Shown here piece by piece: positions 1 to 64,000 of a stretch of DNA of 64,000 nt. The stretch comes from Candidatus Thalassolituus haligoni (lineage in GTDB: Bacteria > Pseudomonadota > Gammaproteobacteria > Pseudomonadales > Oceanobacteraceae): assembly GCF_041222825.1 (NCBI RefSeq), contig NZ_CP139482.1, positions 4,312,546-4,376,545 of the forward strand, in the 5' to 3' direction. Numbering within the stretch: position 1 is the first letter of the stretch; each line of letters opens with the position of its first letter. Made by a program: the position numbers and the translations under genes. Below the pieces are notes generated by a model that was given only the letters and a program-made list of their open reading frames with translations, did not search any database and was not told the origin of the DNA.

Positions 1-220
1 ATTGTTTGAATCGGATGATCAAAAAGTGCTTTCAAACCGCAGGGTCAATGCCCAAATGGCCAAGAAAGCACGATTATGCGTTGTATCCTGGCATTCCTGG
101 GTCATTTTTCATGTAGTCATCGCCACACCGATAGATTTTCAATAACCTGTAAAAATGTGACCCGTGCCGTCCATTCATAATAGAATACGGCTCTTTTTTC
201 AATCCGTCCGGGAGGATCGC
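1..220. other. Left edge, no gene recognised
   Basis: No open frame with a credible ribosome binding site is visible before the HAD gene. The longest minus-strand frame here starting with ATG is only 28 codons. The region presumably holds the promoter of the HAD gene; a TAGAAT at 181-186 could be a -10 box, but no matching -35 is convincing. Confidence 0.4.
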
Positions 221-880
221 TTGGCTCTGGCAATTTTCGACCTCGACCACACCCTGTTATCCGACGACAGCGACCACGCATGGGGCCAATATCTGGCTGA
301 TCGCGGCCTGGTTGACCCGGCGGTGCACAAATATCGCAACGACCATTTCTATGCGCAGTACCAGGCCGGCACCCTGAATATTCACGACTACCTGCGCTTT
401 ACCTTGCGGCCGTTGCTGGATCACCCTCTTGAGCAGATGCTGGCCGAGCGCCAACGTTTTCTCGAAGAGCGTATTGAACCACTGATCAGCCAGAAAAGCC
501 GTGACCTGATCCAGAACCATCGGAATCAGGGAGACCAGTTACTGATTATTACCGCAACCAACGGCTTTATCACCTACCCGATTGCCGAGCGACTGGGCAT
601 CGACAATATCATTGCGCCGCACCCGGAAGTCATCAACGGCCAGTACACCGGCGCTATCGTGGGCATTCCCAGCTTTCAGGATGGCAAGGTGACGCGACTC
701 AACGCCTGGCTGAATGAACGCCAACAAACCATGGAAGGCGCCTGGTTCTACAGCGACTCCCACAACGACCTGCCATTATTACGGCTGGTTGACCGGCCTG
801 TCGCTGTTGACCCGGACGCCATCCTGGCGGCAGAAGCCAACCAGCAAGGCTGGCCGGTGATTTCATTACGTGATGATTGA
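221..880 (+). CDS. HAD-superfamily phosphatase (SerB-like, HAD-IB type)
   Basis: A haloacid dehalogenase-type hydrolase of 219 residues, probably a cytoplasmic phosphomonoesterase of the phosphoserine phosphatase-like HAD-IB group. Motif I (DLDHT, nucleophile Asp7) lies at the very N-terminus, motif II is the Thr of ITATNG, the motif III Lys follows FQDG, and motif IV is SDSHNDLP near the C-terminus, so the catalytic set is complete. I place the start at TTG 221 because GGAGG (211-215) lies 5 nt upstream and it leaves the usual short lead before motif I. An upstream GTG at 164 gives 19 extra residues but no Shine-Dalgarno. The substrate cannot be read from the sequence. The next gene starts 37 nt downstream and may be co-transcribed. 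Confidence 0.85.
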   Translation: MALAIFDLDHTLLSDDSDHAWGQYLADRGLVDPAVHKYRNDHFYAQYQAGTLNIHDYLRFTLRPLLDHPLEQMLAERQRFLEERIEPLISQKSRDLIQNHRNQGDQLLIITATNGFITYPIAERLGIDNIIAPHPEVINGQYTGAIVGIPSFQDGKVTRLNAWLNERQQTMEGAWFYSDSHNDLPLLRLVDRPVAVDPDAILAAEANQQGWPVISLRDD

Positions 881-917
881 CAGTACGACGCTCCCCTGTA
901 CGACCAAGAGACACCGA

Positions 918-2153
918 ATGAAACAAGTCGTTATCTGGCTACTGCTGCTCTGTGTTGCCGGTTGTGATCAAGCACCGGTACCAGCCCAGCCATTACCTGC
1001 CGCAGTCGATTTCACCGGCGATCCGGCGACGCATCCTGAAAAGATCAATGACCACCTGATTCACTCAGCCCTTGACAGCCATGTCCAGGCTTGTGCCAGC
1101 GCAGAGGCCCTGCAAAGTGCCATTATCACCCTGCTCGACCATCCAAACCCGTTCACACTGGCAGCCAGCCGCGACGCCTGGCGCGACAGTTACAGCAGTT
1201 TTTTACGTGCTCGCCTGTATGGCTTTCTACCGGTAACCGACCCCGTTGAATGGCAACGTCAGGGACTCAGTTACCATCAAACACTGAGCCTGATTGACAG
1301 CTGGCCGATTGAAGGTGGCTACATCGACTATCTGCCAGGCTATCCCTTTACCGGTATCGTCAACGATCTGACCCTGCCACTGAGCAGCGACACGCTACAA
1401 CAGCAGCATGGTTTCGCCGATCCGGCATCTGTCAGCCTGGGGTTTCATGTTATTGAATTTTTGCTTTGGGGCAGTGACGGACAGCGCAGTGCCAGCGACT
1501 ATCTGCGGACTGAAACCATAACAGCGGTCGCGGGCAGTAGCAGCAACAAGAATACCGCGACTCATGCCGACAACACCGCTGATAACCACCTCAACAAAGA
1601 CACCCCGCCTGGCGTCATCAACCAGGATCGCCGTCGCCAATACCTGCAACTGGTCACTGCACAATTGCTTGACCATCTGCGCCGCTTGCAACGTCGCTGG
1701 GAACGGGACACTGGCTACTACGCTCGACTGGTTGCCAGCAGCACACCCGCAGCCGCCTTGCAGGCTGGCATGAGCGCCAGTGCGCGATTGATCAGAACCG
1801 AATTGCTGGAAAAACGCTTGTCGGGAAACAGCAGTGAGTTCAGCGCCAGCAGCCAGCAGGACAGCCTCGCCTTGCTGCAAGGCATGCAACTCTGGCTACT
1901 GGGCAGTGAATCCCACCCCGGTGCGCTGGTGCCGTTATTAAGTACTACACAACCGGATTTGCTGATGCAATGGCAAACCACGCTGGCACAGGCGTTGACG
2001 CCCGCCACCGAAGCCGCAACCACCAACGCTGGGGCATCCGACACAACAGAGACACCAGCGGCGACGTTACTGATTCACAACATTGAGCAGCTGGATACCT
2101 TGCTGCAACAAACCGCCAGCGTGTTACGCCTGACATTGCCCGATACACACTGA
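918..2153 (+). CDS. Imelysin-family (peptidase M75-like) lipoprotein
   Basis: A 411-residue envelope lipoprotein of the imelysin/insulin-cleaving membrane protease family, whose members are usually iron-regulated and associated with periplasmic iron handling; true peptidase activity is doubtful for many. The N-terminus is a short hydrophobic signal ending in a VAGC lipobox. The family GxHxxE signature is present as GFHVIE around residue 190. I use ATG 918 (preceded by AAGAGA) instead of the upstream ATG 870, because 918 puts the signal peptide at the N-terminus. A low-complexity Ser/Thr/Asn-rich insertion follows the GxHxxE motif. The gene runs into a tandem repeat and is convergent with rlmI. 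No Fur box was recognised upstream. Confidence 0.8.
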   Translation: MKQVVIWLLLLCVAGCDQAPVPAQPLPAAVDFTGDPATHPEKINDHLIHSALDSHVQACASAEALQSAIITLLDHPNPFTLAASRDAWRDSYSSFLRARLYGFLPVTDPVEWQRQGLSYHQTLSLIDSWPIEGGYIDYLPGYPFTGIVNDLTLPLSSDTLQQQHGFADPASVSLGFHVIEFLLWGSDGQRSASDYLRTETITAVAGSSSNKNTATHADNTADNHLNKDTPPGVINQDRRRQYLQLVTAQLLDHLRRLQRRWERDTGYYARLVASSTPAAALQAGMSASARLIRTELLEKRLSGNSSEFSASSQQDSLALLQGMQLWLLGSESHPGALVPLLSTTQPDLLMQWQTTLAQALTPATEAATTNAGASDTTETPAATLLIHNIEQLDTLLQQTASVLRLTLPDTH

Positions 2154-2182
2154 ACCCTTCCGAAACGCCCCATAAAATGGGG

Positions 2183-2418
2183 CAACGGCCACGGCGGGAA
2201 TACACGCAACGGCCACGGACGACACGGACGACACGGACGACACGGACGACACGGACGACACGGACGACACGGACCAACGGCCACGGACGACAACGGCCAC
2301 GGACGACAACGGCCACGGACGACAACGGCCACGGACGACAACGGCCACGGACGACAACGGCCACGGACGACAACGGCCACGGACGACAACGGCCACGGAC
2401 GACAACGGCCACGGACGG
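2183..2418. repeat. Nested GC-rich tandem repeat between convergent genes
   Basis: Two interleaved arrays share the core GGACGACA. A degenerate 16-mer copy lies at 2183-2198 and a full copy at 2207-2222. Then come six perfect 9-mers (GGACGACAC) at 2217-2270, and nine head-to-tail 16-mers (CAACGGCCACGGACGA) at 2275-2418, the last with one substitution. The array fills the gap between the convergent imelysin and rlmI genes. Frames run through it on both strands, but they are simple repeats (Thr-Thr-Arg on plus) without a ribosome binding site, so I treat it as non-coding VNTR-like DNA. Confidence 0.95.
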
Positions 2419-2448
2419 AGCCGGGCCCTACGGTAGTGGTTGTCGAAG

Positions 2449-3654
2449 TTAACGCGTTGGTAACACGCGGGCAAACACGGCTTTGAGGTAACGGGTTTCC
2501 GGGATCGCCGGAACCACTGGGTGGTCGGCACCCTGACTGCCGACATGCTGAATCAGCACGTCTCGATCCAGCTCCCGCCCCAAGGTACGGATGATCCCTG
2601 GCAAACGGGTTTCTCCCAGATGCATGGAACAGGAGCCAGCGACCAGCAAGCCATCTCGATTCAGCAACCGCATGGCCAGTTGATTCAAGCGGTGATACGC
2701 CTGTTCACCGGCTTTAATGTCTTTACGACGGGGAATCAGTGCCGGAGGATCAACCACCACCACATCAAAACGCTCACCGCTGTCCTTGAGCTGACGCAGG
2801 GCTTCGAAAGCGTCACCCTCCCAGCAGGTCATACGATCAGCAACGCCGTTTAATTCTGCATTCTGGGCGACCCAGTCAAGCGCCTTGGCAGACGAATCCA
2901 CGCAATGCACTTCAGCAGCACCATGCCGTGCGGCCTGTACTCCCCAGCCGCCGATATAGCTGAAAACATCCAGCACCCGTTTGCCAGTAACCAAACGATT
3001 CAGTACCGCACGATTCTCGCGATGGTCGTAGAACCAGCCGGTTTTCTGACCATCAATCACAGGGGCCATAAAACGGGTGCCATTTTCGATCAGCGGTGCG
3101 CAATTATCTTCCAGCTCGCCGTAGACCACTTCAACGTATTCCGGCAAGCCCTCAACCGCACGCAGTTTGCCGTCATTTTTCAACACCACGGCGTCCGGTT
3201 TGATGACCTTTATAATCGCGTCGACAATTTCCTGACGCAAGGTTTCCATCAATACACTGGAGATCTGTACCACCACGACGCCGCCAAAGCGGTCAACCAC
3301 CAGACCCGGCAGACCGTCGCTGTCGCCATAGACCCAGCGATAACAGCCCTCCGGATACCAGAGTTCACGACTGCTCAGTGCCACCTTGAGGCGATGCACA
3401 ATCAGAGAGCTGTCCAGAAACTGCTTGCTGTCGCGACTGATCAGTCGTGCGCAAATCAGCTGATCCGGGCTGATCACCGCACTGCCCAGCGCTTTGCCAT
3501 TGGCCATTTCAATCACCACCTGGCTACCTGCTTGCAGCCCCTGCAGCGGTGTTTTTTTGATGTCCACCTCGTTGCTGTAAACCCATAAATGGCCGGACTT
3601 AAGACGGCGCTCGGCCTGTGGATTCAATCGCAGACAGGAAACAGCTTCAGACAT
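2449..3654 (-). CDS. rlmI: 23S rRNA m5C1962 methyltransferase RlmI-like
   Basis: A 401-residue SAM-dependent rRNA methyltransferase, close to the 396 residues of E. coli RlmI, which methylates C1962 of 23S rRNA. An N-terminal PUA-type RNA-binding domain (residues about 5-85, with GHLWVYSNEV) precedes a Rossmann methyltransferase with the SAM loop VLDVFSYIGG and the catalytic DPP motif (VVVDPPALIP). A C-terminal SCS segment fits the Cys of m5C enzymes. I place the start at ATG 3654, after GAGGTCTCC; a longer frame to 3732 lacks a start signal. The gene stands alone, convergent with the imelysin gene across the tandem repeat. Confidence 0.88.
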   Translation of the reverse strand: MSEAVSCLRLNPQAERRLKSGHLWVYSNEVDIKKTPLQGLQAGSQVVIEMANGKALGSAVISPDQLICARLISRDSKQFLDSSLIVHRLKVALSSRELWYPEGCYRWVYGDSDGLPGLVVDRFGGVVVVQISSVLMETLRQEIVDAIIKVIKPDAVVLKNDGKLRAVEGLPEYVEVVYGELEDNCAPLIENGTRFMAPVIDGQKTGWFYDHRENRAVLNRLVTGKRVLDVFSYIGGWGVQAARHGAAEVHCVDSSAKALDWVAQNAELNGVADRMTCWEGDAFEALRQLKDSGERFDVVVVDPPALIPRRKDIKAGEQAYHRLNQLAMRLLNRDGLLVAGSCSMHLGETRLPGIIRTLGRELDRDVLIQHVGSQGADHPVVPAIPETRYLKAVFARVLPTR

Positions 3655-3793
3655 GGAGACCTCAATAGGGCGGAGCAAAAAGAACCGGGCATTATATCGG
3701 TTCAGGGCACTGGCAGCGAACCATTCCTGCACTCTTCATGCATTGCTGCACCGCCAGTGATACAAACGACCACCAAACCCGCTTTCACTACAA

Positions 3794-3833
3794 CCCCATC
3801 ACAGCCCCATCACAGCCCCATCACAGCCCCATC
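3794..3833. repeat. 11-bp tandem repeat across the ubiI stop codon
   Basis: CCCCATCACAG occurs three times in a row (3794-3804, 3805-3815, 3816-3826), followed by a partial CCCCATC (3827-3833). On the minus strand the unit contains the last codons and the TGA of the UbiI-like gene (Met-Gly-Leu-stop), so the repeat appears to have grown by duplication of the gene's 3' end. Confidence 0.9.
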
Positions 3834-5080
3834 GCCTGCATCATCGCGTGCTGTTTGACCGGTAACAGCCGGTCAAATTGCGTCATACCGCTATTTCTCA
3901 GCAACCGGATCAGTGGAGCATCGGCGGCAAACAGGCGCTTGAAGCCTTCCATGGCAGCCATGGTCGCCAGATTATCAAGCTGCCGCCGGCGTTGATAACG
4001 GGCCAGAACCTGATCGTGCCCTGGAGAGATACCTCGCGCCACCGCCGCCAGAATTTCTTCAGCCAACACTTCCACGTCCTTGAAACCGAGATTAACCCCC
4101 TGACCGGCCAGCGGGTGAATGGTGTGAGCGGCATCTCCTGCCAATACCACACCATCCTGCCAGTAACGTCGGGCATGACGCTGACGTAAAGGAATCGCGG
4201 CGCGTGGTGAACAGGCGGTGATCGCACCCAGACGCTGTTCAAATGCCGCTGACAATGCGGTACAAAAATCCGCATTGTCCAGCGCCATCAAGGTATTGGC
4301 TTCTGTGTCGCTGGTCGACCAGACAATCGAGGCCAGCCGGGGGTTGGTAGGCATGGGTAATAATGCCAATGGTCCCTGCGGTCGAAAACGTTGCCAGGCC
4401 GTCGCCGCCATTGGCCGCTCAGTGGATACAGTCGCCACCAGCGCCTGATGCTGGTAATCCCATTCACTGGTCGGTAGCCCAACCCATTGCCGCACACGGG
4501 AGTGGGCACCATCGGCACCCACCACCAGGCTGGCCAGCAAGGTGTCTCTCTGCCCGCCGCTGTCCTGCCCGCTGCCTCGCTCCAGCACCACCGGCGTCAG
4601 GCCGTCGGCCCGACGGCTATCGAGATAACGCACCGGTTGCGTTATCAATGTCACCGCCGGACAGGCAGTCAGTCGCTGCCGCAACCCGGCCAGGGTTTCG
4701 CGATTTTCAATAATATGACCGAGACAGGGCACATGTAGATCGGCGGCATCAAAATTGACCTCTCCGGTGCCTTCCGCATCCCACACCGTCATATGGGTGT
4801 AAGGCTGACGTCGTGCTGGCCGTATCCATTGCCAGGCGCCGATTGCCGTCAGCAAGTGCTGACTGCGCGCCGTCAGGGCACTGACCCGAAGATCAAAGCT
4901 GTCCAGCCCGCTGGCGGCCAAATCCGGCAACGCTGGCAGTAATTCTGGTGGCAAGTCAGGCGGTGTCGCCAAAGCCGGATCAATCAGTGCGACCGTCAGG
5001 GCCGGGTTACCACTCGCCAGCGCCGCCGCCAGCGACTGACCCACCAGTCCGGCACCAATAATTACAATGTCATAGCGCAT
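3821..5080 (-). CDS. ubiI: UbiH/UbiF/VisC-family FAD monooxygenase (UbiI-like)
   Basis: A 419-residue FAD-dependent ring hydroxylase of ubiquinone biosynthesis. The N-terminal dinucleotide-binding motif GAGLVGQSLA follows DIVIIG. The central GADGAHSRVR matches the DG motif, and GDAAHTIHPLAGQG, typical of the UbiH family, lies in the C-terminal half. Position after pepP and ubiH matches visC/ubiI of Pseudomonas, where the product hydroxylates C5 of the ring; UbiF-like activity (C6) cannot be excluded by eye. ATG 5080 follows GGAGT by 7 nt and overlaps the end of ubiH by 11 nt, so translation is probably coupled. The stop codon lies inside an 11-bp tandem repeat. Confidence 0.85.
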   Translation of the reverse strand: MRYDIVIIGAGLVGQSLAAALASGNPALTVALIDPALATPPDLPPELLPALPDLAASGLDSFDLRVSALTARSQHLLTAIGAWQWIRPARRQPYTHMTVWDAEGTGEVNFDAADLHVPCLGHIIENRETLAGLRQRLTACPAVTLITQPVRYLDSRRADGLTPVVLERGSGQDSGGQRDTLLASLVVGADGAHSRVRQWVGLPTSEWDYQHQALVATVSTERPMAATAWQRFRPQGPLALLPMPTNPRLASIVWSTSDTEANTLMALDNADFCTALSAAFEQRLGAITACSPRAAIPLRQRHARRYWQDGVVLAGDAAHTIHPLAGQGVNLGFKDVEVLAEEILAAVARGISPGHDQVLARYQRRRQLDNLATMAAMEGFKRLFAADAPLIRLLRNSGMTQFDRLLPVKQHAMMQAMGL

Positions 5081-6362
5081 CGGCAGACTCCAACCGGGAA
5101 AAGGATTGAGCCGAAATTGGCGCAGACGCAAAACGGGGCGCTGGCTGGCCAAGCCCCATGGCATGCAGTGCCAGCAGGCGGCGCGGTGTGGTCAGGCTGG
5201 CCAAGGCCATCAGCCCCGCACCACGTCCCAGCGCCGTCAACTTGCCGGGGTGGGCAAACAAGCGCGGCAAGAGATCACTGGCAATAATCGTATTGCCCTG
5301 ATCACGCTGTTGCTGCTGGGCGTAATCCAGTAATACGGCCAGATCCCCTAACGGTCGCTTCATTGCCCAGCTTTCCAGCAGTCGTGCGGCCAGGGCAGCA
5401 GTATCTCTCAGCGCCAGATTAAAGCCCTGCCCTGCTACCGGGTGCAGACTGTGAGCAGCATTACCCAGCAACACCAATCCACGCCGTACCTGTTCGCAAC
5501 TGCACACCAGTGCCAGCGGGTAACTGAAGCGCTCGCCAATACGTTTTATACGACCACAGCGGTAGCCAATCTGTTGCTGCAACTGCTCGGCAAACAGCGG
5601 ATCAGGCAAGGCCAGAATGCGTTCACAATCGTCGGGAGGCAACGTCCAGACCACGGCAAAGTGGCGCTGCTGCAAAGGTAAAAATGCCACCGGGCCATGA
5701 TCACTGAAACGTTCGTAAGCCCAGTGCAAATGCTCACGATCCATCTCGACCTGAGTCACCAATGCGACACTGTCATACTCTTCACGCTGCTGCCGGATAC
5801 CCAACTGCTGCGCCAGACCAGAACGACCACCATCGGCCAGCACCAGCAAAGCCGTCGTAATGCTCTCGCCACCAGCCAGCGTCAGCTGACTGCCACCAGA
5901 GATCATATCAACCCGCTGGACGTCGGTGTCTGACAACAAGGTTACATTCGGGTAAGCGCCCAGCCCTTGTAGCAGGGCTCGTCCCAGTACGGCGTTTTCA
6001 ACGATATAGCCCAGAGCTTCGGTGCCCTGCTCACTGGCGTGCAAATGGGTTTGCCCGAAACGGCCGCGATCAGATACCTGAATATGTTGAATCGCACAGG
6101 CTCGATCGATCAGCGCCTCCCAGCAACCCATTCGCTGCAGCAACTGACGCGAACCCCAGGCCAGCGCCGTGGCACGGCCATCAAAACTGGGGGGGCGTTC
6201 CAGTACATCCTCAGTCCAGTGGATTTGCTGGCGATCGATCAGGGCGATACGCATGCCAGTTTGCAAAGCAGGCTGTAGCAGGTGCACCAGACTGGCGCCG
6301 GTCATTCCGGCTCCGAGAATCACCAGATCAAAGGCGGTGGAAGATGAGACAGAGTTGGTCAT
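5070..6362 (-). CDS. ubiH: 2-octaprenyl-6-methoxyphenol hydroxylase UbiH
   Basis: A 430-residue FAD-dependent hydroxylase, paralogous to the next gene. It carries the N-terminal GAGMTGASL nucleotide-binding loop (residues about 17-25), LADGGRSGLA in the middle and GNAAHSLHPVAGQGFN in the second half. In the Pseudomonas gene order pepP-ubiH-ubiI this member is UbiH, which hydroxylates C1 of the ring in aerobic ubiquinone synthesis. It starts at ATG 6362 with only a weak ribosome binding site, 114 nt after pepP, and overlaps ubiI by 11 nt. Assignment of UbiH versus UbiI is by position. Confidence 0.85.
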   Translation of the reverse strand: MTNSVSSSTAFDLVILGAGMTGASLVHLLQPALQTGMRIALIDRQQIHWTEDVLERPPSFDGRATALAWGSRQLLQRMGCWEALIDRACAIQHIQVSDRGRFGQTHLHASEQGTEALGYIVENAVLGRALLQGLGAYPNVTLLSDTDVQRVDMISGGSQLTLAGGESITTALLVLADGGRSGLAQQLGIRQQREEYDSVALVTQVEMDREHLHWAYERFSDHGPVAFLPLQQRHFAVVWTLPPDDCERILALPDPLFAEQLQQQIGYRCGRIKRIGERFSYPLALVCSCEQVRRGLVLLGNAAHSLHPVAGQGFNLALRDTAALAARLLESWAMKRPLGDLAVLLDYAQQQQRDQGNTIIASDLLPRLFAHPGKLTALGRGAGLMALASLTTPRRLLALHAMGLGQPAPRFASAPISAQSFSRLESADAL

Positions 6363-6476
6363 GAATATGGCTCGCTATTCGGCAGGCAGTACTCTGACGG
6401 GCAGCCCGCACCAGGGTCAATAGCCCTCCACGATCCGCCACCCACCAGCGTCAGGAAAATACACCGGGCATTGCCC

Positions 6477-7814
6477 TCAGTCAGTCAATTGACCCTGCAT
6501 TCCACCCTGCATCAGGGCTTCAATTTCCTCGACTGTTTTTGGCACTCCGGCAGTCAGTACATCACAGCCATCCGGGCGTACAACCACATCGTCTTCAATA
6601 CGGATACCGATACCGCGCCAGCGCGCCTCGACGGTCTCGTCATCCGGGGCCACATAAAGACCAGGTTCCACCGTCATGACCATGCCGTTTTCCAACAGCC
6701 TTGGCGCGCCATCAATCCGGTATTCGCCGACATCGTGCACATCCATTCCCAGCCAGTGGCCGGTCTTGTGCATATAAAAGCGGCGGTATTCACCGGATTC
6801 GAGGAGCTCATCCACGTCGCCAGACAACAGGCCGAGTGCCAGCAGTCCTTCGACCAGTACCGTCACTGCCGCATCGTGCGGATCATTCCAGTGATTTCCG
6901 GCCTTGATCCAGTCAAGCGCCGCATATTGGGCGTCCAGAACCAGGTTATAAAGCGCCTTTTGCTCAGCGCTAAAGCGTCCGTTCGCCGGAAAAGTACGGG
7001 TAATATCCGAGGCGTAATAGTCCAGCTCACAACCGGCGTCGATCAAAATCAGGTCGCCGTCCTGAATCGGTGCATCGTTGCGGGTGTAGTGCAGAATACA
7101 GCCGTTTTCACCGCTCCCCACAATGGAGGGATAGGCTGGCCAGCGGCTGCCCGCCGCCATAAAGGTGCGCATCAACTCGGCATCCAGCTGATACTCGAAC
7201 ATTCCCGGCTGCACCATTTGCATGGCTCGACAATGAGCGGCGGCACTGATATCCGCAGCACGCTGCATCAGGGCGATTTCGGCCTCCGATTTGATCAGTC
7301 GCATTTCGTGCAGGATATGATCCAGCCCGCTGAATTCCCGTGGCGGGTGTGAGCCGTTACGTACCTGGGCTTTGATATGGTTGACCCAGCCCATCAGCTG
7401 ACGGTCAAAATCCGGGCTGACACCCAGATTGGCGTAAATTTTATCGGTTCCTTCGATCAGCCCCGGCAGGATGTCGTCGATGTCGGTGATCGGGAACGCA
7501 TCATCCGCACCCAGCACGTCGGGCGCCGCTTCTGGCCCTACCCGTCGTCCGGTCCAGATTTCCTGTTGTTTGATTTTTTCCTGGCAGAAGAGCACGTATT
7601 CGCCATGTTCACGGCCCGGAATCAACACCAGCACCGAATGCTCTTCGTCAAAGCCGCTGAGGTAATAAAAATCGCTATCCTGACGAAACAGGTATTCCAC
7701 ATCCCGGTTACGCACATGGACAGGAGCCGATGGAATAATAGCGATGCTGTTATCACTCATTTGCGCCATCAACTGCTGGCGCCGACGAGCGTATTCGGAT
7801 GCTTCCAGTTTCAT
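6477..7814 (-). CDS. pepP: Xaa-Pro aminopeptidase PepP
   Basis: A 445-residue metallopeptidase of family M24B (E. coli PepP is 441), which removes N-terminal residues before proline. The N-terminal creatinase-like domain includes QDSDFYYLSGF. The C-terminal pita-bread domain shows the dimetal ligands: the first Asp in LIDAGCELD, the second in SDITRTFP, His in HKTGHWLGMDVHD, Glu in VMTVEPGLY and Glu in GIRIEDD. ATG 7814 is preceded by GGAG. It lies 12 nt downstream of ygfB and leads into ubiH, the standard ygfB-pepP-ubiH-ubiI operon. Confidence 0.95.
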   Translation of the reverse strand: MKLEASEYARRRQQLMAQMSDNSIAIIPSAPVHVRNRDVEYLFRQDSDFYYLSGFDEEHSVLVLIPGREHGEYVLFCQEKIKQQEIWTGRRVGPEAAPDVLGADDAFPITDIDDILPGLIEGTDKIYANLGVSPDFDRQLMGWVNHIKAQVRNGSHPPREFSGLDHILHEMRLIKSEAEIALMQRAADISAAAHCRAMQMVQPGMFEYQLDAELMRTFMAAGSRWPAYPSIVGSGENGCILHYTRNDAPIQDGDLILIDAGCELDYYASDITRTFPANGRFSAEQKALYNLVLDAQYAALDWIKAGNHWNDPHDAAVTVLVEGLLALGLLSGDVDELLESGEYRRFYMHKTGHWLGMDVHDVGEYRIDGAPRLLENGMVMTVEPGLYVAPDDETVEARWRGIGIRIEDDVVVRPDGCDVLTAGVPKTVEEIEALMQGGMQGQLTD

Positions 7815-7826
7815 ACCATCTCCAGA

Positions 7827-8381
7827 TCAGTGCAGGGTTGTCGATGATGAACCTGCAGAACGGTTCATATTGTAAAACACCGTGAGAGCAGCCACGCGGG
7901 CGTGCTCAGACAGGTCAAGATACATGCCTTCGTTGCCCGCATCGTCAAGATCGTCAACCTGGGCCTGGGAAAAGGCATCCAGATCACGCAAGACCTCAAC
8001 AACGTCTTCCGGCAACTGCCCGGCCGAACGTTCTGAAGCACCAAAGCCATCCAGAAAGCCCTTGCTCCACTCTGCCAGACATTCCACCTGCTCGGCGACG
8101 TCAGCATCTTCATCACTCGGTAATAATGGACTGTAGGCCATTTCTTCAGCACTGATCACTGCAAGCACCCAGTCATAAAATTCTGGCAACATGTCCGACA
8201 GTGGCGGTTCCGGGGCAGCTTCCAGTTCCAGATAATCCGTCGCTTCTGTCAGCCATTGTTTGTGAGTAAGACGGGAACCACTGGCCAGATAACCACTCAA
8301 CCAGCCGTGCAAGGCCGACGGGGACTGGTAACAACGGGCTTCCAGCCAGATATCCGCTGTGCTGGCAAAGTCAATTTTCAT
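7827..8381 (-). CDS. ygfB: YgfB/YecA-family (UPF0149) protein
   Basis: A 184-residue acidic, helical protein of the UPF0149/YgfB family, placed first in the ygfB-pepP-ubiH-ubiI operon as in Escherichia and Pseudomonas. Family traits seen are an N-terminal HGWLSGYLASG segment, the central WSKGFLDGFGAS and a C-terminal helix ending near ARVAALTVFYNM. It has no recognisable catalytic motif, and its molecular role is not evident here. ATG 8381 follows GAGG closely. It is transcribed away from the TIGR02449-zapA pair, so its promoter lies in 8382-8460. Confidence 0.85.
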   Translation of the reverse strand: MKIDFASTADIWLEARCYQSPSALHGWLSGYLASGSRLTHKQWLTEATDYLELEAAPEPPLSDMLPEFYDWVLAVISAEEMAYSPLLPSDEDADVAEQVECLAEWSKGFLDGFGASERSAGQLPEDVVEVLRDLDAFSQAQVDDLDDAGNEGMYLDLSEHARVAALTVFYNMNRSAGSSSTTLH

Positions 8382-8463
8382 AACAACCTCAATATAATCA
8401 ATCTGCCCATTCTAACATTGCCATCGTTCGGGTTTCCCGCTTTACAACGAATTGACAGCCTGA

Positions 8464-8493
8464 TTGACCAGCCACTTGGACGGCTCTTATAGT
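8464..8493 (+). promoter_or_regulatory. Sigma-70 promoter of the TIGR02449-zapA unit
   Basis: TTGACC (8464-8469) and TATAGT (8488-8493) are separated by 18 nt, giving a predicted start near 8500, 30 nt before the first codon at 8530. A second perfect TTGACA at 8452-8457 has no matching -10 box. Confidence 0.6.
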
Positions 8494-8529
8494 AGTAGCC
8501 CCAGTTTGGCTCTGAACCAGAAGGATGTT

Positions 8530-8745
8530 ATGCCAGCAAACGACTTGCCCAGCCTGCAGCAGCGTATCCTGAAATTGCTCGCAATCCATCAGGAACTGCG
8601 AGAAGAAAACCAGCGCATGCGCGCAGAAGAGGTGAACTGGCAGTCTGAACGGGCCAGACTGGTACAGCAGAATGAAGCGGCACGCCGCAAGGTTCATGAA
8701 ATGATACAAAAATTGCAAGTGCTGGAGCGCAACTGTGGCCAATGA
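8530..8745 (+). CDS. TIGR02449-type small coiled-coil protein
   Basis: A 71-residue protein that is almost entirely a predicted coiled coil: leucine, glutamine and charged residues in heptads from about residue 8 to 68. It sits immediately upstream of zapA, where Pseudomonas and relatives carry the TIGR02449 family, thought to act with cell-division factors (inference from context). I choose ATG 8530 because AAGGAT lies just upstream and it follows the promoter; the frame is open to 8464, but that codon overlaps the -35 box. The 3' end overlaps zapA by 11 nt. Confidence 0.8.
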   Translation: MPANDLPSLQQRILKLLAIHQELREENQRMRAEEVNWQSERARLVQQNEAARRKVHEMIQKLQVLERNCGQ

Positions 8746-9049
8746 CCCCAGGATCCTGAATCTCACCATTCTGGAACGTGAATATCGAATCAACTGCCCA
8801 GCGGGCGCCGAGCAGCAGCTGCGTGATGCCGCACGGCTGCTGGATCAAAAGATGGTCGAGATAAAAAATGCCACATCAGCCTCGGGCAAGGTGCCTGGCA
8901 CTGATCGGATTGCGGTTATCGCGGCGCTGAACATTGCCCATCAGCTGCTCGAAATGCAAAGTGAGCTGGATCAGCAAGCCAGTATTTTCGAAGACCTGAA
9001 CACCCGTCTCGACAGCGCGCTGAATCTCTCGATCCAGCGCGAACTCTGA
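8735..9049 (+). CDS. zapA: Cell division protein ZapA
   Basis: A 104-residue ZapA homologue (E. coli 109), the Z-ring-associated protein that cross-links FtsZ filaments at midcell. The N-terminal beta-rich head has the family pattern ILERE YRINCPAG with a following DAARLLDQKM helix; the middle has the conserved DRIAVIAALNIAHQL, and the C-terminus is a coiled coil. It starts with GTG 8735 inside the preceding gene, implying translational coupling, and is followed 52 nt later by the 6S RNA gene, the conserved gammaproteobacterial zapA-ssrS-ygfA order. Confidence 0.92.
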   Translation: MANDPRILNLTILEREYRINCPAGAEQQLRDAARLLDQKMVEIKNATSASGKVPGTDRIAVIAALNIAHQLLEMQSELDQQASIFEDLNTRLDSALNLSIQREL

Positions 9050-9067
9050 GCGTCCTGTCGCAGACTT

Positions 9068-9096
9068 TTCGCAGAGCCACTGATCTCTGATATACT
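9068..9096 (+). promoter_or_regulatory. Promoter of the 6S RNA gene
   Basis: TTCGCA (9068-9073) and TATACT (9091-9096) are spaced by 17 nt. The predicted start near 9102 fits the 5' end of the 6S closing stem. Confidence 0.65.
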
Positions 9097-9101
9097 TCAC
9101 A

Positions 9102-9280
9102 AACTCCCTGCTGCATTGGCCAGTCGACAAAGACCTCGAGCCGATGACCACAACCCCGGAGGGTTTCAGTCGCTGTTGTGCGCATGTCCGACTACCGGAA
9201 AGCCTTATTCAGCGAATGACCCACCACCTTGAACCATTGGGTTCAAGGGCTTTTTCCGACAGCGGTGCGGCGGGGTTCCT
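9102..9280 (+). ncRNA. ssrS: 6S RNA
   Basis: The RNA of about 180 nt that mimics an open promoter and sequesters sigma-70 RNA polymerase in stationary phase. Location between zapA and ygfA is the conserved one. The terminal stem is visible: CCCTGCTGCATTG (9106-9118) pairs end to end, allowing G-U pairs, with CGGTGCGGCGGGG (9263-9275). The internal ACCTTGAACC...GGGTTCAAGGG hairpin near 9228-9249 and the GGCCAGT segment also resemble the E. coli molecule. Exact ends are estimates from the promoter and stem. Confidence 0.88.
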
Positions 9281-9301
9281 TTCCGATTTGCTTCGATTTT
9301 T

Positions 9302-9895
9302 ATGAACAAGCATCAGCTTCGCAAGGCCATGCGCCAGCAACGTCGTGCCTTAACACCAAAGCAACAACATCAAGCGGCCTACGGTCTGAAACGCACGCTG
9401 TTACAGCCAGGTGCGCTCCTTGCCGCCAAGCGAATAGCGCTGTACCTGGTAAATGATGGAGAAATAAACCCTGAGCAGATCATCAAACAACTGACCCGGA
9501 TGGGTAAGGCCGTCTACTTGCCCACCCTGCACCCACTACGTCAGGGGGAACTGGCATTTGTTCGCTACCAGGCCACCACCCGCATGAGCACCAACCGCTT
9601 TGGCATTGCCGAACCGGATTTCCGTTACAACACGCACCAACAGGCAAAATTTCTGTCGGTGATTTGCTTGCCCTTGGTCGCTTTTGACCCGCATGGCAAT
9701 CGCATGGGTATGGGGGGCGGCTTTTACGACCGATCACTAGCCTTTACCCGACACGCAGGCAACAAGCCGCGACTCATTGGCTGTGCCCATGAGTTTCAGT
9801 GCGTTTCTGCGCTTCCTGCAGAAGTCTGGGATATTCCGTTATCTGCTATTGCTACCGATACCGCGCTGCGAATGTGTCAGCGCTCTAGCGAATAG
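9302..9895 (+). CDS. ygfA: 5-formyltetrahydrofolate cyclo-ligase
   Basis: A 197-residue enzyme of folate one-carbon metabolism that converts 5-formyl-THF to 5,10-methenyl-THF with ATP. The N-terminal K(x)LRKAMRQQRRAL stretch, and in the C-terminal half VAFDPHGNRMGMGGGFYDR, the family signature binding ATP and folate, are complete. The start is ATG 9302, shortly after the 3' end of 6S RNA, with which it is usually co-transcribed. Its last codons overlap a small convergent minus-strand gene by 11 nt. Confidence 0.93.
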   Translation: MNKHQLRKAMRQQRRALTPKQQHQAAYGLKRTLLQPGALLAAKRIALYLVNDGEINPEQIIKQLTRMGKAVYLPTLHPLRQGELAFVRYQATTRMSTNRFGIAEPDFRYNTHQQAKFLSVICLPLVAFDPHGNRMGMGGGFYDRSLAFTRHAGNKPRLIGCAHEFQCVSALPAEVWDIPLSAIATDTALRMCQRSSE

Positions 9896-10013
9896 TGTGT
9901 TCCGATGCCAGAACGGCAGACGGACGCTGATTTTCGTTGATTGTCATGCCGGTAATCGCGGCACCCAAAATAACAACCAATCCTATAAAGACCAGTAAAT
10001 CTGGTTTCTTCAT
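9885..10013 (-). CDS. 42-residue single-span membrane protein, unknown
   Basis: A short frame not listed by standard length cut-offs. It encodes MKKPDLLVFIGLVVILGAAI, then TGMTI and a polar tail ending in EHTIR. Residues about 6-22 form one transmembrane helix, with Lys-Lys at the start giving an N-in orientation. GGAG lies about 9 nt before ATG 10013. The clean start-helix-tail arrangement favours a real small membrane protein, possibly a subunit accessory or stress protein, but I recognise no family. It ends by overlapping ygfA on the opposite strand. Confidence 0.55.
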   Translation of the reverse strand: MKKPDLLVFIGLVVILGAAITGMTINENQRPSAVLASEHTIR

Positions 10014-10405
10014 TGAAAGTGACTCCAGCTAAGCTCTACTTTTTATGCTCGTGTTCTACCTGTACGACAACAGGCAGGTGCGGCTACTTTGTCCGTGTTT
10101 CAGCAATATTTCTGCCACTTTAGTCACAAGTAATGACTAAAATATTAATTGGTTTCATCTGCACCAAAATAGTTCAACTGTTTTTAAACATTGTTCCAGA
10201 CGGTAACAGTTTCATCAGTACAAACCCGGAAATCGGCGCTAAGACCCTGACATTGCCCTACTTCGGATCACAGCATAGAGCCGGACTCTGGCGGCCGACA
10301 AGCACACATTCAGGTCAATAATTGACTTGCTTCACGGATATTGCCCATTCACAAGGCGCTGTCCCAAAGGCAGGCGACTCCCTGCCCTGTTTTGACACCA
10401 AAGCA
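10014..10405. other. Intergenic region with an operator-like palindrome
   Basis: No convincing gene. A perfect 8-bp inverted repeat, TTTAGTCA-N7-TGACTAAA, at 10119-10141 looks like a regulator site, about 105 nt upstream of the small membrane protein gene. A plus-strand frame of 62 codons (10133-10321) begins inside this palindrome, lacks a ribosome binding site and resembles no family, so it is not called. The right end carries a weak terminator hairpin for the alpha/beta hydrolase. Confidence 0.5.
10369..10386 (-). terminator. Weak terminator of the alpha/beta hydrolase gene
   Basis: GGCAGG (10369-10374) and CCTGCC (10381-10386) form a 6-bp stem with a 6-nt loop, followed on the minus strand by only three T residues. 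It lies 20 nt past the stop codon. Confidence 0.4.
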
Positions 10406-11395
10406 CTACTCCGAAGCCTTGGCAGGCAACACGGCATCCAGACCCGATAACAAGGCACGATAAACTGCCTCCAGCCGCTCTGGAGTTTCATTCACCAGAT
10501 GATGATGCCCGCCTTCTATCAGCGTCAGCCGCAAGTCGGGAAACAACCGCTGATAAGCCGGTACATTGTAGCCCCAGTCTACCGTTTGATCGGCAGTGCC
10601 CTGGATCATGCGTACCGGATAGACTAATGGCTGCTGCCGTTCGATCCAGGCCAGCCAGCGCTTGAGAGCCGTTACCCAGTGCACGCTCAGATGCCGTGAT
10701 TGCAAAGGATCGCCACTCGCAATAAATTCAGCAAACAGCGGATTATTTCCGCTCAGCGCGAACCGCCGCCGCACCCGGCTAACAAACAAGCGCGCCAGGG
10801 CGTGCACCCAGCGGCCACTGCGCCACCCGACCGGCCGCAACAAGGGCGCCAGCAGCCACACTTCCAGCGGCCCGGATTGACCTGCAAGCGGACGTCGCTT
10901 GAGCAGATAGCTGGCCAGAATGGCTCCCCCGGTACTCTGCCCAGCAGCCAGCCAGGGCAACGCTGGCAGCTGTTTTTCAGCCTGTTGATAGACATCAAAA
11001 AAGACTGCTTCGTACTGGTCAAAATCGTCGATTCTGGCAGGCTCACCGCCAGACAGACCATGACCAGGAAGGTCAAACGCCACCAGATTCAGACGCTGTT
11101 CCCGGCAAAAATCAATCAGGCTGCCATACAGCCCAACATGATCGTAATAACCATGCACCAGAATAAGATTGCCTACCGCCTCAGGGCACTCCCAATACTG
11201 CACCGCAATATCAAAGCCAGCGCTCGTCAGCTTCCCCATACGGTGCTGGCAGACCCCCTTCTCGGCCAGCCGATAATAATGCCGGTACGCGCTCAGCAAT
11301 GCCTCGGGAGCCGATTGCTGCCAATCATCACGCCAGTCAGGCAGGGCATTCCGAAGTGGATATGAATTCCATAATTCTCTGGTCGTTTTCTCCAC
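10406..11395 (-). CDS. Alpha/beta hydrolase (serine aminopeptidase S33 / lysophospholipase-like)
   Basis: A 329-residue alpha/beta-fold hydrolase similar in layout to monoacylglycerol lipases and lysophospholipase L2 (PldB). LVHGYYDHVG provides the oxyanion-hole HG, GQSTGG is the nucleophile elbow with the catalytic Ser, a late Asp follows QGTADQTVD and the His is in EGGHHHLVNE, so the triad is complete. No signal peptide is seen, which suggests a cytoplasmic or inner-face enzyme. I choose GTG 11395 because AGGAGG (11406-11411) lies 10 nt upstream; a longer frame from 11446 would run back into the glnA terminator. The substrate is not predictable. Confidence 0.75.
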   Translation of the reverse strand: MEKTTRELWNSYPLRNALPDWRDDWQQSAPEALLSAYRHYYRLAEKGVCQHRMGKLTSAGFDIAVQYWECPEAVGNLILVHGYYDHVGLYGSLIDFCREQRLNLVAFDLPGHGLSGGEPARIDDFDQYEAVFFDVYQQAEKQLPALPWLAAGQSTGGAILASYLLKRRPLAGQSGPLEVWLLAPLLRPVGWRSGRWVHALARLFVSRVRRRFALSGNNPLFAEFIASGDPLQSRHLSVHWVTALKRWLAWIERQQPLVYPVRMIQGTADQTVDWGYNVPAYQRLFPDLRLTLIEGGHHHLVNETPERLEAVYRALLSGLDAVLPAKASE

Positions 11396-11444
11396 GTCCT
11401 TCTGTCCTCCTGCGTACCCGTTGAAAACAACGCTGATAAGCCAC

Positions 11445-11470
11445 AAAAAAAGGCCGCCGAAGCGACCTTT
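11445..11470 (-). terminator. Rho-independent terminator of glnA
   Basis: On the minus strand AAAGGTCGC and GCGGCCTTT form a 9-bp stem (one G-U pair) capped by a TTCG tetraloop and followed by a T tract of seven. It lies 26 nt after the glnA stop. Confidence 0.9.
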
Positions 11471-11496
11471 CTTATTACTAACCGATAATCCGAAGA

Positions 11497-12903
11497 TTAA
11501 ACGGAGTAGTACATGTCGAACTCTACCGGGTGAGTCGTATGCTCTACGCGGTAAACATCTTCCATTTTCAGGTCAATGTAGGCTTCGATCATATCGTCAG
11601 TGAAAACACCACCTTCAGTCAGGAACGCACTGTCAGCTTTCAGGCAATCCAAAGCTTCACGCAGTGAACCACACACCTGTGGAATCGCTGCAGCTTCTTC
11701 TGCTGGCAGGTCGTACAGATCCTTGTCAGCGGCATCGCCAGGGTGAAGCTTGTTCTTGATGCCATCCAGGCCAGCCATCAGCATGGCAGCAAATGCCAGG
11801 TATGGGTTCGCTGTAGGATCCGGGAAACGCGCTTCGATACGCTTGCCTTTTGGCGACGCAACGTAAGGAATACGGATAGAAGCAGAACGGTTACGGGCAG
11901 AGTATGCCAGCATGACCGGCGCTTCAAAGCCTGGAATCAGACGCTTGTAGGAGTTGGTAGACGGGTTGGTGAACGCGTTCAGTGCCTTGGCGTGCTTGAT
12001 GATACCGCCAATATAGTACAGCGCTGTTTCGCTCAATCCTGCATAAACGTCACCGGCAAACTGGTTTTCGCCATCTTTCCAGAAAGACTGGTGCACGTGC
12101 ATACCAGAACCGTTGTCACCCACGATTGGCTTCGGCATGAAGGTAGCGGTTTTGCCATAGGCAGCAGCAACGTTGTGGACGATGTACTTCATCATTTGCA
12201 CTTCGTCAGCTTTCTTAACCAGTGTATTAAAACGCACACCGATTTCGTTCTGACCAGCGTTAGCCACTTCGTGGTGATGTACTTCAACGTCCAGGCCGAT
12301 GGCCATCATGGTGTTACACATGGCAGCACGAATGTCGTGGTGGCTGTCGACAGGAGGAACAGGGAAGTAACCGCCTTTAACGCGAGGACGGTGACCCAGG
12401 TTGCCGCCTTCCGTTACAGAAGCCGTCGCCCATGCACCTTCGTCGGAGTTGATCTTGCAGAAAGAACCCTGCATATCCTGACCCCAAGTGACGTCGTCGA
12501 ACATAAAGAATTCAGGCTCTGGACCGAAGAATGCAGTATCACCCAGGCCTGTAGACTTCAGGTATTCTTCAGCGCGCTTGGCAACAGAACGTGGATCACG
12601 CTCATAACCCAGCATGGTGCTTGGTTCGATAATGTCACAACGCAGAACCAGCGTTGAATCTTCAGTGAACGGGTCCATGAAAGGAGTTGTATCGTCCGGC
12701 ATCAGGATCATGTCGGATTCGTTGATACCCTTCCAGCCCGAGATGGATGAACCATCAAACATCTGACCATTTTCGAAGAATTCTTCATCCACATAGCTGG
12801 CAGGAATAGTTACATGCTGCTCTTTACCTTTTGAGTCGGTAAAACGCAGATCAACCCACTTAACGTCATTTTCTTTGATCAGATTCAGAGTGTTCTCTGA
12901 CAT
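11497..12903 (-). CDS. glnA: Glutamine synthetase type I
   Basis: A 468-residue class I (GSI-beta) glutamine synthetase, the same length as the E. coli enzyme, which ligates ammonia to glutamate with ATP as a dodecamer. Visible signatures are the DGSSI segment near residue 51, the catalytic [38 protein letters not shown] and the adenylylation loop DLYDLPAEE, whose Tyr is the target of GlnE. ATG 12903 follows GGAG. Regulation is readable: a sigma-54 promoter and an NtrC-like site lie upstream, so it should respond to nitrogen limitation. ntrB/ntrC are not adjacent in this window. Confidence 0.97.
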
Positions 12904-12973
12904 TTTCTTATCTCCAGATGCTGGTTCATATCCGATAATGGGGTCCAACCCCGGCTCGCATGCCCGAAAAAAG

Positions 12974-12989
12974 AGCAATTCGCGTGCCA
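12974..12989 (-). promoter_or_regulatory. Sigma-54 promoter of glnA
   Basis: On the minus strand TGGCAC-N5-TTGCT matches the -24/-12 consensus exactly, about 70 nt upstream of the glnA start codon. The predicted transcription start is near 12962. Confidence 0.88.
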
Positions 12990-13052
12990 TTTGGAGGCAC
13001 GTTGGGAAGAGCACAAAATTCAAGGCATTTTCAAACCTTTAATCGTATTTTT

Positions 13053-13069
13053 TGCACACTTACAGTGCC
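13053..13069. promoter_or_regulatory. NtrC-like enhancer site
   Basis: TGCAC-N7-GTGCC resembles the NtrC dyad (TGCACY-N5-RGTGCA). It sits about 65-80 bp upstream of the sigma-54 element and roughly 100 bp from the predicted start, a normal enhancer distance. Confidence 0.65.
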
Positions 13070-13207
13070 AATTAGATTTAAACGAACCATATAGGTGCAT
13101 TCGAATCGGTTTTTCTGACCCCTGCCAGGCTGCGTGCCCAGTATAGGTTCAAGTGCTCTGTTTCCGAAATCCATGAGCACAGTAATGGCGCTTTTCTTAT
13201 AATGAAA

Positions 13208-13242
13208 TTGACATGCCGCATCGATCCGAAGTCAGGTATAAT
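13208..13242 (+). promoter_or_regulatory. Probable typA promoter
   Basis: A perfect TATAAT at 13237-13242 lies 41 nt before the typA GTG. A perfect TTGACA at 13208-13213 is 23 nt away, too far for normal spacing, so either the -10 works with a poor -35 or the TTGACA is coincidental. Confidence 0.45.
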
Positions 13243-13283
13243 CGCCCGCCAATTTTGCACAAACTTTAACCAAGGCTTTTGTT

Positions 13284-15104
13284 GTGATCAACAATCTCAG
13301 AAACATCGCCATTATTGCTCACGTTGACCATGGTAAAACTACCCTGGTCGATAAACTGTTGGAGCAATCCGGCACTCTGGACCGAAAAGACCAGGGTGGC
13401 GAGCGAGTCATGGACTCGAATGATCAGGAAAAAGAACGCGGCATCACCATTCTTGCGAAAAACACTGCGATTCGCTGGAATGATTACCGTATCAATATCG
13501 TCGACACACCAGGACACGCCGACTTCGGTGGCGAAGTTGAACGGGTGATGTCCATGGTTGACTCCGTTTGCCTGCTGGTTGATGCGGTTGATGGCCCGAT
13601 GCCACAAACCCGTTTCGTCACCCAGAAAGCGTTTGAGCGTGGCTTGCGCCCAATCGTGGTGATCAACAAGATCGACCGTCCTGGCGCTCGTCCAGACTGG
13701 GTGATGGACGAGATCTTTGATCTGTTCGACCGCCTGGGTGCGACCGACGAGCAACTCGACTTCCCGGTTATCTATGCTTCTGCCCTGAATGGTATTGCCG
13801 GTACCGATCCGGACGACATGGCAGACGACATGACACCACTGTTCCAGATGATTGTCGACCATGTTACTCCACCACCAGTGGATCTTGACGGCCCGTTCCA
13901 GATGCAAATCTCGGCACTGGACTACGACAGCTTTGTGGGTGTTATCGGTGTTGGCCGTATCGCTCGCGGTAAACTCAAGCCGGGCACGGATATTCAGCTG
14001 ATTAGTGCTGACGGTAAAACCCGCAAGGGTCGCCTGTTGGAAGTCAAAGGTTTCCATGGTTTGAACCGGGTTACCGTAGAAGAAGCTTCCGCAGGGGACA
14101 TCGTCTGTGTTTCCGGTATTGAAGGCCTGAACATCTCCGACACCCTGTGTGCCGTCGGTCATGTTGAAGCGCTGCCGCCACTGACAGTAGACGAACCAAC
14201 CGTGAGCATGACCTTCCAGGTTAATGACTCACCGTTTGCCGGTAAAGAAGGCAAGTACGTCACCTCCCGCAACATCAAGGATCGTCTCGACAAGGAGCTG
14301 ATCCACAACGTGGCGCTACGAGTTGAGCCTGGCGACAGCCCAGAAAAATTCAAGGTCTCTGGCCGTGGCGAACTGCACCTCTCGGTACTGATCGAATCCA
14401 TGCGTCGCGAAGGCTTCGAAATGGGTATCGGCAAGCCAGAAGTTGTACAACGTGAAATCGACGGCGTTCTGCAAGAACCGTACGAACAGGTTGTGATTGA
14501 CGTTGAAGATGAACACCAGGGTTCCATCATGGAAGAGATGGGCAACCGTCGCGCCGAGATGACCAACATGGTTCCCGATGGCAAAGGCCGTACTCGTCTT
14601 GAATTCATGATGCCAGCCCGTGGCCTGATTGGCTTCCGCTCGCAGTTCATGACCATGACCTCCGGTTCCGGCATTCTGACCAACGTCTTTGACCACTACG
14701 GTCCAATTCAGACGGGACTGGGATCTACCCGTCACAACGGCGTACTGGTTTCCATGGTTCCAGGCAAGATTCTGGGCTATGCCCTGTTCACCCTGCAGGA
14801 ACGTGGTCGTCTGTTCGTATCTCCGGCAACGGAAGTTTACGAAGGCATGATCGTCGGTCTGCACAGCCGTGATAACGACCTGGTGGTTAACCCGACCAAA
14901 GCCAAGCAGCTGACCAACGTCCGTGCGTCCGGTACCGATGAAGCCATCAACCTGACCCCGCCAGTGAAACACACACTGGAACAGGCGCTGGAATTCATTG
15001 AAGACGATGAACTGGTTGAAGTAACACCTATCAGCATTCGTCTGCGCAAGAAGTTGCTGACTGAAAACGAGCGTAAACGCTCCAAGCCAAAGAAATCTTC
15101 CTGA
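13284..15104 (+). CDS. typA: Ribosome-associated GTPase TypA/BipA
   Basis: A 606-residue translational GTPase (E. coli BipA is 607), which binds ribosomes and supports assembly and stress or cold growth. The G1 motif AHVDHGKTT lies at residues 11-19, RGITI is in switch I, DTPGHADF is G3 and [10 protein letters not shown] is G4. EF-G-like domains III/V and a BipA-specific C-terminal domain ending in a basic [15 protein letters not shown] tail follow. It starts with GTG 13284; the leading [11 protein letters not shown] matches the family. It is divergent from glnA and ends in a terminator that overlaps a parS-like site. Confidence 0.97.
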
Positions 15105-15142
15105 TGACTGACGCTTGCATATGCTGTTGATTTAACAGGATA

Positions 15143-15158
15143 TGTTCCACGTGGAAAG
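15143..15158. promoter_or_regulatory. parS: parS-like centromere site 1
   Basis: TGTTCCACGTGGAAAG contains the 12-bp palindrome TTCCACGTGGAA and differs from the Pseudomonas parS consensus (TGTTCCACGTGGAACC) only in the last two bases. ParA and ParB genes are in this window. About 30 bp upstream of it (from 15111) are also shared with site 2. The right end doubles as the start of the typA terminator stem. Confidence 0.75.
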
Positions 15159-15190
15159 CCCGACGAAGCACATTCGCCGGGCTTTTTCTT
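15154..15190 (+). terminator. Terminator of typA
   Basis: AAAGCCCGACGAA and TTCGCCGGGCTTT form a 13-bp stem with one A-C mismatch, followed by TTCTTTTT. It lies 50 nt after the typA stop and overlaps the right end of the parS-like site. Confidence 0.88.
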
Positions 15191-15200
15191 TTTATGGCAG

Positions 15201-16112
15201 CTAGCTCAACGCCGTTAGCAGACGCTCTCCCAGATGTTGCCACACCACCTCTACCGCCGGATTTCTTGCACTCTTACCGAGACTTAACCAATGGATCGGT
15301 GATGACACCCCTGATCGCCAGCTCTCCAGTACCTCGACCAATCTGCCCTGCTCCAACTCGGCCCTCACCCAGTTCGGATCGCCCCAGATAATACCAAGCC
15401 CGCTACAGGCCATCGCCACCAGCGTGCGACCATCATCGGCAGAGTGGGCCTCCGTTATTTTCAGACTGACTTCTTCCCCTGACGCTGCAAATACCCAGTG
15501 ATCCAGCACCTGGCTGCGGCTGCGAAATAACAGACACTCGTGCTGAGCCAACTCGGCCGGTGTTTGCGGTATACCATGACGAGCCAAATAATCCGGGCTG
15601 GCAAAACACCCCCAGCGCTTGGTACCAACACGTTTGGCCACCATGGACGAGTCTGGCAAATTGCCAATACGTAATGCCAGGTCGGCCCCATCAGCAATCA
15701 GGTCAACCACCAGATCAGTCAAACGCAACTCGACCACAATCCCCGGATACTCACATTTAAGACCCACCAGCAAGGGCAGCAGATAGCGCTCGCCAATCAG
15801 GGTTGAACTGCTGATCACCACCTTGCCCCGCAACACCAGAGCGGCCTGTTGAGTCACATTGGCCACTTGCTGCATGGCAGCAATCAACGGCTGTGCTGCT
15901 TCCAGCAATGCCTGACCTTCTGCCGTCAGATGCAGACGCCGCGTACTCCGTTGCAATAACCTCAGGCCCAGTTGGGTCTCCAGCTGGGCCACCCGTTTGC
16001 TGACCGAGGAACGCGGCAAGGCCAGTCGCCGCGCCGCTGCTTGAAAGCTGCCTTGCTCAACCACCGTTAAAAACACATACAAATGGGGGAGGTGCCCATA
16101 AAGATCATTCAT
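15201..16112 (-). CDS. LysR-family transcriptional regulator
   Basis: A 303-residue LysR regulator. The N-terminal winged helix-turn-helix (residues about 5-62) includes VVEQGSFQAAARRLALPRSSVSKRVAQLE, here split by the usual recognition helix, and a periplasmic-binding-like effector domain follows (about 90-295, with SSSTLIGERYLLPLL). The cell-envelope-free, fully soluble profile fits. ATG 16112 is preferred since AGGTG lies 7 nt upstream; an in-frame ATG at 16118 overlaps that site. It is divergent from the SDR gene by 126 nt, the classical arrangement of a LysR protein and its target. The effector is unknown. Confidence 0.88.
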   Translation of the reverse strand: MNDLYGHLPHLYVFLTVVEQGSFQAAARRLALPRSSVSKRVAQLETQLGLRLLQRSTRRLHLTAEGQALLEAAQPLIAAMQQVANVTQQAALVLRGKVVISSSTLIGERYLLPLLVGLKCEYPGIVVELRLTDLVVDLIADGADLALRIGNLPDSSMVAKRVGTKRWGCFASPDYLARHGIPQTPAELAQHECLLFRSRSQVLDHWVFAASGEEVSLKITEAHSADDGRTLVAMACSGLGIIWGDPNWVRAELEQGRLVEVLESWRSGVSSPIHWLSLGKSARNPAVEVVWQHLGERLLTALS

Positions 16113-16193
16113 AAACATCACCTGAAAAACAGCCAATACGTCGTCAATTAGAAACAGTAAGACGCTCAATATGCCTCTTATCAGAAACAGGAG

Positions 16194-16207
16194 TCCAGTC
16201 CAGACTG
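16194..16207. promoter_or_regulatory. Candidate operator between LysR and SDR genes
   Basis: CCAGTC-CA-GACTGG is a perfect 6-bp inverted repeat with a 2-nt spacer, 32 nt before the SDR start codon. It could be a regulator site; LysR proteins more often use T-N11-A motifs, so the link is tentative. Confidence 0.35.
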
Positions 16208-16238
16208 GCGCTATCAGCTATCACACACGGATTCCAGC

Positions 16239-16982
16239 ATGAAACAGATCTTGATTACCGGCGCTACCTCCGGCATCGGCTATTCCGCCGCCAAGAGTTT
16301 TCAGCAACTTGGCCATCAGGTCATCATTACCGGACGTCGCCCGGAAAAGCTTGATCAGGCACTGCATTCCCTCAACACCACACACACCGGCAACCCGGTT
16401 CAAGGGCTGATATGCGATCAGGCAGTACCTGCAGACATTGAGCAGCTGTCAGCAACCCTGACCGCACAAGGTATCCATCTGGATGCGCTGATACTCAATG
16501 CCGGGATTTTTGAGCCACAGCCGTTCGACACCATGACTCTGGACGTACTGGAACATACAATGCGCGTCAATTTCACTGGCCCTCTGTTACTGGCCCAGAC
16601 ACTGAGCCAGCGTATGAAGAATCCAGGCAGTATGGTGTTTGTTTCCAGTATTGTTGTCGGCAAGGCCTTTGCCAGCACCATTGCCTATTCCGCCAGCAAA
16701 GCCGCATTTGAAGGTGCCATGGGTGCCATGAACGTGGAATTGGCCGACAAGGGTATTCGAGTGAATTGTGTTCGTCCTGGCGTCACCGCAACTGAAATCC
16801 AGGCCAAATCCGGCATGGATAACGACGCCATAGCAGGACTGCAACAAGCCATGTCCCAAACCCCCGCTGGACGTATGTTAGAACCAGCAGATATTGTCCC
16901 GGCGATTAAATACCTGGCACTGGAAAGCAGCCTGGGAGCACGGAATGCCACAGTAACCATCGATGGTGGCTATTGCCTTTAA
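16239..16982 (+). CDS. Short-chain dehydrogenase/reductase
   Basis: A 247-residue classical SDR oxidoreductase. The Rossmann NAD(P) motif is TGATSGIGYS (residues 7-16), followed by GRRPEK, which favours NADP. The NAG motif is LNAGIF (about residue 88), the catalytic Ser is in FVSSIVVGKAFAS, and the YxxxK is YSASK (about residues 149-153). The C-terminal GARNATVTIDGGYCL is typical. It starts at ATG 16239 and is divergent from the LysR gene that probably controls it. The substrate is unknown. Confidence 0.88.
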   Translation: MKQILITGATSGIGYSAAKSFQQLGHQVIITGRRPEKLDQALHSLNTTHTGNPVQGLICDQAVPADIEQLSATLTAQGIHLDALILNAGIFEPQPFDTMTLDVLEHTMRVNFTGPLLLAQTLSQRMKNPGSMVFVSSIVVGKAFASTIAYSASKAAFEGAMGAMNVELADKGIRVNCVRPGVTATEIQAKSGMDNDAIAGLQQAMSQTPAGRMLEPADIVPAIKYLALESSLGARNATVTIDGGYCL

Positions 16983-17060
16983 CGGATTGTGCGTTAAGGG
17001 AGTCAATCCTGGCGTGGGTCTCTGACCCTGCGCCAGCGATTGGCTTTCCGCAGCTCAATC

Positions 17061-17085
17061 AACCCCGAATCCAGGTATCGGGGTT
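17061..17085. terminator. Hairpin between convergent SDR and efflux operon
   Basis: AACCCCGA (17061-17068) and TCGGGGTT (17078-17085) form an 8-bp stem. A short T run follows on the plus strand only. It probably ends the SDR transcript and may also act on the efflux operon. Confidence 0.5.
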
Positions 17086-17122
17086 TGCCCTTCCTGCCTC
17101 TCCACTGTTTCACTGTAGCCAG

Positions 17123-18616
17123 TTAGTGGGTCACGACGGCGGTAGCAGCCGTTGTTTTTGTTTCTGCTGCCAAGCCGCCCCCTAACACCCGATATAGATT
17201 AATGCGGTTGGACAGATCCGTCATCCGCGTTGCAATCAGGGATTGCCGAGCACTGTACAGTGTACGTTGTGATGTCAGGGTATCCTGGAAGCTGTCGACG
17301 CCCAGCTTGTAGCGGGCCATGGACAGGTCGTAGCTACGCTGGGCGGAGTTCACCCAATCGGTTTCAGCATTCAGCTGATCCTGCAGGGTGCCACGACGAG
17401 CCAGTACGTCGGCTACTTCGCGAAAGGCGGTTTGTAGGGTGTATTCATAGGTCGCCAGAGACTTCTGCTGCCCGGCTTTGGCGTATTCAACATCGGCGTC
17501 GGTGCCACCAGCGGTGAAGATCGGCAGCGACAAACTCGGGGCAATACTCCAGATGGTAGTGGCACCACCGCTGAACAGGTCGGCCAGTGCCGCGCTGGTC
17601 AAGCCACCCGTGGCCGTCAGGCTCAGTGACGGGAAGTAGGCGGCACGGGCCACGCCAATATTGGCATAAGCCGACTTCAGATCGTGTTCTGCCGCCAGTA
17701 CATCCGGACGCTGCAGCAAGACTTCGGAAGCAATCCCCGCCGCAACCTCGGTCAGCAGCTGTTGGCTGTCTGGCAAGGCAGCCGGTAACAGGCCGGTATC
17801 CAGCTCGTGTCCCGCCAACAACCACAGGGCGTTTTTATCCTGGGCGACCTGAGTGGTGTAGCTGGCAATATCGGCACGGGCACTGTAATAGGTGGTTTCG
17901 GCACTACTCAGATCAACACGAGAATCGACCCCCAGCGCCAGCCGTTGGCGGGTGATTTCCATGGCTTTGCGGGCGTTCTCTGCCGTTTCTCTGGCCAGTG
18001 CCAGCAGGTTCTGATCCGCAGCCAGCGTCAGCCAGGCATTGGCGGTTTCACTGATCAGGGTAATCTGTGCAGCACGGGCAGTTGCAGCGCTGGATAACCA
18101 GGCTTCCCGATCCATGGCAGTGAGGTTACTGGCTTTGCCGAACAGATCGATTTCATACGCACTCAGACCGACGGTAGCCTGGGCACTGTTGGCCGTCGTG
18201 GCTCCGCCAGAGCTGTTGGCCGTGCGTGCGCGCGCACCGCTCAGCGCCGCATCAATTTGCGGGTATTCTGCCGCTGACTGCCCTTTGTAAGTGGCACGGG
18301 CAGCAGCAACGTCGGCCAGTGTGGCACGCAGGTCGCGGTTGTTATCCAGCGCCAGCTGAATCACGTTACGCAGGCGCTCATCCTGAATAAAAGTCTGCCA
18401 CGGAAGATCGGCCACCCGAGTACGTTCAACGGTGCTATTTCCGGCCAGATTGCTGTCACCATAGGCTTCACCTTGAGGCCAGGAGTCGGCTATCGGCGCA
18501 TCCGGGGTCTGGTAATCCGGGGCCAGATTGGCGCATCCGGCAAAGAATACGGCCAGCGCCAGAGGCAACAGTCGCAAGGCAGGTCTGATCGGGTGGGTCA
18601 CGGTTTGCGTCGTCAT
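17123..18616 (-). CDS. Outer-membrane efflux lipoprotein (OprM/NodT family)
   Basis: A 497-residue outer-membrane channel of an RND tripartite pump. The signal peptide ends in the lipobox FFAGC, and the mature protein starts CANLAPDYQTPDAP as in OprM-type proteins. Two TolC-like repeats are evident: helical regions around LALDNNRDLRATLADV and LLQRPDVLAAEHDLKSAYANIGVARAAYFPS split in the two halves. ATG 18616 follows GGAG and lies 1 nt after the pump gene stop, so the two are translated together. It is the last gene of the three-gene operon. Confidence 0.92.
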   Translation of the reverse strand: MTTQTVTHPIRPALRLLPLALAVFFAGCANLAPDYQTPDAPIADSWPQGEAYGDSNLAGNSTVERTRVADLPWQTFIQDERLRNVIQLALDNNRDLRATLADVAAARATYKGQSAAEYPQIDAALSGARARTANSSGGATTANSAQATVGLSAYEIDLFGKASNLTAMDREAWLSSAATARAAQITLISETANAWLTLAADQNLLALARETAENARKAMEITRQRLALGVDSRVDLSSAETTYYSARADIASYTTQVAQDKNALWLLAGHELDTGLLPAALPDSQQLLTEVAAGIASEVLLQRPDVLAAEHDLKSAYANIGVARAAYFPSLSLTATGGLTSAALADLFSGGATTIWSIAPSLSLPIFTAGGTDADVEYAKAGQQKSLATYEYTLQTAFREVADVLARRGTLQDQLNAETDWVNSAQRSYDLSMARYKLGVDSFQDTLTSQRTLYSARQSLIATRMTDLSNRINLYRVLGGGLAAETKTTAATAVVTH

Positions 18617-18617
18617 A

Positions 18618-21600
18618 TCAGACTCCTGCAGCATCAAGGTTGTCATCGTCATTCTGCTGCTGGCGAGCCGGGAACACACCGCGCACCAGTACAAAAAACA
18701 GCGGTACAAAGAAGATCGCCAGTACAGTAGCCGTCAGAGTACCGCCAACAATGCCAGAGCCAATGGAGATACGGCTGTTGGCACCAGCACCGGTGGATAT
18801 CGCCAGCGGCAGGGTGCCAAAAATAAACGCCAGAGAGGTCATCAGGATCGGTCGCAGCCGCAAGAAGGCCCCTTCAATGGTGGCATCCAGTAGCGAAGCT
18901 CCTTTCTGATAAGCAGCTTCGGCAAACTCCACAATCAAAATGGCGTTTTTCGACGACAAACCAATAGTGGTTAACAGCGCGACCTGGAAGTAGATGTCGT
19001 TCTCCAGACCACGAGCAGTAGCGGCGACAACAGCCCCCAACACCCCCAGCGGAATCACCAGAATGACCGAGAAAGGCACCGACCAGCTTTCATACAGAGC
19101 CGCCAGCGCCAGAAACACCACCAAGATTGAAATCGCGTACAGTTGCAACGACTGACCACTGGCCAGGCGTTCCTGATACGACAGACCACTCCAGGCATAA
19201 CTGACCTTGCCAGACAGTTCTGCGGCCAGTTTTTCCATTTCATTCATGGCATCACCAGAGCTGACACCGTCTGCCGCTGCGCCCTGGATTTCATAGGAAG
19301 CCAGACCGTTATAACGGCTCAGCAGTTGTGGCCCAGATGACCAACCAATCGAGCTGAAGGCCGAGAAAGGCGTCATGCTGCCGTCGTCACTTTTTACATA
19401 CCAGTGCTGCAGGTCTTCCGGCTTTGAGCGGTATTCGGCGTCACCTTGCACATAAACCTTCTTGATACGGCCGTTATCGAGGAAGTCGTTCACATAAGAA
19501 CCCGCCCAGGCATAACTGAGAGTGCTGGAAACATCCGCAAGCGACAGCCCCAAAGCCACTGCTTTGGACTGGTCGATATTCAGTTTCAGCTCTGGCGTAT
19601 CGGCCAGAGAACCAAGCCGGACAGCACTGAGCTTGTCGCTGGCATTCGCCTTGGCCAACAGTTCATCCTTCAGTGCTGCCAGCTGTTCACGGCTGGTTCC
19701 CGGAGCCGCCTGCAGTTCAAAGGTAAACCCGTTGCTCTGGCCAAGGCCACGAATAGCCGGCGGCGACATGGCAAAAATACTGGCGTCACGAACGGCCGAC
19801 AGAGTACCGGTTGCCCGGCCAGAAATAGCACTGGCCGAATCTTCCTCACCTGTACGTTCAGACCAGTCTTTCAAGGAGACAAAACCCATGCCGGCATTCT
19901 GGCCGCTGCCAGAGAAACTGAACCCGGCAATAGTGAATATCGCATTCACATTGTCCGCTTCCTGATTGAGGTAAAAATCCTCAACCTGCTTGCTGACCTG
20001 CAAGGTGCGATTGATCGAAGCGCCAGTCGGCAGGCTGAATTGCACCATGGTACTGCCCTGATCTTCCTCCGGCAGAAAACCGGTAGGCAGGCGTACCAGC
20101 AACAGCGCCAAGGCGGCAATAATCAAGCCGTAACCAATAATCCAGCGAATAGGCTGATGAATAAACCGGCCGACGCCCCCTTTATAACCCAGGCTCAAAC
20201 GGTCGAATGTGCGGTTAAACCAGGAAAAAAATCCGCGCCGGGGCTTATCGGCATCCGATGGCCGGAGCAGGCTGGCACACAAGGTCGGGGTCAACGTCAG
20301 CGCCACGATCACCGACAGAATCATCGACGACACGATCGTGATGGAAAACTGGCGGTAGATCACACCGGTTGAGCCACTGAAAAATGCCATCGGCAGAAAC
20401 ACCGCCGATAGCACCACCGCAATACCGATCAGCGCGCTGCTGATTTCTGACATCGACTTGATGGTTGCCTGGCGCGGTGACAACCGCTCTTCATGCATCA
20501 CTCGTTCGACGTTTTCCACCACCACAATCGCGTCATCCACCAGCAAACCAATCGACAGCACCATACCGAACATGGTCAGGGTATTGATGGAATAACCAAA
20601 GATTGCCAGCACTCCGAAGGTGCCCAGCAATACCACAGGCACCGCCACCGCCGGAATCAGGGTTGCACGCCAGCTGCCAAGAAACAGATAAATCACCAGA
20701 ATCACCAGCACCACGGCTTCGAACAGGGTCATTACCACTTCTTCAATGGACACCTTGATAAAGTCCGTACTGTCCTTGGGATAGGCAACCTGATAACCGT
20801 CTGGCAAGGTCTGCTCGTAAGTAGCGATGACTTCCTTTACCCGAGTAGCCGTAGACAGGGCGTTGGCATCCGGTGCCAGCTTGATGCCAATACCGGAAGC
20901 CGGGTGGCCGTTAAGCTTGCCTTCAAAGGCATAACTCTCGCTACCCCGCTCAACCCGAGCAACATCCCCCAGGGTGACGATAGCCCCGGTACTGTCATGA
21001 TTGAGAATAATGGCGCGAAACTGCTCAGCGGTTTGCAAAATGGACTGGGCGGTCACCGTGGCATTCAGTTCTTGAGTCGGCAGAGCGGGCTGGGCACCGA
21101 TATTACCAGCCGCAATCTGGGTATTCTGGGCCGACAACGCGCTGGCAACATCGGTCGGCATCAAACCATAGGTCGCCAGTTTCACCGGATCGAGCCAGAT
21201 ACGCATAGCATACTGGGCACCAAATACCTGCGTGCTGCCGACGCCTTCAATACGGGCCAGCAGATCCTGCAGGTTGCTGGCGATATAGTCGGAAATATCG
21301 TAGGTACTGGAAGCATCCTTACTGTCATAAATAGCAGCGATCAGCAGAAAATCACTTTGCGATTTCTGCACGGTTACCCCTTGGGACTGTACCGATTCCG
21401 GCAAGCGCGAAGTAATCTGTTGAATCTTGTTCTGCACCTGCATTTGCGCAGTATCCGGATCCGTACCCTGCTCGAAAGTGGCCGAAATGGTGGCCTGACC
21501 AGAGGCTGAACTGGACGAACTGAAATACAACAAGCCATCGATACCGGTCAGCTGTTGTTCGATCACCTGGATCACACTGTTTTCAACCGTTTCTGCGGAA

Positions 21601-21758
21601 GCACCGGTATAGGTGGTCTGGATGCGCACACTGGGAGGCGAAATATCCGGATACTGGGAAATGGGCAACGTTAAAATTGACTGAGCACCAAACAACATAA
21701 TGACGATAGAAATGACCCAGGCAAACACCGGGCGCTGGATAAAGAAACTGGCAATCAT
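18618..21758 (-). CDS. RND multidrug efflux pump, inner-membrane permease (HAE1 family)
   Basis: A 1046-residue AcrB/MexB-type proton-driven transporter, length typical for the hydrophobic/amphiphilic efflux-1 family. The N-terminus FFIQRPVFAWVISI, the first helix, two large periplasmic loops and 12 membrane spans are as expected. The proton-relay pair is seen in GLLVDDAIVVVENV (both Asp present), with GLSSKNAILIVEFA in the second half. It exports drugs or detergents through the adaptor and the OprM-like channel encoded on each side. GGGAGAG precedes ATG 21758, 12 nt after the adaptor gene. Confidence 0.96.
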   Translation of the reverse strand: MIASFFIQRPVFAWVISIVIMLFGAQSILTLPISQYPDISPPSVRIQTTYTGASAETVENSVIQVIEQQLTGIDGLLYFSSSSSASGQATISATFEQGTDPDTAQMQVQNKIQQITSRLPESVQSQGVTVQKSQSDFLLIAAIYDSKDASSTYDISDYIASNLQDLLARIEGVGSTQVFGAQYAMRIWLDPVKLATYGLMPTDVASALSAQNTQIAAGNIGAQPALPTQELNATVTAQSILQTAEQFRAIILNHDSTGAIVTLGDVARVERGSESYAFEGKLNGHPASGIGIKLAPDANALSTATRVKEVIATYEQTLPDGYQVAYPKDSTDFIKVSIEEVVMTLFEAVVLVILVIYLFLGSWRATLIPAVAVPVVLLGTFGVLAIFGYSINTLTMFGMVLSIGLLVDDAIVVVENVERVMHEERLSPRQATIKSMSEISSALIGIAVVLSAVFLPMAFFSGSTGVIYRQFSITIVSSMILSVIVALTLTPTLCASLLRPSDADKPRRGFFSWFNRTFDRLSLGYKGGVGRFIHQPIRWIIGYGLIIAALALLLVRLPTGFLPEEDQGSTMVQFSLPTGASINRTLQVSKQVEDFYLNQEADNVNAIFTIAGFSFSGSGQNAGMGFVSLKDWSERTGEEDSASAISGRATGTLSAVRDASIFAMSPPAIRGLGQSNGFTFELQAAPGTSREQLAALKDELLAKANASDKLSAVRLGSLADTPELKLNIDQSKAVALGLSLADVSSTLSYAWAGSYVNDFLDNGRIKKVYVQGDAEYRSKPEDLQHWYVKSDDGSMTPFSAFSSIGWSSGPQLLSRYNGLASYEIQGAAADGVSSGDAMNEMEKLAAELSGKVSYAWSGLSYQERLASGQSLQLYAISILVVFLALAALYESWSVPFSVILVIPLGVLGAVVAATARGLENDIYFQVALLTTIGLSSKNAILIVEFAEAAYQKGASLLDATIEGAFLRLRPILMTSLAFIFGTLPLAISTGAGANSRISIGSGIVGGTLTATVLAIFFVPLFFVLVRGVFPARQQQNDDDNLDAAGV

Positions 21759-21770
21759 TTGGTCTCTCCC

Positions 21771-22946
21771 CTATTGGCCGCTGCTGCGACTGGTCAGACC
21801 AAGCTTGATAGACCCATCTTCATTAACCATCGCTGCCACAGTTTTGACGGTACTGCCAGCGGCGACCTTGCTACTGCCTTCGACAATCAACTGATCACCC
21901 GCCTCAAGGCCGGAACTGATCAGCCACTGGTTACCGATCGACCGTTCGGTTTCAACAAATCGTTTTTCAACCTGATGCCCCGCAGTCACCACCAGAGCCA
22001 CGGCATTGCCTTGATTGTCGTGCGCGATCCCCTGCTGTGGCACCAGGATAGCCTGGTTATCCACGGCTTCATTGATTTCGGCACGGACAAACATGCCTGG
22101 CAGCAACAGCCCGTCAGGGTTCGGGAATTCCGCCCGCAGAGTCACCGAGCCAGTCGATTCATCCACCGACACTTCACGCACACGCAACTGGCCTTTGTGA
22201 TCATAACGGCTGCCATCTTCAAGAATCAGGCTCACCTCGGCACTACCAGAATCCACGCCGTTGCGCGCCAGGGTTTTGCGCAAGGCCAGCAAGTCAGTAC
22301 TCGACTGAGCCATATCCACATAAATCGGATCAAGGGCACGAATGGTTGCCAGCGCCGTATCCTGAGAAGCCGACACCAACGCACCGGGAGTCACACTGGA
22401 AATACCGATGCGTCCAGCAATCGGGGCTTTCAAACCCGTGTATTCCAGACTGATACGGGCACTTTCCAAAGCAGCCTTATATTTGTCGATACTGGCGACA
22501 GCATCCATATAAGTGGCATGAGCATCATCGGCATCCTGCTGGGAAATCCCCTCGATCTTTGCGAGCTCGGTATAACGCTGATCCTTGAGTTGGGCCGATT
22601 GCACGGAAGATTCAGCGCTTCTCAGATCGGCTTTGGCTTCGTTATAAGTCGCCTGATAGCTGGCCGGGTCAATTTGGTACAATACCTGCCCCTTGCTCAC
22701 GTCTGAGCCTTCCTTGAACAGCCTCTCCTTGATAATACCCCCCACCTGCGGCCGTATTTCGGCTGCCATGGACGCGGTGGTACGGCCTTTGAGCTCCCGA
22801 GTAAGCACCACTTTTGCAGTACTGACCGTAATAACGCTGACTTCAGGCGTCATCTCGGCACGAGATGACGAATTCGGTTCTTGCTGACAACCGGACAGCA
22901 GGCCACCTACGATCAAGGCTCCGACAACGAGGGGAAGATGCTTCAT
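21771..22946 (-). CDS. RND efflux periplasmic adaptor lipoprotein (MexA/AcrA family)
   Basis: A 391-residue membrane-fusion lipoprotein, first gene of the adaptor-pump-channel operon. The lipobox LLSGC ends a short signal; then come a barrel-sandwich/lipoyl domain (RPQVGGIIKERLFKEGSDV), an alpha-helical hairpin (about residues 105-165) and LKAPIAGRIGISSVTPGALV of the second lipoyl half. It bridges pump and outer-membrane channel. No TetR or MarR repressor gene adjoins it; the region upstream carries three phased GGGTTAAG boxes, which suggest control by a response regulator encoded elsewhere. Confidence 0.95.
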   Translation of the reverse strand: MKHLPLVVGALIVGGLLSGCQQEPNSSSRAEMTPEVSVITVSTAKVVLTRELKGRTTASMAAEIRPQVGGIIKERLFKEGSDVSKGQVLYQIDPASYQATYNEAKADLRSAESSVQSAQLKDQRYTELAKIEGISQQDADDAHATYMDAVASIDKYKAALESARISLEYTGLKAPIAGRIGISSVTPGALVSASQDTALATIRALDPIYVDMAQSSTDLLALRKTLARNGVDSGSAEVSLILEDGSRYDHKGQLRVREVSVDESTGSVTLRAEFPNPDGLLLPGMFVRAEINEAVDNQAILVPQQGIAHDNQGNAVALVVTAGHQVEKRFVETERSIGNQWLISSGLEAGDQLIVEGSSKVAAGSTVKTVAAMVNEDGSIKLGLTSRSSGQ

Positions 22947-23044
22947 TACTGATGACTACCTCTAACGAAAATTAGGACAGGTGCGCAATCGCAACGGAGC
23001 AACACCAACAATAAATTCTGATAGCCACAGCATAAGTCATTGAT

Positions 23045-23074
23045 GGGTTAAGGCAGGGTTAAGACGGGGTTAAC
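23045..23074. promoter_or_regulatory. Three 11-bp-phased response-regulator-like boxes
   Basis: GGGTTAAG at 23045-23052 and 23056-23063, and GGGTTAAC at 23067-23074, are direct repeats with a strict 11-bp period. On the minus strand they read CTTAACCC, similar to the phased CTTAA boxes used by OmpR/PmrA-class regulators. They end next to the putative -35 of the efflux operon, about 100 bp upstream of its first codon. Confidence 0.6.
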
Positions 23075-23306
23075 TTAGGAATCCTTACCACCCACGTGAG
23101 GCAAGACTGGCTGGCGCCGTGCCAATATTTCAAGCCAGCGGGAACACAGAGACGAATAAGCGCTTACGCGAGAGCCAGCCAATCACGGCTTGGCAAAACG
23201 GAATTCAAACATCCTGCAAGGACGTAGACATATGGCGTACAACGCGCCAGACCAAAGAAATTTTCCTGATTGTTAACGCTGCATACCTTGTTGATTAAAA
23301 AGGAGA

Positions 23307-23322
23307 TGTTCCACGTGGAAAG
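23307..23322. promoter_or_regulatory. parS: parS-like centromere site 2
   Basis: TGTTCCACGTGGAAAG is identical to the site at 15143, and the flanks are also conserved: TGCATA, TTGTTGATTAA and AGGA-ATG upstream, GCCCG downstream. Unlike site 1 it is not followed by a terminator, which suggests that the conserved block itself is what is maintained. Confidence 0.75.
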
Positions 23323-23408
23323 CCCGGCTGAGCTTGCACTCACCAGGCCGAATCACTCAGTCGAGCTTGCTGAAAATGACACCAATCAGTTAACAACTGA
23401 CCGCCAAA

Positions 23409-23912
23409 TTACTCTACGACGAGGTGACGATGGATACTGATATGCGGCTCATCTTGATCACCGACCAGAGCTTTCATGGTTTCAAAGCCGAATGTCAGAC
23501 TGCTATCCGTTGAGCAGGAAATATCTGCTTCATGCACCGTAAACTCCAGCAGTGTCAGCTTGCTATCGAGCTTGCCCTGCTCGAACCAGGACTCCGTTGC
23601 AACAGACCAGTGCTCGGCAACTTTCTCACTGTCGAAAAACTCCTTGATCGAACCGTTCACCTGAGCCCAAAAATTCTCGGTACCATTAGAGATACAAATA
23701 CGAGCGTTGTGCTCACCACTCAGGTGGCCAAATAGCTCATTATCTTTAGAAGTAAAGAACCAGATATGCTTGCCATCGGCATCCGGCTGCGCCGCCATCG
23801 GCACCATAAAAGGAGTGATACCCTCCACCTCCAGCAATACAGCGCTCTCGTGCTGCAGCTGCTCCCGTAATGCTGCTAATGGCTCGTTGTCTACCTTATC
23901 GATCAGTTTCAT
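23409..23912 (-). CDS. Pyridoxamine 5'-phosphate oxidase-family protein (general stress type)
   Basis: A 167-residue split-barrel flavin-binding-like protein of the PPOX family, closest in layout to the general stress protein 26 group. Residues VPMAAQPDADGKHIWFFTS (about 38-56) form the typical barrel strands, followed by NARICISNG and WAQVNGSIKEF. Such proteins bind FMN or FAD and are linked to oxidative or general stress; the reaction is unknown. AGGAG precedes ATG 23912. It is monocistronic, with the parS-like region downstream. Confidence 0.75.
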   Translation of the reverse strand: MKLIDKVDNEPLAALREQLQHESAVLLEVEGITPFMVPMAAQPDADGKHIWFFTSKDNELFGHLSGEHNARICISNGTENFWAQVNGSIKEFFDSEKVAEHWSVATESWFEQGKLDSKLTLLEFTVHEADISCSTDSSLTFGFETMKALVGDQDEPHISIHRHLVVE

Positions 23913-24038
23913 GACTTACTCCTGTTCGTTATTTGAGTGAAAAACCTGAACATAATCTCAAGACCACTGTTATTGCGACTCAGAGTAGCGCTGTTCGTTC
24001 AAAGAAATACGGGATGGATGAATCAGGGAGGAAATTAA

Positions 24039-24263
24039 GCCAGGCCAGCTTTGCTCGCCACACTTAAACCCCAAAAAGACTCAACCCAGCAAGAGGTGCT
24101 TGTTTTTATTGAGCAACACCCGCTCTTTGGGATGGGATGCGGGTGGATTGATATCAACCTGCTGGCATCGGTATTGATCAGCCCGGAAAGCGTTCTGTGG
24201 ACAGAGGATAAACGCCTGGCAAAACTGGCCAAGCATTTTGATATTGCATGGTCTGAACAGTAA
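24039..24263 (+). pseudogene. VapC-type PIN toxin, C-terminal remnant
   Basis: About 74 codons following a stop at 24036, encoding only the C-terminal half of a PIN-domain ribonuclease toxin. EVLVFIEQHPLFG, then GWIDINLLAS with the conserved Asp, and LWTEDKRLAKLAKHF match the end of VapC proteins. The N-terminal part with the first catalytic Asp (DTSVW-type motif) is absent from all frames upstream, and no vapB antitoxin precedes it, so this is a decayed toxin-antitoxin locus. The only possible start is TTG 24051. Confidence 0.72.
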
Positions 24264-24316
24264 AAGCAGACAACATTCGTCCTCTGCCACTTGAAGACAA
24301 CGCCCGACGTCGAACG

Positions 24317-24610
24317 TCAGACGGCCCCTGCATCCTTCAGGATCTCGGCGTATTCCGCGCCTTTCTCATGCTGGCTGATGGTGTCCAGAATGGTGTCACC
24401 CGCAGCGTTGGTGGCATTCAGGTCGTGACCCTGGGCCTTGAACAGTTCGATATACTGGGCAAACGTGCCGGGTACCATGTAGCGGTAGGCACGGATGGCA
24501 CCAATATAATCCGAGCTGTCGCCATCGTAGCTGGGGACGTTGAGAAATTCACTCAGTTGGGCTTCGCTCCAGTCACCACCAAATACTTTTTCTTTATCTT
24601 TCTTTTGCAT
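24317..24610 (-). CDS. Small acidic PA4642-like protein
   Basis: A 97-residue acidic soluble protein without signal or membrane segment. Length, the N-terminal KKDKEKVFGGDWSEAQLSEF and the central YRYMVPGTFAQYIELFKAQG followed by a LNATNAAGDTILD ankyrin-like stretch recall the PA4642 family of Pseudomonas. The function of that family is not known to me; the C-terminal part reads like one ankyrin-type repeat. GGAGC precedes ATG 24610. It is transcribed alone, 105 nt downstream of trmB. Confidence 0.65.
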   Translation of the reverse strand: MQKKDKEKVFGGDWSEAQLSEFLNVPSYDGDSSDYIGAIRAYRYMVPGTFAQYIELFKAQGHDLNATNAAGDTILDTISQHEKGAEYAEILKDAGAV

Positions 24611-24715
24611 GTTGATGCTCCGTCAGACGTCGGCCGTCGAAGCCAGACGTTGAATAGTTAATTCTGTATCCGATGCCATCACTTAACGATGCATCTTTGC
24701 TATTACTATCGGGTG

Positions 24716-25504
24716 TTAGTCAGCTTTGCGGTACTTGATATCCCAAACGCCGTGGCCTTTACCCTGACCCCGTTTTTCAAAGCGGGTCAGCGGGCGTTCG
24801 TCCGGGCGTTCAACACACTGGCCGGAGCCAGCAATATTCTCGTACCCTGCTTGCGCATCCATTACCTCGATCATGTGTTCCATATAGTTTTCCCAGTCGG
24901 TGGCCATATGAAAGATGCCACCCGGCTTGAGAATACGGCGCAGGGTCTGGGCGAATTCAGTTTGTACAATGCGGCGCTTGTGGTGTTTTTTCTTGTGCCA
25001 CGGGTCGGGGAAAAACAGTTGGATGGTATCGATGCTGTTATCCGGAATCAGTTTCAGCACTTCAATGGCATCATCCTTGTAGGTGCGCACATTAATAACC
25101 CCCGCTTCTTCCGCCAAATTCAGCAAGGAGCCCACACCTGGCAGATGGACTTCCACGCCGATAAAGTTTTTTTCAGGGGCCTGAACGGCCATTTCGACCA
25201 GTGACTGGCCCATGCCATAGCCAATTTCCAGTACGGTATGAGCGGCACGCCCAAACACGTCAGACGGAACGATTGGGCCGTCGGCCAATTCCAGACCCCA
25301 CTCCGTCCATTTGCGCTCCAGGGCCTGTTCCTGACCTTTGGTCAGGCGACCGGCGCGGATCACAAAGCTTTTGATACCACGACGATAGACCGGCTTGTCG
25401 TCTGCAGACGCTTGCTCCGCCGCAATTTCATCCCCTTCAGGCAGGGAAGTGGCGGTGTCATTCGGAAGGTTGTCGTTCAGGTTGTTGGACTCGTGTTCTG
25501 TCAC
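24716..25504 (-). CDS. trmB: tRNA (guanine-N7-)-methyltransferase TrmB
   Basis: A 262-residue SAM-dependent enzyme that makes m7G46 in tRNA variable loops. The SAM loop is [12 protein letters not shown] (about residues 85-96), followed by [13 protein letters not shown]; the signature [18 protein letters not shown] with catalytic Asp and the late [10 protein letters not shown] are complete. An acidic, low-complexity N-terminus of about 35 residues precedes the conserved [12 protein letters not shown]. It starts with GTG 25504, 16 nt after the DUF423 gene, with which it is probably co-transcribed. Confidence 0.93.
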
Positions 25505-25520
25505 TCAGGAATGCCTAACG

Positions 25521-25913
25521 TTAATCAGTGGAAGTAGAAGTCGTCATCGAACGGGCCGCGATAAATAACAAGCCCCAACCAATCAGCCAGCTGACGCCGC
25601 CAATCGGGGTGATCATGCCCAGCATGCGAATATTCAACAGCACCATGGCGTACAGACTGCCGCAAAACAGCAATAACCCAAGCACCATAAACAGCGCCGC
25701 CCGATTGAGCCAGACCTGCGGCTGCTGCAGTTGCCAAACCCCCAGGCCCAGCAACACGGCGGCGTGCAGCAGATGGTAGTCAACGGCGGTCTGGTAGACT
25801 GTCATCATCGGCGGCGTCAGATGGTCTTTGAGGCCATGGGCACCAAATGCACCGAGCGCTACGCCCAGAAAACCGGCGATGGCCGCCAGCATCAACGTCA
25901 TTCGTGCCTGCAT
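25521..25913 (-). CDS. DUF423 family membrane protein
   Basis: A 130-residue inner-membrane protein with four predicted spans (about residues 7-25, 45-63, 70-90, 97-117). The N-terminal GFLGVALGAFGAHGLKDHL is the family hallmark. The role of DUF423 (YwdK/YgdD) proteins is unknown. ATG 25913 follows GGAG by 7 nt. A good sigma-70 promoter lies upstream, and trmB follows at 16 nt. Confidence 0.88.
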   Translation of the reverse strand: MQARMTLMLAAIAGFLGVALGAFGAHGLKDHLTPPMMTVYQTAVDYHLLHAAVLLGLGVWQLQQPQVWLNRAALFMVLGLLLFCGSLYAMVLLNIRMLGMITPIGGVSWLIGWGLLFIAARSMTTSTSTD

Positions 25914-25944
25914 GGGTCGGCTCCGATCAGTAAAATAGCGGGCT

Positions 25945-25973
25945 ATTATAGAGGAGCGAGGGACGCAGGTCAG
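25945..25973 (-). promoter_or_regulatory. Sigma-70 promoter of DUF423-trmB
   Basis: On the minus strand CTGACC (25973-25968) and TATAAT (25950-25945) are spaced by 17 nt, placing the start near 25938, 25 nt before the ATG. Confidence 0.65.
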
Positions 25974-26100
25974 CTTTGGTGGAGGAATAGCAGGACGTTC
26001 AGCCCGCCCAATAGTTCATGACACGGTATTGCAACAAAGCCATTGGCCCATCACCACAGCCCATTGCTATCATGCCCCTTCCTGAAAGTGAGGCAACCGA

Positions 26101-27585
26101 GTGAAATACAACGACCTTCGCGACTTTATCGACCAGCTGGAAGCGCTGGGTGAACTCAAGCGCATCAGTTATCCCGTCGATCCGCATCTGGAAATGACTG
26201 AAATTGCCGACCGGGTGTTACGCGCCGAAGGCCCGGCACTGCTGTTCGAGAACCCCAAGGGTTACGATATGCCCGTGCTGGCGAACCTGTTTGGTACGCC
26301 CAAGCGGGTGGCGATGGGGATGGGTGAAAACTCGGTGGAGGCGCTGCGGGAAGTCGGCAAGCTGCTGGCTTTTCTGAAAGAGCCAGAGCCACCCAAGGGC
26401 ATGAAAGACGCCTGGGAAAAGCTGCCGATTTTCAAGAAAGTCCTCACCATGGGCCCGAGTGTGGTTAAAAAAGCACCCTGTCAGCAGGTGGTGATTGAAG
26501 GTGATGACGTGGATCTGGGCAAGATTCCGGTGATGCATTGCTGGCCTGGTGATGTCGCTCCACTGATTACCTGGCCGCTGGTGATCACCAAAGGCCCGCA
26601 CAAAGAGCGCCATAATCTGGGTATTTATCGCCAGCAGGTCATCGGCAAAAACAAGGTGATTATGCGCTGGCTCAGCCATCGGGGTGGCGCACTCGATTTT
26701 CTGGAATGGCAAAAGGCGCATCCGGGCGAACCCTTCCCGGTTACCGTGGCACTAGGGGCCGACCCCGCGACCATTTTGGGGGCCGTCACGCCGGTACCGG
26801 ATACCCTCAGCGAATACGCGTTTGCCGGCCTGCTGCGCGACAGCAAAACCGAGCTGGTAAAAAGTATCGGTAACGAATTATTGGTGCCTGCCAGTGCCGA
26901 GATCGTATTGGAAGGCGTGATCCATGCTGGTGAAATGGCGCCGGAAGGGCCCTATGGTGACCACACCGGTTACTACAACGAAGTCGATCAGTTCCCGGTC
27001 TTCACCGTCGAACGCATTACCCACCGCCGCGATCCTATTTACCACAGTACTTATACCGGTCGGCCACCGGATGAACCCGCGATCCTTGGTGTGGCCCTGA
27101 ACGAGGTGTTTGTACCGATTCTGCAAAAGCAGTTTCCAGAAATCGTCGACTTCTATCTGCCGCCAGAAGGCTGTTCTTACCGCATGGCGATTGTCAGCAT
27201 GAAGAAGCAGTACCCCGGTCACGCCAAACGGGTGATGATGGGGGTATGGTCGTTTTTACGCCAGTTTATGTACACCAAGTTTGTCATTGTGGTAGACGAC
27301 GATGTGAACACTCGCGACTGGAAAGACGTGATTTGGGCGATCACTACCCGCATGGATCCGGCACGGGACACCACCCTGATAGAAAACACCCCCATCGACT
27401 ACCTCGATTTTGCCTCGCCAGTCTCTGGTCTGGGTTCGAAAATGGGGATGGATGCCACCAACAAATGGCCTGGCGAAACCAGCCGCGAATGGGGCACCCC
27501 GATTGTGAAAGACCCGAGTGTCGTTGCATATATCGATGACATCTGGTCGGAACTGGGCCTCGACCCGATGGATGCAGAGCCGTGA
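26101..27585 (+). CDS. ubiD: 4-hydroxy-3-polyprenylbenzoate decarboxylase UbiD
   Basis: A 494-residue UbiD decarboxylase (E. coli 497), which uses prenylated FMN made by UbiX to remove the carboxyl group of the ubiquinone precursor. It begins [14 protein letters not shown] as the family does. Other conserved parts seen are [14 protein letters not shown], the ERHNLGIYR prFMN/Mn-binding segment, [14 protein letters not shown] with the catalytic Glu, and [15 protein letters not shown]. It starts at GTG 26101 after GTGAGG. Its stop overlaps the GTG of the reductase gene (GTGA), indicating translational coupling. Confidence 0.96.
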
Positions 27586-28649
27586 GTGACGTTCAACACA
27601 GCGGAACGGTTACCGTCACCTTTATGCCCAACCAGGTAACCATGCGCTGTCGCACCGATCAGACGCTGATGGATGCCGCCCGTGAACACGGCATCAAGAT
27701 GAAAACCGCCTGTAAAAACGGCGTCTGTGAAATCTGTGCCGCCGACTGGATCGCTGGCGCACTGGAATTTACCAATCCCATGGGCAGCCAAATACTTGAT
27801 AAAAACAATCGGGTATTATGCTGCGTAGCAATTCCCAAAACGGATACCCAGATTTTTATGGCCAATGTTCAGCAGCCGGATTTCAAGCACCAGGTTAACC
27901 TGGCAATGCAGATTCAGTCAGTCGTCGCACTGAATGACGAAGTGTATGCCGTCGAGCTGCTGGCTCCGGCGGGCAAGGTGCTGGATTTCTGGCCAGGACA
28001 GTATTTGATGCTGCCTATCCAGGAGGCCGACGGTGCCACCCGGCAAATTCCCTATTCCATTGCCAGCGCGCCGGGCAGCCTAACCGGCAAAGAGCCACGC
28101 CTGCTGGAACTGCATATTGCCAATGCCAGCGATACTGCGGCACGAGTGATTAGCCAGCTGCAAAACAACCCGACAATCACAGTCACCCTGCCAATGGGTG
28201 ACTGCTTTGTCTCGCCAACACAGTTGCAGGCCTGCGCTGGCAAGCCGGTTATTCTGATCGCGGCCGGTACCGGTTTTGCTCAAATCAAGGCACTGGCCGA
28301 AGGGATTCTGGCACTGGCACCGGAGCAGGAAATTCATCTGTACTGGTCGAACCGCAGTTCCGGTGGCTTCTACATGGCCGACTTGCCACGCCAGTGGGAT
28401 CACGACCACGCCAACCTGCATTTTCACCCGATTCTGGAACAACACGCTGACGACTGGAACGGCCGTGCGGGCTGGATCTATCAGGTGATTCAACACGACT
28501 TCAAAGATCTGAATGGCGTCCACGCCTATGCCTGTGGTTCACCGAATATGGTGTACGGCACCCTCGACCAACTGGAGCCGCTGGGTCTTAGCGAAGCCAA
28601 TCTTCATTCCGATGTCCTGGCCTACGCACCACGGCCACAAAAGGCCTGA
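27582..28649 (+). CDS. 2Fe-2S ferredoxin-FAD/NAD(P)H reductase (ascD/Fre-like)
   Basis: A 355-residue flavin reductase with an N-terminal plant-type ferredoxin. The cluster cysteines are CKNGVCEIC plus a later one in VLCC (about residues 45-85). The FAD-binding barrel has RQIPYSIAS (RxxS, about 150), and the NAD-binding domain has [11 protein letters not shown] and the C-terminal [13 protein letters not shown]. This is the usual partner of ubiD in Pseudomonas, there named after CDP-6-deoxyglucoseen reductase, but the physiological acceptor is unknown. The 4-nt GTGA overlap with ubiD suggests a linked electron-supply role. Confidence 0.88.
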
Positions 28650-28700
28650 CAAATAGGGTGACAGCTGGCAGACTCCTGCCGATTTGGCCAACAATGGAGT

Positions 28701-28757
28701 TCGAGTAACGGCACCGTTGCGGTCTTAACATTCCGACAACCCTGGGCAGTTACTCGA
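28701..28757. repeat. Inverted repeat upstream of mscS
   Basis: TCGAGTAAC (28701-28709) and GTTACTCGA (28749-28757) form a perfect 9-bp inverted repeat with a 39-nt spacer, ending 60 nt before the MscS start. It may be a leader structure or a looping operator. Confidence 0.5.
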
Positions 28758-28817
28758 CTATGGTGAGCCGAGCATACGCTAACCTGACATCGAAAGAGCA
28801 ATCATCAAGGAGCATTT

Positions 28818-29654
28818 ATGGACTGGTTAAATCAACTGGGCAATTCAATTTCCAGCGAAGAAATATGGGCAGAATACCTGCTGCCGTGGGGAACCCAGAT
28901 CATACTGGCCTTGCTGGTATTTTTTATCGGCCGCATGATCGCCAATCTGCTGGTCAAGGCGGTACTCAGCATGATGGGCAAAGCCAAGGTTGAACCTATC
29001 CTGACCGATTTTGTGGGTACGGTACTGGGTGCGCTGTTACTGGTACTGGTGATTGTTATCTCACTCTCGCAGCTGGGGCTGGATACCACTTCACTGATCA
29101 CCTTGCTCGGTGCCGCTGGCCTGGCCGTTGGCTTGGCATTAAAAGATTCGTTGTCGCATTTTGCCGCTGGCGTGATGCTGATTGTCTTTCGCCCGTTCAA
29201 ACTGGGTGATTATGTGGAAGTGGGCGGCGTCGCTGGTTCTGTTGACCGGATCACTATTTTCAGCACCCGCATGAAAACACCCGACAATCGTGTTGTGACC
29301 GTACCTAACGCTAATGTTTTTGGCAACACCATGGTTAACTACTCGGAAGAGTCTACCCGCCGTCTGGATATGGTGGTCGGCATCTCTTACGGCAGTGACC
29401 TGCTGCTGGCCAAAAAAATTCTGGTGGAAATGCTGGCCAGTGATGAGCGCGTCTTAAAGGATCCCGAGTTCAAGGTCGCGGTATCCGAACTGGCCGATTC
29501 CTCCGTCAACTTTGTGGTACGTCCTTGGGTCAAGGCATCTGACTATTGGGCCGTCAAATGGGATCTGACCGAAGCCATCAAGCTGCGTTTTGACGCTGAA
29601 GGCATCGAGATTCCGTTTCCACAAATGGATGTCCATATCAACAACCCGGACTAA
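28818..29654 (+). CDS. mscS: Small-conductance mechanosensitive channel (MscS family)
   Basis: A 278-residue homologue close to E. coli MscS (286), which opens on membrane tension to release solutes in hypo-osmotic shock. Three spans (about residues 18-45, 60-85, 90-120) precede the pore helix, which is rich in Gly and Ala: LLGAAGLAVGLALKDSLS. The beta domain (FRPFKLGDYVEVGG) and PNANVFGNTMVNYS, with a C-terminal alpha-beta domain, follow. AAGGAG precedes ATG 28818. It is monocistronic. Confidence 0.93.
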   Translation: MDWLNQLGNSISSEEIWAEYLLPWGTQIILALLVFFIGRMIANLLVKAVLSMMGKAKVEPILTDFVGTVLGALLLVLVIVISLSQLGLDTTSLITLLGAAGLAVGLALKDSLSHFAAGVMLIVFRPFKLGDYVEVGGVAGSVDRITIFSTRMKTPDNRVVTVPNANVFGNTMVNYSEESTRRLDMVVGISYGSDLLLAKKILVEMLASDERVLKDPEFKVAVSELADSSVNFVVRPWVKASDYWAVKWDLTEAIKLRFDAEGIEIPFPQMDVHINNPD

Positions 29655-29698
29655 ACGTCGACTCAGCCGTCAACCTGGCTATAAATACCACCCTCTAT

Positions 29699-29726
29699 GC
29701 GACCAATGGCGTAACGCCTTGGTCGC
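29699..29726. terminator. Strong hairpin after mscS
   Basis: GCGACCAA/TTGGTCGC extended by GGCG/CGCC around a TAA loop gives a stem of about 12 bp with one bulged base. Only a short A run follows, with no T tract, so it may be a processing or stabilising structure instead of a standard terminator. Confidence 0.5.
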
Positions 29727-29771
29727 CAAAAACGATCAAGATGTAACCACAATAATAAGAAGGTTACCTCC

Positions 29772-31016
29772 ATGTTTCGTTGCGTTGTATTCGTTGCTTT
29801 AGCCCTGTCTACACTCGCCAGCTACGCCGCCGATCCGATTCGGCTGGGGCTGAACTATCCGTCCACTGGTCGTTACAAGGAACAGGGTATCGCCCAGGCC
29901 CGTGGCGCACTGATGGCCATCGAAGAGATTAATGCGGCTGGTGGCCTGCTGGGGCGCCCGCTGGAATTACTCACCGCCAATACCGCTTCCAAACCGGAAA
30001 AAGCAGTTGAAAATGTCAAGCATCTTGCTGCTCAGGGTGCCTCCATGCTGTTTGGTGGTTCTTCCAGTGCCGTTGCTATCGCGGCGGGCAAAGAAGCGGC
30101 ACGCCAGGGACTGATCTACTTCGGGACCCTGACCTATGCCAACGAGACCACCGACGAAGAAGGCCAGCGGTATATGTTTCGCGAAACCTACAACGCCTGG
30201 ATGGCAGCCAAGGCGCTGGCGTTTTATCTCAACCAGAGTCTGGCGGGCAAAAAAGTGTTCTACCTGACGGCAGACTATAGCTGGGGCCATTCGACCGAGA
30301 GCTCGTTGCGTAACTTCACCAATACCAAAGACGAAAACATGCACCCCGGCGTGCTGGTTCCCTTCCCACGCCCGAAACAGTCTGATATTGAAAACGCCCT
30401 GACCGCCGCAGAACGCTCCGGGGCTGACGTACTGATGATGATCCAGTTTGGTGATGATATGGCGACTGCGCTGAACCTGGCCTATCGCATGGGGCTGAAA
30501 GAAAAAATGACGATCGTGGTGCCTAATCTGACGCTGGGAATGGCCAAGTCAGCCGGGGCAGGTGTAATGGAGGATGTGATCGGAGCCGTGCCTTGGTGCT
30601 GGCAGGTGCCCTATTTATACGGCTTTGAAAAAGGGAAACAGTTTGTCGAACGCTTTGCCGAGCGCTTCCAGAAATACCCTTCCAGCTCTGCCGCTTCCTC
30701 CTACAGTATTGTTTACGAGTTCAAGTCTGCCGTAGAACGGACGGGCAGCCTGAACAGCAGCAAGCTGATCACAGCGCTGGAAAACCACACCTACACCAGT
30801 GTCAAGGATCCACAAACCTGGCGGGATTTTGATCACCAGAACCTGCAATCCGTCTATGTCGTCAAAGGTAAACAGCGTGCCAGGGTACTGGCAGACAAGT
30901 TTAATGAGGACTATTTCGAGGTCTTGCTGAACATTCCAGGCAATACTGCCGCCAAAACTTATGACGAGTGGGTGGCAACGCGGCAAGCAGCTGGCAAGCC
31001 TGTCCGCCTGCAATAG
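29772..31016 (+). CDS. Orphan periplasmic substrate-binding protein (type I, amide/urea/branched-chain family)
   Basis: A 414-residue exported protein with a Sec signal (cleavage probably after ASYA, residue about 21) and a type I periplasmic-binding fold: IRLGLNYPSTGRYKEQG, then EEINAAGGLLGRPLEL and FGGSSSAVAIAAGKEAAR. The layout resembles LivJ/UrtA/AmiC-type receptors for amino acids, urea or amides. No permease or ATPase gene adjoins it, so it either feeds a distant transporter or acts as a sensor component. AAGG lies 8 nt before the ATG. The next gene, hemY, is convergent. Confidence 0.8.
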   Translation: MFRCVVFVALALSTLASYAADPIRLGLNYPSTGRYKEQGIAQARGALMAIEEINAAGGLLGRPLELLTANTASKPEKAVENVKHLAAQGASMLFGGSSSAVAIAAGKEAARQGLIYFGTLTYANETTDEEGQRYMFRETYNAWMAAKALAFYLNQSLAGKKVFYLTADYSWGHSTESSLRNFTNTKDENMHPGVLVPFPRPKQSDIENALTAAERSGADVLMMIQFGDDMATALNLAYRMGLKEKMTIVVPNLTLGMAKSAGAGVMEDVIGAVPWCWQVPYLYGFEKGKQFVERFAERFQKYPSSSAASSYSIVYEFKSAVERTGSLNSSKLITALENHTYTSVKDPQTWRDFDHQNLQSVYVVKGKQRARVLADKFNEDYFEVLLNIPGNTAAKTYDEWVATRQAAGKPVRLQ

Positions 31017-31054
31017 CTCAGCGACAAACCGCCAGCCAACAAGCGGGGAGGTGT

Positions 31055-32263
31055 TTACCCGCCCGGCTGGCACTCCTGCTGTGCCAGCGCCTTCTGGAAG
31101 TAGCGACTGGCACCGACATGATCCTGCTCCTGCACCAGCAACTTGCCCATTTCGGCGTTCAGCTCCGGCAAGCTTTTAAGCTTCAAGCCCATCAGCAGAA
31201 ATTCCTTGGCACGCTCTGGCTGCTCAATACGTAGCGCCAGCTGCGCCAATATCAGCAGCAGTACCGGATCATTAGGCCGCCCCTGTAACTGCTTTTCTGC
31301 GAACAGGAAACGTCGGCGAGCATCAACTCCATTTAATCCGGCATAGGCGATCAACAGTTCATCGCGCCAGACGTAAGTCAGGCCATGGCGCAAATCCGTT
31401 TCCGCCTGTTCGTCTTCACCCAGCTCATGCAAGGTTTCAACGTAGTGCAGCAGAATATCCGCCTGGTGACGACAATGGCGTGGCATCGACTGATACAGTT
31501 TTTTCAGTGCTGGAACCGGGTCTTTGCCCTGATGACCCTTCGCAGTGCGGTCGATCAACTGCAGATAAACTTTTTCTTCCAGCTCGATAATTTTATTCTG
31601 AGGGATTTTACCCGTCTTGCTCAGTACCGGCAGCAACTCATGCAAAGCCACCCAGTCTTCAAGATCCTGATACAGCCGTACCAGCAGCTTGAGTAAATAG
31701 CTGTGGCGCGGATAACGATCCCTCAAGCTGACCAACACCGCCAGCGCCTGCTCCTTGTGACCACGGGAGATGAGCAGTTGCGCATGGGAAATCCCCACTG
31801 CCAACTCGGCCCCACGGGTACTTTTATTGGCCGCATTCAACAACTCATCGGTGGTGTCGTGCTTGCCTTGCTCATACGCCGCACGGGCAGCAGCCAGGTA
31901 GTTGATCAGCGGCATGTCGGTATCGGTAGCTGAACGCGTCAGCAGTCGTTCGGCTCTGGCCCACTGGCCCAACGCCAACGACAACAGCCCACGGGTGGTT
32001 TGCTTGCGGGCGCGGGCCGTACGCCGGCTGCGCCGCCATTCATTAAAACGCCAGTCGGATCCCAGCATCACCAGGCTGAAGCGAAACAGGAAATACACCA
32101 CCACCAGCATCAAGCCCAACAGCAGCAGAAAAAACCACAAACTGGTTTCAATGCTGTAATGGCCCCAGCTCAACAAAACATAGCCAGCATCCTGCCCGGC
32201 GAGCGATCCGACCCCCAGTGCGACGACCAGGGTAATCACAAAAAACAGCAACCAGCGCTTCAT
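31055..32263 (-). CDS. hemY: HemY-like TPR inner-membrane protein
   Basis: A 402-residue protein with two N-terminal spans (residues about 4-20 and 40-62) and a TPR-rich cytoplasmic remainder, matching the HemY N-terminal family. It is the last gene of hemC-hemD-hemX-hemY. Despite the name it has no protoporphyrinogen oxidase domain; its role in heme synthesis is structural or regulatory and not established. The ATG overlaps the hemX stop by 4 nt. Confidence 0.9.
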   Translation of the reverse strand: MKRWLLFFVITLVVALGVGSLAGQDAGYVLLSWGHYSIETSLWFFLLLLGLMLVVVYFLFRFSLVMLGSDWRFNEWRRSRRTARARKQTTRGLLSLALGQWARAERLLTRSATDTDMPLINYLAAARAAYEQGKHDTTDELLNAANKSTRGAELAVGISHAQLLISRGHKEQALAVLVSLRDRYPRHSYLLKLLVRLYQDLEDWVALHELLPVLSKTGKIPQNKIIELEEKVYLQLIDRTAKGHQGKDPVPALKKLYQSMPRHCRHQADILLHYVETLHELGEDEQAETDLRHGLTYVWRDELLIAYAGLNGVDARRRFLFAEKQLQGRPNDPVLLLILAQLALRIEQPERAKEFLLMGLKLKSLPELNAEMGKLLVQEQDHVGASRYFQKALAQQECQPGG

Positions 32264-33573
32264 GGTTGTGCTCCTTGCGAGCCGGGTTCCGCTGGCACCT
32301 CAGACACCACCGGAGGTTCGACCGTGTGGGTTCGGGCTGGCTCAGCTGCCGATGTGGTTGTATCGAGCGCCATACGGGCACGCAAGGCCTGCAAGGAACC
32401 GCTGATATCCGGGACTGCCGGACTAACCTGCCATTGTTGCAGCTGGCTCAGCAGCTCACGTAACGCCAGCACCGCCTGATCCTCTTTCGGCAGATACTGG
32501 CTTACCCAGCGGTTTACCCGGCTGAGGCTGCGATCGTAGAGATTCTGATCACCGCGCAACATGGCCAGTTGTGCCTGTTCCAGCATCAAGCGGGCATTCT
32601 GTTGCAGGTAATAGGCCTGTTCCGGTGCCATCGGAATATCAAGGGGGGTTGCCTGACGACGAATACGCACGACCTGGCCAATGCCCTGCTTCAGCTCGCT
32701 GAATAACTGCTGATACCAGTGTTGCGGTGCCGTGTCGGTCTCAACCTCGGCAGCGGAGCCTGGCGCTGACGACAAGCGTACTTGCGGTAACCAGTCGATC
32801 TGATCAAGTGAATCCTGCATCGCCTGCAAGCGGGCAATCGCACCCACCTTGTCGACACCCGGAACCTGCCGCAGCTGCTGGATTTCAGCAGCAATTTTAG
32901 CTCGCACCGCATCGTAAGCCGGATTGCGGGTTTCCAGCAGCACCTTGTCTGCAGCTTCCAGCATCGCGGCGGCACCGCTCACGTCGTGTTCCAGACCCAG
33001 GCGCTGGTTGGCCAGACGCAGCAGATATTCCACTTCTGCCAGCAGCCAGTCCTGACGATCCGAACCGGCCAGCTGGGCCAGTCGCTGCTCATTGTGTACC
33101 GACTGGTTCGATACCGTCGCCAGTTGCTCTTTCAGGCTACGATTGCCAGCGTCCAGCTGTTGCTGACGTTGGCCCAGGGCACTCAACGCCTGTTGATCAG
33201 ACTGTGCTTGTTGGCTCAGTCCCTGCAACTGTTGTTGCAGCTGGTCGACCTGTTGACGCTGTTGTAATCCGTACCACACCAGTGCAGCAGATGCCGCCAG
33301 CGACAGCAATACCAACAGCACAAGCAGCCAGATGCCACGCGACGATCGCCGTGGCGGCTGGTCGGCCTTGACCGTTTTGCGATTTGGTGCGGGTTCTTCA
33401 GGAGCAACATCAGAATCTGCCAGACTGTCTGCCGCCGTCATTTTGTCTGCGGCTGCAGTCGTTGTTTGCGGTTCCAGCGCCAGCGTTTCAGGACTGGACG
33501 GCTGATCGGAGCCGGAGCCGCTGCTGTCTGCCGGCGTGCCTGCTGTGTTCTGCTTGTCTTTGTTGTTATCCAC
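32260..33573 (-). CDS. hemX: HemX-like uroporphyrinogen-III C-methyltransferase homologue
   Basis: A 437-residue inner-membrane protein. An N-terminal Ser/Pro/Thr-rich cytoplasmic tail of about 75 residues precedes one transmembrane span (about residues 80-100) and a long periplasmic coiled coil rich in Gln (about 105-170), then an alpha-helical HemX domain. No methyltransferase Rossmann fold is visible, so the old CysG-type name is misleading. It starts with GTG 33573 after AGGAAG and overlaps hemY. Confidence 0.88.
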   Translation of the reverse strand: MDNNKDKQNTAGTPADSSGSGSDQPSSPETLALEPQTTTAAADKMTAADSLADSDVAPEEPAPNRKTVKADQPPRRSSRGIWLLVLLVLLSLAASAALVWYGLQQRQQVDQLQQQLQGLSQQAQSDQQALSALGQRQQQLDAGNRSLKEQLATVSNQSVHNEQRLAQLAGSDRQDWLLAEVEYLLRLANQRLGLEHDVSGAAAMLEAADKVLLETRNPAYDAVRAKIAAEIQQLRQVPGVDKVGAIARLQAMQDSLDQIDWLPQVRLSSAPGSAAEVETDTAPQHWYQQLFSELKQGIGQVVRIRRQATPLDIPMAPEQAYYLQQNARLMLEQAQLAMLRGDQNLYDRSLSRVNRWVSQYLPKEDQAVLALRELLSQLQQWQVSPAVPDISGSLQALRARMALDTTTSAAEPARTHTVEPPVVSEVPAEPGSQGAQP

Positions 33574-33618
33574 GTCTGTCTTCCTGTCACCGCCGCCGCT
33601 TGCGACCTGGTTATCGGG

Positions 33619-34362
33619 TTACAGCTGCGCTGCCAGGCAACTGAGCATATCTTCATCCCGTGCACTGGCGGGTACCAGTACCGGATCATAGCCTTTGGCG
33701 CGCGCCGCTGCGGCAATACGTTCGCTGGGCAATATCAACCCGGCGATACGTCTGGCCAACTCTGGCACCTGCCCTTCAATAATATCCAGCGCCTGCCCGC
33801 TGCTGAGCAACAGCCACGGACAAGCCGCCAATGCGGTGTCCCAGTCGTCGCTGCTGTACGGCACCGGCTGCCGCTCGTATAGCTCGGCATAGTCAACACG
33901 GGCTCCACGGGCGCGTAACTCACTGGCCAGTGTTTCGCGGCCGCCCACTCCGCGCCAGATCAGAATGCGTTGTTCTGCGATCTGCTGCAAGGCGGCTAAT
34001 GCAAGCAGTCCTTCACTGTCATAGCGGCTGACCGGACACTGGGCATCCAGACCGAACTCGCGCAGTGGCTCGACACTGGCAGGGCCAACGCCGTACCAGT
34101 TCAGACCCAGTGGTGGCTGGGGCCAGAATTCATCCAGCCAGGCCAGCCCTTGCCGGGCGGCATTGGCACTGATAGCAATCACCTGCTGATACAGGTCAAG
34201 GTCGAGCATACAACTGCGGGTTGCTCGCGCTGCCGGGCTGTCTGCGGCAACCGGTTGAATCGCCATCAGTGGACGATGTAATACCTGATAACCACACTGC
34301 TCCAGTGCGCCGATCAGCTGATCAGCCTGACCCTCGGGGCGAGTCACCAGAATCGTCACCAA
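33619..34362 (-). CDS. hemD: Uroporphyrinogen-III synthase
   Basis: A 247-residue HemD, which cyclises hydroxymethylbilane with ring-D inversion. The N-terminal ILVTRPEGQA and the two-domain repeat are recognisable; the family is poorly conserved, so position after hemC is strong support. The start is ambiguous: TTG 34362 or GTG 34359, both just after the hemC stop, and GAGGTG in the end of hemC can serve either. It lies 45 nt before hemX. Confidence 0.88.
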   Translation of the reverse strand: MVTILVTRPEGQADQLIGALEQCGYQVLHRPLMAIQPVAADSPAARATRSCMLDLDLYQQVIAISANAARQGLAWLDEFWPQPPLGLNWYGVGPASVEPLREFGLDAQCPVSRYDSEGLLALAALQQIAEQRILIWRGVGGRETLASELRARGARVDYAELYERQPVPYSSDDWDTALAACPWLLLSSGQALDIIEGQVPELARRIAGLILPSERIAAAARAKGYDPVLVPASARDEDMLSCLAAQL

Positions 34363-34365
34363 GGC

Positions 34366-35307
34366 CTAGCGCACCTCGTGGCCGTAAACGGCCGACAAAA
34401 TCTCGCCAGCACCTTGGGCCAGTAAATGTTCCGCCGCCAGAATACCAATCGCCTCGGCATCGGCTATCGATCCCTGTTGCCGGGTGGTCAATACGGTACT
34501 GCCATCCACCGAACCGACCAGCCCCCGCAAGGTCAGTTGTTCGCCCACACGTTCGGCATAAGCGGCAATCGGCACCTGACAGCCTCCTTGCAGGCGACGA
34601 TTCAATGCCCGCTCAGACAGTACGCATGCGGTGGTGTCGGCATGGCCCAGCGGGGCAATCAGCGCCTTGGTGGTGTCGTCGTCGCTGCGCCATTCGATGC
34701 CCAAGGCCCCCTGACCACCGGCTGGCAGTGACTGTTCCGCCGCCATAAACGCCGTCAGGCGGTCTGCCATCGCCATCCGTAACAGCCCGGCGGACGCCAG
34801 GATGATGGCGTCAAACTCACCGCTGTCGAGCTTGCCGAGCCGGGTCTGGACATTGCCGCGCAGCGACCGGATCTGTAAATCCGGTCGCTGCTGTTGCAAC
34901 TGGCACTGACGGCGCAAGCTCGACGTGCCGACGATGGCCCCCTGTGGCAGTTCGTCAACACTGCGGTAATGGTTGGATACAAAGGCATCCAGCGGATTTT
35001 CCCGCTCACAGATGACACCCAGTTCCAGTCCTGGCGGAAATTCCATCGGCACGTCTTTCATGGAGTGCACGGCAATATCCGCCCGTCCGTCCAGCATCGC
35101 CACCTCAAGCTCTTTGACAAACAGACCCTTGCCACCGATTTTGGCTAATGGGGTATCGAGAATTTTGTCGCCCTGGGTTGAGAAGGTCACCAGCTCGACT
35201 TCAAGCCCGTCATGCAATGCCAGCAGGCGGGCCTTGATATGTTCAGCCTGCCACAGGGCCAGAGGACTTTTGCGGGTGGCAATACGGAGCAGGCGTGCTG
35301 ACGACAT
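34366..35307 (-). CDS. hemC: Porphobilinogen deaminase
   Basis: A 313-residue hydroxymethylbilane synthase (E. coli 313). The N-terminal [36 protein letters not shown] and GTSSLRRQ match the catalytic domains, and [13 protein letters not shown] carries the Cys that binds the dipyrromethane cofactor. It opens the hemCDXY operon, with ATG 35307 and hemD 3 nt after its stop. It is next to algR, the conserved Pseudomonas order. Confidence 0.97.
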
Positions 35308-35439
35308 AGTGATCCTTATTCGACGGAAGCGTGACGGTCTGACTGGCAGACCGCCGCGATATCATAAATTTGCCGAATCATACCAGTGCTGGCGCGTCAG
35401 CTGAAATTACCCGGATCAGCAAATGCCATTATCGGCCCA

Positions 35440-36171
35440 TTACAGTGACTTCATCACCTTGCGAACTTCTGGTAAATGGCGACGACTGACCGCTACACCA
35501 GCATCAAGTCCACGTAAATGGACAAAGTGACCACCACCTTCCAGGGTTTCCAGCCGAACGATACGATCCCGCGCCACCAGTGCACTGCGGTGTACACGGA
35601 CGAAGCGATCACCAAACTCGTCTTCAAGCTGGCGCAGGCTGTCATCGATCAGGGTTTCGCCCTGCTCGTGGATAGCGTTTACGTATTTCTGGTCGGCCAA
35701 AAAGTAGCAGACTTCTTCCACCGGAATCAGCTGCAGCCCCATATGGGTACGAGCAGTCAGATGGCTACGCACCCCAAGACTGGCAATGCGGCGCTGCGCC
35801 CGACCGGCCAGGCGCTCTCTGGCCCGATCCAGTGCCCGCTGCAAATCCGCCGGACGCACCGGCTTGAGCAAATAATCAATCGCACTGACGCCAAAGGCAT
35901 CCAGCGCGTGTTCGTCAAAAGCGGTACAAAAAACCACCAGCGGAGGATGCGCATGCTGCTGTACTGCCTGCGCGGTTTCGAGGCCGCTACGACCGGGCAT
36001 CTGGATATCGAGTAACAGTACATCAACACCGTTGAATACCAGCCACTCCAGCACAGCATCACCACTCTCCAGCTCAGCCACCAACTCAAAGTCCGGGTGT
36101 TCTCCTATCAATCGCGCCAGCCGGTCACGGGCCAGCGGCTCATCATCAACCAGAGCGATGCGATAACTCAT
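35440..36171 (-). CDS. algR: LytTR response regulator AlgR
   Basis: A 243-residue response regulator of the AlgR/LytR class. The receiver domain (residues 1-120) has the acidic pair in LVDDEPLA, the phospho-acceptor Asp in LLLDIQMPGRSG (about residue 54) and the Lys in LLKPVRP. The C-terminal LytTR DNA-binding domain (about 145-240) has VCYFLADQKYVNAIH and FVRVHRSALVARDRI. Context hemC-algR-algZ-argH is identical to Pseudomonas, where AlgR controls alginate, twitching motility and virulence. ATG 36171 follows GGAG and overlaps the kinase gene by 26 nt. Confidence 0.9.
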   Translation of the reverse strand: MSYRIALVDDEPLARDRLARLIGEHPDFELVAELESGDAVLEWLVFNGVDVLLLDIQMPGRSGLETAQAVQQHAHPPLVVFCTAFDEHALDAFGVSAIDYLLKPVRPADLQRALDRARERLAGRAQRRIASLGVRSHLTARTHMGLQLIPVEEVCYFLADQKYVNAIHEQGETLIDDSLRQLEDEFGDRFVRVHRSALVARDRIVRLETLEGGGHFVHLRGLDAGVAVSRRHLPEVRKVMKSL

Positions 36172-37231
36172 GGGTATGCTCTCCAGAATGCGACGGAACC
36201 AAGATCCGCGCCTGATATTCATCCGGCAGCTCTGCGGTCTGCAGCCGGGCAGATTCACCAAACAGGGTTTCCAGCCGGGCACGAATATTACGCTGGGCAA
36301 TGCCGTTGCCTGGCGGGCTGGCACCGGGAAGGCGAGCATTCGCCACCGCCAGCTCCCAGCCACCGGCGACGGCGGTCAGCGAAATACGGATCCAGCCGCC
36401 CCCCACCAATGGCTGCACACCATGGTAGACGGCGTTTTCCAGCAAAGGCTGGAGAATCAGTGCTGGCATGGTGATTTCTGGCAGTGGCTCTGGCAATTGC
36501 CATTCAACCTCCAGCCGCGACCCCAACCGGGTATGCTCGATGTCCAGATAGCGCTGGCCAAATTCAATCTCCTGCGCCAAGGTAGAGGGCTGGTCATCGG
36601 CTTTTAATACCACCCGGAACAACTGCGCCAGATCCAGCAGCATGTTTTCGGCTTTTTCCGGGTCGATCACAATCAATGCCGCCACAGTGTTCAGCGTGTT
36701 GAAAAAAAAGTGTGGCCGAATATTCGCCTGCAAGGCCGACAGCCGCGCCTTGAGTTCGGCCTGAGCCTGTATCCGCCACTGACTCTGGACGTAAAAATAA
36801 CGTAACGCCAACGCCGTCACCAGCGCACTGACCAACGCATTACGGGCAATCCAGAGCCAATCAATACTCCGCAGGCTGGTCGGCCAGAGCCAGTCGGCCA
36901 TCAAGCTGACACCCAGAGTCACCAGCTGCACCAGCAGCAGCGCCAGTACCGATACCAACAGCACGTTGACCTGCACCAGAACAAAACGTAACTGGCACAG
37001 AATCGCGACCGAGAGCAGCGCAACCCACTGCACAAACAGCGACACCAGCCCGAATCGCTCCCAGGAAAACGCCGCCAGGGACGACTCCATCAGCGTCAGA
37101 ATCGCCACCAGCCCTTCGCTGACCGCCAACAAAAACAGGATCGCTCGGGTGTTGCAGAGATCTGGCAGAAAAAAAGCATCCAGCAAACCGGGATCATGCT
37201 GACGACTGACAACGGCGGTAGTGTTCGGCAT
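36146..37231 (-). CDS. algZ: LytS-family sensor histidine kinase AlgZ/FimS
   Basis: A 361-residue membrane sensor kinase, partner of AlgR. The N-terminal part has about five to six spans (residues 30-160). The His_kinase domain has the FFNTLN motif preceded by IRPHF with the phospho-His (about residue 190), and a degenerate ATPase domain with PALILQPLLENAVYHG. I use ATG 37231, whose ribosome site is weak (AAGGCG); the frame stays open to 37348. Its end overlaps algR by 26 nt, so the two are translated together. It is divergent from argH. Confidence 0.88.
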   Translation of the reverse strand: MPNTTAVVSRQHDPGLLDAFFLPDLCNTRAILFLLAVSEGLVAILTLMESSLAAFSWERFGLVSLFVQWVALLSVAILCQLRFVLVQVNVLLVSVLALLLVQLVTLGVSLMADWLWPTSLRSIDWLWIARNALVSALVTALALRYFYVQSQWRIQAQAELKARLSALQANIRPHFFFNTLNTVAALIVIDPEKAENMLLDLAQLFRVVLKADDQPSTLAQEIEFGQRYLDIEHTRLGSRLEVEWQLPEPLPEITMPALILQPLLENAVYHGVQPLVGGGWIRISLTAVAGGWELAVANARLPGASPPGNGIAQRNIRARLETLFGESARLQTAELPDEYQARILVPSHSGEHTHELSHRSG

Positions 37232-37353
37232 AACGGACGCCTTTGGCCATGGAATGAGATAAACAGCTGGGAGCCTGTCGGACTTGGAGCACCGACAGGT
37301 CGCTAGTCTCGCTTTAGTCACGAGTGACGGCAAGTATCTGCTCCACATTCCGG

Positions 37354-37382
37354 TTAAACCGTTGGCACGCCGCAGGTATACT
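37354..37382 (+). promoter_or_regulatory. Sigma-70 promoter of argH
   Basis: TTAAAC (37354-37359) and TATACT (37377-37382) are spaced by 17 nt, giving a predicted start near 37389, 70 nt before the ATG. Confidence 0.65.
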
Positions 37383-37457
37383 CTGCGCCTTGAAATTTTA
37401 TGTTGCCGCTGGCATCGCCAGCGGCCGACAACGTTTGTGTTTATTTAAGGGGACCAC

Positions 37458-38867
37458 ATGACTGATCAATCCACCAATGCCTCGTGGGGCGGCCGTTTTT
37501 CCGAGCCAACCGATGCTTTTGTTGCCCGTTACACCGCGTCAGTGGACTTTGACCAACGCATGTACCGTCAGGACATTCAGGGATCGGTTGCCCATGCCCG
37601 CATGCTGGCGCATGTCGGCGTGCTGACCAACGCCGAGCGCGACGATATTATTCGCGGCCTGGAAGAGGTTCGGATCGAGATTGAACGCGGCAATTTCAAC
37701 TGGTCGGTCGCGCTGGAAGACGTTCATATGAACATCGAAGCCGCGCTGACTGCCAAAATCGGTATTACCGGCAAAAAACTGCACACCGGCCGCTCCCGTA
37801 ACGATCAGGTCGCGACCGATATCCGCTTGTACCTGCGCGACGAAATTGATCTCATCTGCTCCGAACTGACCCGCTTGCAGCAGGGCCTGATCGAACTGGC
37901 CAGCCGGGAAGCCGATACCATCATGCCCGGCTTCACCCACCTGCAAACGGCACAACCCGTCACCTTTGGTCACCATTTGCTGGCCTGGAATGCGATGCTG
38001 GAACGTGACTATGCGCGTCTGCAGGACTGCCGGAAACGCATGAACCAGTTGCCACTCGGCGCTGCTGCCCTGGCAGGTACAACCTATCCGATTGATCGTT
38101 TTTACACTGCCGAACTACTGGGTTTTGATGCCCCCACCGAGAACAGCCTGGATTCGGTTTCCGATCGCGATTTTGCCATCGAATTCACCAGCGCGGCGGC
38201 CCTGATCATGATGCATATGTCGCGTTTTTCAGAAGAGCTGGTGCTGTGGGCTTCGGCGCAGTTCCGTTTTATCGATCTGCCGGATCGTTTCTGTACCGGT
38301 TCCTCCATCATGCCGCAGAAAAAGAACCCGGATGTTCCCGAGCTGGTACGCGGCAAGACCGGTCGGGTCTACGGCCATCTGGTCAGTCTGCTGACACTGA
38401 TGAAATCCCAGCCACTGGCCTACAACAAAGACAATCAGGAAGATAAAGAGCCACTGTTTGATACCGTCGATACCCTGCGGGACAGCCTGCGGGCATTCGC
38501 CGATATGGCTCCCCACCTGCAAGCACGCCGGGACGATATGCGGGGTGCTGCCAAGCGCGGCTTCTCCACCGCCACCGACCTCGCTGACTACGTGGTGCGC
38601 AAGGGCATTCCCTTCCGCGATGCCCATGAAATTGTTGGCAAGGCTGTCGCTTATGGTCTGGCACAGGGCAAGGATCTCAGTGACATGACGCTGGAAGAGT
38701 TGCAGCAGTTCTCTGCTGAAATCAGTGCCGATGTGTTTGAAGTGCTGACACTGGAAGGCTCAGTCGCCGCTCGTAACCACATTGGTGGCACTGCGCCAGA
38801 CCAGGTACGCGCTGCGGCAATACGCGCCAGCCGTGCATTGGCTGACCGCGAAGAAAACCTTGCCTGA
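37458..38867 (+). CDS. argH: Argininosuccinate lyase
   Basis: A 469-residue enzyme of arginine biosynthesis that splits argininosuccinate into arginine and fumarate. Fumarase/aspartase-superfamily marks are complete: [11 protein letters not shown] at the N-terminus, [26 protein letters not shown] and the mobile loop [12 protein letters not shown] with the catalytic Ser. AGGGGA precedes ATG 37458. It is divergent from algZ and ends before a long hairpin. Confidence 0.97.
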
Positions 38868-38937
38868 AATACCCGGAAGTCTGCCGAACTTAGGGCTGCT
38901 CTACTGCAGGAGAGTGGAATCTGGCTCTTTAGAGTCA

Positions 38938-38978
38938 CCAGTATTGACAGGAATCCGCTGGACTCCCGCCAATACTGG
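38938..38978. terminator. Imperfect hairpin between argH and a convergent gene
   Basis: CCAGTATTG (38938-38946) and CAATACTGG (38970-38978) form a perfect 9-bp outer stem, with further GGA/TCC pairing inside. No T tract follows on either strand, so it may be a factor-assisted terminator or a transcript-stabilising element. The rest of 38868-39075 holds no recognisable gene. Confidence 0.45.
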
Positions 38979-39075
38979 CTTCAGTCAACAGCCCTGCCCT
39001 CTCAGAAAGTGGCCCGTCAAAAAGTACGGCGTGCCCAAAAGTCCCGTACGTCAATCGATACCGCACACTGTCTGT

Positions 39076-39324
39076 TTACAGCTGCTGCCGCTTTTTGAAC
39101 CAGCCTTGCTGCCCGGCAATCGTGACCAGACGGAACACCAGCACGGCATGCATAACGCCGATCAACCCTGCCGGGACATAGTCGTTGACGCTGAACATTT
39201 CCCATACCAGCGCCGGTAGTACCAGAATCGGAAACCAGGCAACATAGCGATAGAAGAAGTTTTCGAAACTGGAGATTGCCTGATTTTCCGTCGTTGTTAT
39301 CTTGTTTTTATTATCTTTTTTCAC
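39076..39324 (-). CDS. Small two-span membrane protein, unknown
   Basis: An 82-residue basic protein. A polar, Lys/Asn-rich N-terminus of about 25 residues precedes two hydrophobic segments (about 28-45 and 50-70) and a positively charged end (WFKKRQQ). GAGG lies 5 nt before GTG 39324, which supports translation. I recognise no family. It is transcribed alone, between argH and the binding-protein operon. Confidence 0.6.
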   Translation of the reverse strand: MKKDNKNKITTTENQAISSFENFFYRYVAWFPILVLPALVWEMFSVNDYVPAGLIGVMHAVLVFRLVTIAGQQGWFKKRQQL

Positions 39325-39549
39325 ATCAACCTCTGAAGGATATGCTCTGCTGCGCGGGATGGATTTCAGGCCTGCTGCCTTTATAAAGTGCTGAACAGGC
39401 GTTGCTCAGCAAGATCGGGGACAACCCTGATAGTCTGCTAAGGGATCATATTGACAGCCCGATTGCCACTCGCCCTTGGTCGTAGGACGGCTTAACCTGT
39501 TATAAGTTTGACTGCTAGACTGATAATAATCGTTTGTTTTGGAGCGGCC

Positions 39550-40512
39550 GTGCCTTTTCTCCACCTTTGCCTGTTCACGCTGACATTGCTATCTCTGGGT
39601 GCCTGTGATCAGCATGCTCCCTTACCCTTGCTACGCATCGGCACCAACGTCTGGCCCGGTTATGAGCCTTTTTATCTGGCCAGGGAAGACGGCTTGCTGG
39701 ATACCGGGCAACTACGTCTTGTAGAGCTGGCCAGTGCTCCCGATGTAATGGATGCCATGAGACAAGGGCAACTGGAAGGCGCCGCATTGACACTGGACGA
39801 GGTCTTGCTACTCACCAGCGAGGGACTGGACCTCACCGTGGTGCTGATCTGCGACCAATCCCTGGGAGCCGATGTGGTTCTGGCCAGGCCAGAGATTCAC
39901 AGCGTCGCCGAGCTGGCAGGCCTGCGCATTGGCGTTGAGACCAGTGCCGTCGGTGCCTTGATGCTGCAAGCCGCACTGGCATCGACACAGCTCACGCTCA
40001 GTGATATCACCATCGTCAACCTGAGGCAGAATGAATATCTTGATGCGCTGGCTGCTGGCCGGATAGATGCCGCTGTCACCTTTGCGCCGTATTCTTTGCA
40101 GTTGCTTGCCGCCGGTGCGACTCCGCTGTTTTCCAGTGCCGATATTCCTGGCCAGATTGTCGATGTGCTCGCCGTCAGAACCGAGTTGCTGGCAACCCGA
40201 CACACCGCCTTACGTGGCCTGGTAAACGGTTTTTTGGTATCAAAACAACGTATTGAACGTGGCGACCCGGCTGCCCTTGATATCATTAACCGACGGCTCA
40301 AGTTACCAGCCACTCACATCAAAGATGCCTACTTGGGTCTGACAATGCCCGATCAGGATGAGAATCTGCGACTACTGGCTGGCCCTCGCTCCCGCTTGTC
40401 CCGTCACGCCAGTGATCTCGTCAAGCTGATGCAAACCCACCACTTGCTGAAGCCCGGCTCTATCCCGACCCTGCGCACGACGGCGTCCCTGGTCGCAGAG
40501 AACGGGCCGTGA
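39550..40512 (+). CDS. NitT/TauT/SsuA-like periplasmic binding lipoprotein
   Basis: A 320-residue ligand-binding lipoprotein of the NMT1/SsuA class (binders of sulfonates, nitrate or thiamine precursors). The lipobox is LGAC, and IGTNVWPGYEPFYLAREDG is the typical first strand. I choose GTG 39550 since GGAG lies 5 nt upstream; a TTG at 39508 lacks a ribosome site. No ABC permease or ATPase follows. Its stop overlaps the GTG of a GGDEF-EAL gene, so the likely job is to sense a ligand for that enzyme, as NspS does for MbaA in Vibrio (inference). Confidence 0.8.
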   Translation: MPFLHLCLFTLTLLSLGACDQHAPLPLLRIGTNVWPGYEPFYLAREDGLLDTGQLRLVELASAPDVMDAMRQGQLEGAALTLDEVLLLTSEGLDLTVVLICDQSLGADVVLARPEIHSVAELAGLRIGVETSAVGALMLQAALASTQLTLSDITIVNLRQNEYLDALAAGRIDAAVTFAPYSLQLLAAGATPLFSSADIPGQIVDVLAVRTELLATRHTALRGLVNGFLVSKQRIERGDPAALDIINRRLKLPATHIKDAYLGLTMPDQDENLRLLAGPRSRLSRHASDLVKLMQTHHLLKPGSIPTLRTTASLVAENGP

Positions 40513-42950
40513 GACCTAATGGATCCTACTCCATTCGCCTCATTCTGATGTCCTGGGCCGTACTGGCACTGGGCACGACAGCCATTGCAGTGGCCTACTT
40601 TCTTTTTGATGCGACCAACAGTCAGTTCCATGACAGCTGGAAAAACAAGATCGAATACGACCTTGGTGTACTGCAACAGCAGCTGCAACATTCACTGGCC
40701 GTAGAAAACACCGCCCTCGCAGACCGATCCGTCAGCTATATGGCCACTCATCGCTATATCACCCGTGTCGATGTGATTCAACATGGATTGATCCTGTTCT
40801 CCACTGATCGTGGTCGCATAGGCGCATCAGGGCAACTGCCAACCGTACTCCATAACAGTCGCCCATCGCCAGACAACCAGCAAAAAGAATTGCTCCTGTC
40901 AGAACAGGGTAATATTTACACAGCCGCCTTGCCGGTTTATTACCAGAACGGTATCCGCCAGCAGTCCAGAGGACTGCTGGTCGCCTGGTACAACGTTCAG
41001 CATGAATATCACCGCATGCTGATCGACCTGGCGCAAAAGCTGGCCCTGCTACTGGGCCTGATCCTGCTCTATAGCCTTGGCCTGAGCCAATTACTCAAAC
41101 GCCAGGTGCTGGCGCCGTTAACACGCTTGCAGGGCTTTACCCAAAGCTTGCGCCAAGGTGAACTCGGCCAGACGCTGGAACAATGCAGCAGCCGGGAATT
41201 TACCGAACTGGGAGATACCTTTAATCAGCTCAGCCGTCACTTGCAGTTATCGATCGCCCAGATTGAACGGCAAAATGCCGTCGACCGGGCCTTCTCCCGT
41301 ACCTTCCCGGATGTTGCCTTCCTGATTGACCGCGAGGGATACATTCGCGAACGCATCGGCAACCAGCACAGCAACGTGTCAGAGCTATCGCGTAATCTGA
41401 CCGGTCAACCGGCCTGGGGCTGGATCGAACACGGTCAGGCAGACAGTGTCCGGGCTTGCTGGCTACGTGCCATCAGTCAAGAGTCGGTAGTGATTGAGTC
41501 GCTGCAGCATCAGGATCGCTATCTCGAATCCCGCATGACTCCGTTTCGGCTTGAACGCAGCGATGGGCAGGGTGTCGACGGCGTTTTCTGGCTGATCCGC
41601 GACGTGACTGAACTGCGCCTGAAACAGCAGGAGGTGGAATACCGCGCTCACTACGACACGCTGACCCGGCTCAGCAACCGGGAGATGGCGCTGGGTCGAG
41701 TCAGGGAGCACCTGTCAGCAGCGCGCAAATGCTCTCGCTTTGGTGCCCTGCTGTTTATCGATCTGGACCATTTCAAGAATATTAATGACTCTCTGGGTCA
41801 CCCTGTCGGCGACGCCATTTTGCAGCAGGCAGCGGAACGATTACGCCTCTGCGCCGGGCCACGAGATCTGTGCGCCCGGCTGGGAGGCGATGAATTCCTG
41901 CTGCTGCCCGACGAGCTTTACAGCGATGCCAATGAGGCTGTCGACCAGGCCACCAACTTCGCGAGTGCCTTGCTGGAACAATTCCGGCAACCATTTTTAT
42001 ACAATCGACACAGCTTTCACTTATCGGCCAGTATAGGTATTTCGTTATTTCCTTTTGACCAGCATACCTCGTCAGACCTGATCCGACAGGCCGATACCGC
42101 CATGTATTATGCCAAAGCCCATGGACGTAATGGCTGGAGCCTGTATAGCGAGCACATGCAACGGGAAACCCAAAGCAAACTCAGTCTGATCAATGATCTT
42201 CACGATGCCATCAAGGCCAGAGCCTTCAGTCTGGCCTTTCAACCACAGCTTGACCATCTCGGGCGCATCATTGGCGCTGAGGTGCTGTGCCGGTGGCAGC
42301 ACCGGGGCAAGCCAGTGCCGCCCGACCTGTTTATCGCTGCTGCCGAAGAGGCCAACCTGATTGTGGAACTGGGTGACTGGGTGCTGTCAGCCAGCTGTCA
42401 GACACTGGCCAGGCTGCGGCAGCAGCATTTACTCCCCCAGGGATTCGAACGCCTCGCCATCAATATCAGTCCGGTACAGTTCCTCAATGCCAACTTTTTT
42501 GACCAATTGGTGTTCCATATCGAGGCATTCGATATCCCGCCAAGATTGGTGGAACTGGAAATCACCGAGGGGATTTTTGTCAATGACAAGCAGCTGGTCA
42601 AATCACTGATTCAACGGCTGGTACACCACGGCTTTAATGTCTCGATGGATGATTTTGGCACTGGTTATTCCTCCCTCAGTTACCTCCAGAGCCTGCCGAT
42701 CCAAACACTCAAGATTGATCGCAGCTTTGTCAGTAATATCAACAACTCCGCTGCCGATGCCAATATTGTTGACTACATTATCCAGCTGGGCCATAGCCTG
42801 TATCTGGATATTGTCGCCGAAGGTGTGGAAACCGAGCAGCAACGGGAGTACCTTCTGTCCCATGGTTGCACCAAATTCCAGGGCTATCTGTTTAGCAAAC
42901 CACTGGATGAAACTGCCTTTATCGAGTACCTGACCCCCGATTCTTCATGA
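40509..42950 (+). CDS. Membrane GGDEF-EAL cyclic-di-GMP enzyme
   Basis: An 813-residue protein with a span near residues 10-33, a periplasmic sensor (about 34-175), a second span (about 178-198), a HAMP-like linker and PAS-like segment, a GGDEF domain (motif GGDEF intact near residue 459, FIDLDHFKNIND metal site) and an EAL domain. The EAL signature reads EVL (near 591) but the remaining catalytic set (NIS, ELEITEG, DDFGTGYSSL, KIDRSF, AEGVE) is complete. The RxxD inhibitory site before GGDEF is missing. Both synthase and phosphodiesterase may work. It overlaps its neighbours by 4 nt on each side. Confidence 0.92.
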   Translation: MRPNGSYSIRLILMSWAVLALGTTAIAVAYFLFDATNSQFHDSWKNKIEYDLGVLQQQLQHSLAVENTALADRSVSYMATHRYITRVDVIQHGLILFSTDRGRIGASGQLPTVLHNSRPSPDNQQKELLLSEQGNIYTAALPVYYQNGIRQQSRGLLVAWYNVQHEYHRMLIDLAQKLALLLGLILLYSLGLSQLLKRQVLAPLTRLQGFTQSLRQGELGQTLEQCSSREFTELGDTFNQLSRHLQLSIAQIERQNAVDRAFSRTFPDVAFLIDREGYIRERIGNQHSNVSELSRNLTGQPAWGWIEHGQADSVRACWLRAISQESVVIESLQHQDRYLESRMTPFRLERSDGQGVDGVFWLIRDVTELRLKQQEVEYRAHYDTLTRLSNREMALGRVREHLSAARKCSRFGALLFIDLDHFKNINDSLGHPVGDAILQQAAERLRLCAGPRDLCARLGGDEFLLLPDELYSDANEAVDQATNFASALLEQFRQPFLYNRHSFHLSASIGISLFPFDQHTSSDLIRQADTAMYYAKAHGRNGWSLYSEHMQRETQSKLSLINDLHDAIKARAFSLAFQPQLDHLGRIIGAEVLCRWQHRGKPVPPDLFIAAAEEANLIVELGDWVLSASCQTLARLRQQHLLPQGFERLAINISPVQFLNANFFDQLVFHIEAFDIPPRLVELEITEGIFVNDKQLVKSLIQRLVHHGFNVSMDDFGTGYSSLSYLQSLPIQTLKIDRSFVSNINNSAADANIVDYIIQLGHSLYLDIVAEGVETEQQREYLLSHGCTKFQGYLFSKPLDETAFIEYLTPDSS

Positions 42951-43906
42951 AGCTGCCGCTGGTTTATCACTCCAACTACTCCTGTCCCTTCCCCGCAAAC
43001 CACCGCTTTGTGATGTCCAAGTTTGTGCGTTTGTACGAACACCTGTTGCAGCAGGGATATATCAGCGACAACCTCTACCAACCGGCCATGGCCTCCGTCG
43101 CCGACCTTGCGATTGCCCACAGTCCGATTTACCTGCAAGGGCTGTTAGACGATGCCATTGAGGCAAAAGCCTGGCGACGTCTGGGCTTACCCTGGAGCCA
43201 GGGGCTGATTGACCGCACCCTGACCGCACCCAATGGCACCCTGCTGGCAGCCCGGCTGGCACTCCAGCATGGCATCGCCAGCCATCTGGGCGGCGGCACT
43301 CACCATGCGCATTATGATTTTGGCTCCGGTTTTTGCCTGGTCAACGACCTCGCCTATACCGCACTCACCTTATTGCGACGACGAGAAGTCAAACGGCTGC
43401 TTGTGTTTGATCTGGATGTGCATCAGGGCGATGGTACCGCCGCCATGCTGGCGCATGAACCCCGCGCCTTTACCTGTTCCATTCACTGCGAGAAAAATTT
43501 TCCATTCCGGAAAAGCCGCAGTGACCTCGATATTGGCCTTGATCAATACCTCGATAATGTTGCCTATCTTGCGATAGTTAGAGAAACATTCGAACGCCTG
43601 ATTCATGAACAACAGCCAGAGCTGGTGATTTACGATGCCGGTGTGGATGTGTGGGAAGGAGATGAGCTCGGCCACCTGAATGTAACCCTTGAGGGGATTC
43701 AGCAGCGTGATCGCTGGGTACTGGAATATTGCCAGCAACGAAGAATACCAGTAGTGACTGTGATTGGCGGAGGCTACGACAAAGATCATCAACGCCTGGC
43801 CGAACGCCATGCCAGCGTGGTGAAAACGGCTTACCAGGTATTTGAGCAAAATCAGTCGATACACGCTGTGCAAACAGACAAGTCAGAAACAAAACCAGAC
43901 GCCTGA
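42947..43906 (+). CDS. HDAC-like (AcuC-type) deacetylase
   Basis: A 319-residue member of the arginase-deacetylase fold. The active-site pattern is seen: GGTHHAHYDFGSGFC with the two His, FDLDVHQGDGTA with Zn-binding Asp and His, YDAGVDVWEGD with the other Asp, and GGGYDKDH with the Tyr. Bacterial relatives deacetylate acetyl-CoA synthetase or polyamines. The ATG overlaps the GGDEF-EAL stop (ATGA). Being third in a binding-protein/c-di-GMP operon suggests a shared substrate such as an acetylated amine, but that is inference. Confidence 0.85.
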   Translation: MKLPLVYHSNYSCPFPANHRFVMSKFVRLYEHLLQQGYISDNLYQPAMASVADLAIAHSPIYLQGLLDDAIEAKAWRRLGLPWSQGLIDRTLTAPNGTLLAARLALQHGIASHLGGGTHHAHYDFGSGFCLVNDLAYTALTLLRRREVKRLLVFDLDVHQGDGTAAMLAHEPRAFTCSIHCEKNFPFRKSRSDLDIGLDQYLDNVAYLAIVRETFERLIHEQQPELVIYDAGVDVWEGDELGHLNVTLEGIQQRDRWVLEYCQQRRIPVVTVIGGGYDKDHQRLAERHASVVKTAYQVFEQNQSIHAVQTDKSETKPDA

Positions 43907-43941
43907 ACGTCTGGTTTCACAAATGGCGACAGCACGATTTC

Positions 43942-44523
43942 TCAGAACAACACGTGCACGGCGGCATCAATACCACTGTGGGTAGATTGGGTTTCGTAGG
44001 TATTATAGCCATCCGTAGCATCCTGCCAGCTGATGGACTTGAATTTGTAGCCTAACTCAACGTCCAGATGTTCATGGAACTGCCAGATCACACCACCGCC
44101 AAAGTTGAATGCCAACCCGGAAAGATCGTCATTATCCGAAAAGTACTGAGCAGAATCCTCAAACGTGTAAGAACCCAAGCCCACCATCAGGTAAGGCTTG
44201 ATGCTTTCACCCCAGACGAAGTAGTAGTCAACGTCAAAACCGCTGTATGTTTCATCCTCATAGTTTTCATCGTATTCGACATCAATGGAGCCAATAGACA
44301 ACTCCAGACGATTGGCATAACTCCACTGATAGCCAAGACGTATTGAAGCGTTCGAATAGCTGTAGTCGTACGTCCTGGAGGACGACCCCTGTGTGTACTC
44401 TTCTTCGCCACTGCCTGCCAACCCGGCCATGCCGGCACCAATATAAAACTGGCCTGCCATCACAGACGAAGAAGACGCCACCATCAAAGGCAACAAGGAT
44501 TTTGCAAATATTTTAGGTATCAT
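43942..44523 (-). CDS. Outer-membrane beta-barrel protein (porin-like fold)
   Basis: A 193-residue protein with a Sec signal (MIPKIFAKSLLPLMVASSSS, cleavage near VMA-G) and an 8-strand barrel pattern: alternating aromatic/polar strands such as YYFVWGESIKPYLMVGLGS and a final strand ending in VHVLF with terminal Phe. It resembles OmpA-like/OmpX-type small barrels, but no specific family is recognisable. AGGAGA precedes ATG 44523. It is convergent with the HDAC gene and upstream of the atp terminator. Confidence 0.75.
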   Translation of the reverse strand: MIPKIFAKSLLPLMVASSSSVMAGQFYIGAGMAGLAGSGEEEYTQGSSSRTYDYSYSNASIRLGYQWSYANRLELSIGSIDVEYDENYEDETYSGFDVDYYFVWGESIKPYLMVGLGSYTFEDSAQYFSDNDDLSGLAFNFGGGVIWQFHEHLDVELGYKFKSISWQDATDGYNTYETQSTHSGIDAAVHVLF

Positions 44524-44620
44524 GACGCTCTCCTGAGCTTTGGGAAAATCATACGGTGCAAACAGGAAGAGGGGCAGCGGGAAGAAAAAAGGGGAACCCG
44601 ACATCCTGTCAGTCAATAAT

Positions 44621-44647
44621 AAAAAGCCCTCGAATACTCGAGGGCTT
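44621..44647 (-). terminator. Terminator of the atp operon
   Basis: AAGCCCTCGA and TCGAGGGCTT form a perfect 10-bp stem around a 4-nt loop. On the minus strand it is followed by TTTATT. It lies just past the atpC stop. Confidence 0.92.
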
Positions 44648-44667
44648 AAACGAAAAAAACGGGCAGC

Positions 44668-45096
44668 TTAATGCTTGCCCAGTTTCTCGCGAATTTGCTG
44701 AATGGTACGCAGCTGGGCTGCGGCTTCAGCAAGCTGGGTCAGAGCACGAGAATAATCAAAGTCTGCACCCTGATTTTCCAACGCCTGCTCAGCGTGTTTC
44801 TTGGCTTCCAGAGCAGCAGCTTCGTCTATATCGTGCGCACGAACTGCCGTATCAGCCAATACAGTCACACTGTTTGGCTGAACTTCCAGATAACCACCAG
44901 AGACGTAAACAATCTCTTCGCTACCGCCTTGTTTGACGATACGAACCGGACCTGGCTTCAGCGGGGTCAGCAGCGCCGCATGGCCTGGCTCAACACCCAG
45001 ATCACCCAGCAAGCCTGCAGCGACGACGCGCTCGACCAGACCGGAGAAGAGATTCTCTTCGGCACTGACAATATCGCAATGTACAGTGATCGCCAT
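44668..45096 (-). CDS. atpC: ATP synthase epsilon subunit
   Basis: The 142-residue epsilon subunit of F1, part of the central stalk and an inhibitor of ATP hydrolysis. It begins with the typical [15 protein letters not shown], followed by [19 protein letters not shown], and ends in a helical hairpin ([11 protein letters not shown]...[11 protein letters not shown]). It is the last gene of the atp operon. Confidence 0.95.
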
Positions 45097-45154
45097 AAGG
45101 TATTCCTCAGGTTGAGGAGGTAAAGCCGGAATAGCCCGGCCTTACCAGCCTGAA

Positions 45155-46561
<1,407 letters not shown>

Positions 46562-46588
46562 TTAACCTTAAAACCTTCGTTCCCCGGC

Positions 46589-47449
46589 TTATACAGCCGC
46601 GGCGCCGCTAACGATTTCCGAAATTTCCTGGGTGATCGCTGCCTGACGAGCCTTGTTGTATAGCAAATTCAGCTCGTTGATCATCTCACCGGCGTTATCT
46701 GTGGCACTTTTCATTGCCAGCATACGCGCGGCCTGTTCACAGGCATTGTTCTCAACCACACCCTGGTATACCTGGGATTCAACATAGCGAACCAGCAAAC
46801 CTTCAAGGATATCCTTGGCGTCCGGTTCGTAGATGTAGTCCCAGTGGTGTTTCAGTGAATCGTCTTCTTCCGCTTTTAGCGGCAACAATTGTTCCGCGAT
46901 GGGCTGTTGCGTCATGGTGTTCACAAAGCGATTGTGCATGATGAACAGGCGATCGATCTTGCCTTCATCAAATGCATCCAGCATCACTTTTACCGAACCG
47001 ATCAGGCTGGCCAGTTCCGGTGCATCACCCAGATGGGTTTTTGCAGCCACAACGTTGCCACCAAAATTGGCAAAGAACAGTGATGCCTTGGCACCCACAG
47101 AGCAGAAGTCAACTTCCACACCTTGTTCTTTCCAGTTTTTCGCTTGCTGTGCCACACGCTTGAACAGGTTGTTGTTCAAACCGCCACACAGGCCACGGTC
47201 GGAGGAAACCACAATGTAACCAACGCGCTTGATGTCGCGTTCTTGCAGATAACGATGGCGGTATTCAGATGTCGCATTCGCCAGGTGACCGATAACACTA
47301 CGGATTTTATCCGCAAATGGACGGCTTTGGGTCATGCGCAGCTGAGCGCGACGCATTTTACTAACAGCCACTTTTTCCATGGCTGAAGTAATTTTTTGCG
47401 TGCTTTTTACGCTCGTAATCTGCTCTTTAATTTCTTTACCGACTGCCAT
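46589..47449 (-). CDS. atpG: ATP synthase gamma subunit
   Basis: The 286-residue gamma subunit, the rotor shaft. It has the N-terminal helix [31 protein letters not shown] and a C-terminal helix with [23 protein letters not shown] use ATG 47449 (MAVGKEI...), since the longer frame starts with an unsupported TTG 47455. It is part of the atp operon. Confidence 0.96.
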
Positions 47450-47515
47450 AATCAAGCTGCCTTACGTTGCGTGAATCCACGCTGGCACGGGATTAGCTCC
47501 GTGCCAGCCCCGGAC

Positions 47516-49054
47516 TTACCAGGTCTGAGAGCTCTTGAAAGATTCAATACACTCTTTCAGACCGGCTGCGATCTCGTCGTTAAAGTCGCCTTTCACGTTG
47601 ATTTTCGCCATCAGTTCAGCAAATTCGCTGTTGGCAAAGCTCAGCAGGGCAGCTTCGAATGGACGGATTTTCGCCACTTCTACGTCGTTCAGGAAGCCTT
47701 CGTTGGCGGCATAAATCACCAGACCCATTTCCGCAGTCGACATCGGTGCGTACTGGCCTTGCTTCATCAGCTCGGTCACTGCGCGGCCATGTTCCAGCTG
47801 CTTGCGGGTCGCTTCATCCAGATCAGAAGCGAACTGGGCAAACGCTGCCAGTTCACGGTACTGAGCCAGCGCCAAACGAATACCACCGCCCAGCTTCTTG
47901 ATGATTTTGGTCTGTGCTGCACCACCGACACGGGAAACCGAAATACCGGCGTTCATCGCTGGACGTATGCCAGAGTTGAACAGGTTGGTTTCCAGGAAGA
48001 TCTGACCATCGGTGATCGAGATCACGTTGGTTGGTACAAACGCAGAGACGTCACCGCCCTGGGTTTCAATGATCGGCAGGGCCGTCAGCGAACCGGTCTT
48101 GCCTTCAACACCGCTTACGTTTTTGACGTAATCAGGGTTCACCCGACAAGCACGTTCCAGCAAACGGGAGTGCAAATAGAAAACGTCACCAGGGTAAGCT
48201 TCACGACCAGGAGGACGCTTCAGCAACAATGAGATCTGACGGTAAGCCCAGGCTTGTTTGGTCAGGTCATCGTATACAATCAGGGCGTCTTCACCGCGAT
48301 CGAGGAAGTATTCACCCATCGCACAACCGGCGTATGGCGCCAGAAACTGCATCGCTGCAGGATCGGCAGCACCAGCGGCAACAATGATGGTGTGTTCCAT
48401 GGCGCCGTGCTCTTCCAGTTTACGAACCACGTTCGCAATGGAAGACTGCTTTTGGCCAATCGCCACGTAGACACACTTAATACCGGTGCCTTTCTGGTTA
48501 ATGATGGCATCAATCGCCATCGCCGACTTGCCGGTCTGACGGTCACCAATGATCAGCTCACGCTGGCCACGACCGACAGGAACCATGGAGTCAACCGCCT
48601 TGTAACCGGTTGGCAACGGCTGATCTACACCCTGACGAGCAATTACGCCAGGCGCAACGCGTTCAACAGGTGCAGATGTGTTGGTCTCAATCGGACCCTT
48701 GCCGTCAATCGGGCGACCCAGAGTGTCCACAACACGACCCAGCAGGGCTTCGCCGGTTGGAACTTCCAGGATACGACCGGTACATTTCGCTTTCTGGCCT
48801 TCGGCCAGCGATTTGTATTCGCCCAGAATAACCGCGCCTACAGAGTCGCGTTCCAGGTTCATGGCCAGGCCGTAGACACCGCCGTCAAATTCAATCATCT
48901 CACCGTACATTACGTCGGCAAGACCATGGATACGAACGATACCGTCGGATACGGATACAACGGTGCCCTCGTTCTGGGCTTGTGAAGTCACATCGAGACT
49001 TTCGATGCGTTTTTTGATGACTTCACTGATCTCGGATGGATTCAGTTGCTGCAT
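47516..49054 (-). CDS. atpA: ATP synthase alpha subunit
   Basis: The 512-residue alpha subunit (E. coli 513). The Walker A is [13 protein letters not shown] (about 170-182), and [11 protein letters not shown] and [17 protein letters not shown] are as in the family. It begins [18 protein letters not shown]. It lies 15 nt after atpH and 60 nt before atpG. Confidence 0.98.
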
Positions 49055-49069
49055 GCATCGTCCCTCAAA

Positions 49070-49606
49070 CTAGGATTTCATCGCTTCGGCCAACTTTGAC
49101 AGCTTGCCTGTGAGTGAGCCGTCAATAACCAGGTCGCCTGCACGAATAATAGCGCCGCCGATGAGTGACTCATCGACTTCGCTGGTCATTCGGACATCGC
49201 GTTGCAGTTTGGCTTTAAGTGCCTGAGCGAGCTTGTTTGACTGGGTTTCGGTCAGTGCGTACGCAGAGGTCACTACGACATCTACTGCGTTTTGCAGCTG
49301 GGCCTTCAACTCTTCATAAAGAGCTGTAATTTCAGTCAACAGCGTCAGACGCTTGTTTTCTGCCAGAACGTGTACCAGGTTTTTGGCTGCGTCATTAAGC
49401 TTTTCGCCACATACGTCAATCAAGGCTTGTGCCTGCTGTGCCGCAGTCAGAGAAGGATGTACCAGCACCTTCGCCATCGCAGCGTCGGATGCATAAGCGG
49501 ACAGCAGGGCCAGATCGTCTGACCATGCATCCAGGGACTTCTTCTCTTCTGCTTCAGCAAACACGGCCTTGGCGTATGGCCGAGCGAGAGTGGTTAATTC
49601 AGCCAT
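49070..49606 (-). CDS. atpH: ATP synthase delta subunit
   Basis: The 178-residue delta subunit, which joins the peripheral stalk to F1. It begins with LARPYAKAVFAEAEE, the family hallmark, and ends with DESLIGGAIIRAGDLVIDGSL. It lies 11 nt after atpF and 15 nt before atpA. Confidence 0.95.
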   Translation of the reverse strand: MAELTTLARPYAKAVFAEAEEKKSLDAWSDDLALLSAYASDAAMAKVLVHPSLTAAQQAQALIDVCGEKLNDAAKNLVHVLAENKRLTLLTEITALYEELKAQLQNAVDVVVTSAYALTETQSNKLAQALKAKLQRDVRMTSEVDESLIGGAIIRAGDLVIDGSLTGKLSKLAEAMKS

Positions 49607-49617
49607 GGCAACCTCGC

Positions 49618-50088
49618 TTAGAGTTCTTCAGTCAGTTGATTAAGCAGATCAGCGTGAGCTGATGCATCGACTGACTTGCCCAGGATCTTGGTAGCGCCGG
49701 CAACCGCCAGCTCAGATACCTGTTTGCGCAGAACTTCTTTCGCGCGGTTAACCTCTTGCTCAACTTCTGCTTGAGCAGCGGCTACCAGGCGGTCACCTTC
49801 AGCGCGAGCGGTTTCTTTCGCTTCGTCGATGATTTGGTTGGCACGCTTGTTAGCCTGTTCGATGATTTCGGCAGCTTTTTCTTTGCTTTCACGCAGCTGG
49901 GAAACGGCTTTTTCCTGAGCCAGTTCCAAGTCGCGCTCGGCACGGTTTGCTGCGTCCAGACCATCGGCAATTTTCTTTTCACGCTCTTGCATGGCACCCA
50001 GCAGGTGGGGCCATACGAATTTCATGCAAAACCACACGAAAATCGCGAATGTGATGATCTGGCCGATAAGTGTCGCGTTAATGTTCAC
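49618..50088 (-). CDS. atpF: ATP synthase b subunit
   Basis: The 156-residue b subunit (E. coli 156), the peripheral stalk. It has one N-terminal membrane span (residues about 5-25, [18 protein letters not shown]) and a long charged coiled coil. It starts at GTG 50088 after GAGGAG. Confidence 0.95.
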
Positions 50089-50142
50089 GCCAGACTCCTC
50101 ATGTTCGTTGGTTAAGGAAGTTCGTTAAAAAAGGAACGACCC

Positions 50143-50394
<252 letters not shown>

Positions 50395-50420
50395 TTAGTT
50401 AGTAAGTTAATGGTTAAAAA

Positions 50421-51335
<915 letters not shown>

Positions 51336-51353
51336 TCACTCTCAGTCCATAGT

Positions 51354-51722
51354 TTATAAATTGGCGACTTTTGCCGAGGCCAGATGCCCCAGCTGCACTG
51401 TTATAAATCCTGCAAACAGTGCCAGTACATTCAGATGCTCAACCCGCTGGAAGATGACCATAAAACACAGCGCAGTCAGCAAAAATTTCCAGGATTCTCC
51501 CTGGTAAAACGATTGCACGATCCTGGTAGCAGATCGGGCCCCGGTATAGCGGAACGCGCGCCAGACAAAGTAAGCGTTGGGCAGGGCGCAAGTTAACCCT
51601 CCCAACAACGCCGACATGGCGGCTACATCACTGTGTAACCAGGCAAGCAGAGCAGAAATCAGCGCCAGGATCAGTTGCAAGATGACGATCCGGTACGCAG
51701 GCGGACGCGGTACAGTAGACAA
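51354..51722 (-). CDS. atpI: ATP synthase assembly protein AtpI
   Basis: A 122-residue membrane protein with four spans, first in the atp operon. AtpI helps c-ring assembly in other bacteria. It starts at TTG 51722 with GAGG just upstream; no better start is seen, and the length fits the family. It shows LLGGLTCALPNAYFVWRAF, the conserved AtpI core. Confidence 0.88.
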   Translation of the reverse strand: MSTVPRPPAYRIVILQLILALISALLAWLHSDVAAMSALLGGLTCALPNAYFVWRAFRYTGARSATRIVQSFYQGESWKFLLTALCFMVIFQRVEHLNVLALFAGFITVQLGHLASAKVANL

Positions 51723-51775
51723 CCTGACCTCATTACTTATTGGATTTCTGCTTTGGCCAGTGCAAAAGCGCGGTG

Positions 51776-51804
51776 ATTATATGGGCAAGGTATCCGGCCT
51801 TCAA
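51776..51804 (-). promoter_or_regulatory. Sigma-70 promoter of the atp operon
   Basis: On the minus strand TTGAAG (51804-51799) and TATAAT (51781-51776) are spaced by exactly 17 nt. The predicted start near 51769 is about 47 nt before the atpI TTG. The rest of 51805-51999 holds small hairpins (GGTGC-CCTTC-GCACC at 51849-51863) that may end the parB transcript. Confidence 0.82.
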
Positions 51805-51999
51805 CCAGTTACCGGATCTATCTGTAATAAATTGGTCGTAGTGCTTTAGGTGCCCTTCGCACCCTTGACTCGGGTCAATGTGCGCGATTTTTGCCAATAA
51901 TAAGGCTGACACCCCCTTGCCTTCTCGCTCAGCACCCGTTGGCCACCCTCAGCCCGGTGTGCTCCGGTGACAGAAGACACAGCGGAATCGTCAGGCAGA

Positions 52000-52902
52000 T
52001 TACTGAAGGTGGCTCAATATGCCGTCGAGTTCATCCAGGCTGGTGTAGTTGATCACCAGTTTTCCCTTGCCTCTGGCATTATGACGGATCGAGACACTGG
52101 CACCGAGGCGCTCACCCAGCATGCGTTCCAGTCGCTCGACGTCCGGATCGGGCACGGCTGCTGGCGCTACGGCTTCAGGTTGTTTTTGTTCATGGCTACG
52201 CACCAGCGCTTCGGTTTGCCGTACAGTCAGGCCCTTGGCCACTACCTGATCGGCCGCCAGACTTTGTGCCTGACCATTCAACCCCAATAACGCTCTGGCA
52301 TGTCCCATTTCCAGGTCGCCATTCTCCAACAGGGTTTTGACGTCTGTATTAAGGTTCATCAACCGCAACAGGTTGGCCACCGTGGTGCGGTTTTTGCCAA
52401 CCGCCTGCGCCACTTCCTGCTGGGTGAGTTCAAACTCTTGCTGCAGCCGGTGTAACGCAATCGCCTCTTCCATCGGGTTGAGGTTTTCACGCTGGATATT
52501 CTCGATCAGAGCCATGGCGATGGCCGCATCATCAGGCACATTGCGAATCAGCGCCGGGATCTGCTCCAGCCCTGCCATACGGCTTGCTCGCCAGCGACGC
52601 TCACCGGCAATGATTTCGTAGCGATCCTCCGAACCGGCCAGCAAACGCACCATAATCGGCTGCATCAAGCCCTGGGCACGGATCGAATCCGCCAGTTCTT
52701 CCAGCGCTTCCGGCTGAATATCACGCCGGGGCTGATACTGGCCCGGCTGGATCACATCCAGCGGCAGATGGATCAGGTCACCATCTGCCCGCTCCGATGG
52801 GAGATCGGCGGTGGTTGGGGCCGAGTCGTCGTCCTGGCCAGCGTGTGACGCTGCCAATAGCGCATCGAGGCCGCGCCCCAGGCCACGTTTACGTTTTGTC
52901 AT
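52000..52902 (-). CDS. parB: Chromosome partitioning protein ParB
   Basis: A 300-residue ParB/Spo0J. The N-terminus KRKRGLGRGLDALLA is the ParA-activating tail, the CTP-binding motif GERRWRASRMAGL lies near residue 95, and a helix-turn-helix (QQEVAQAVGKNRTTVANLLRL) precedes the C-terminal dimer domain. It should load at parS; two sites matching the Pseudomonas consensus are at 15143 and 23307. It lies 38 nt after parA. Confidence 0.97.
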   Translation of the reverse strand: MTKRKRGLGRGLDALLAASHAGQDDDSAPTTADLPSERADGDLIHLPLDVIQPGQYQPRRDIQPEALEELADSIRAQGLMQPIMVRLLAGSEDRYEIIAGERRWRASRMAGLEQIPALIRNVPDDAAIAMALIENIQRENLNPMEEAIALHRLQQEFELTQQEVAQAVGKNRTTVANLLRLMNLNTDVKTLLENGDLEMGHARALLGLNGQAQSLAADQVVAKGLTVRQTEALVRSHEQKQPEAVAPAAVPDPDVERLERMLGERLGASVSIRHNARGKGKLVINYTSLDELDGILSHLQ

Positions 52903-52940
52903 ACCTTGATTCCGATCATGTCCGTTTCGAACATCTCTAT

Positions 52941-53711
52941 TCAGGCCGTTACCACCCGGTGACGGCGATTCATTTCTCCGGCCAGCGCCAGATAAGCCAT
53001 GGCACCACGCGAATTCCGGTCATACAGCAATGCCGGTATGCCGTAGCTTGGTGCCTCGGCCAGACGCACATTGCGGGGAATGACAGTATCGTAAACCCGC
53101 TTGCCAAAGTGACTCACCAGCTGCGCTGATACCTCTTCTGTCAGGCTATTGCGCGGGTCGTACATGGTGCGCAACAGGCCTTCAATGTGGAGCTGTGGAT
53201 TGTAGGCATCCTTGATCGAGTCGACGGTTTCCATCAAGGCACTGAGGCCTTCAAGAGCATAGTATTCGCACTGCATCGGAATCAGCACCGCATCGGCAGC
53301 CACCATCGCATTCACCGTCAACATGCTGAGCGATGGCGGACAATCGATCAGTATATAGTCGTAACGCCCTTGTACACTCGCCAGCGCCTTGCGTAACCGC
53401 TGCTCGCGTCCGATCACATTGATCAGCTCCACTTCTGCAGCCGTCAGGTCACCATTGGAAGGAATCAGGTCATAACCCGCCTCGCCAGCTGGCACAATGG
53501 CTTCTTCTACAGCGCAACGCTGCACCAATACCTCGTAGAGGGAGTTTTCCAGTGCATATTTGTCGACACCACTGCCCATGGTGGCATTACCCTGGGGGTC
53601 AAGATCGATCAGCATCACGCGGCGCTTGGTCGCCGCCAGTGAGGCAGCCAGATTCACTGCCGTCGTCGTCTTGCCTACACCGCCTTTCTGATTGGTAATC
53701 GCCAGAATCAT
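52941..53711 (-). CDS. parA: Chromosome partitioning ATPase ParA
   Basis: A 256-residue ParA/Soj ATPase. The deviant Walker A motif is NQKGGVGKTTTAVNLA at the N-terminus (residues 7-22), the Walker A' is LIDLDPQGNAT and Walker B is YILIDCPPSLSML. With ParB and parS it segregates the origin region. It follows rsmG by 21 nt in the mnmG-rsmG-parA-parB run. Confidence 0.97.
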   Translation of the reverse strand: MILAITNQKGGVGKTTTAVNLAASLAATKRRVMLIDLDPQGNATMGSGVDKYALENSLYEVLVQRCAVEEAIVPAGEAGYDLIPSNGDLTAAEVELINVIGREQRLRKALASVQGRYDYILIDCPPSLSMLTVNAMVAADAVLIPMQCEYYALEGLSALMETVDSIKDAYNPQLHIEGLLRTMYDPRNSLTEEVSAQLVSHFGKRVYDTVIPRNVRLAEAPSYGIPALLYDRNSRGAMAYLALAGEMNRRHRVVTA

Positions 53712-53732
53712 CGTCTTCGCTCTACAGGGATA

Positions 53733-54413
53733 TTATTGATCAGTCGGTGTACGGTCTGCGCCCGGAACAGCGACCAGCCGCAGCAGATGGCGCTGGCCTT
53801 CGACGCCCGGAACCTCGACGATGGCGGCCGATGCCAACGCCACATCAGCGGGTAATGCCTCAAGTTCTTGCTGGGGGTACTGTCCTTTCATCGCCAGGTA
53901 GCAACCGCCGGGAGCCAGCAAATGACGGCACCAGGTCACCATATCGGACAGCGAGGCAAATGCGCGGCTGGCAATCATATCGAATGGGACGTCGGGATGA
54001 TATGCCTCAACCCGGTCGTTCACGATGGTGACATTCTCCAGCCCCAGACTGGTACGGGCCTGAAACATAAAGCGCGTTTTTTTACCGTTACTGTCGAGCA
54101 GGGTAAAATGGCACTGCGGATTCAGCGCCGCCAGTACCATACCAGGCAGCCCTGGACCGGTGCCAACATCCAGTATATGGGTAGCAGAACCAAGGTGTGG
54201 CTGCACGGCGAGACTGTCCAGCAGGTGTAAATCCACCATCGCGGATGGATCACGGATGGCGGTGAGGTTATACGCCTTGTTCCATTTGTGCAGCAGCTCC
54301 AGATAGCCCATCAGCAGATCGGCTTGCTGATGGCTCAATGTGATGTCCAGCTGAGCCGCACCACGCATCAAGCGATTACGCAATCCGGCGGGAAGAGAAG
54401 TTGCCATGCTCAT
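53733..54413 (-). CDS. rsmG: 16S rRNA m7G527 methyltransferase RsmG
   Basis: A 226-residue methyltransferase (E. coli 207) that methylates G527 of 16S rRNA; its loss gives low-level streptomycin resistance elsewhere. The SAM site is HILDVGTGPGLPGMVLA, preceded by KWNKAYNLTAIRDP. Two ATGs (54413, 54407) are possible; the frame is open to 54494 but without a start signal there. It lies between mnmG and parA, the usual order. Confidence 0.94.
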   Translation of the reverse strand: MSMATSLPAGLRNRLMRGAAQLDITLSHQQADLLMGYLELLHKWNKAYNLTAIRDPSAMVDLHLLDSLAVQPHLGSATHILDVGTGPGLPGMVLAALNPQCHFTLLDSNGKKTRFMFQARTSLGLENVTIVNDRVEAYHPDVPFDMIASRAFASLSDMVTWCRHLLAPGGCYLAMKGQYPQQELEALPADVALASAAIVEVPGVEGQRHLLRLVAVPGADRTPTDQ

Positions 54414-54622
54414 ATATTCCGTGCCTTGAGTCCTGCCAAACAAAGATGATTCCCGCGCCAAACAACCCATATCGGAACTCTCTGGCGCACGCAATCCTCA
54501 TACTCACCGGCAACATAACCACATACCAGCCAGCGGGCGGCGGATACTAGCACAAAGTCAGCAGTGAGTTTGAACCTCTTCAGCAACAACCGGCATAAGA
54601 CCGCAGCGCGGGTACGACTGAC

Positions 54623-56524
54623 TCAGGCTTCCATCCGATGGGCCATATTACGTTTTTTCAAATGAATCATAATCTGACTGATCGCTGCCGGCGTAACACC
54701 AGCAAGCCGTGACGCCGCCCCCAGAGTTTCCGGTTTGAGCGAATAAAGCTTCTGCTTCACTTCATTGGACAAGCCACCAATGGCGTCATAGTCGAGGTCA
54801 TCCGGCAGCAGCGTATGTTCATAGCGACGTAATTGCTCGATATCCTCCAGCTGACGGGCGATATAGCCATCGTATTTGGCCTGGATCTCGACCTGTTCTG
54901 CCACGCGCGGGTCATCACTCAGTGGCTCGCCCTTGAGTCTGGCCACCAGCGGATAGGTCAGGGCAGGGCGTTTGAGTAGGTCATGGAGGTTATATTCATG
55001 GCTGATGGCCGTTTCACCCAGCTCTGCCAGTGCCTCGGCTGCTGTCGAGCCCGGCTGAATCCAGGTGGTTTTCAAGCGTTGGGTTTCTTGCTCGATCTGC
55101 TCCCGTTTTTCACAAAATGCCGCCCAACGCTGATCACCCACAATGCCAAGGTCGCGGCCAATCTCAGTCAACCGCAGGTCAGCGTTATCTTCCCGCAGCA
55201 CCAGCCGATATTCCGCCCGGCTGGTAAACATCCGATACGGTTCCTTGGTGCCCATGGTGATCAGGTCGTCAACCAGCACACCGATATAGCACTGGTCACG
55301 GCGCGGCACCCAGACGTCTTTTTCCAACGCCCGCAAGGCCGCATTCAGACCGGCCAGCAAGCCCTGGGCTCCGGCCTCTTCATAACCTGTCGTGCCATTG
55401 ATCTGGCCAGCAAAAAACAGATTATTGATACAGCGGGTTTCAAGGCTGTGCTTGAGCTGCTGGGGATCAAAATAGTCATACTCGATGGCGTAGCCCGGAC
55501 GGGTAATGTGCGCCTTCTCAAAACCGGGGATCGAGTGAATCAGATCCAGCTGCACATCAAACGGCAAACTGGTGGAAATACCGTTTGGATACAGCTCATT
55601 GCTGTTTAATCCTTCCGGCTCAACAAACACCTGATGACTGGTCTTGTCGGCGAAACGGGTGATTTTGTCTTCGATCGATGGACAATAGCGCGGACCAATC
55701 CCTTCAATCACACCGGCATACATCGGCGAACGATCAAGATTGGCGCGAATAATATCGTGGGTCCGCTCGTTGGTGTGGGTGATGTAACAGCTGACCTGCT
55801 GTGGATGCTCGGCCAGCGATCCCATAAATGACATCACCGGCAGCGGCGTATCACCCGGCTGCTCCTGCATCACCGAGAAATCGACACTGCGACGGTCAAT
55901 GCGTGCCGGCGTGCCTGTCTTCAGTCGGCCAACGGTAAAAGGCATTTCCCGCAAACGCTGGGAAAGCGCTGTCGATGGCGGATCTCCGGCACGACCGCCA
56001 CTGTGATTTTCCATGCCAATATGAATCAGGCCACCGAGGAACGTCCCCGCCGTCAACACCACCGAGGTGGCATAAATTTTCATATTGGTGTTGGTGACCA
56101 CGCCACACACAGTACTGCCAACACCATCACCATCGAGAATCAGGTCATCACAGGCTGCCTGAAAAATATCCAGGTTGGGCTGATTTTCCACGATGTTACG
56201 AATTGCAGAACGATACAGCGCACGGTCGGCTTGGGCCCGTGTCGCCCGCACCGCCGGGCCTTTACGGCTATTGAGGGTACGAAACTGGATCCCCCCCCGA
56301 TCAGTTGCCCGCGCCATCGCGCCATCCAGCGCATCAATTTCTTTCACCAGATGGCTTTTGCCAATACCACCAATGGCCGGGTTACAGGACATCACGCCGA
56401 CCGTGTCCGTGTTATGGGTCAGCAACAGCGTCTTGCTACCGGTGCGAGCCGCTGCCAGTGCGGCTTCCGTACCAGCGTGACCACCACCGACCACAATCAC
56501 GTCATATCGAACGGGATACTCCAC
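54623..56524 (-). CDS. mnmG: tRNA uridine 5-carboxymethylaminomethyl modification enzyme MnmG
   Basis: A 633-residue FAD enzyme (E. coli 629) that works with MnmE to make cmnm5U34 in tRNA. The FAD loop is [15 protein letters not shown] at the N-terminus, with the conserved [15 protein letters not shown] and a helical C-terminal MnmE-binding region. I choose GTG 56524, 5 nt after GAGG; a longer frame to 56638 runs into the oriC-like region. It is first in mnmG-rsmG-parA-parB. Confidence 0.96.
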
Positions 56525-56619
56525 AGACACCTCACCAAATAACAGGAATTTCAAAAACGGGCGCGGATTATAGCAATTACCCCAGTAAGCAGATAGGGCT
56601 TTGTACAAAATATGAGCAA

Positions 56620-56850
56620 TACCACTATCCACAGGCATATAAGGTAATCAAACCATTGTGTACAGTGTTATCCACAGCCCCTGGAAAATCATTTTTTATC
56701 CTTTTTAATCAAAGAGTTATATTGTTAATAAATAGCTGATAAGTGATTTTTTAGCGGTATAAAAAAATTACCGGGTAAAGGTTACTGAAGGATAGCAACC
56801 CGTTACAACAAGGGTTTACCACATTTCCTAACAGGGTTATCCACAGAAAA
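56620..56850. other. oriC: Probable chromosomal replication origin (oriC)
   Basis: Beside mnmG, as in Escherichia and Vibrio. Two perfect DnaA boxes TTATCCACA lie at 56668-56676 and 56837-56845, and a one-mismatch box CTATCCACA at 56625-56633. Two exact matches to the IHF consensus WATCAANNNNTTR are at 56646-56658 and 56707-56719. About 56692-56774 is roughly 80% A+T by hand count, a candidate unwinding element. Against it: the mnmE-rpmH block would then be transcribed towards the origin, and Pseudomonas uses the rpmH-dnaA gap, which lies beyond the window. Confidence 0.65.
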
Positions 56851-56996
56851 ACCAGCCATTAGATGATGACCAAGGAAGAACATCCAGCCGGATGCCTGCA
56901 CCATTACTGATCGCTTCAGGCGCTTGCAGGGTGGTCAGAACGAAACAGTGAGGGAAAAGCAGGGGAGGTAGCCGGAAGGCCGCTGCACGATAGGGA
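56851..56996. other. Spacer with no feature seen
   Basis: Nothing recognisable between the oriC-like region and the palindromic element; no frame with a ribosome site is present. Confidence 0.4.
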
Positions 56997-57153
56997 ACAT
57001 CTATTTAATCCTGCACGGCTCTGCGCGAGTGTTGCCGTTGTTCAGGGCAAGGCGGCGAATGCCGCGAAATGACGCGTCCTTGTCAAATTCGTCAACACCG
57101 CACTGGACGGCGGCAACCCGCGCCCTCCGGGGGCTGCCGGATTAAATAGATGT
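56997..57153. repeat. 157-bp palindromic (MITE-like) element
   Basis: Perfect 15-bp terminal inverted repeats, ACATCTATTTAATCC (56997-57011) and GGATTAAATAGATGT (57139-57153), bound a GC-rich interior with further inverted pairing (GTTGCCG.../...CGGCAAC). No clear target duplication flanks it. It lies between the oriC-like region and the lipoprotein gene, ending 10 nt from that gene's stop. It is either a small dispersed repeat or a large transcript-ending hairpin; only one copy was noticed in this window. Confidence 0.75.
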
Positions 57154-57163
57154 CACCGAGGTA

Positions 57164-57916
57164 TTAACGACTGTATTCGAGGCGTAATAATTCGCTGTCA
57201 TCAGCAAAGTAGAATTCAAGCGTACCCGCTGCCGTAATGGCGGCGTAACCATTCACTGTTGCGGTTTTATTAAAAAAATCGCAGCCGGAGCGGTTGTACA
57301 GATGCGCTTTCATCAAGGGGTAGATGTTATTCAGCAAAAAGAGCTCACCGTCAAAACTGCAGCTGCCAGCCCCCTGGCCGACAAACTTGGCCTTGCTGCC
57401 AAGCTCGGTAATAAACACGCTGGTTGTGCCGGCTTTCCAGGTACCTACGGGCTTCCACAGCGCTGAGCTCTCTTCCCAGCTGCCATCGGCTTCCAGCGTC
57501 AGTCCACCAGCCAACTGACTGGTCTCGAACGTACCCACTATTGTGCCATCACTATCACTCTGCTCAACCAATAGGGCATCAACGGCCATACTGGTTGCTG
57601 CACCACTGGCTGCCATCTCGCCCTGCGCTTCATTACTGCCGCTGATCGGCCAGGCATCAAGATCCATCGAGATACTGCGCTCGTAACTGATGTACTCAAC
57701 AGTACCGGTAAAGCCACGAGTGCCATCAAAACCATAGACATTACCTTCGTACATCAACAACCGCACAGCACCCGCCTGGTCAAACTGACCATCCCAGAAA
57801 CCGTTCAGTGCAATCGCACGATTGTAAGAAGATTCGTAAGGTTGATTACTGCCCTCGGAAACACACCCCGAACAGCCCAGCATTGTAATTATTGTTGTTA
57901 TCGCGAAAACGCGCAT
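57164..57916 (-). CDS. Lipoprotein of an unrecognised paralogous family (member 1)
   Basis: A 250-residue secreted protein with an N-terminal signal and a lipobox-like MLGCSGC (lipid Cys at 15 or 18). It shares a pattern with the next gene: LNGFWDGQFDQAG (about residues 36-48), then LMYEGNVYGFD, CSFDG in the second half and GYAAITAAGTLEF at the end. Two further Cys may form a disulfide. I recognise no family and cannot assign a function; the domain reads as beta-rich. The gene is separated from its paralogue by 191 nt. Confidence 0.75.
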   Translation of the reverse strand: MRVFAITTIITMLGCSGCVSEGSNQPYESSYNRAIALNGFWDGQFDQAGAVRLLMYEGNVYGFDGTRGFTGTVEYISYERSISMDLDAWPISGSNEAQGEMAASGAATSMAVDALLVEQSDSDGTIVGTFETSQLAGGLTLEADGSWEESSALWKPVGTWKAGTTSVFITELGSKAKFVGQGAGSCSFDGELFLLNNIYPLMKAHLYNRSGCDFFNKTATVNGYAAITAAGTLEFYFADDSELLRLEYSR

Positions 57917-58107
57917 GGCGATGCTCTGTCAATAAAAGAATGAATCATCACAAGGTAGTGGCTTGCCCGATCAGGAAAATTCTCCTGCAGCCAGTCTTTT
58001 CATCAAAAAAACACAAAAAAGTCAACAAAGATAGCGATTCGTCCGACTGTTTATGTACAAAACGTGAACTTATGCAGGGAATTGGGGTGATTGAACGGCT
58101 CGACGGT

Positions 58108-58947
58108 TTATTCAACCGCCGTGGTCGCCGTGTCTTCTGTTGTTGTGGTTGTTGCAGCCGTACTCTCGGCTTCCGTTACTGCTGCCGTATAAATCATGTA
58201 GTACAGCGAACCCGTATCAAACAGGAAAAACTCCAGCGCCCCGGCTGCCGTAATCGTGGCATAACCCGGCACATTGGTGGCGTTATAATCGCTGCAGTTT
58301 TTACGTTCGGTCAGGGTCACGTTATAAAGGTTATATTGCTGGTTGACCGGCTCAATAAAGCCATCAAAGGTGCAGCCACCACTGGCCGCAGAAATGGCTT
58401 TCAAACTGGCCCGACTGCCCAACGAAGTGATGTACAGACTGTAGTCGCCCGCCTGCCATTGCCCAGTTACCAGCGCGACACCAGCGTTATTGTTCCAGGT
58501 AGCATCGTCCATCAATAGAAAACTGCCGGCACCACGATCACTGTCATAATCTCCTACCAGGGTGTCGCTGGTGCTGGCCGTAGTGTAAACCAGTCCCTCC
58601 ATCAAATAGTCCACACTACTGCCATCGGCCAGATAGTGGCCTGCCGTGGCATCGGAAGCGGTAATGGCATAAGCGGTCAGATCAAGGTTGGCGATCTGGG
58701 TCGAACTGTCGAGGTTGATCGAGCCATAATAGCCCCGGCTTTCATCCAGCCCGAAAATTATTCCCTGATACATCAGTATTCTTAAGCTGCCCGCCTGATC
58801 CAACTGACCATCCCAGAAGCCATTCAACGTCAGGGTCTCGGCATTCACCGTCTGCCCCTCCGCATTGGTGACACCATCATCATCGCTGGAAATGGAAATA
58901 CAGGCCGTCATCAAGGTTGAAAAAACAACTAACAAGAACAAGCGCAT
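58108..58947 (-). CDS. Lipoprotein of an unrecognised paralogous family (member 2)
   Basis: A 279-residue lipoprotein (lipobox MTAC) similar along its length to the neighbouring gene: LNGFWDGQLDQAG, LMYQGIIFGLDESRGYYG, CTFDG and GYATITAAGALEF occur in the same order. An acidic spacer follows the lipid Cys, and a Thr/Glu/Ala-rich tail of about 28 residues ends the protein. GGAGCC precedes ATG 58947. The tandem pair arose by duplication (inference) and has diverged strongly. Function is unknown; surface or periplasmic location follows from the signal. Confidence 0.78.
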   Translation of the reverse strand: MRLFLLVVFSTLMTACISISSDDDGVTNAEGQTVNAETLTLNGFWDGQLDQAGSLRILMYQGIIFGLDESRGYYGSINLDSSTQIANLDLTAYAITASDATAGHYLADGSSVDYLMEGLVYTTASTSDTLVGDYDSDRGAGSFLLMDDATWNNNAGVALVTGQWQAGDYSLYITSLGSRASLKAISAASGGCTFDGFIEPVNQQYNLYNVTLTERKNCSDYNATNVPGYATITAAGALEFFLFDTGSLYYMIYTAAVTEAESTAATTTTTEDTATTAVE

Positions 58948-59145
58948 GGGAATTGGCTCCGGTGATCTTCTCCAATAACCATAGCAACTCCTGATTTATT
59001 CGCCCGGCAGAGTACAAAAGAGGCCATCAAGGCCATGTTTTCGTCATATTTGCTCAAAAAAACGGCATATTTCTGATCCAGGCCATTCTATTGACTCCTA
59101 ACACCCGATAGAATTTGCACAAGATATATACAGGGAGAACTTGCT

Positions 59146-59694
59146 GTGAGCGAAACCAGAGATCATCTCAAAACCATTGCGACCGATCAGATCTGCAAAA
59201 ACAACCTGGCTGCAGCCAGTTTTCGTGAAATGGGCAAGGCGGCTGGCATCAAATCCAGCTCCGTGCACTATCACTTCAAAAGCCGGGATGCCTTGCTGCT
59301 GGAACTGGCCACCGACTACCAACATGCTTTTTTTGCTGAACTGCAGCAACGCACAGAGGGAATCACCAGTCCCCGCCAGCGTCTGCAACAGCTCTGTGAC
59401 CTGTATACGGAACATTTCACCAATAACCGCCAGTGCCTCGCCCAGGCCTACAGTGCCGGAATGAATGAACTGACCGAGGAAAGTCAGACCGCTATCCATG
59501 CCTTCTATGAAGCGCTGTTCGACTGGGTACTGGAATGCCTCAGCTCCGCCCGCTTCCTGCCGGTCTCACGGGAAGCGCTGGCACGGGTGGTGGTATCGGC
59601 ATTGCAGGGCGCACTGGTTGCTGATCGGGTAGGGCAAGACGCCGTACATTTGGCGTCGGTGCGTGAATGGATCGGCACGCTGACCAGTCTGTGA
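59146..59694 (+). CDS. TetR-family transcriptional regulator
   Basis: A 182-residue TetR-type repressor. The N-terminal helix-turn-helix (about residues 8-48) has AAASFREMGKAAGIKSSSVHYHFKSRDALL, here split by the turn, and the ligand domain follows. It starts at GTG 59146, 9 nt after GGAG. No target gene is adjacent: the divergent neighbour is the lipoprotein pair, 198 nt away, which may be its target. A long perfect hairpin follows its stop. Confidence 0.82.
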   Translation: MSETRDHLKTIATDQICKNNLAAASFREMGKAAGIKSSSVHYHFKSRDALLLELATDYQHAFFAELQQRTEGITSPRQRLQQLCDLYTEHFTNNRQCLAQAYSAGMNELTEESQTAIHAFYEALFDWVLECLSSARFLPVSREALARVVVSALQGALVADRVGQDAVHLASVREWIGTLTSL

Positions 59695-59696
59695 TC

Positions 59697-59740
59697 GTAT
59701 CTTTCAGGAAGTGAGCCTTCGCTTGCTTCCTGAAAGATAC
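59697..59740. terminator. Long perfect hairpin after the TetR gene
   Basis: GTATCTTTCAGGAAG (59697-59711) and CTTCCTGAAAGATAC (59726-59740) pair perfectly over 15 bp, and with two G-U pairs the stem extends to 20 bp around a CTTC loop. It starts 2 nt after the stop. There is no T tract on either strand, so a simple intrinsic terminator is not certain. Confidence 0.6.
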
Positions 59741-60068
59741 GTAGATGTCCCCAGCAACTGTCCAGCATCCCTGTGGCCATTAAATGCCAGAGAAATCACA
59801 GCTTTGGATAAGTTAGTACATACTTGGGCCAGGAGCATCGGCGTGATTCACAGCACAGGGTTCGGCAACTTCGTTATCAGATACTCGTGGTGCCATTCTT
59901 GGCGCTGCAGCGTCAGCTTGTTGAGATCCAGCAGCTCAGCACTGGGACGAACGACACCATGATTGTCGACGGTACGCAGATCCGGAATCAGCAGCTCTTC
60001 AATTAAATCCCTTTAATAACAGCTAGTTAAATCCATCTGGTTATCCTTTCTTTGCGTTAATACGTACT
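59741..60068. other. Region with a decayed or unclear small gene
   Basis: No accepted gene. A minus-strand frame is open from 60012 to 59848 (55 codons: RDLIEELLIPDLRTVDNHGV and on, ending KLPNPVL-stop). Just upstream, in the same frame, ATG 60036 with AAGGAT before it is followed by a TAA after seven codons (60013-60015). This could be a gene broken by a nonsense codon, or a frame with a non-standard start. I recognise no family. Confidence 0.35.
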
Positions 60069-61463
60069 TCATTTACCAATACAAAAACTGCCAAAAATCT
60101 TGCCCAGCAGGTCATCAGCGCTGAATTCACCGGTAATCTCTCCCAGGGCTTTCTGAGCATCGCGCAAGTCTTCTGCCAGCAGTTCACCTGCGGCCAGGCT
60201 CAGTAGCTGCTGTTGCCCCTGTTGCAGAGCGGCACGGGCACGCTCCAGAGCATCCAGGTGACGGCGGCGGGCCAGAAATCCACCCTCACCACCGGCCTCA
60301 AACCCCATCACCTGTTTCAGGTGCTGACGCAGGGCGTCGATGCCCAGCTGCTGGCGAGCTGAGATTCGTAAGATTGGCAAAGCTCCGCTGTTGTCCAGTC
60401 CTGGGGCTTCGTTGGCAAGGTCGATCTTGTTACGAATCACGGTCAGCCTTCCGCTGCGGATCAGTGCGTCGGTTTCGGCGGCCAGGCCCTGTTCGTCATA
60501 GAGGGCGTGTAGCAGTTGTTGCGGGCTGTGCTGATCACTACTGGCGTCCATCATCAGCAATATACGATCGGCCTGGCGAATTTCGTCCCAGGCACGCTGG
60601 ATGCCGATACGTTCTACTTCGTCAGGGGCATCGCGCAAGCCAGCGGTATCCACTACGTGAAGCGGCATGCCGTCGATATGGATATGCTCTTTCAGTACGT
60701 CCCGTGTGGTACCGGCGATGTCGGTCACAATGGCCCGTTCATGGCCTGCCAGGGCATTCAGTAGTGAGGACTTACCTGCGTTGGGTCGCCCGGCAATCAC
60801 CACGGTCATGCCTTCGCGCAAAATAGAGCCTCGGGTCGCTTCTGTCAGTACCTGATCCAGAGCGGTTATGACTTCAGCCAGTTTGGTTGCTACCTTGCCG
60901 TCAGAGAGAAAGTCGATTTCCTCTTCGGGAAAATCCATCGCCGCCTCGACGTAGATACGTAATTCGATCAGCTGATCGAGTAATTGCTGTATACGTCGGG
61001 AAAATTCTCCCTGCAACGAGCGCAACGCACAGCGCGCAGCCTGTTCAGAGGCAGAATCAATCAAATCGGCAATGGCTTCCGCTTGGGCCAGATCAAGCTT
61101 GTCATTGAGAAATGCCCGCTCGGAAAACTCGCCGGGACGGGCCAGACGACAACCTTGTGACACCAGCTCATTCAGTAACAGGTCCAGTACTACCGGGCCA
61201 CCATGGCCCTGAAACTCAACCACATCCTCACCGGTAAACGAATGTGGCCCTGGAAAGAAGAGGGTAATACCTTCATCCAGAATATCGCCAGCAGCGGCAC
61301 GCAGTGCGCCGTAGTGTGCATATCGAGGTTGTGGCTGATAGCCGATAATACGTTGCGCAATGGTTTGTGCCGCAGCACCAGACACCCGCACAATACCGAT
61401 CCCGCCACGGCCGGGGGCGGTGGCAATGGCAGCAATAGTGTCCTGATGGATGGCATGACTCAT
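60069..61463 (-). CDS. mnmE: tRNA modification GTPase MnmE
   Basis: A 464-residue GTPase, partner of MnmG. The N-terminal formyl-THF-binding domain starts [22 protein letters not shown]. The inserted G domain has Walker [22 protein letters not shown] and NKID, and the C-terminus is the invariant CIGK with the catalytic Cys. I use ATG 61463 after GAGG; the longer frame to 61565 has no start signal. mnmE and mnmG are adjacent in Pseudomonas; here about 3.5 kb separates them. Confidence 0.97.
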
Positions 61464-61524
61464 AGCGGCCTCACAAGTGGGAAAGCAATCTGTTGATGGT
61501 ATAGCTCGATGGCAATAGATACAA

Positions 61525-61549
61525 AAACGGGAGCCAGAGGCTCCCGTTT
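61525..61549 (-). terminator. Terminator between yidC and mnmE
   Basis: AAACGGGAGCC and GGCTCCCGTTT form an 11-bp stem around a 3-nt loop, followed on the minus strand by TTTTTG. It should end most rpmH-rnpA-yidD-yidC transcripts before mnmE. Confidence 0.88.
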
Positions 61550-61565
61550 CCGCAGTCGATAACAA

Positions 61566-63215
61566 TCAGCTGTTTTCGATCTGTTTGGTAATTACGTACT
61601 GCTGGGCAATGGACAGCAGGTTGTTGACCACCCAGTACAGCACCAGACCAGCCGGGAACCAGAGGAAAAACACCGTCATCATTACCGGCATAAACTGCAT
61701 TACTCGGGCTTGCATCGGATCTGGTGGCGTTGGGTTAAGGCGCATCTGGACGAACATCGAGGCACCCATTAACAACGGCAGAATGAAGTATGGATCCATC
61801 ACCGACATGTCGGTAATCCAGAGTGCAAAAGGTGCCTGACGCAGCTCAACCGATTCCATCAGTACCCAGTACAAGGAGATAAACACCGGCATCTGGATCA
61901 CCATTGGCAAACAGCCACCCAGCGGGTTGATTTTCTCTTTCTTGTACAGCGCCATCATTTCCTGGCCCAGTTTTTCCCGGTTATCGCCGTATTGTTCCTT
62001 GATCTGCTGCATCTTCGGGCCAACCTTGCGCATGTTGGCCATTGAGCGATAACTCATCGCAGACGGATAGAAGAACAGGATCTTCACACATAAGGTCAGC
62101 AGAATAATGGCAACACCCCAGTTTCCGACAATACCGTGGAAGAAGGTCAGCAGGAAAAACAGTGGCTGGGCAATCCACCATAGCCAGCCATAATCGACCG
62201 TCAGTTCCAGGTGGGGAGCAATTTTTTCCAGCTTATCCTGATCTTTTGGCCCGACGTACAGGCTGGCACCGGTCTCACCAACCGACCCAGCTGCTACAAC
62301 CAGAGGCTGATCATAAAAACCGAAAATATAGTTACCCTTAACAAAACGACCGTTGTAGGTATGAATAGTATCTTGCGGCGGTACCCAAGCTGACAGGAAG
62401 TAGTGCTGCAGCATTGCTGCCCAGCCACCTTCCTGCTGGTTCTTGTAAGCCTCGCTTTCCAGATCATCGTAGGTAACTTTTTCGTAACGATTTTCTTTCG
62501 TCGTTAACGCTGCACCAAGATAGGCTTGCATGCCCATGCCACTGCCCGCAGATGGATCAGGTGAGTTATCACGCTTCAACTGTGCGTAAAACACCCCTTC
62601 CCATGGCTGTGCCGAGCTATTGTGAATCCGATATTGCATATCAATCAGATAGTTACCCCGATGAAAGGTAAATATTTTCTCGACCAGTCCCTTGGCCGTT
62701 TCTGTTGACAGCACCACAACGAGCTCATCTTTGCCTTCAGTCAGTGTGTATTCATTGCTTTCAGCACTAAAAAGGGCACCACCGTTGGTGTCGATGCCAT
62801 CTCGTCCAATAAGGCCACTTTGAGCCACATAGGTACGACGCTGATTGTTTTCCAATAACACGAATGGAATGTCTTTGGTTTCGATCGATGCCGGAAATTC
62901 CGGCAACAGTACTTCAGTAACTTCCCCTCCACGAGGGTTGATAGTCACTTGCAACACATCGGTCTTGATTTTAATCAACTCACCTGATGGCGCAGAAACA
63001 TCACCAGCAGGGGCAACCAAAGGTGCTTCCAGCTGAGGATGTTCGGTATCAGCGGTCACTCCGGTAACGCTGGGCGTATCCGGACCGACAGGCGCTTCAG
63101 CCTGAATTGGAGCGTCGATACGGGTTTTTTGTCCGTAGTCGTCGTTCCAGGTGATGAAGAGAAAATAGCTCGAAATGGCCAGGCCAAGGTATATAACCGT
63201 ACGGCGGATATCCAT
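61566..63215 (-). CDS. yidC: Membrane protein insertase YidC
   Basis: A 549-residue insertase (E. coli 548) that inserts and folds inner-membrane proteins, alone or with SecYEG. It begins MDIRRTVIYLGLAI, has a large periplasmic domain (about residues 55-345) and five C-terminal spans with NWGVAIILLTLCVKI and PLGGCLPMVIQMPVFISLYW split in the family way. I use ATG 63215, since the upstream TTG 63236 would overlap yidD. The gene lies 2 nt after yidD. Confidence 0.97.
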   Translation of the reverse strand: MDIRRTVIYLGLAISSYFLFITWNDDYGQKTRIDAPIQAEAPVGPDTPSVTGVTADTEHPQLEAPLVAPAGDVSAPSGELIKIKTDVLQVTINPRGGEVTEVLLPEFPASIETKDIPFVLLENNQRRTYVAQSGLIGRDGIDTNGGALFSAESNEYTLTEGKDELVVVLSTETAKGLVEKIFTFHRGNYLIDMQYRIHNSSAQPWEGVFYAQLKRDNSPDPSAGSGMGMQAYLGAALTTKENRYEKVTYDDLESEAYKNQQEGGWAAMLQHYFLSAWVPPQDTIHTYNGRFVKGNYIFGFYDQPLVVAAGSVGETGASLYVGPKDQDKLEKIAPHLELTVDYGWLWWIAQPLFFLLTFFHGIVGNWGVAIILLTLCVKILFFYPSAMSYRSMANMRKVGPKMQQIKEQYGDNREKLGQEMMALYKKEKINPLGGCLPMVIQMPVFISLYWVLMESVELRQAPFALWITDMSVMDPYFILPLLMGASMFVQMRLNPTPPDPMQARVMQFMPVMMTVFFLWFPAGLVLYWVVNNLLSIAQQYVITKQIENS

Positions 63216-63217
63216 GT

Positions 63218-63514
63218 TCAGGGTTTCCGTTGACAACAGTTGGAAGAATGTTTGGGTAAATCAGGTACCAAATCAACGCCGTGATCCCCCCAGGGATGGC
63301 ATCTGACCAGCCGACGAATGGCAAGCCAGCCACCACGGAAGGCACCATATCGTGTTACAGCTTCAGCTGCATAGGACGAACAGGTAGGGTAAAAACGACA
63401 CCGGGAGGGTAATAACGGACTGATGGCATAACGATAGCCGGCAATAAGCAACAGCAGTAATCTGGCTGTAAAACTAACGCCGCCGTTTTCTTTGAGTGTT
63501 GCCGGACTTGCCAT
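63218..63514 (-). CDS. yidD: Membrane protein insertion efficiency factor YidD
   Basis: A 98-residue YidD with the signature [20 protein letters not shown] (about residues 26-45), followed by [12 protein letters not shown] and [10 protein letters not shown] with conserved Cys. It lies between rnpA (41-nt overlap) and yidC. It is thought to assist insertion of membrane proteins. Confidence 0.95.
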
Positions 63515-63866
63515 GGGTTGGTCGCTTTAATCGGAACCAGAGGGCATCAATCATCTCACGTATCTGACGGTTGTCCAGTTCGGTAATTCCGGACCGAGCC
63601 AGTACGACATAATCGCATGACCCCAACTCATGTTGGTGGTAACGGAATGATTCCCGAATCAGTCGTTTGACACGATTTCGATCGACTGCATGTCGGATCT
63701 GCTTCTTGGCTAACACAAACCCCAGACGTGAACGCTGTTGTTGGTTGCCAGAAGCAAGGACCAGCAATTGGGGAGTACTCCCGCGCCGCTCAGTATTATC
63801 AAAAACCTGTTTGAATTCGGCTGGCTTCAGCAATCTTGCGTTGCGGCCAAATTTCAAATCTGTCAT
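63474..63866 (-). CDS. rnpA: Ribonuclease P protein component
   Basis: A 130-residue basic protein of RNase P, which helps the RNA subunit mature tRNA 5' ends. It has [34 protein letters not shown], and the RNR motif [14 protein letters not shown] use ATG 63866; TTG 63872 is possible. A C-terminal basic extension ([12 protein letters not shown]) overlaps yidD. Confidence 0.95.
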
Positions 63867-63898
63867 CGGCAAACTGTGGTCGGGAGCTAGCAGCCCGC

Positions 63899-64000
63899 TC
63901 AGGCGCTCAGACGCTGACGGCCTTTGGCACGACGGCGAGCCAGAATCTGACGGCCGCTTTTGGTCGCCATACGTGCACGGAAGCCGTGACTACGCTTGCG
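63899..64000 (-). CDS. rpmH: 50S ribosomal protein L34, C-terminal part (cut by window edge)
   Basis: The last 33 codons and stop of rpmH read [20 protein letters not shown], then [13 protein letters not shown]. This is the entire conserved core of the 44-residue L34. The start lies beyond 64000. It is first in rpmH-rnpA-yidD-yidC; dnaA is expected beyond the edge. Confidence 0.97.

Follow-up and report, generated by a model that had tools for sequence, protein, structure and literature searches.

Control of a c-di-GMP enzyme by a periplasmic binding protein has been described for the NspS-MbaA system of Vibrio cholerae and Sinorhizobium meliloti, in which the gene of the binding protein lies upstream of a GGDEF-EAL gene and overlaps it (PMC9993111, PMC8967002; statements on published work here and below follow the available portion of each article). 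MbaA has a periplasmic domain between two transmembrane (TM) segments and is bifunctional in V. cholerae (PMC9993111, PMC8967002). The loaded binding protein favours cyclase activity, its absence phosphodiesterase activity (PMC8967002), and the system was present in less than 1.4% of the proteobacterial genomes analysed (PMC9993111). In the BctC-BctE system, the binding protein docks on the receptor domain of a sensor kinase (PMC9602780), and binding proteins that act on diguanylate cyclases or phosphodiesterases represent an established mechanism (PMC9602780, PMC8967002). In Cycloclasticus sp. P1 the gene of PahP, a 318-aa periplasmic substrate-binding protein, is by locus tag adjacent to that of the histidine kinase PahK, and both were recovered in a transposon screen for PAH degradation (PMC8547461).

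A three-gene locus of Candidatus Thalassolituus haligoni was compared with these systems. It is located in a stretch of 64,000 nucleotides (contig NZ_CP139482.1, positions 4,312,546 to 4,376,545), referred to as the window, which forms the end of a genome of 4.38 Mb in one contig. The following features were assigned, with the evidence in brackets.

39550..40512, + strand: gene 1, predicted NMT1-fold solute-binding lipoprotein, 320 aa (ORF, Pfam)
40509..42950, + strand: gene 2, predicted membrane GGDEF-EAL enzyme, 813 aa (ORF, Pfam, hydropathy)
40593..41096, + strand: periplasmic receptor domain of gene 2, including TM2 (profile searches)
42947..43906, + strand: gene 3, predicted class IV (HDAC11-type) zinc deacylase, 319 aa (PF00850, fold)
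39076..39324, - strand: small membrane protein gene, 82 aa, divergent, upstream of gene 1 (ORF)
37458..38867, + strand: argH, upstream neighbour, outside the system (Pfam, synteny)
43942..44616, - strand: outer-membrane beta-barrel gene, convergent downstream neighbour, outside the system (PF13505, synteny)

Genes 1 and 2 start with GTG and gene 3 with ATG; an alternative upstream start (TTG at 39508) is possible for gene 1. The ORF coordinates confirmed the successive 4-nt overlaps reported in an earlier note on this DNA, GTGA between genes 1 and 2 and ATGA between genes 2 and 3. No transporter genes were found beside the trio, which is flanked by argH upstream and by the outer-membrane protein gene and the atp operon downstream. 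An ORF resembling the small divergent gene adjoins the gene 1-gene 2 pair or the HDAC gene in a number of relatives as well (L049, L070 and L166-L169, by eye). A metagenome contig labelled uncultured Oceanobacter matches the HDAC gene and its neighbours at 99-100% identity. With Rfam at gathering cut-offs, no c-di-GMP or guanidine riboswitch was detected near the operon and the sole match in the window was 6S RNA. Scans for promoters and terminators gave numbers close to those of shuffled sequence (6 versus 3.8 and 7 versus 4.5 respectively).

The only Pfam matches of the gene 1 product at E <= 1e-3 are PF13379 (NMT1_2) and PF09084 (NMT1), both above cut-off. It carries a lipobox LGAC followed by Asp, with Cys19 as the lipid-attachment residue, and the motifs NVWPGYE (residues 33-39), TLDE (81-84) and SLGAD (104-108). 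Its structure model (pLDDT 92.8) has a periplasmic-binding fold that matches TauA, SsuA, CmpA and NrtA, and the PDB sequence matches as well as the best fold matches are of the TauA/SsuA type. The earlier reading of gene 1 as a NitT/SsuA-like lipoprotein without transporter genes thus held. The gene 1 product differs from the TauA/SsuA/CmpA-type proteins and from ABC_peri_uca by the lack of a permease or ATPase partner, by its lipid anchor and TLDE motif, and by scores under the NCBIfam cut-offs (TIGR01728 SsuA_fam, 90.1 against 163.5 bits; TIGR03427 ABC_peri_uca, 68.6 against 333.9 bits). NspS, in contrast, is a PotD/PotF-type polyamine protein, and BctC belongs to the TctC family and also serves a transporter.

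The gene 2 product consists of a TM segment (residues ~11-30), a periplasmic domain (~31-168), a second TM segment (~169-195) and a HAMP-like segment (196-246), followed by the Pfam domains PAS (266-370), GGDEF (380-541) and EAL (562-798). PAS_4, GGDEF and EAL score above their cut-offs and HAMP slightly under (22.4 versus 25 bits). The GGDEF motif and the EAL-domain residues E, N, E, D, D, K, E and Q, which we take to be catalytic, were invariant in all 17 aligned enzymes, that of the window included. The PAS domain is absent from relative L035, and in relative L046 the enzyme is split across two ORFs. Like MbaA, gene 2 combines a periplasmic domain between two TM segments with an intact GGDEF-EAL tandem. 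The NspS-MbaA architecture invoked in the earlier note is therefore present as a layout, one that recurs far beyond the window genome (see below); the binding protein is of another family, NMT1/TauA/SsuA instead of PotD.

To survey this layout, a profile of 21 gene 1 sequences from the family was searched in 369 gammaproteobacterial genomes, giving 76 places in 58 genomes at E 1e-35. A limit of 207 bits, chosen after the match list had been viewed, separates 47 strong places, including that of the window, from 29 weaker ones, and the neighbourhoods of all 46 other strong places were examined. The next gene, on the same strand, is a signalling gene in 39 of these 46 (19 GGDEF-EAL, 7 GGDEF and 13 histidine kinase), and an ABC permease is directly downstream in none of them. 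These classes were assigned with local profiles; for the 38 downstream ORFs that were also scanned with Pfam, the two methods concur (20 GGDEF, 16 EAL, 13 HisKA and 13 HATPase_c matches). Strong relatives without a signalling call directly downstream are L175, L181, L182, L192, L202, L203 and L210. A later domain search located the receptor domain discussed below directly downstream of L175, L181, L182 and L210; directly downstream of L192, L202 and L203 (3/46) neither a signalling domain nor a receptor domain was found. Two of the weaker places, L065 and L066, are in the window genome itself and adjoin ABC genes. The other 27 fall in 26 loci, where the next gene is a permease in 12, a signalling gene in six and neither in eight. 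The signalling/permease ratio differs between strong and weak relatives (39/0 versus 6/12, Fisher p 2.6e-8, kinship ignored), and a tree of 78 rows places the 12 permease-linked proteins on one side of a single branch (SH-aLRT 99).

A strict lipobox pattern is matched by 40 of the 46 strong relatives; three lipoproteins of the family (L052-L054) lack a lipobox. Retention in the inner membrane, as might be read from the Asp after the lipid Cys, was dropped as an idea because this residue varies among relatives, so that membrane sorting is not readable from it. Asp83 and Glu84 occur in 99% of the aligned signalling members; in the ABC-linked group position 84 is Asp and the lipid site lacks Cys, and W35, G37, S104, G106 and D108 are common to the signalling and permease-linked groups. 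As judged from this alignment, the lipid Cys and the TLDE motif mark a signalling clade and set it apart from the ABC clade.

A strong lipoprotein with an adjoining signalling gene was present in 34 of the 369 sampled genomes, the window genome included; the resulting 33 of 368 other genomes can be set only roughly against the published NspS-MbaA frequency, the samples being different. At the level of the phylum, 50 of 398 genomes matched at 1e-55, 37 of them from other classes. On the best lipoprotein tree the type of output changes 14 times, and well supported branches force two to three changes per type; hence a diversity of outputs is claimed here and no number of swaps. Two open frames of 884 and 934 aa that resembled lipoprotein-receptor fusions were rejected, because the matching part is C-terminal in a long frame of high GC content and a separate receptor ORF follows. 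PahP-PahK resembles the pair in having a binding protein gene beside a signalling gene, a comparison made by description and not by sequence, and PahP is possibly an experimentally touched relative of the lipoprotein. In public records, some close relatives of the lipoprotein are named ABC transporter substrate-binding proteins.

The periplasmic domain of gene 2 matched no Pfam family at E 0.5, and its profile gave no usable match in the PDB (best E 0.38); CHASE8 was weakly matched by 4 of 27 members of the domain (best E 0.0029). A first profile, built from the 17 family enzymes only, was run on the N-terminal parts of 45 downstream receptors from outside the family. At E <= 1e-3 it recognized 20 of these (20/39 next to strong lipoproteins, 0/6 next to weak ones), namely seven kinases, three GGDEF and ten GGDEF-EAL proteins, all beside strong lipoproteins. 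The background was 3 of 196 other long ORFs, two of which directly follow a lipoprotein (L181 and L175). A second, wider profile of 27 rows yielded 60 places in the 369 gammaproteobacterial genomes. Of these, 35 score 70 bits or more, including 20 training rows; 11 of the 15 strong non-training matches are directly after a listed lipoprotein and four elsewhere, compared to four and 21 for the 25 weaker matches. The domain directly follows 31 of the 47 strong lipoproteins and is not detectable after the other 16, and a Phosphonate-bd domain is present in 6 of the 38 downstream proteins scanned, so the receptor side is not uniform. On the strength of these profile matches, the gene 2 receptor domain is homologous to the input domains of those cyclases and kinases whose genes come after the genes of related lipoproteins. 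Lipoprotein partner and receptor domain travel together whatever the output, the pattern that docking would require, and this co-conservation favours a link between the lipoprotein and the gene 2 enzyme.

Within the family, a gene 1 relative was detected in 38 of 44 genomes at E 1e-10. Pairs and trios were counted over the window and 36 examined places, the remaining places scoring 102 bits or less. Gene 1 directly precedes a gene 2 relative in 19 of the 44 genomes, an adjacency that exceeds chance, and in 15 of the 19 the two overlap by 4 nt, recalling the gene order and overlap of NspS-MbaA. The HDAC gene is third in 14 of the 19 pair genomes. With 14 complete trios among the 44 genomes, in several genera, the trio is not restricted to this genome; such a restriction is what the earlier note had named as speaking against its proposal. 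Between genes 2 and 3 the 4-nt overlap occurs in only three of the 14, among them the window genome; elsewhere the two genes share 1 nt or are separated by 3-13 nt, and one genome shows an overlap of 22 nt when the longest ORF is taken.

The HDAC gene was also followed independently of the pair. Genome-wide, it was matched at E 1e-30 in 24 of the 44 genomes, 14 with the trio and 10 without the pair, and the five pair genomes without a third gene have no HDAC match at this level anywhere. The 10 HDAC-only genomes were scored as pair-less because no pair was present in the examined loci and their other gene 1 matches are below 75 bits. The resulting table (14/5/10/15 in 44 genomes) shows a co-occurrence slightly above expectation (Fisher p 0.035, without regard to kinship). 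In a single-gene tree (argH, 29 genomes; good support for 9 of the 26 inner branches), pair and HDAC each require four changes. An independent-pairs test on this tree, with 0.5 pairs going the same way and 1.3 the opposite way, gives the excess no support, and it is too small to exclude coupling. Among the best 80 public HDAC loci, 11 have the trio, all from Oceanobacter, Parathalassolituus, Thalassolituus, Thalassobium or loosely named kin, and the other 69, some with short flanks, are without it and include Bermanella, Thalassotalea, Endozoicomonas and many Pseudoalteromonas. In other lineages the HDAC gene occupies unrelated contexts; in relative L089 it follows an ABC-type operon, the binding protein of which matches SBP_bac_8, presumably the type of polyamine transporter binding proteins. 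In the HDAC-only relatives L166-L169 (same and sister genus), it lies beside the small divergent membrane gene and, where covered, also argH, indicating that pair and HDAC are gained or lost separately from each other at one common site. Because of this independence a functional link between HDAC and sensor remains unproven. The association of the HDAC with the pair is real, but local. Of the ligand-gated c-di-GMP circuit with linked deacetylase proposed earlier, the pair is thus recurrent, while the link to the deacetylase is lineage-specific and repeatedly dissolves.

Gene 3 matches PF00850 with 179 bits (E 1.6e-52) and carries the motifs HRF (residues 19-21), GGTHH (116-120), DVH (157-159), D234 and GGGY (274-277). 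The catalytic HH, DxH, D and GGxY were present in 11 of 11 aligned sequences (the window enzyme and 10 relatives). Hydropathy revealed no strongly hydrophobic segment, and the product is cytosolic by sequence. Among the matches listed, VcHdaH is the first solved structure by sequence (258 bits) and 9RJE the second (239 bits); by fold, VcHdaH (9GKV/9GKY, TM 0.85-0.86, 41-42% identity) is nearest and Leptospira HDAC11 next, the mean pLDDT of the gene 3 model being only 77.5. VcHdaH and Leptospira HDAC11 were likewise the best sequence and fold matches, among those listed, when acetylpolyamine amidohydrolases were considered for comparison. Gene 3 shares the fold and the GGGY motif of VcHdaH (cluster 5b), and differs in its gatekeeper, Thr instead of Tyr.

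VcHdaH is a weak de-decanoylase, and robust deacetylases have RPP at the position of GGGTHH (PMC11532494). Class IV enzymes have been divided into clade A, inactive on all peptides tried, and clade B, the long-chain deacylases (PMC13325672). In class IV structures C6, C10 or C12 acids occupy a foot pocket, and the published work suggests long-acyl or non-peptide substrates (PMC11532494, PMC13325672). The clade A signatures R20, G80 and T118 (Arg for Pro36 within HRF, Gly for Glu94, Thr as the Thr/Ser gatekeeper) are present in 11 of 11 sequences, the correspondence being read from the alignment and the available text of PMC13325672. The Arg-Glu pair of the clade A foot pocket is not conserved: R90 is present in all 11, and four residues on stands Ala (10) or Ser (1) where clade A has Glu. 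The window enzyme has GGGTHH, and GGTHH is common to all 11. By its sequence signatures, gene 3 is a class IV enzyme of the VcHdaH/HDAC11 type with clade A signatures; such an enzyme is expected to be weakly active on acetyl-lysine peptides and to have a non-peptide acyl substrate. The earlier identification of an arginase-fold deacetylase, with relatives that act on acetylated amines or proteins, stands as to the HDAC family, and its deacetylase reading had to be corrected to a class IV enzyme nearest to VcHdaH. A term search of the main texts of PMC11532494 and PMC13325672 gave no mention of a class IV HDAC linked to a c-di-GMP enzyme.

The best explanation of these data, which we consider probably correct as a whole, is that genes 1 and 2 encode a dedicated lipoprotein sensor and c-di-GMP enzyme, with gene 3 as an accessory or a bystander. 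The recurrent pair, the co-occurring receptor domain and the intact catalytic domains make a ligand-gated c-di-GMP switch likely. The lipid-anchored protein, NMT1-fold by its model, would bind a small periplasmic ligand and, in a ligand-dependent conformation, dock on the receptor domain of gene 2, from which the signal would pass through TM2 and the HAMP-like segment to the PAS domain. By analogy with MbaA, the enzyme may shift between making and breaking c-di-GMP, gene 1 setting the balance; both active sites are intact by sequence, so either direction is possible, as in MbaA. By gene neighbourhood and homology, the same lipoprotein/receptor-domain module is coupled to cyclases, to cyclase-phosphodiesterases or to histidine kinases across many Gammaproteobacteria. 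As to the ligand, the permease-linked family relative L061 is surrounded by urea carboxylase, UAAP1 and UAAP2 genes (other neighbourhoods are similar by eye), a set now associated chiefly with guanidine (PMC12186494). This leads to the guess of a small cationic or amidine/urea-type nitrogen compound. Guanidine itself was kept as a guess, the neighbourhoods of transporter relatives (L061, others by eye) being the sole pointer to it. In a few genera, gene 3 is probably co-transcribed with the pair. Its probable substrates are acylated small molecules or long-acyl amides, and its role would lie outside the switch.

Compatible with this dedicated pair is the possibility, judged somewhat less likely than not, that gene 2 has a single active output, phosphodiesterase or cyclase, the other domain being regulatory. 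Such a one-output state is common among tandem GGDEF-EAL proteins, and the RxxD motif, which we take to be the inhibitory site, is not intact in gene 2; against it, all 17 aligned enzymes retain the catalytic residues of GGDEF and EAL alike. The lipoprotein could also be an ordinary binding protein for an ABC importer encoded elsewhere, the c-di-GMP gene being there incidentally, as the public names of close relatives and the transporter-linked L065 and L066 in the window genome would have it. The downstream genes of the strong relatives (permease in 0/46, signalling gene in 39/46) and the lipid anchor and TLDE motif that separate this clade from the ABC clade leave that reading with little chance of being correct.

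Two readings draw gene 3 into the circuit. In the form closest to the earlier note, the lipoprotein would sense acetylated amines or polyamines, the enzyme would set c-di-GMP and the deacetylase would deacetylate the same ligand. The conserved order of the trio in 14 of the 44 family genomes, the co-occurrence of HDAC and pair (p 0.035), conserved acidic residues of the lipoprotein that could suit cationic ligands, and the SBP_bac_8 protein upstream of the HDAC in L089 all agree with it. Nothing points to polyamines, however: by Pfam, PDB sequence and fold the lipoprotein is NMT1/TauA/SsuA-type and not PotD-type, the HDAC is a VcHdaH-like class IV enzyme with GGGTHH where robust deacetylases show RPP (PMC11532494), five genomes have the pair without an HDAC match (E 1e-30) and 10 the HDAC without the pair. 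A polyamine or acetylpolyamine circuit was rejected as the leading idea, and we regard it as highly improbable. Alternatively, gene 3 might hydrolyse an acylated, e.g. medium-chain, ligand or remove acyl groups from a pathway protein; the circuit would then have three parts in Oceanobacter/Thalassolituus and their close relatives, and nowhere else. The tight spacing in 14 of 14 trio genomes (22-nt overlap to 13-nt gap) and the C6, C10 and C12 acids in the class IV foot pocket (PMC11532494, PMC13325672) would fit, but HDAC and pair are gained and lost independently and the HDAC is found in unrelated contexts elsewhere; this version is judged unlikely. A bolder and still less likely proposal joins it to the module: an as yet uncatalogued sensory unit of lipidated NMT1-fold protein and dedicated receptor domain, exchanged among c-di-GMP enzymes and histidine kinases of the Pseudomonadota and sensing cationic or amidine-type nitrogen compounds, with the class IV deacylase of Oceanobacter/Thalassolituus and kin hydrolysing the acylated ligand in a sense-and-degrade c-di-GMP circuit.

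The dedicated pair of genes 1 and 2 likely represents a widespread type of ligand-gated c-di-GMP switch. No description of the trio or of an NMT1-type signalling pair was recognised in the literature searched, which is not proof of absence as most subscription papers were outside it; modules of this kind are apparently little studied. To our knowledge, control of c-di-GMP by binding proteins is known from very few systems, and the single combination of lipoprotein and receptor domain described here is found repeatedly in front of cyclases, phosphodiesterases and kinases. Since these lipoproteins carry the names of transport proteins in public records, the whole class of receptors may be misread. 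Gene 3 raises a testable question on the role of the clade A class IV HDACs, as the published clade A enzymes are inactive on peptides (PMC13325672). For the lipoprotein receptors, the identification of one ligand would open all of them to assay.

Comparison of the window with the same-species genome L033 revealed a divergent tract at positions 38800-41300, covering the gene of the NMT1-fold lipoprotein, its upstream region and the start of the gene of the GGDEF-EAL enzyme. Within this tract the DNA identity of 100-base bins falls to 71%, whereas most bins of the flanks are 96-100% identical; the lipoproteins themselves share 88% identity at the protein level. Judged from the sequences, the simplest reading is that the tract would have been imported via homologous recombination.

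Further features of the window, which include neighbours of the lipoprotein gene and of argH (the gene upstream of the lipoprotein/GGDEF-EAL pair), are the following.

9102-9280, forward strand: 6S RNA (93.9 bits)
35440-37348, reverse strand: genes of a LytTR response regulator and a His_kinase-family sensor, adjoining argH
39076-39324, reverse strand: gene of a putative membrane protein of 82 aa, divergent to the lipoprotein gene

The regulator and sensor genes beside argH are kept in several relatives, and ORFs resembling the 82-aa protein adjoin the pair or the gene of the class IV deacylase (HDAC) in relatives.

At locus L046 the GGDEF-EAL relative is divided between two overlapping ORFs; the one at L035 has no PAS region. 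Some receptors encoded directly after such lipoproteins start with another type of periplasmic domain (L193, L194, L195, L207, L212 and others). Phosphonate-bd (PF12974) was matched in six of the 38 receptors scanned, and is individually shown for L194 only.

HDAC was also found in other settings. At L170, L171 and L172, in Bermanella-type genomes, it lies 2-19 nt downstream of a gene for a secreted protein, which by eye looks like a family 3 binding protein; two of the three, scanned as the same genes in L079 and L084, gave no Pfam match. In an Oleiphilus bin (L089), HDAC comes after an operon of the ABC type, and the binding protein encoded there has a match to SBP_bac_8. The window's own genome carries a second, distant HDAC-family gene (L002, contig position 2080921-2081430), with 28% identity over residues 116-280.

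A table in PMC8547461 lists, for Cycloclasticus, the 318-aa periplasmic binding protein pahP and the histidine kinase pahK, both hit in a PAH-degradation screen. Cycloclasticus pahP and pahK are possible relatives of the lipoprotein/receptor module of the window.
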